NCBI GenBank assembly: GCA_003151215.1
Contig: PLXB01000180.1
Span: forward strand, 1 to 19,367
Reading direction: 5' to 3'
Source: Ignavibacteriota bacterium
Lineage (GTDB): Bacteria; Bacteroidota; Kapaibacteriia; Palsa-1295
Length of the DNA stretch: 19,367 nucleotides
Shown here in pieces: positions 1-19,367 of this stretch. Made by a program: the position numbers and the translations under genes. Each line of letters begins with the position of its first letter. Positions within the stretch are counted from its first letter, which is position 1. The notes beneath the pieces were generated by a model. It was not told the origin of the DNA. It did no database searches and was given only the letters and a program-made list of their open reading frames with translations.

Positions 1-726
1 AGCTCCGGCATTGATCGCAACATCTGCTTTCAATATTCCGATATTTGCAGCGCGCTCGACAAAGATCTTATTAAAAGTCAGAAGATTATTTATTTCCTTA
101 TGCGTGGCGCGGCTTTTCTTGACAAATGCCCGGCACATTCCGAGCACATCAGGATGCAGATCGTGCGATAAGCCGCCGATCCAGATATAATTATAAAGAA
201 GACGCGCACCGCACGTCTTTTCGAACATTTCCAGAATATCTTCGCGGTCGCGGAAACAATAGAGGAAGGGCGTAAAAGCTCCGGTATCCATGCCGAACGT
301 TCCGATGGCGACAAGATGCGAGGCAATCCGCTGCAACTCGGCAAAAAGTACGCGGATGAATTCCACTTTCTCCGGTACTTCAATGCCCATCATTCTTTCG
401 ACGGCAATCGCATAGCCATGTTCGCCGTTGATCGCGGCAAGATAATCCATACGGTCAACGTAAGGAATAACCTGTGGATAGGTCATCGCCTCGGCATGTT
501 TTTCGAAGCAGCGGTGCAGATAACCGAGAAACGGAACAGTATCGACAACGAGCTCGCCATCGAGCACCGTTTCCAGACGCAGCACGCCGTGGGTCGATGG
601 GTGCTGCGGACCGACATTCAGCACCATCTCTTCGGTCCTGAGCCTATTCGGTTCTTGCTTCTCCGCCGGCACGACTTTCACCGGAGCGGGAGCCGTCTGC
701 ATTTTTCTCTCTAATACTTCTGCCAT
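1..726 (-). CDS. nuoD: NADH-quinone oxidoreductase subunit D (partial)
   Basis: This is the 49-kDa subunit of respiratory complex I, in the peripheral arm at the quinone-reduction site next to cluster N2. The first 242 codons are present and the gene runs off the left edge in frame. Translation of the minus strand from the ATG at 726-724 gives a variable 30-residue lead, then [14 protein letters not shown] (about residues 38-51), the conserved quinone-site segment of the family. It continues with [30 protein letters not shown] and [14 protein letters not shown], all typical of NuoD. NuoC is a separate gene upstream, so this is not the fused NuoCD of enterobacteria. The 90-bp gap from nuoC holds a low-complexity repeat and no clear Shine-Dalgarno site. 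Function is assigned by family; identification is secure. Confidence 0.97.
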
Positions 727-767
727 AGATTCGGGTTTCGGGGATCGGGTTTCGAAGAAACGATCCC

Positions 768-814
768 ATTCGTAATTTCTAATTCGTAATTTCTAATTCG
801 TAATTCGTAATTTT
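768..814. repeat. Tandem AATTCGTAATTTCT repeat between nuoC and nuoD
   Basis: About three imperfect copies of a 14-base unit (AATTCGTAATTTCT, itself two 7-mers) run from 768 to 814 and end in a T-tract that merges with the nuoC stop codon. Similar low-complexity heptad runs occur between genes in many bacterial genomes; no function is known to me. It occupies the middle of an operon, so it is transcribed. Confidence 0.75.
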
Positions 815-816
815 TT

Positions 817-1317
817 TTAGTATTGTACTTTCATTCCTCTATAAAACTCGGGATGCTTATAATCTTTGCGAAGCGGATGTCCAACCCAATCTTCATCCAA
901 AAGAATGCGGCGCATATCGGGATGCCCGAGGAATTTTATTCCCATCATATCCCATGCTTCACGCTCATGCCAGTTTGCATGGCTCCAGACATCGGTTACC
1001 GAAGGCACGACGGCATTATCAGCAGGTACCGTAACCTTCAATGCGAAATATTGCTTCTTCGCTCTTGCTTCCAGATGATAGGTAACCGATAACGTGTTAT
1101 CACCATTATCGAGCGAAGAAAGATTGAGCAAGCTATCGAAACCGAGTTCGCTTTCGTCGCGCAGGTAAAGGCAGACATCACGGATATATCCGGAATCTGC
1201 AACATCGGCATATGAAGACATGCGCTTCATATACTCGCTGCCCGTCTGCTCATGCCATTCGCCGATCTTCTCGCCGAACGCTGCTTTGACGTTATCGTAA
1301 ATTTCTTTATTTGTCAT
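817..1317 (-). CDS. nuoC: NADH-quinone oxidoreductase subunit C
   Basis: This is the 30-kDa subunit of complex I, a peripheral-arm protein that packs against NuoD and NuoB. The 166-residue product carries the family signature near its C-terminus: [13 protein letters not shown] (117-129, containing E118-R119-E120), [14 protein letters not shown] (131-144) and GHPLRKDY (146-153). The N-terminal half is less conserved but collinear with NuoC. Length is normal for an unfused NuoC. It lies third in a nuoA-B-C-D operon. The 141-bp gap from nuoB is almost filled by a pair of palindromic repeat units, unusual for an operon whose genes often touch. Confidence 0.96.
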
Positions 1318-1332
1318 GCTCTCTTAAAATGT

Positions 1333-1373
1333 TGTCATTGCGAGAAGGACTTTAGTCCTCCGAAGCAATCCCC
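1333..1373 (+). repeat. Palindromic repeat unit (GTCATTGCGAG family), copy 1
   Basis: The unit starts TGTCATTGCGAG, has an inner hairpin AGGACT-tt-AGTCCT, and ends CGAAGCAATCCCC. The outer ATTGC and GCAAT can also pair. This head-hairpin-tail architecture is shared with the copies at 1413-1457 and 4858-4896. Short dispersed palindromes beginning GTCATTGCGAG occur in many bacterial genomes. This copy lies 15 bp beyond the nuoC start. Confidence 0.85.
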
Positions 1374-1412
1374 TTACAGTATTGTAGAGACTAGCCTTTG
1401 CCTGCATATCAA

Positions 1413-1457
1413 GGAGATTGCTTCGTCGCCCGCTACTGCGGGCTCCTCGCAATGACA
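1413..1457 (-). repeat. Palindromic repeat unit (GTCATTGCGAG family), copy 2
   Basis: Read on the minus strand it begins TGTCATTGCGAGGAG, has the hairpin GCCCGC-agta-GCGGGC, and ends GACGAAGCAATCTCC. It is opposite in orientation to the copy at 1333-1373, so the pair forms a 125-bp inverted structure. It begins one base after the nuoB stop codon (1461-1459) and is transcribed within the nuo mRNA, where it could fold. Confidence 0.85.
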
Positions 1458-1458
1458 C

Positions 1459-1959
1459 CTATACTGCTGTTTTCGCAAGTGATGATTTACGCACCTTCTC
1501 CTGCACCTTAATAAGTCCTTCCAGAAGCGCTTCCGGTCTTGGCGGGCAGCCCGGCACATAAACATCGACAGGGATAACGCGGTCAACACCTTTGAGTACA
1601 TGATAGCCATGCTCCCAATATGGCCCGCCGCAATTCGAGCACGATCCCATCGAAACAATATATTTCGGATCGGGCATTTGCTCATACAAAAGTTTTGTGC
1701 GTGTTGCCATCTTCAGCGTTACCGTGCCGGAGATCAACATGATATCCGATTGCCGCGGTGAGGGTCGCGGAATAACTCCGAATCTGCCGATATCATAATG
1801 CGAAGCCGATGCCGCCATCATCTCGATCGCGCAGCAGGCAAGCCCGAAGCTCATCATCCATAGGCTCGATAGTCGCGCCCAGTTGATGAGCGTATCTGTC
1901 CCTGTTATAATGATGTTCCCGGATTCGAACGGATTGTCGTGTTTATCTAGTAATCCCAC
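1459..1959 (-). CDS. nuoB: NADH-quinone oxidoreductase subunit B
   Basis: This is the complex I subunit that binds the terminal 4Fe-4S cluster N2, which passes electrons to quinone. In the 166-residue protein the expected cluster ligands are all visible: adjacent Cys42 and Cys43 ([11 protein letters not shown]), Cys107 ([10 protein letters not shown]) and Cys138 ([11 protein letters not shown]). An extra cysteine, Cys110, lies in the third motif. The segment [17 protein letters not shown] (58-74) is typical of the family. The frame starts with GTG at 1959-1957. It is second in the operon. The gap from nuoA holds an AT-rich inverted repeat and the gap to nuoC holds paired palindromes. Identification is secure. 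Confidence 0.97.
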
Positions 1960-1970
1960 AGTATTTCACA

Positions 1971-2065
1971 ATGTAAAATGTAAAATGTAAAATTAAAAAT
2001 GGGTTTGTAAATGTAATTTCGGATCCCCGATCCCCAATTTTACATTTTAATTTTTAATTTTTAAT
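1971..2065. repeat. AT-rich tandem and inverted repeat between nuoA and nuoB
   Basis: Tandem TGTAAAA units at 1971-1998 run into AATTAAAAAT. An inverted counterpart (ATTTTACATTTTAATTTTTA and onward) lies at 2036-2065, with GGATCCCCGATCCCC in the loop. The arms could pair in the transcript. The right arm extends into the last codons of nuoA. No known function. Confidence 0.7.
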
Positions 2066-2534
2066 TGACTCCCACTTCTTCCGGAACAGGCATTGCCACC
2101 TGCGGCACGGGTCGTGGCGCGATGCGCGGTTTATCGCGCGAGATCAGGTCGTTCAATTCGGCAACGTACGGTTTCGGACGTACCCAATCGAGATCGCCTT
2201 TGACCCATACATACGCAAAACCGACGATCAGCACTGCAAGAAATGCGAGCATTTCATAAAATGCCAGCGTACCCATTTGCTTATAGACAACAGCCCACGG
2301 AAAAAGAAAAACTATTTCGACGTCGAAAAGGATAAAGATGAGGGCGACGACGTAAAACCGGATATTGAATTTCATCCACCCCGAACCGATGGGGTCTTCG
2401 CCGCATTCATAGATCGAAAGCTTCAGCTCATTCGGTTTATGCGGACGGATAAAGTAGTTGGTGACGAGCCCGCCGGCAACAAAAATGATACTCAGAAGAA
2501 AAAATGCAAAAACGTGACTAAATTCGTTCAGCAT
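2061..2534 (-). CDS. nuoA: NADH-quinone oxidoreductase subunit A
   Basis: This is a small membrane subunit of complex I, at the junction of the membrane and peripheral arms near the quinone channel. The 157-residue product has three predicted helices (about 7-28, 59-80 and 90-111). It carries the family motif YECGEDP (42-48) in the loop after helix 1 and FDVEIVFLFPWA (70-81) in helix 2, with the conserved acidic residues Asp71 and Glu73. The C-terminal tail of about 40 residues after GDLDWVRPKP is proline-rich and longer than in many NuoA proteins. It is the first gene of the operon, and a TATATTTG box lies 89 bases upstream of the ATG. Confidence 0.96.
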   Translation of the reverse strand: MLNEFSHVFAFFLLSIIFVAGGLVTNYFIRPHKPNELKLSIYECGEDPIGSGWMKFNIRFYVVALIFILFDVEIVFLFPWAVVYKQMGTLAFYEMLAFLAVLIVGFAYVWVKGDLDWVRPKPYVAELNDLISRDKPRIAPRPVPQVAMPVPEEVGVN

Positions 2535-2597
2535 GGTGAATTAGTGATGGTCTTCCTTTATAGCCGCATGAAAACAACTCTTCGGCTGAGAAAATGC

Positions 2598-2670
2598 CGC
2601 TTCTGCGACAAACTTTCCGTTACAAATATAGGACTTGTTCGAGGGTGAGACGCCGAAGTTGGCGAAAATT
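2598..2670 (-). promoter_or_regulatory. nuo operon promoter module (copy 1 of a repeated module)
   Basis: On the minus strand TATATTTG (2630-2623) fits the Bacteroidota -7 consensus TAnnTTTG and faces nuoA. A stretch of about 73 bp around it recurs at 3539-3610 before the next minus-strand gene, with roughly four of five bases alike by eye. The best-kept parts are the -7 box and the upstream words CCCTCGAA and CAACTTCGGCG. I see no classical -33 TTG at the usual distance. The extended similarity may mean a shared operator or a copied segment. Confidence 0.6.
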
Positions 2671-2672
2671 GT

Positions 2673-3521
2673 CTAAAAATTCTGTAAACCCCAAACGTTT
2701 GTGCCATGCACGATCACTGAGGGCAGAATACTTTTCGTTCTGTGTGTTAGGTAGCCCCACATGAGCCCGATAGGAATTATCCGGACCGAACTTAAAAGCG
2801 CTTCGGTTATATCATGGCTCTCACCATACCATTTTGGCGCATGCATCAAAGCCCAGATGATTGTTGTGATAAACCAGCCTGTGCCAAAATTCCGCGTAAG
2901 AGCTCCGAGCCTTGTCTGGCCGACAACGCGAAAGAATTCTTCCGATAGACCTGCTAAGATAAAACCGGAAAGTATTGCTCCCAGAACTCCTCCGCTTTCA
3001 GCGACAACAATATCCCATGTAAGATTTTCAGGCGAAACGATCCGGTTGGTAATAAAGGAAATAGCAATAACAGGTACCACCAGAAGCAAGCCTTGAAGCC
3101 GAAATCCCAGATCCTTCGGCTTATATTTTAAAAGCAGAAATATGATGGCAAGTACTATAGGATAGAGGAAGACCAGAAGAGATGCCACCGATAGCCGAAG
3201 GAGCGGTTTCAGGTTTTGCCAATCAAGAGAAAAGCGCAGGAAAAGAAAGAGTATTGCTCCGCATACACAAAGAAAAAAATACATCGTTTCCCGTTTCGGC
3301 TCGCGCACAGGAAAATCATTTTTCGCCGGCCGTTTCAATGCATAAAGATCAATTAAAAATGAGAACAGCCACATGACGAATAAGTAACTGGTTGCCTGGA
3401 GCATTGATCCATGCCGATACCCCACATACAATACTGCAAGCCCCGTCACTACGATCAGCCAGAAAGTAATGAGATTCTCCCTGATCTTTTGGTATTGGAA
3501 TTTTAGAGTTGTGGTTAACAT
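2673..3521 (-). CDS. CPBP family intramembrane glutamic endopeptidase
   Basis: This is a multi-pass membrane protein of 282 residues with the three CPBP (Abi/CaaX-protease-like) motifs. These are SEEFFR (193-198; catalytic-type Glu194-Glu195 with Arg198), WALMH (223-227; His227) and VHGTN (271-275; His272 and Asn275). Several hydrophobic helices lie before the motifs (about 17-36, 42-60, 80-97, 110-131, 143-158 and 175-192). The family includes prenyl-protein proteases, bacteriocin-immunity proteins and membrane-protein processing enzymes, so the substrate cannot be given. It lies between the nuo operon and the restriction-methylase, transcribed away from the latter. Its TATATTTG promoter box (3571-3564) is 43 bases upstream. 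Confidence 0.9.
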   Translation of the reverse strand: MLTTTLKFQYQKIRENLITFWLIVVTGLAVLYVGYRHGSMLQATSYLFVMWLFSFLIDLYALKRPAKNDFPVREPKRETMYFFLCVCGAILFLFLRFSLDWQNLKPLLRLSVASLLVFLYPIVLAIIFLLLKYKPKDLGFRLQGLLLVVPVIAISFITNRIVSPENLTWDIVVAESGGVLGAILSGFILAGLSEEFFRVVGQTRLGALTRNFGTGWFITTIIWALMHAPKWYGESHDITEALLSSVRIIPIGLMWGYLTHRTKSILPSVIVHGTNVWGLQNF

Positions 3522-3538
3522 CGTTGTTTTACGAATGT

Positions 3539-3610
3539 CGCTTCTATGACGAAATTAGCGTCACAAATATAGGACGTTTTCGAGGGTAAGGCGCCGAAGT
3601 TGGGGAAATT
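3539..3610 (-). promoter_or_regulatory. Promoter module of the CPBP gene (copy 2 of a repeated module)
   Basis: TATATTTG on the minus strand (3571-3564) matches TAnnTTTG and lies 43 bases before the ATG of the CPBP protease gene. The surrounding 72 bp parallel the module before nuoA at 2598-2670, in the same orientation and with similar placement. Shared words include CGCTTCT, ACAAATATAGGAC, TTCGAGGGT and GCCGAAGTTGG as read on the plus strand. Confidence 0.6.
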
Positions 3611-3653
3611 TTGGGATTTTAAGCTTGATCTCCGGTACTCTATGGTCGTTGCG

Positions 3654-3661
3654 TATCTTTG
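3654..3661 (+). promoter_or_regulatory. TAnnTTTG -7 box before the type IIG gene
   Basis: TATCTTTG fits the Bacteroidota -7 consensus and ends 20 bases before the ATG at 3682, leaving a leader of roughly 14 bases. No Shine-Dalgarno sequence is visible in that leader. No good TTG -33 box is found at 19-21 bases upstream. Confidence 0.55.
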
Positions 3662-3681
3662 TATAGCAATTATATCACGCA

Positions 3682-6570
3682 ATGCCTGCACCGCAAAAGA
3701 TCATTGATCTCGTTGAAAATTTCGATAGAAATATCGATCAGCTTAAACGCGCGCAGAACGAAACTCAGGTCAGAGTTGAGTTCATCGACCCCATGTTCTC
3801 TATGCTTGGATGGGATATGGATAACTCCATCGGTGCGGCAATGCAATATCAGGATGTTATTCATGAAGATCAATTAAAGATCGGCGGAACATCGAAAGCT
3901 CCGGATTACGGATTCCGAATCGGTGGCACGTTGAAATTTTTTGTCGAAGCAAAGAAGCCTTCGGTATATCTCAAAGAAGATTCTGCTCCTGCCTATCAGG
4001 TTCGCAATTACGGATGGAATAAAAAACTTAGTATCTGCGTCCTCACCGATTTTGAAGAGTTCGCCATTTACGATTGCACCGTAAAACCAAAACCAACCGA
4101 TAAGCCTTCGGTTGCCAGAGTCGATTATTTCACTTATAAAGATTACATCAATAAATGGGATGAGATCGCCGGTATCTTTTCCAAAGATTCCGTCATTAAA
4201 GGGAATTTCGATAAGTTCGCCGCGGGAAGCAAGGGCAAACGCGGCACGACGACTGTTGATAAAGATATTCTTCTGACCATCGAGCATTGGCGTGAAATCC
4301 TTGCGAAGAATATTGCAAAGAATAATAAGATTTCTGAAGAAGAATTAAAATTTGCAACACAGCGAATTTTGGATAGAATTATATTCTTGAGGATTTGCGA
4401 GGCGCGAGCCATTGAAGAAGATGGAAGACTTTTGGAAGCGGTTAAGAATAACAATTCATTCAAGAATCTTTTCTCGCTCTTTCAAGCCGCAGATAACCGC
4501 TATAACTCCGGGTTGTTCTATTTCCGTAAAGGCGATAAGGCGCATAAGAGCGATGCCGAACTTGATACGATCTCACCGAATCTGAAACTTGATGATAAGG
4601 TCATCAAAGAGATCATCGAAAATCTTTACTATCCGAAGAGCCAGTATCTTTTCGATGTTATACCTGCCGATATTCTCGGTCAGGTTTATGAGCAGTTCTT
4701 AGGCAAGGTCATCCGCATGACATCGGGCGGAATGGTGAAGATCGAAGAGAAGCCCGAAGTCCGCAAAGCAGGCGGAGTCTATTATACACCGACCTATATT
4801 GTGGATTACATCGTCAAGAACACGGTCGGAAAGCTTTTAGAAGAAAATCCAAGTAATGTCATTGCGAGAACGGCTTCAGCCGTTCGTGGCAATCTCAAAT
4901 CTTCAAAAAAGAATGAAAGCCCGAGGACTTTAAATATTCTCGATCCGGCTTGCGGCTCCGGTTCATTCCTTTTAGGTGCTTATAACTATCTACTGAATTC
5001 ATATCTCCATGGATATTCGCAGTATGCCGCTGAGATAATAAAACAAAAGAATTCGCCCATCTATGAAATAGGTAATGGCGCTTACGCCCTAACCACTCCA
5101 GAACGCAAACGCATACTACTCGAACATATCTACGGCGTAGATATAGATGAGCAAGCCGTGGAAGTGGCGAAGCTGAACCTGATGCTCAAATGCCTTGAAG
5201 GCGAAGCAGGCACAAATCTGAAACTATCAGTTGAGCGCATTCTGCCTGATCTCTCTGAGAATATCAAATGCGGCAACTCGCTGATCGGTCCGGATTTCAG
5301 CGACGGACTTTTTTCTGGTGATGACAAAAAGACTAATCCATTTGATTGGAATAGGGAATTCCCAGATATTATGAAGCGAGGTGGATTTGATACGATAATT
5401 GGGAATCCACCATGGGGTGCAATGTTTTCTGCAGAAGAAAAAAAATATTTGGTCAATCAGTTTCAAATTGTACCCTCAAAAACAAAAGATAGCTATTTCT
5501 ATTTTCTTTTTAATTCTTTTCGAATCGCAAAAAGTGAAGGAATGGTCGGGCTAATTTTACCAAATACCTGGCTGTTAATTAACAATGCAAACAACATTCG
5601 TGAAGAGCTTTTAAGATATCGAATATTTGAAATAGTTGACTTGGGTGATGGTGTTTTCAAAAAAGCAATTGTAGAAAGTTCAACAATAATTGCTCAAAAA
5701 ATTTTAGATACGGAAACACCTGTTCAGGTCAGAAGAGAAAAGAGAAGAGAAACAATCTCTGAAAATCTAATAAATAAAGCAACTTGGTTAAAAGATCCAC
5801 TGCGAAGAATTGCTATCGAAAGGGATGAGTATTTTGATAATATTCTTTCAAAAATTTCGATCGGTTCGGAATTATTTGGTGAGAACAACGAGATTATTTT
5901 TGGCATTAAACCCTATCAAGTCGGGTATGGTGTACCAGTGCAAACAAAAGAAATGCAAGATGAAAGAATTTATCATTCATCGACTAAGAAATCTGACGAG
6001 TGGAAGCCATTACTCGTAGGTGGAAACATTAGCAAGTATATCATTAATTACCCTGGGAATCAGTATATTAGATACGGTAAAGGTCTAATGTATGCATCGA
6101 ACGAAGAGAAGATGTTGTCACCGAAAATCTTGCTTAGGAGGACTAGTGACAACATCAAGGTTAGTTATGACGACCTGAAATTTTATCCGCAAAACTCTCT
6201 TTTTATTGTTACCTCAAAAAAATTCGATTTAAAATATCTGACAGCTTTACTTAATAGCAAACTGTTTGACTATGTGTATAAAAAGAAATGCCCGCAGATT
6301 GGAAAAATATTTGCTGAAGTGAAGCCCAGTATAATCAAAGAATTGCCAATAAAAGAAATTAATGGCAATAGGAAGATACAGGATAAACTTATCACCCTCG
6401 TCGATCGCATGCTCGAATTGAACAAGGAATTACCGAAGATAAAAACGCCGAATGAAAAAACGCGAATAGAGCGCCTCGTCGCAGCGACAGATTCGGAAAT
6501 TGATAAATTGGTTTATGAGTTGTATGGGCTGAGCGAGGAGGAGGTGAAGGTGGTGGAGGGTGAAAAATAA
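3682..6570 (+). CDS. Type IIG (Eco57I-like) restriction enzyme and N6-adenine methyltransferase
   Basis: This 962-residue chain appears to combine cleavage, methylation and target recognition. Residues 25-145 look like a type I HsdR-N-like nuclease domain, with ETQVRVEFIDPMF, then Asp75 and EAKK (89-92) as a PD-(D/E)xK-type site. The methyltransferase core has SAM motif I LDPACGSGSFL (420-430), IYGVDIDEQAVEVAKLNL (483-500) and catalytic motif IV IIGNPPW (573-579), the NPPW form of N6-adenine enzymes. Residues about 735-900 resemble a TaqI-type specificity domain, and 900-950 is helical. A palindromic repeat forms residues 393-405. Codons from about residue 545 onward look more AT-rich than the first half, as is common where specificity regions are swapped. 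No separate S or R subunit gene is nearby. The recognition site cannot be read from the sequence. Confidence 0.92.
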   Translation: MPAPQKIIDLVENFDRNIDQLKRAQNETQVRVEFIDPMFSMLGWDMDNSIGAAMQYQDVIHEDQLKIGGTSKAPDYGFRIGGTLKFFVEAKKPSVYLKEDSAPAYQVRNYGWNKKLSICVLTDFEEFAIYDCTVKPKPTDKPSVARVDYFTYKDYINKWDEIAGIFSKDSVIKGNFDKFAAGSKGKRGTTTVDKDILLTIEHWREILAKNIAKNNKISEEELKFATQRILDRIIFLRICEARAIEEDGRLLEAVKNNNSFKNLFSLFQAADNRYNSGLFYFRKGDKAHKSDAELDTISPNLKLDDKVIKEIIENLYYPKSQYLFDVIPADILGQVYEQFLGKVIRMTSGGMVKIEEKPEVRKAGGVYYTPTYIVDYIVKNTVGKLLEENPSNVIARTASAVRGNLKSSKKNESPRTLNILDPACGSGSFLLGAYNYLLNSYLHGYSQYAAEIIKQKNSPIYEIGNGAYALTTPERKRILLEHIYGVDIDEQAVEVAKLNLMLKCLEGEAGTNLKLSVERILPDLSENIKCGNSLIGPDFSDGLFSGDDKKTNPFDWNREFPDIMKRGGFDTIIGNPPWGAMFSAEEKKYLVNQFQIVPSKTKDSYFYFLFNSFRIAKSEGMVGLILPNTWLLINNANNIREELLRYRIFEIVDLGDGVFKKAIVESSTIIAQKILDTETPVQVRREKRRETISENLINKATWLKDPLRRIAIERDEYFDNILSKISIGSELFGENNEIIFGIKPYQVGYGVPVQTKEMQDERIYHSSTKKSDEWKPLLVGGNISKYIINYPGNQYIRYGKGLMYASNEEKMLSPKILLRRTSDNIKVSYDDLKFYPQNSLFIVTSKKFDLKYLTALLNSKLFDYVYKKKCPQIGKIFAEVKPSIIKELPIKEINGNRKIQDKLITLVDRMLELNKELPKIKTPNEKTRIERLVAATDSEIDKLVYELYGLSEEEVKVVEGEK
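4858..4896 (+). repeat. Palindromic repeat unit inserted in frame in the type IIG gene
   Basis: The unit begins GTCATTGCGAG and ends GGCAATCTC, with a perfect inner hairpin GAACGGCT-tc-AGCCGTTC (4868-4885) and an outer ATTGC/GCAAT pair. It shares head, hairpin and tail architecture with the intergenic units at 1333-1373 and 1413-1457. It is exactly 39 bases long (13 codons, residues 393-405) and keeps the frame. It sits in the linker between helix VGKLLEENP and SAM motif I. Confidence 0.85.
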
Positions 6571-6585
6571 ATCACAATTTCATCT

Positions 6586-7080
6586 ATGTGCGTAGAATAT
6601 TGGATAGCTATAGGTACTTGGATTGCAGCGATTGCCACTGCAACCTATGCTTTCTTTACTGTGAAACTATGGAGAGAGATGAGGGCGAGTGTTCGGGTTA
6701 CTCAGCAAATTCACGAAGCGACTTCGAGACCTTGGGTGAAGTTGTCCCGTAAAGAGATGAATGGTTATGAAAAGGGTGATACATTTATAGTTAAAATCGA
6801 AAATATTGGCACATCTCCTGCAAACGTGACCTCGTTTAATATTGGAGTGAGATCGAGTGATAATGTGATCCAATGGTCCGCACTTCCCATGCATACAATG
6901 CTTCTCCCCCAATCGCCCGAGAACCGTGTATTTAGACTACCAGTAAATATTAACAGTACCCCAGCACGTATCGTAGCTCTGGCGAGTTACACTTTTGCAG
7001 GAACAACCTTCCATAGTGAGGTTGAATTTATTATTGGTAGTGGGTTCGAAATTGAAGATATCCGGAGCAAGTATGAATAA
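6586..7080 (+). CDS. Small single-TM protein of unknown function
   Basis: The 164-residue product has one N-terminal hydrophobic helix (about 5-26) followed by a basic stretch (KLWREMRASVR) and the segment ATSRPWVKL (45-53). The rest is a beta-rich domain containing VKIENIGTSPANVTSF (69-84). This organisation (helix, R-P-[WY]-V, then N-x-G-x-[ST]-P-A) is seen in many uncharacterised membrane-anchored proteins whose soluble part looks like an immunoglobulin-like or CARDB-like sandwich. I assign no function. It starts 15 bases after the restriction-methylase stop and so is probably cotranscribed with it. A role in the restriction system is only a guess from position. Confidence 0.7.
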   Translation: MCVEYWIAIGTWIAAIATATYAFFTVKLWREMRASVRVTQQIHEATSRPWVKLSRKEMNGYEKGDTFIVKIENIGTSPANVTSFNIGVRSSDNVIQWSALPMHTMLLPQSPENRVFRLPVNINSTPARIVALASYTFAGTTFHSEVEFIIGSGFEIEDIRSKYE

Positions 7081-7109
7081 CACCATTAAATTTAAGGAGA
7101 ATAAATACT

Positions 7110-7427
7110 TTGGAAAAAAATAACTTAACACTGCGAATCAAACGCAAATGGCTGGAAGAAATCGTTTTCGGAAAGAAGCGAATTGAGTACAGGGACAATA
7201 CTAATTTTTATGCACAGCGATTGGTGATTACTAAGGGCAAAGAAGATGTAGCTCGTGATTTCGATTCCGTTGAATTTTATTGTCCAATTGGTTCTACAGG
7301 CAAGAATCTGCGAGCTGAGGTGAAATTCAAAGGTCTAACTTATAGCGAGAAGCTCAACCAGTTTGAGATTCATTTAGGGAAAATTATCTCCCATAATTTG
7401 CCTGAACCGAAGGCTAAAAAGAAATAA
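7110..7427 (+). CDS. Small ASCH/PUA-like domain protein
   Basis: The 105-residue protein begins LTLRIKRKWLEEIVFGKKRIEYRD. The pattern G21-K-K-x-x-E26-x-R28 is the signature of ASCH domains, a PUA-like beta-barrel fold that binds RNA or modified nucleotides in characterised members. The C-terminus is lysine-rich (PEPKAKKK). The start is TTG at 7110, supported by AAGGAG at 7094-7099, about ten bases upstream. It lies 29 bases after the one-TM gene, completing a three-gene plus-strand set led by the restriction-methylase. The fold call rests on the short motif and small size. The ligand is unknown. Confidence 0.7.
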   Translation: MEKNNLTLRIKRKWLEEIVFGKKRIEYRDNTNFYAQRLVITKGKEDVARDFDSVEFYCPIGSTGKNLRAEVKFKGLTYSEKLNQFEIHLGKIISHNLPEPKAKKK

Positions 7428-7506
7428 CTCCCAGCTCTGCTTGATATCGAGAAAGCTGAACCAGCGGCTGTGGATAAATTGTTAATAAAAACCTTCGATG
7501 GGCACC

Positions 7507-7537
7507 TTGACAAACGGCTTTTTATTTCGTATCTTTG
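7507..7537 (+). promoter_or_regulatory. Promoter TTG-N20-TATCTTTG
   Basis: TTG at 7507-7509 and TATCTTTG at 7530-7537 are separated by 20 bases. They fit the Bacteroidota housekeeping promoter (-33 TTG, -7 TAnnTTTG) better than any other site in the window. It points into the RNA candidate at 7543-7620. Confidence 0.65.
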
Positions 7538-7542
7538 TGACT

Positions 7543-7620
7543 GGAATTTATGGAATTGCTGCAACAAGAAATTTATGGAATTGGGAAAGAGTCTGCCGGA
7601 TGGGCAGACTCTTCGGTTTT
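7543..7620 (+). ncRNA. Candidate small RNA or attenuated leader
   Basis: A promoter at 7507-7537 would start transcription near 7543. The first 40 bases contain a direct repeat, AATTTATGGAATTG at 7545-7558 and again at 7570-7583 (period 25). They are followed by a perfect 11-bp hairpin (7587-7613) and a short T-run. That gives a transcript of about 75-80 nt with no recognisable family. The alternative is a leader with an attenuator: AAAGGAGG (7621-7628) follows at once and precedes GTG at 7634, which opens a 53-codon frame whose end is built from a repeat. I prefer the RNA reading because that peptide resembles nothing I know. Confidence 0.45.
7587..7620 (+). terminator. Rho-independent terminator-like hairpin
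   Basis: The stem AAGAGTCTGCC (7587-7597) pairs perfectly with GGCAGACTCTT (7603-7613) around a five-base loop and is followed by CGGTTTT. The stem is strong; the T-run is short and broken by CGG, so termination may be partial. Confidence 0.6.
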
Positions 7621-7737
7621 AAAGGAGGAAATTGTGCGCGCGAAATGTTATAATATTGATTTATATAGGGTTACGATGGCTTCAGGGGATTTTGGAAGCG
7701 GAATTTGTGGGTTTAGGTTGGGTGGCAAACTGCTTAG

Positions 7738-7794
7738 GGGATTCTTCATTGCGCTCGAATTGCCACCGGCAATTCGGCTCCATTCAGAATGACA
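7738..7794 (-). repeat. Palindromic repeat, TGTCATTCTGA family
   Basis: Read on the minus strand it begins TGTCATTCTGAATGGAGC and ends GAAGAATCCC, with an inner hairpin GAATTGCC-acc-GGCAATTC (7757-7775 on the plus strand). This resembles the widespread TGTCATTCTGAGCGAAG...GAATCCC interspersed sequences. A second, shorter relative is at 17742-17769. The rest of 7621-7829 shows no gene I can support. Confidence 0.65.
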
Positions 7795-7829
7795 TGGAAG
7801 GGTTAGGTGCCTCTACTGTTCGCTGCCAG

Positions 7830-8609
7830 CTACCGATACTCCCTCAGCATCACCCCTGTCGTTTTATCGACGGTGATGAATTCAGAGGGTACGTCGGTCC
7901 AGCATCCGGAATTGGTATAGGTGATGCCACCCGAAGTGCGCTGCATGGATTGATGAGTATGGCCGCAGAAAACATATTTTGCGCCTTTTGTTCTGGCATA
8001 TTCGATGGCATCGGCGGCGATCTTCTCGGAAACTCTGAGCCAGGTTTTGCTTCGGTTTTTCATCCAGCGGCTGACTCGTTGATTATCGGTATCGATTCGT
8101 TGAAATAATTTATAGAATCCGCAGGCAATTGCCGAGATGACAACGTTCTCATTCAGGAATTTATCGAACTGATGGCCGTGAATGGCAAGATATTTTTCGC
8201 CTTCGGAATCCCAAAGGTATTCGTCGTAGACTTCCAAGCCCAGAAGATGCGAAAGAATTTCGGCAATGCCATCGTGATTGCCGGCAACCCAGACGACTTC
8301 GACGCCGCGCTTATGGCCGGAAAGTTTGCGAATGAAGGAAAGGAATTTCCAATCCTCTTTCGATAGGCGCTTGAAGTTCAGATCTTCAAAGACGTCGCCA
8401 TTCAGGATAAGCCTTGTGAAACTGAATTGCTTCAACATTTCAAGGGCTTCTTCGGAGCGCGAGACTTCGGAGCCAAGATGAATATCGCTCATGATGAGTG
8501 TATCGACGACAAGCTGATCGTAGTATTTTTCTTCGTTACGATCGGTATCGCGCGAAAATGACGTATCTGCAAAAAGCGTTGACTCTCTGGAAAGAGTAAG
8601 TGTTGTCAT
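7830..8609 (-). CDS. Metallophosphoesterase, LpxH-like
   Basis: The 259-residue protein has the full calcineurin-like metallophosphoesterase motif set: SDIHLGS (41-47; Asp42 and His44), NGD (70-72), GNHD (110-113), HGHQFD (144-149) and GHTH (216-219). These bind two metal ions. Order and spacing match the UDP-2,3-diacylglucosamine hydrolase (LpxH/YbbF) group, whose members cleave the diphosphate of the lipid A precursor at the inner membrane. Family members also include enzymes with other diphosphate substrates, so lipid A synthesis is likely but not proven, and no symbol is given. The first 33 residues are extra and polar. The gene stands alone, and its leader can fold (8633-8693). Confidence 0.85.
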   Translation of the reverse strand: MTTLTLSRESTLFADTSFSRDTDRNEEKYYDQLVVDTLIMSDIHLGSEVSRSEEALEMLKQFSFTRLILNGDVFEDLNFKRLSKEDWKFLSFIRKLSGHKRGVEVVWVAGNHDGIAEILSHLLGLEVYDEYLWDSEGEKYLAIHGHQFDKFLNENVVISAIACGFYKLFQRIDTDNQRVSRWMKNRSKTWLRVSEKIAADAIEYARTKGAKYVFCGHTHQSMQRTSGGITYTNSGCWTDVPSEFITVDKTTGVMLREYR

Positions 8610-8632
8610 AGTACTTTCTCGTGATAATGAAA

Positions 8633-8693
8633 CTTGTAAGGGCGAGGATTCCGTGCTCTACTCGAACAGGGATCGAAAAGAGCACTTGCAAGG
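8633..8693 (-). promoter_or_regulatory. Foldable leader upstream of the metallophosphoesterase
   Basis: Nested inverted repeats lie just upstream of the gene. CTTGTAAG (8633-8640) can pair with CTTGCAAG (8685-8692) with one wobble. GTGCTCT (8653-8659) pairs with AGAGCAC (8679-8685), and TCGA words (8662-8665 and 8673-8676) can pair inside. The outer and inner right arms share a base, so they partly compete. It may be a structured 5' leader or a protein-binding palindrome. The remaining bases to 8835 are AT-rich and show nothing else I can support. Confidence 0.35.
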
Positions 8694-8834
8694 CAGATAT
8701 GTCGATGGCGGCTAATCAGACAAGCGTTGATATTTCAAATTTTTTACCGTAAATTAAAACATAAATGCGGCGGGGATAACTTCCGTTCGAGATTATCAAA
8801 TGATTATGAATTGATTATGATTGTATTATGCGAT

Positions 8835-8873
8835 AAAAAAAATCCTATGAATTGTTTTCACAATTCATAGGAT
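8835..8873 (-). terminator. Terminator of the first TIGR03118-type lipoprotein gene
   Basis: A 14-bp perfect stem, ATCCTATGAATTGT with its complement (8842-8855 and 8860-8873), has a four-base loop. On the minus strand it is followed by a run of eight T residues. It lies 60 bp after the lipoprotein stop codon. A T-rich run on the plus side (from 8880) could let it work in both directions. Confidence 0.85.
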
Positions 8874-8932
8874 CCGATATTTTTTTTGGAAATAATGCCG
8901 ACGGTCAAGGCATCATAAAACTGATCTATCTT

Positions 8933-10012
8933 TTATTTAGGCTTAATAAAGCCGAAGAGGCCGTGAGTTTCACTTGAAGGGCCTGCTGTAAAGTAAACGG
9001 CAGTTGAGTCATTCCCTCCTGCACTCGAGGTAACCGTTAAACCCCATAAACCATCGATCTTCAGCGGTGTGCTTATTGTGTCTTTTGAGATCTGCCCCAG
9101 ATATGCGCCGGTTGAAGCATTGTAACCGTTAATTGTTCCGTCGCCGAAATTTCCGACCAGTAATGCATTCTTGAACTTCGCATCGAATGTTGAAGGCGCA
9201 ATTGCAATACCCCAGGGCTCATTCAATGTTCCGTTGGAAGCGAATCGCTTTACAAAAGTACCGTCAAGATTAAAGACACTTATGTATCCATTCCCCGCTA
9301 ATGGTCCGAATGTGGAATATGTAACATAAAGCTGTCCGCCGACTAAAGCAATATTATACGGTCCGGCAGCCGCGGGGATTGCAGGGGATGCATTATCTGT
9401 GAACGAACCTGTCAATGTAGTGAGGGTGTAGTTCTTATCATATACGACGATCTTCTTATTTGCGAAATCGGCAACATATAGGAAATTAGCTCCTCCGTTG
9501 CTGGCAAGCGCCATTCCCGTATATTTTGCAGTGCTATCGGTGGCTTCAATGACTGTGGTTGCACCGCCAGTCCATGCAGTAATGATTCCATCTAAACTGC
9601 AATAAATAAAATGTCCTCCTTTGAAATCGACTGTACTGTTCGCTACAACTCCGGTTGGCGAACCCTTTCCTCCGCTTTTTCGAGAGGAAACCGGAACCGG
9701 ATTCAGACCTTGAAGAGGAATTCCGAGGCTGCTATAGACATTGGTGACTCCGCCTCCATTCGATGACAGCCACCATATTCCGGTCTTACCTATTGACATG
9801 CCCCATTCATTGATCAGAGTCGGATCGGGGGTGGGATTTGTTGCACCCATGCCGGACTGATCGGAAACGAGAATTGTTTCTGTATATGCCGCGCTCGGTG
9901 TAACCGTAGGCGTCGGAGGGGTCGTTGTACTGCTTGAGCACGATGCAAGACCTGCGAACGCTGCAAATGCCCCAACAGCAAGCAGCTTTCTTGAAATTGT
10001 AGAATGTATCAT
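8933..10012 (-). CDS. TIGR03118-family lipoprotein, paralog 1
   Basis: The 359-residue protein starts with a lipoprotein signal peptide, with a basic start (SRK), a hydrophobic core and a lipobox LASC whose Cys25 would carry the lipid. A Ser/Thr/Pro-rich spacer follows. The rest matches the uncharacterised family TIGR03118: LINEWGM (66-72), SPTGVV (118-123), SLDGIITAW (139-147), FLYVADF (177-183), YNIALVGGQLYVTY (219-232), LLVGNFGDGTINGYN (284-298), IDGLWGL (319-325) and FTAGPSSETHGLFG (341-354). The repeated blade-like segments suggest a beta-propeller. It should sit on a membrane, probably facing the periplasm or cell surface. Its sister gene lies directly upstream, and both have the same ECF-type promoter. 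Molecular function is unknown. Confidence 0.88.
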   Translation of the reverse strand: MIHSTISRKLLAVGAFAAFAGLASCSSSTTTPPTPTVTPSAAYTETILVSDQSGMGATNPTPDPTLINEWGMSIGKTGIWWLSSNGGGVTNVYSSLGIPLQGLNPVPVSSRKSGGKGSPTGVVANSTVDFKGGHFIYCSLDGIITAWTGGATTVIEATDSTAKYTGMALASNGGANFLYVADFANKKIVVYDKNYTLTTLTGSFTDNASPAIPAAAGPYNIALVGGQLYVTYSTFGPLAGNGYISVFNLDGTFVKRFASNGTLNEPWGIAIAPSTFDAKFKNALLVGNFGDGTINGYNASTGAYLGQISKDTISTPLKIDGLWGLTVTSSAGGNDSTAVYFTAGPSSETHGLFGFIKPK

Positions 10013-10077
10013 TGGTAATTTACTCCTTAAATGATGTTTAAATAAATAGGAACAACAAAAATAATTATTGCAACAGA

Positions 10078-10103
10078 TAACGCTTTTCAGCGCAAATTGT
10101 TAC
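10078..10103 (-). promoter_or_regulatory. ECF sigma-type promoter of lipoprotein paralog 1
   Basis: On the minus strand GTAAC (10103-10099) and CGTTA (10082-10078) are separated by exactly 16 bases, the layout of ECF promoters (an AAC-type -35 and a CGT-type -10). The start codon is about 65 bases downstream. The promoter of the sister gene at 11348-11373 matches it in both boxes, spacing and flanks (TGTAAC, GCGTTAT, TGTTGCAA), while the spacer sequences differ. Confidence 0.7.
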
Positions 10104-10154
10104 AGATATTCCATGCGGGGGTAACAATCGTATTGCTAACTCTTATCGACTCAC

Positions 10155-10186
10155 AAAAAATCCTATGAGCTTTCATAGGATTTTTT
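10155..10186 (-). terminator. Terminator of the second TIGR03118-type lipoprotein gene
   Basis: AAAAAATCCTATGA pairs with TCATAGGATTTTTT around a GCTT loop (10155-10186). It is symmetrical, so it can act on either strand. It lies 27 bp after the stop of paralog 2, so the two paralogs are separate transcription units. The core ATCCTATGA is shared with the terminator at 8835-8873. Confidence 0.85.
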
Positions 10187-10212
10187 ATCAGAGTAAAAAA
10201 ATATCTTCGCAG

Positions 10213-11280
10213 CTATTTTAGCTGGATAATTCCGACAAGTCCGTGCGATTCTTCGTTCGGTCCGGCGTTGAAGTGCAGCGTATTCAGATCGGCGCCGGAG
10301 GTTCCGCCTGCGGGTACGAATCCAACAGCCCATAAGCCCTCGATCCTTATGATCGCTCCGCTCTTATCCTTCATTTGTCCTACTAAATTACCGCTGGCAT
10401 CGAATGCACTGATAGTGCCGTCGCCGAAATTCGGAATGAGAATATCATTCTTGAGATCGCCGAAACCAGCGGGAGCTAATGCTGCTCCTGCGGGAGAATT
10501 CAATGTACCAAGCGAAGTGAAGCGGGTCTTGAACGTGCCGTCCGAATTGAAAACATTGATATATCCCATACCGGCTCCTGCGGAATCGTCATGCATACCG
10601 ACCTTTTGCCTTGCATAGGTTACGTAGATGTTCCCTCCGATATTGGCAATGCCGAATGGTGCAAATCCGGCAGGTATTGATCCGTCGCTGAATGATCCCG
10701 CTAATACAGCGTGAGCGAAGTTCGCATCAAAGACATCAATTTTCCCATTATGAAAATCGGTTGCATAAAGATAATTCTTTCCGCCCGATGACGCCATAGC
10801 AAGCCCTTTATAAACGGTATTCGCAGCAGAGTTATTCACGGCAACCGTCGCTGCAGTCCCTGATTTCCAGGCGGCGATTATTCCGTCTTCGGTGGATGTG
10901 ATCACAATATTACCTCCGAAATCCGTTGTCGAATTAACGACAACGCCATTCGGCGTACCCCCGGTCGAACCGGTAGGTGAGGGAACATTGATCGCTCCAT
11001 GAGTCTGGTTTCCGTTGGCGTCATAGACCACTAAATCACCGCCGTTATTCGCGGCAATGTAGAAATTACCGGAATTATCCACTGCCATACCCCAGGCATT
11101 GATAAGATTCTGATCGGCTCTGGTTCCGGGAAATTCTCCGACAGTATCGGTAACGAGATTAGTTATCTGATAGCTCGGAGTGCTGGTAGCGGTAGTTGTG
11201 CTTTTGCAGGATGCGAGACCCAACACGGCTGCAATTGCCCCAACAGCAAGCAGCTTTTTTGAGATGGTATTGTATTTCAT
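10213..11280 (-). CDS. TIGR03118-family lipoprotein, paralog 2
   Basis: The 355-residue protein is a paralog of the adjacent 8933-10012 product. The signal peptides are almost the same, with lipobox LASC and Cys25. Family segments are LINAWGM (59-65), GTPNGVVVNST (108-118), TEDGIIAAW (130-138), YKGLAMA (157-163), YLYATDFHNGKIDVFD (170-185), PFGIANIGGNIYVTYAR (208-224), DDSAGAGMGYINVFN (231-245), LIPNFGDGTISAFD (281-294) and FNAGPNEESHGLVG (337-350). It is closer to the usual TIGR03118 pattern than paralog 1, which has lost the DD-AGAG-type stretch. It is a predicted envelope lipoprotein with a propeller-like fold and no known activity. Tandem duplication is the simplest origin of the pair. 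Confidence 0.88.
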   Translation of the reverse strand: MKYNTISKKLLAVGAIAAVLGLASCKSTTTATSTPSYQITNLVTDTVGEFPGTRADQNLINAWGMAVDNSGNFYIAANNGGDLVVYDANGNQTHGAINVPSPTGSTGGTPNGVVVNSTTDFGGNIVITSTEDGIIAAWKSGTAATVAVNNSAANTVYKGLAMASSGGKNYLYATDFHNGKIDVFDANFAHAVLAGSFSDGSIPAGFAPFGIANIGGNIYVTYARQKVGMHDDSAGAGMGYINVFNSDGTFKTRFTSLGTLNSPAGAALAPAGFGDLKNDILIPNFGDGTISAFDASGNLVGQMKDKSGAIIRIEGLWAVGFVPAGGTSGADLNTLHFNAGPNEESHGLVGIIQLK

Positions 11281-11347
11281 TGTTAATTATGCTTCAAGAT
11301 GATTGATGAACAAAAAGGGGGATAGACTAAATAAGTGTTGCAACACA

Positions 11348-11373
11348 TAACGCATCCCCATGAAAAAAGTTAC
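11348..11373 (-). promoter_or_regulatory. ECF sigma-type promoter of lipoprotein paralog 2
   Basis: On the minus strand GTAAC (11373-11369) and CGTTA (11352-11348) lie 16 bases apart, in the same arrangement as at 10078-10103. The start codon is about 68 bases downstream. The rest of 11374-11603 has no gene I can support; a 75-codon plus-strand frame from 11360 overlaps this promoter and looks like chance. Confidence 0.7.
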
Positions 11374-11603
11374 AGGGATTTCACGTCCGATAGAAAGCAA
11401 TCTTATCTTACGAACATACAATCGGGGAGCTGAACCGGATTCACCGGAAAAACTGAAAATTACAAAAATTCGGAGAAAACCTTTGAATCAAAGACAGGTA
11501 AAGAATTATACAACGAAAATCATCCTTAATGAAACAGAATTGAATCCAAGACCTACGCTGGCCTGTATCACCAGTAAGAATTTTTAAACGATTCATTTTA
11601 CTT

Positions 11604-12011
11604 ATGAACTCAACACTATCTGCCGAATCCTCCCCTGGGTTGACTAAAGACAACTCACATGTTCATTCTTTCCATATTCCCATTTTCATATTGGTAGTTC
11701 TTACTGCAGCGCCGCATCTTTATCTTGCTTCGCAGCCCGATGAAGAACTGCGTTCTGCTTTCTTGTTGAATGGTTTAGGATATCTGGCATTAGTAACTGC
11801 CTTTGTTCTTCCTCAATTCAGATCATTCCATGAACCCCTGCGCTGGATATTGCTGGGATATACCGGTCTCACGATCATCCTGTGGTTTTTCTTTGGAAGT
11901 CCATCGGAGGGGCAGCTTGATCCGTTTGATCTTTCGGTCAAGGTAGTCGAGTTACTGTTAGTGATATTTCTCTTTCTTGATAAAAAACGGGAAATGATGA
12001 ATGCTCATTAG
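11604..12011 (+). CDS. Small four-TM membrane protein of unknown function
   Basis: The 135-residue product has about 22 polar residues followed by four hydrophobic helices (about 24-43, 51-70, 78-97 and 109-125) and a basic C-terminus (DKKREMMNAH). I do not recognise a family. Its last 11 bases overlap the start of the next gene, so translation of the two is probably coupled. No TAnnTTTG box or clear ribosome binding site is visible before the ATG. It probably lies in the inner membrane. Confidence 0.65.
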   Translation: MNSTLSAESSPGLTKDNSHVHSFHIPIFILVVLTAAPHLYLASQPDEELRSAFLLNGLGYLALVTAFVLPQFRSFHEPLRWILLGYTGLTIILWFFFGSPSEGQLDPFDLSVKVVELLLVIFLFLDKKREMMNAH

Positions 12012-12456
12012 GATCAGGAAAGTGAAAGTAAGGGACATATTACGATTGGCTTCCACTGTTTCGTCGCTTATTTTTGGTATTGCCGATCGTGCAGATGCGA
12101 TCCCTTTATTCGCCAGAAAATATAATACGACGTGTTTTACCTGCCACACTGCAGAGCCGCTTCTGAATGATTTTGGCAGGAGGTTTCAGGCTGCGGGGTA
12201 TCAGCTTCCAGGCTCGGGCAGTGATTCGCAAACCGCATTCGATCAAACGACTTTCCCTTTAGCCATTCTGGCACAACCGATGATCTCTCATACGGAAATG
12301 ACCGATCGCCTCGTAAACACCACGACGGTGAACACTTCATTCTCCGGAGTAGAAGTAGGAATCTTCAGCAGCGGATCGCTTGGAGCGAATTTCTCGTATT
12401 TCACCGAATTACCCGTGGCGATCAGAGAAAATCTGGGAACTCAAGCTATACGGTGA
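12001..12456 (+). CDS. Truncated CxxCH (cytochrome c-like) exported protein
   Basis: The 151-residue frame has a signal-like N-terminus (hydrophobic about 13-28, possible cleavage after ADA at 33). It then has IPLFARKYNTTCFTCHT with a heme-binding CFTCH (45-49), and FGRRFQAAGYQLP. This N-terminal block is typical of larger exported proteins, usually several hundred residues, with one CxxCH followed by a long beta-rich, outer-membrane-like region. Here the frame stops soon after SYFTELPVAIRENLG. A shifted frame just downstream reads a further plausible stretch, LIPNIPSKFRVW, before stopping. I read this as a gene that has lost its 3' part, although a short functional protein is possible. It overlaps the preceding gene by 11 bases. 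Confidence 0.6.
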   Translation: MLIRIRKVKVRDILRLASTVSSLIFGIADRADAIPLFARKYNTTCFTCHTAEPLLNDFGRRFQAAGYQLPGSGSDSQTAFDQTTFPLAILAQPMISHTEMTDRLVNTTTVNTSFSGVEVGIFSSGSLGANFSYFTELPVAIRENLGTQAIR

Positions 12457-12648
12457 TAAGTTGATTCCAAATATCCCCTCTAAGTTTCGCGTTTGGTGAT
12501 AATTCAGAATGTCACAGAAGCTTAGGTCTTCATAAAATGATTTCTCTATCCCCAATTCCCTTTTAGTTTCGTTCTCAGTTACGGTGTGATTATCCAAACT
12601 CCCCCGATAAATACTTTTCATTCAATCCACATCATTCAGAACCTGTAC
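12457..12648 (+). pseudogene. Possible decayed 3' remnant of the CxxCH gene
   Basis: There is no intact gene here. Immediately after the stop, the +1 frame gives LIPNIPSKFRVW before stops, as if the reading had continued from the truncated gene. Further short open pieces follow. The region also separates that gene from the sigma factor. No TAnnTTTG box or GTAAC-N16-CGTTA promoter is visible before the sigma gene. Confidence 0.3.
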
Positions 12649-13233
12649 ATGGAGCAAACGGATGAGTATCTGCTTCAGGAAATAGCAAAGGGGGATAGCG
12701 CAGCTTTTTCCGAATTTTACGACCGGTACTCGCGCCTCATTTATGGTGCTCTTCTCAGCATGCTTAAGAATAAGGAGGAATCCAAAGATATCCTTCAGGA
12801 TGTGTTTATGAAGGTGTGGCGCAGAGGTAATACATTTAAGCCCGAATTAGGCTCGCCGAGAAATTGGCTTATCCGAATCGCACATAATATGGCAATCAAT
12901 CACATCCGCTCGGCACGACTGCGCCGTGAGAAGGCGTCGATCACTATCTCAGACAATGATACCGCATTGCTCCTGCGTGAATTTGAGCTTATTGAGGATA
13001 CATTGTTAGATAACGCCATCCTTAGGGACCGAAAAGAAATGCTCACTCTTGCATTTGAGACTCTTCCGAAAGATAGAGTGAACTTGCTCGATATGGCCTT
13101 TTTTAAAGGATACTCGCATTTGGAGATCTCTCGACAATTAGAGATGCCCTTAGGTACAGTTAAGACGAAGATTCGAAGAAGCCTGTTGGCATTGCGAAAA
13201 TCTCTGTTATTTGCAGAAAACGACTTTACGTAA
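12649..13233 (+). CDS. ECF-family RNA polymerase sigma factor
   Basis: The chosen ATG at 12649 gives 194 residues; an in-frame ATG at 12586 would add 21 residues unlike the family. Region 2 spans about 20-88, with DILQDVFMKVWRR (47-59, region 2.2) and NWLIRIAHNMAINHIR (72-87, regions 2.3-2.4). Region 4 spans about 131-185, with the helix-turn-helix GYSHLEISRQLEMPLGTVKT (154-173). There is no region 1 or 3, as in group 4 sigma factors. The protein recruits RNA polymerase to special promoters until held by an anti-sigma. The stop overlaps the ATG of a 40-codon frame (TAATG), and the anti-sigma-like gene follows. The GTAAC-N16-CGTTA promoters at 10078 and 11348 are likely targets. Confidence 0.95.
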   Translation: MEQTDEYLLQEIAKGDSAAFSEFYDRYSRLIYGALLSMLKNKEESKDILQDVFMKVWRRGNTFKPELGSPRNWLIRIAHNMAINHIRSARLRREKASITISDNDTALLLREFELIEDTLLDNAILRDRKEMLTLAFETLPKDRVNLLDMAFFKGYSHLEISRQLEMPLGTVKTKIRRSLLALRKSLLFAENDFT

Positions 13234-13355
13234 TGAGTATAGTTTCAATGAATCCAAGTTTATCGCTCGCATGTAATTATAGTGGTGAAGGTGAAAAAGA
13301 ACTTTTGAAGAAAGCACGAATTTCCTATCCCACAAGCAAGCAGCTTTTTCGGTAA
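13233..13355 (+). CDS. Candidate 40-residue protein between sigma and anti-sigma genes
   Basis: A short open frame begins at the ATG that shares its A with the sigma stop codon (TAATG, 13231-13235). It ends with TAA at 13353-13355, four bases before the ATG of the anti-sigma-like gene. It fills the gap exactly. The peptide starts MSIVSMNPSLSLACNYSGEG and ends with a basic stretch (KELLKKARISYPTSKQLFR). It has no TM helix and no motif I know. It could be a small regulator, or just a translated bridge that couples the two genes. Confidence 0.4.
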   Translation: MSIVSMNPSLSLACNYSGEGEKELLKKARISYPTSKQLFR

Positions 13356-13359
13356 GATT

Positions 13360-14670
13360 ATGAAACAAATAGATCGCTCTATGAATGAGACAGCGCTGCA
13401 AATCCGGCGCTACAATCTCGGTTTGATGACGCATGAGGAAAATGCGGCATTTGAGCGCACACTTTCACAATCTCCTGAACTTCAGAGGGAATTTCGTAAT
13501 GTCGGAAATATGCTCTCTGCAACATACCTCTACCTTGCAGAGGGAATGCCTGAGCCCGAAAAGGAATTGAAAGATACTCTGCTTGCAAGAATAAAAGGAA
13601 CCTGGGATTCTGAACGTGCTGAAATGTTGGTTAGCGGAGCGATTGCATCATCCGTCGGATTAATTCCTTCGACGACCAGAGATGCTCGCCCTTATGCTGC
13701 CGGAGGCGATCCTACTGTCGGGATTTCTTCAGGCATAAAGAAAATCATTACTCCTTTAATTATAGTAATGGCTGCCACCCTTTTCCTGATCGGAATGAGT
13801 AATTCGATATCAAGTGAAAGTCCTAATGCTCCTATCTCTTCTTTTGAACAAAACCATACAGAAGCGGGCGCAGATATGAACCGCAATTTTCAAGTTCTGT
13901 CGCAGGCGTCTGGGGGATCAAAACGTTCTTCAATACTTTTTACAAGTACAAAGAATACTAATGTTCATAATACTATCACGGCTTCGCAACTTCCGCCAAA
14001 AGATAATGCGGAAGAGAATCTGCGAATTTTTGATATACGTTCGGTCGAAACTTTACTGCCTGTCATTACATCGGAAAATCCGATTTTGGCTAAGCAAGAT
14101 AAGAATGTTGCAAATCCATTGGATCATACTTCGATCGCAAATGAGAATGATGCTCTTTATTCGGAAATGGCCTGGGGTGAAAGAATATCGTTTTCTATCA
14201 GCAGAATCTCAACCCTGAAATTTTATCCGGGACGACTGGATATGGCTACTGTTCCTCCGATGAATAATTGGGGCGCAGCCTTGAAATATGCAGTCACTCC
14301 GGTTATTGCAATCGGTATCGAAGCAGGAAGGGAAACATTCCCGTTCTATCGTGAGAAGAGCGATGATATGTATGATGAATTTTACTCTGTTACCTGGGGA
14401 GGTGCTTCGGTTACTGTTTCCGATCCCGAGCTTGAGTTTTTTGATTGTCATCCCGAAGCAAGAGCCGTTGCCGGTTTCGGCACGGCAGGTCCGATGGGTA
14501 AAATCTCTGCAGGCTTCATTTGGCAGCCTTCACATACTATCTCTTTCTCTCCTGAATTAGAATACACCGGAGTCTATGTCAAAAATACCGGCGTATTTAT
14601 CGAAGGTCAGGATGGCGTTTCGAGCGGGGGAAAACTCGGGTTTACGGCATCGATGGCCATTCGCTTTTAA
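13360..14670 (+). CDS. Anti-sigma factor with C-terminal beta-barrel-like domain
   Basis: The 436-residue chain has four parts. Residues 9-75 resemble an anti-sigma N-terminal domain without zinc ligands (RRYNLGLMTHEENAAFERTL, then SPELQREF). Residues 127-146 form one TM helix (IKKIITPLIIVMAATLFLIG). Residues 147-265 are a polar Ser/Asn-rich linker. Residues about 272-436 are alternating amphipathic strands with many aromatic and glycine residues, ending in the C-terminal Phe typical of outer membrane proteins (FTASMAIRF). The simplest model is a cytoplasmic sigma-binding domain tethered through the inner membrane and periplasm to an outer-membrane barrel. Dual-membrane-spanning anti-sigma factors of this kind (Dma proteins with partner Das sigma factors) have been described in Bacteroides. 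An alternative start is ATG 13381. The barrel call rests on pattern, not homology. Confidence 0.75.
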   Translation: MKQIDRSMNETALQIRRYNLGLMTHEENAAFERTLSQSPELQREFRNVGNMLSATYLYLAEGMPEPEKELKDTLLARIKGTWDSERAEMLVSGAIASSVGLIPSTTRDARPYAAGGDPTVGISSGIKKIITPLIIVMAATLFLIGMSNSISSESPNAPISSFEQNHTEAGADMNRNFQVLSQASGGSKRSSILFTSTKNTNVHNTITASQLPPKDNAEENLRIFDIRSVETLLPVITSENPILAKQDKNVANPLDHTSIANENDALYSEMAWGERISFSISRISTLKFYPGRLDMATVPPMNNWGAALKYAVTPVIAIGIEAGRETFPFYREKSDDMYDEFYSVTWGGASVTVSDPELEFFDCHPEARAVAGFGTAGPMGKISAGFIWQPSHTISFSPELEYTGVYVKNTGVFIEGQDGVSSGGKLGFTASMAIRF

Positions 14671-14700
14671 TTTTGTGTAGATCGTGTAAGAAGTAGAATC

Positions 14701-15960
14701 TCAGAACATTACTCTTCTGTTGCGGTAGAGATTCATAAGAATTCCTGCCATCAGCATATTCGTGATCAGCGACGAACCGCCGTAGCTCATGAAGGGAAGG
14801 GGAATTCCGACAACGGGAAAAAGACCAATTGTCATGCCGATATTTACTGTTACATGCAAGAACCAGATACCCGTGATGCCGATCGCCACAATGCTTGAGA
14901 AATTACTTCGCACCGATGAGGCAATGGCAAGACTTCTGTAGATCAAAAAACTATAAAGCAAGAGTATGACGATTGAGCCGATGAAACCGAATTCTTCGGC
15001 CGGAACGCTCATGATAAAATCGGTCCATTGCTTCGGGACGAAACGAAGCTGCGTTTGGGAACCTTGCAAGTATCCTTTTCCGAACAGGCCGCCGGAGCCG
15101 ATCGCCATCTTCGTCTGAATGATATTATAGCCTCCGCCCAAAGGATCCATTTCAGGATTGAGAAGGAGATCGATGCGCTCCCGCTGATAAGGATGCATGT
15201 GGTTATAAATAAAATCGGCGCTGAAGGATGCACCGATGAGGATCAAAAAAGCGACGGCTGTTGTGATAAGATTCTTCCGGAAAAAGAAAAAAAGCATTGC
15301 ACCGATAGAAAGAACGGAAAAGATCATCGGAGTTTTTCCGAAAAGAGAGAGCACGGCAACCACGGCGGAGCCGACAATGGTCAGAAGAAAAAAAAGATCG
15401 GTGCCTGCCCAGAGCAGAACGATAAAGAGCAATGCGACATAGACCATCGCGCTTCCAGGATCCGGCTCGAGCAGGATAAGCGCAATTGGTATGATGACGA
15501 TTGCACAGGCAATGACAAAATCGAACGGCCTGGTCAGTCTTCTATCGCCGGAAAGATATTTCCCCAGCGCCATGATCGTGCCGAGCTTTGCAAGTTCAGA
15601 GGGCTGGAAGCGTAAGCCACCAAAAAGCGAAAGCCAGTTCTTCTGGTTATAGACTACTTCTCCTTTAACGAGCACCAGCACTAAAAATCCGAGCGTCAGC
15701 GCGTAAAAGGGATACGCTCCTATCGAGAACCACCGTACCGGAACAAGAGCCATCACAATGAGGATCACAATACCTACCGACCCGAAAAGTAATTGCTGGC
15801 TGAAGCGGTCATTCATCTGCGCCGCATACGTTGCGCTATAGATCGCAAAAACACCGCCGATGGTCAGCAGCAGCACAAAGATAAATGTCGAAACGTCGAA
15901 ATCCTTTACATCGAGGGCTTCGATCTTCTTATTAGTACTGAATTTTATTGCGCGTGCCAA
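14701..15960 (-). CDS. rodA: Rod shape-determining SEDS protein RodA
   Basis: This 419-residue polytopic membrane protein is a SEDS-family peptidoglycan glycosyltransferase that polymerises lipid II for cell elongation with a class B PBP. Characteristic segments are RFQPSELAKL (117-126), LLEPDPGSA (163-171), HPYQRERI (256-263), GYLQGSQTQLRFVPKQWTDF (296-315) and VVGIPLPFMSYGGSSL (383-398). Asp314 in WTDFI corresponds to the essential aspartate of SEDS enzymes (Asp262 in E. coli RodA). About ten TM helices are visible. The frame opens with TTG at 15960, supported by AAGGAA about eight bases upstream inside the preceding gene's end. It is the last gene of a three-gene operon with hutI. Confidence 0.94.
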   Translation of the reverse strand: MARAIKFSTNKKIEALDVKDFDVSTFIFVLLLTIGGVFAIYSATYAAQMNDRFSQQLLFGSVGIVILIVMALVPVRWFSIGAYPFYALTLGFLVLVLVKGEVVYNQKNWLSLFGGLRFQPSELAKLGTIMALGKYLSGDRRLTRPFDFVIACAIVIIPIALILLEPDPGSAMVYVALLFIVLLWAGTDLFFLLTIVGSAVVAVLSLFGKTPMIFSVLSIGAMLFFFFRKNLITTAVAFLILIGASFSADFIYNHMHPYQRERIDLLLNPEMDPLGGGYNIIQTKMAIGSGGLFGKGYLQGSQTQLRFVPKQWTDFIMSVPAEEFGFIGSIVILLLYSFLIYRSLAIASSVRSNFSSIVAIGITGIWFLHVTVNIGMTIGLFPVVGIPLPFMSYGGSSLITNMLMAGILMNLYRNRRVMF

Positions 15961-15962
15961 TG

Positions 15963-16457
15963 CTATTTCCTTAATGCTTTCGGTTTCCCCAAAATCTCTG
16001 CTGCAATAATATATTGCTTAATGCCTCCGCTTGTCAACGACAGCTTCGGTATGATCGCTTTATCTTTATCGTATGCTTCTTTCTCTTCCGATGATTCGGT
16101 ACCCAGGGATGATTTCATTCCGTAATTCTTCTTAAATTGCGATACTCCTTTAGGCTCAGTCAGGATTTTCGCTTCAGGTTTCTTTTCTTCAGATATATAA
16201 TCGGTCGAAGCATACGCCAGTTCATAATCGGTTGCCGGGATCTGCACCTTTCTTTCCTCAAAGAGAGCCTGCACTTCAGCGGGGACTCGCTGGCGCGGCG
16301 TCGTTTCCTTCGGCGCGGTTGCAGACCGCTGTTTCACGCGCTTATTCAATGTGGCGATCTTTTCGCGCTCAGCAGCTTGCTGCTGTTTTTTCTTGCTCTT
16401 GGCGATCATGTTCAGGATCCAAAAAAAGATCGCAATGATGAAGATGACATTTCTCAT
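15963..16457 (-). CDS. Small single-TM protein of unknown function
   Basis: The 164-residue product begins with a TM helix (about 2-18: NVIFIIAIFFWILNMIA). A highly basic, probably coiled stretch follows (KSKKKQQQAAEREKIATLNKRVKQRS, about 20-45), then a low-complexity polar region with no motif I know. It lies one base after the hutI stop and two bases before the rodA TTG start, so all three are surely cotranscribed. A cytoplasmic protein anchored at the membrane and working with RodA is possible from position only. Confidence 0.75.
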   Translation of the reverse strand: MRNVIFIIAIFFWILNMIAKSKKKQQQAAEREKIATLNKRVKQRSATAPKETTPRQRVPAEVQALFEERKVQIPATDYELAYASTDYISEEKKPEAKILTEPKGVSQFKKNYGMKSSLGTESSEEKEAYDKDKAIIPKLSLTSGGIKQYIIAAEILGKPKALRK

Positions 16458-16458
16458 A

Positions 16459-17697
16459 TTAAAGGCTTCCGCTTATTAACTTTCCATTCTTAAATACTCC
16501 AACAATATCACTTACGCCGATATGATATGGCAGATAGGAAAGGCTCGGAATATCGTACAGTACAAAATCCGCCGTTTTCCCTTTTTCTATGGAGCCATAA
16601 GTTGAAGCTCTGTCAATTGCGGCCGCTCCATTGAGCGTTGCTGCAACCAAAGCTTCTTCCGGACTCATCTGCATTCCGATCACTGCCAGCGAAATCGCAA
16701 GCTGCATATTCTCGCTCATCGATGATCCCGGATTGCAATCGGTTGCAATGGCAACAGCGCATCCGGCTTCGATCATTTTCCGTGCTGGAGCATAGAGCGA
16801 TCTGATGCACATTGCCGTAATAGGCAGAAGTGTAGCGATAGTTCTCTCGCTTTTTGCTAATGCCAAAATTCCAACATCAGTAATCTTCAACAAATGATCG
16901 GCACTATAAGAGCCGAGTTTTGCAGCAAGCGCCGCACCTCCGGTATCGGCTAACTCATCGGCATGCAGTTTTATTTTCAGTCCCGCTTGTTTTGCTAAAC
17001 TGCAAATGCGCTCTGTTTCATCGATGGTAAAATATCCTTCGTCGCAAAAAACATCACAGAATTCTGCTGCATTCTCTTTTATGACTCTTGGCAATTGCTC
17101 ATGGATCAATTCTTCAATATAATCCGATTGCTTCATTTCCGCAGGAACAGCATGAGCACCAAGCCACGTACGGATGATTTTCATTCCAGTCATTTCGCCG
17201 ACAAGCCTCGCAGCCTGAAGCAGGGCAAGCTCCGACTCAACCGATAATCCATATCCGGATTTTATTTCCATCGTCGTCGTTCCGAGCGAAAGAGCGTTCC
17301 GAACAAATTTTTGAGAATGGTGAGCAATTTCTTCAGCCGTCGCATTCCGAACTTTCTCGACACTTGATCTGATTCCTCCACCTGCCGCTGCTATTTCCTG
17401 ATAACTCCTTCCTTCAGCACGCAGGCAGAATTCATTACTCCGCTCACCCATAAAGACGGCATGAGTATGCGAATCGACAAAACCGGGAAGGGCAAGCAAA
17501 CCTTTGCAGTCGATCTCTTCACCAACATTGTTGGCATGAAGTTCTCTCTTACTTCCGACATCAATGATGGTGCCATCGTCGTTTACGATAATGCAAGCAT
17601 CCTTCACCGTCAGAACATTTTTTCGCATTGCTTCGCCTCGCAAAGCTGATTTTCCGACAGGTGTAACGAGAGTAGAGATATTCCGGTAGATCTTCAT
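16459..17697 (-). CDS. hutI: Imidazolonepropionase
   Basis: This enzyme hydrolyses 4-imidazolone-5-propanoate to N-formimino-L-glutamate, the third step of histidine breakdown, in the cytoplasm. The 412-residue protein is of the amidohydrolase superfamily with metal and substrate residues in place: DSHTHA (75-80; His77 and His79), WLGAHAVP (178-185; His182), KLHADE (243-248; His245), SADHL (265-269; His268) and ATDCNPGS (318-325; Asp320). IKSGYGLSVESEL (145-157) and the C-terminal GKTADFVLYDIP are also family-typical. Length matches HutI. No other hut gene is in the window; it heads an operon with a small TM protein and rodA, an unusual pairing. Confidence 0.95.
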   Translation of the reverse strand: MKIYRNISTLVTPVGKSALRGEAMRKNVLTVKDACIIVNDDGTIIDVGSKRELHANNVGEEIDCKGLLALPGFVDSHTHAVFMGERSNEFCLRAEGRSYQEIAAAGGGIRSSVEKVRNATAEEIAHHSQKFVRNALSLGTTTMEIKSGYGLSVESELALLQAARLVGEMTGMKIIRTWLGAHAVPAEMKQSDYIEELIHEQLPRVIKENAAEFCDVFCDEGYFTIDETERICSLAKQAGLKIKLHADELADTGGAALAAKLGSYSADHLLKITDVGILALAKSERTIATLLPITAMCIRSLYAPARKMIEAGCAVAIATDCNPGSSMSENMQLAISLAVIGMQMSPEEALVAATLNGAAAIDRASTYGSIEKGKTADFVLYDIPSLSYLPYHIGVSDIVGVFKNGKLISGSL

Positions 17698-17702
17698 TGA
17701 TG

Positions 17703-17710
17703 CAAAAATA
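17703..17710 (-). promoter_or_regulatory. Possible -7 box of the hutI operon
   Basis: TATTTTTG on the minus strand matches TAnnTTTG and ends six bases before the hutI ATG, which would make the mRNA almost leaderless. No -33 partner is clear. The short distance makes this weak. Confidence 0.3.
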
Positions 17711-17741
17711 TGACTTCTTTCGGGAGGGCGACAGTATTATA

Positions 17742-17769
17742 TGTCATTCTAAACGAAGTGAGGAATCCC
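17742..17769 (+). repeat. Interspersed repeat fragment, TGTCATTCT family
   Basis: TGTCATTCT at the left end and GAAGTGAGGAATCCC at the right end match the ends of the interspersed family also represented at 7738-7794 in the opposite orientation. It lies between the divergent hutI and mutS genes. Confidence 0.55.
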
Positions 17770-17831
17770 ATGCTGTTCAATTACCTCTTTGTTCGAAATG
17801 CGAGCGTTTAAAACTTCGTTCTATTTTTTCG

Positions 17832-17839
17832 TAACTTTG
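17832..17839 (+). promoter_or_regulatory. TAnnTTTG -7 box before mutS
   Basis: TAACTTTG ends 25 bases before the mutS ATG at 17865. This is the same -7 consensus as at 3654 and 7530. No clear -33 TTG is found at the expected distance. Confidence 0.5.
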
Positions 17840-17864
17840 TTGCAATTGATGTGAGCACCTATTG

Positions 17865-19367
17865 ATGCCAAAAGAACCAAAAAGCGCCGAAGAAAAACAG
17901 ACGCCGTTGATGAGGCAATATACTTCCATCAAGGCAAAATATCCGGATACGATCCTCTTTTTCCGGATGGGCGATTTCTTCGAAACCTTCGGTGAAGATG
18001 CGATCATAACGGCAAAGGTCACAGGCATCGCACTGACCAAACGCAATAACGGCACAGCCGGAAATATCGAACTTGCCGGATTCCCGCATCATCAGCTCGA
18101 TAACTATCTGCCGAAAATGATTCGCGGCGGCTACCGCGTTGCCGTCTGTGAGCAGCTTGAAGATCCGAAACTTGCAAAAGGTATTGTGCAGCGCGGAGTT
18201 GTTGAAGTCGTTACACCGGGCGTGACGATGAATGATAAATTATTGGAGACCGGTCGCAATACGTACGTCGGAGCGATTGTCGCTTCCGGCGGCGTTGCCG
18301 GACTTGCGTATGCCGATGTTTCTACAGGCGAATTTGTTGCCGGAGAAGTCGCGGAATCTCATCTTGCCGAGCATCTTTCTTCGCTCGGTCTGCGTGAGCT
18401 TCTTGTCTCACGGCGTGACGCGCAGAAATTTGAACTTGCCCCTTACATCCTCTCGCTTGAAAATAAACCGACGCTTACTAAGCGCGAAGAGTGGGCATTC
18501 AATCCCGAAACGGCGCGAAAACTTTTGCTTGATCATTTTGCAACAACGTCGCTGAAAGGTTTTGGCATTGACGATCAGACCCTTGCCGTCACTGCTGCGG
18601 GAGCCATTCTCGATTATTTACGAGAGACCCGCTCGGCTACAACACTTCAGCATGTAACGCGCATCACACGTTTCGATACAAGCCATACGCTGATCCTCGA
18701 TCAATCGACGCGCCGCAATCTGGAAATATTTTTCCCGCTTTCCGATGACGGCAATAATGCATCACTGCTCGGAGTGCTTGATGAAACTTCAACGGCAATG
18801 GGAGCAAGGCTTCTAAGAAAGTGGCTTGCCATGCCGCTTCGCAATCACCTGAAGATCACTTCGCGGCTCGATGCAGTTGCGCTTTTAGTCGAAGCACGTG
18901 AACAACGTGAGCAACTTCGCTTGCAGCTTCGCGAACTTAGTGATCTTGAACGCCTGACAGGACGTTTTGCAAGTTCACGAATTCTTTCGCCGCGCGATTT
19001 CCTGAGTTTGAAATTCACACTCTGGCGGATTCCGGATATAAAGGATCTCCTGAAAATTATTTCGGAATTTGCGCCCGAATCATCCGAAGGGGCGAGTACA
19101 TCGGCTCTTTTGAATATGCTTGCCACTGATCTTCGCCCGCTTACCGAACTTGCAGAAACAATTGATCGCACGATCAATCCCGAAGCACCCGTCAACCCTG
19201 CCAATCTTTTAGTCATCCGCGATGGAGCAAACGCAGAACTCGATGAACTCCGCGAACTGACCTCTTCAAGCCGGCAGAAACTTCTCGAAATTCAAACACG
19301 CGAACGCGAGAGAACCGGCGTCTCATCGCTGAAAGTTGATTTCAATAATGTCTTCGGATATTATATC
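17865..19367 (+). CDS. mutS: DNA mismatch repair protein MutS (partial)
   Basis: MutS binds mismatches and small loops in DNA and, with ATP, recruits MutL. The first 501 codons are present and the frame is open to the right edge. Near the N-terminus FFRMGDFFETF (32-42) contains the Phe-x-Glu mismatch-reading motif (Phe38 and Glu40). It is followed by ALTKRN, AGFPHHQLDNYLPKM, RVAVCEQLEDP and VVTPGV. The core domain is recognisable by LDQSTRRNLEIF and STAMGARLLRKWLAMPL. The last residues, FNNVFGYYI, belong to the conserved clamp/core segment. The ATPase domain would lie beyond the window. The ATG at 17865 is the only start consistent with family length. It is transcribed divergently from hutI. 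Confidence 0.97.
   Translation, partial: MPKEPKSAEEKQTPLMRQYTSIKAKYPDTILFFRMGDFFETFGEDAIITAKVTGIALTKRNNGTAGNIELAGFPHHQLDNYLPKMIRGGYRVAVCEQLEDPKLAKGIVQRGVVEVVTPGVTMNDKLLETGRNTYVGAIVASGGVAGLAYADVSTGEFVAGEVAESHLAEHLSSLGLRELLVSRRDAQKFELAPYILSLENKPTLTKREEWAFNPETARKLLLDHFATTSLKGFGIDDQTLAVTAAGAILDYLRETRSATTLQHVTRITRFDTSHTLILDQSTRRNLEIFFPLSDDGNNASLLGVLDETSTAMGARLLRKWLAMPLRNHLKITSRLDAVALLVEAREQREQLRLQLRELSDLERLTGRFASSRILSPRDFLSLKFTLWRIPDIKDLLKIISEFAPESSEGASTSALLNMLATDLRPLTELAETIDRTINPEAPVNPANLLVIRDGANAELDELRELTSSSRQKLLEIQTRERERTGVSSLKVDFNNVFGYYI

What the first reader, a model, noticed from the sequence alone, without database searches (positions are those of the whole stretch)
12649..14670. ECF sigma locus with an anti-sigma that seems to span both membranes
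Directly after an ECF sigma gene lies a 436-residue protein with a zinc-free anti-sigma-like N-terminus, one TM helix (127-146), a polar linker of about 120 residues, and a strand-rich C-terminal domain of about 165 residues ending in Phe. In one chain this would connect RNA polymerase control with the outer membrane, without a TonB-dependent receptor or a separate sensor. From established knowledge, dual-membrane-spanning anti-sigma factors (Dma/Das) were described in Bacteroides. This would be an instance in a different FCB lineage, with a different, linked candidate regulon.
Basis: partly seen in the sequence, partly recalled or inferred. Interest (0 to 1): 0.72.

Follow-up and report, generated by a model that had tools for sequence, protein, structure and literature searches.

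The report
Anti-sigma factor anchored in outer membrane
A single bacterial protein is predicted to reach from the gene-control machinery inside the cell, across both membranes, to a barrel in the outer membrane, and related genomes hold a large family of similar proteins, almost always beside a sigma factor gene.

Summary
An ECF sigma gene (12649-13233) is followed by a 429/436-aa protein (to 14670) with a zinc-free anti-sigma domain, one TM helix, a polar linker of about 120 aa and a C-terminal domain that AlphaFold2 builds as an 8-stranded barrel; the best PDB matches are outer-membrane barrels.

It is not isolated. In the nearest GTDB class, 81 of 294 genomes have strong family hits (E<=1e-25), with up to 8 full-length copies among ten genomes counted. 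Forty members fetched from new places all had an ECF sigma ORF directly upstream.

The Dma analogy fits the architecture, but membership is not shown. Bacteroidia Dma-like proteins have a different N-terminus, a separate sigma clade and a barrel only marginally similar.

The window's protein also looks like a chimera. Its sigma, and less uniquely its anti-sigma domain, are closest to pairs whose anti-sigma is a soluble ChrR-type cupin protein; its barrel is closest to barrel anti-sigmas of the same order. One test of the rival sigma placement is borderline (AU p 0.06).

The linked regulon is not supported. Outer-membrane insertion, sigma binding and signal are inferred, not shown.

The parts
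12649..13233 (+). ECF sigma factor gene (194 aa from the ATG; a longer GTG-start ORF begins at 12586)
   Evidence: Pfam Sigma70_r2/r4_2; closest sigmas are partners of cupin anti-sigmas
13381..14670 (+). [quoted passage not shown]
13381..13614 (+). zinc-free anti-sigma domain (residues 8-85)
   Evidence: NCBIfam N-terminal matches below cut-off; best relative L107 (ASD plus cupin), then short anti-sigmas with or without cupin
13738..13815 (+). single transmembrane helix (residues 127-152; hydropathy peak 129-147)
13816..14169 (+). polar, probably disordered linker, residues 153-270
   Evidence: pLDDT 22-34 in blocks 151-270; 46% P/S/T/N/Q/G in a 122-residue stretch
14170..14667 (+). C-terminal 8-stranded outer-membrane-type beta-barrel (residues 271-436), ends in Phe

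Best explanation
The 12649-14670 pair is an ECF sigma factor and its one-chain, envelope-spanning anti-sigma factor. Inferred working: the N-terminal ~80 residues hold the sigma factor at the inner membrane; one TM helix and a flexible linker of ~120 residues cross the periplasm; the C-terminal 8-stranded barrel sits in the outer membrane and is the sensor. When the barrel is not inserted or is disturbed (assembly stress, loss of the inner-outer membrane connection, or an external ligand), the chain is cut in the periplasm or membrane and sigma is released. The protein is probably a domain swap: sigma and anti-sigma domain come from a lineage whose anti-sigma is otherwise a soluble ChrR-type cupin protein, and the TM-linker-barrel half comes from a large class-wide family of barrel anti-sigma factors. 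Shown here: gene order, domain anatomy, predicted barrel fold, the family. Supported but not settled: the swap. Inferred: outer-membrane insertion, sigma binding, signal and release.
Confidence: 0.7

Rival explanations
1. The protein is a true Dma family member (Bacteroides Dma/Das, ECF21) that has diverged in another lineage.
For: Same four-part architecture and gene order as described for Dma (PMC13088901, introduction and passages read). Profile comparison of the barrels is above reversed controls: E 1.2e-4 and probability 55% one way, E 0.0019 and 14% the other, against 0.14-0.27 reversed.
Against: Class N-termini and Dma-like N-termini do not align (the window's own N-terminus was not in that profile). 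Sigma partners of 4 Dma-like proteins form a separate clade, 99*. The window protein has no Pfam barrel hit, and OMP_b-brl_2 is not among the 16 families met by the 39 members of A2, while 4 of 4 Dma-like proteins pass it. Weak likeness is expected between any 8-stranded OM barrels (established knowledge).
Confidence: 0.15
2. The C-terminal domain is a soluble periplasmic 8-stranded barrel (lipocalin- or avidin-like ligand binder) rather than an outer-membrane barrel.
Confidence: 0.12
3. The anti-sigma is constitutively cut; the barrel lives as a separate OM protein and the N-terminal part acts alone, so no physical bridge exists in the cell.
For: A long, poorly conserved linker (14-45% identity) would tolerate cleavage; one short barrel ORF without an anti-sigma domain or sigma was met (L095).
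Against: In the family rows listed the two ends stay in one open frame: every row listed reaches from profile position 8 or lower to 377 or higher (that list is cut at the best matches, so it favours full-length members).
Confidence: 0.15

Closest known systems
[quoted passage not shown]
   Same: Anti-sigma N-terminus, one TM helix, long disordered tether, C-terminal beta-barrel, sigma gene adjacent; works like it.
   Different: TM starts near residue 90-130 in most class members against about 48-75 in Dma-like proteins; sigma partners outside the Das-like clade; no Pfam OMP_b-brl_2 match; other lineage; here the sigma half is of cupin type.
ChrR-type cupin anti-sigma factors (TIGR02451, Pfam Cupin_7 PF12973) with their ECF sigma
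   Same: Closest sigmas met, and the best-matching anti-sigma domain (L107).
   Different: Those met here are 196-219-aa proteins without TM and with a cupin; the window protein has TM, linker and barrel instead.
Cell-surface signalling by a TonB-dependent transducer plus a FecR-type anti-sigma
   Same: Couples the outer membrane to an ECF sigma (established knowledge).
   Different: Needs two proteins; the window protein has no FecR domain and carries its own barrel.
Zinc-free anti-sigma models NF052375 and NF010501 (PRK13920)
   Same: N-terminal ~70-85 residues match weakly.
   Different: Scores far below cut-offs; C-terminal half unmatched.

Membership tests
Dma (dual membrane-spanning anti-sigma, Bacteroides) | anti-sigma domain, one TM helix, long disordered tether, C-terminal beta-barrel in one chain | tested here: met
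   (prediction); feature list from PMC13088901
Dma (dual membrane-spanning anti-sigma, Bacteroides) | adjacent ECF21 sigma factor | tested here: inconclusive
   an ECF sigma is adjacent, but no ECF21 model was available; it falls outside the clade of 4 Das-like sigmas (99*)
Dma (dual membrane-spanning anti-sigma, Bacteroides) | barrel homologous to the Dma barrel | tested here: inconclusive
   profile comparison probability 14-55% and 6% for the full alignments; no Pfam OMP_b-brl_2 in the window protein against 4 of 4 Dma-like
Dma (dual membrane-spanning anti-sigma, Bacteroides) | N-terminal anti-sigma domain of the Dma type | tested here: inconclusive
   no alignment found by hhalign, but that comparison used the N-termini of the 34 class relatives, not the window's own
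ChrR-type cupin anti-sigma | C-terminal cupin domain | tested here: not met
   no Pfam domain in the window protein at E<=1
ChrR-type cupin anti-sigma | shared sigma and anti-sigma domain lineage | tested here: inconclusive
   sigma inside the cupin-partner clade, 98*, L107 best for both halves; but AU p 0.0615 for the rival placement, and a TM-type anti-sigma (L179) is the second-best domain hit
ChrR-type cupin anti-sigma | zinc-binding anti-sigma domain (recalled for ChrR) | tested here: not met
   no Cys and one His in residues 8-85 (sequence); the L107 cupin relative also has no Cys in that domain
FecR-type anti-sigma / TonB-dependent transducer | FecR domain in the anti-sigma, TonB receptor nearby | tested here: not met
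   no such Pfam match in the 17 window ORFs scanned
OmpA/OmpW-like 8-stranded outer-membrane barrel fold | 8-stranded antiparallel barrel with alternating hydrophobic face and C-terminal aromatic | tested here: met
   (fold prediction; alternation significant for the family, not for the window sequence alone)
OmpA/OmpW-like 8-stranded outer-membrane barrel fold | insertion in the outer membrane | not testable with these tools
   needs fractionation

The most novel reading that the evidence does not exclude
A large family of barrel-anchored anti-sigma factors, several per genome in many members of this class, would give these bacteria a set of one-chain sensors in which an outer-membrane barrel that must be folded and inserted reports directly to RNA polymerase; the barrel's own C-terminal aromatic would be the distress signal if insertion fails. 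The TM-linker-barrel half is a portable sensor: in the window's lineage it was joined to the sigma/anti-sigma half of a cupin-type system, turning a cytoplasmic circuit into an outer-membrane one.
Probability: 0.4. Interest if true: 0.78.

Novelty: new variant of a known kind. Interest (0 to 1): 0.62.

Why it matters
Dma is described as a class found solely among Bacteroidota and tied to ECF21 (PMC13088901). Here the same architecture occurs in a second family with other sigma partners, in many paralogous copies, and in one lineage apparently re-wired onto a different sigma system. That makes two questions testable: whether an outer-membrane barrel tethered to an anti-sigma senses barrel assembly, membrane spacing or a ligand; and whether this sensor half can be exchanged between sigma pathways, as the natural chimera suggests.

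Tried and rejected
Regulon: the two TIGR03118 genes upstream share TGTAAC-N16-CGTTAT exactly (10077-10104 and 11347-11374, minus strand). Upstream of the sigma gene the best site has 4 mismatches. Of 13 other TIGR03118 loci of the order that were scanned (250 nt upstream, spacers 15-18; 3 fragmentary hits left out), 12 have no site within 2 mismatches and 1 (L251) has a 2-mismatch site with an 18-base spacer 209 nt upstream; none of the 13 loci holds a sigma matching the window's or an A1-type anti-sigma. The two genes are tandem relatives, so duplication may explain the shared site. Regulon claim dropped.

Sequence search against solved structures gave nothing significant for the whole protein, the family profile or the anti-sigma domain. 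The protein database gave only 5 full-length relatives and 7 hits each with the two profiles; whole-genome search reached much further. The first genome scan with the anti-sigma itself found nothing. A viral-contig scan with the RodA-type gene was empty. The full-length AF2 model is too weak to use outside the barrel. Placing the window sigma with the barrel partners: 26.6 log units worse, AU p 0.0615, not rejected.

Rows left out: A2 holds 34 of the 38 barrel-type ORFs (L091, L094, L095, L101 left out), the window and P0002-P0005 (P0001 left out as identical but for one residue). Five long-branch rows were dropped before the AU tests. The Dma-like set is 14 proteins from 14 loci, out of matches in 60 of 247 genomes. 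In one search only the best 6 candidates per genome were scored, so copy numbers there are lower bounds.

Literature: searches for dual membrane-spanning/anti-sigma, barrel/ECF/Bacteroidetes, ECF21, Dma1, barrel/tether/Bacteroidota, ECF reclassification/Ignavibacteria, Kapabacteria/sigma factor and domain fusion listed nothing that by title or abstract start describes this family; only PMC13088901 was opened (abstract, introduction, found passages). The original Dma1 paper and the EcfO paper are not held.

Full report
What is there. The window holds an ECF sigma gene (12649-13233) and, 126-147 nt further on, a 436-aa open frame ending at 14670. Relatives start at residue 8, so the protein is probably 429 aa. 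Pfam finds sigma regions 2 and 4 in the first protein and nothing in the second. NCBIfam finds weak, sub-cut-off matches of the second protein's first ~90 residues to zinc-free anti-sigma models. Hydropathy gives one TM peak, 129-147. Against four full-length homologues the C-terminal 166 residues are by far the best conserved: 62-86% identity, against 47-55% in the anti-sigma domain and 14-45% in the linker. None of 17 window ORFs scanned with Pfam is a TonB receptor or FecR protein.

A family, not a single case. The nearest genomes, by the NuoC-type ORF 817-1317 (Pfam Complex1_30kDa), are two MAGs labelled Ignavibacteriae (84%) and Bacteroidota (78%). A narrow profile found matches in 38 of 294 genomes of their class, five of these only in the anti-sigma part. 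Of 38 barrel-type ORFs in 40 fetched loci, 36 have a sigma ORF directly upstream on the same strand, one (L095, a short barrel ORF) has none, and one (L038) is cut by its contig end. A broad profile of 39 sequences gave 190 of 294 genomes at E<=1e-3, many probably only in the anti-sigma part; by hand count of the table 81 of 294 have a best match at E<=1e-25 and 70 at E<=1e-50. Of the 81 genomes, 28 supplied rows to the profile and 53 did not. For the 12 weakest of the 81 the span of the match was not listed; every row that was listed runs from profile position 8 or lower to 377 or higher. Forty members from places not in the profile, picked by hand from the upper part of that list, were fetched: 40 of 40 have an ECF sigma ORF upstream (gap -10 to 99 nt; sigma found with a profile of the first set's sigmas), 34 of 40 pass the TM threshold, 33 of 40 end in F, L, Y, W or I. 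With all candidates scored in ten genomes (five order-mates of G001, itself included, and five chosen as rich), full-length copies (match from position 10 or lower to 390 or higher, hand count) are G230 8, G237 7, G260 7, G199 6, G283 5, G080 2, and 1 each in G001, G002, G028, G106. In 79 members the linker is 97-224 residues (median 143) and the barrel 148-180 (median 157).

Comparison with Dma. Dma proteins are described as anti-sigma domain, TM helix, disordered tether and beta-barrel beside an ECF21 sigma, solely in Bacteroidota; Dma3 carries its sigma at its own N-terminus (PMC13088901, introduction and passages). No B. thetaiotaomicron sequence was held, so Bacteroidales-like genomes were picked by NigD and the sigma loci of two of them read. 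This gave Dma-like proteins, recognised by architecture: L149, L163 (beside a NigD-like gene), L164 and a sigma-TM-barrel fusion L162. A search with these matched 60 of 247 Bacteroidia genomes, and 14 proteins were analysed: in 12 of 14 the TM starts at residue 48-75; one is a sigma fusion and one shows no TM by my threshold. The first four pass Pfam OMP_b-brl_2 (4 of 4), and their sigmas form their own clade (99*). Barrel profiles of the two families align weakly (probability 55% and E 1.2e-4 one way, 14% and 0.0019 the other; reversed controls 0.14-0.27), N-termini not at all (the N-terminal profile there is that of the 34 class relatives, not the window's). With the class profile, 63 of 295 Bacteroidia genomes matched, nearly always in the anti-sigma, TM or linker part; two listed rows lie in the barrel part. 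So: works like Dma, membership not shown.

The swap. In the same-order genome G001 the closest sigma to the window's (55% identity) stands before a 198-aa protein with a similar anti-sigma domain and a ChrR-like cupin, while G001's barrel anti-sigma (L069) has a different sigma. In the sigma tree (quick method) the window falls inside the cupin-partner clade (98* with three of the five cupin partners; sister to L107, 94), and 38 barrel partners form another clade (92). The alternative placement is 26.6 log units worse, AU p 0.0615, so it is disfavoured rather than excluded. The anti-sigma domain tells the same story less sharply. Alone, in a set of 783 ORFs from fetched loci, it finds L107 first (3.3e-15), then the TM-bearing 176-aa L179 (1.8e-6), then cupin proteins L180 (8.1e-6) and L181 (3.5e-5), then further short proteins with a TM; no barrel protein is among the 22 rows printed, some of which are the same place fetched twice. 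In the class search with the anti-sigma profile, which includes L107 itself, the first four places are cupin proteins (L107, L180, L181, L174), the fifth is the protein of L179, the sixth the cupin protein L175; L179, L176, L177 and L190 have no Pfam domain. The barrel alone finds only barrel anti-sigmas in its 22 printed rows, and in the barrel tree the window's subfamily groups with L038 and L069 of the same order (99*). The simplest account is that the TM-linker-barrel half of a resident barrel anti-sigma was joined to the sigma/anti-sigma half of a cupin-type system; P0002-P0005 show that the join has been kept at 41-60% identity.

How it probably works (inferred). Residues 8-85 bind sigma; the helix anchors the chain in the inner membrane; the linker (the family's shortest, 97 residues, would reach about 35 nm if fully stretched, my estimate) allows the barrel to sit in the outer membrane. 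Release of sigma would follow cutting of the chain when the barrel is not inserted or is disturbed. By analogy with the recalled DegS-RseA pathway, where C-terminal aromatic ends of unassembled porins are the signal, the anti-sigma would here carry its own signal. A ligand-binding or spacing sensor is equally open.

What did not hold. The linked regulon: see Tried and rejected.

Noticed in passing
window 10077-10104 (-) and 11347-11374 (-): Both tandem TIGR03118-type genes have an exact TGTAAC-N16-CGTTAT site with further conserved bases (GCGTTATnTGTTGCAA); looks like a shared promoter of an ECF type, sigma unknown.
   Followed up: partly
window 12001-12456: 151-aa ORF with a CxxCH haem motif (seen by eye; no Pfam hit at its cut-off) that ends before the sigma gene; may be the N-terminal remnant of a longer protein.
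   Followed up: no
L162 121-1764 (-) and L214 1129-2832 (+): Sigma-TM-barrel fusions in Bacteroidia genomes, like Dma3 as described for B. thetaiotaomicron.
   Followed up: partly
L107 2140-4221 (-): DUF4331 protein with a type IX secretion sorting domain next to the cupin-type sigma/anti-sigma pair.
   Followed up: no
L038 794-1477 (-) and L069 548-1234 (-): Similar 227/228-aa probable lipoproteins (by eye) directly downstream of the barrel anti-sigma in two same-order genomes; no Pfam hit; candidate partner or target.
   Followed up: partly
L119 1486-2583 (+): A Bacteroidia protein that joins the anti-sigma-like N-terminus and TM to a trypsin-like protease domain (Trypsin_2 1.3e-24).
   Followed up: partly
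window 3682-6570: 962-aa combined restriction-modification type enzyme (Pfam Eco57I 6.4e-34, TaqI_C 1.3e-18).
   Followed up: partly
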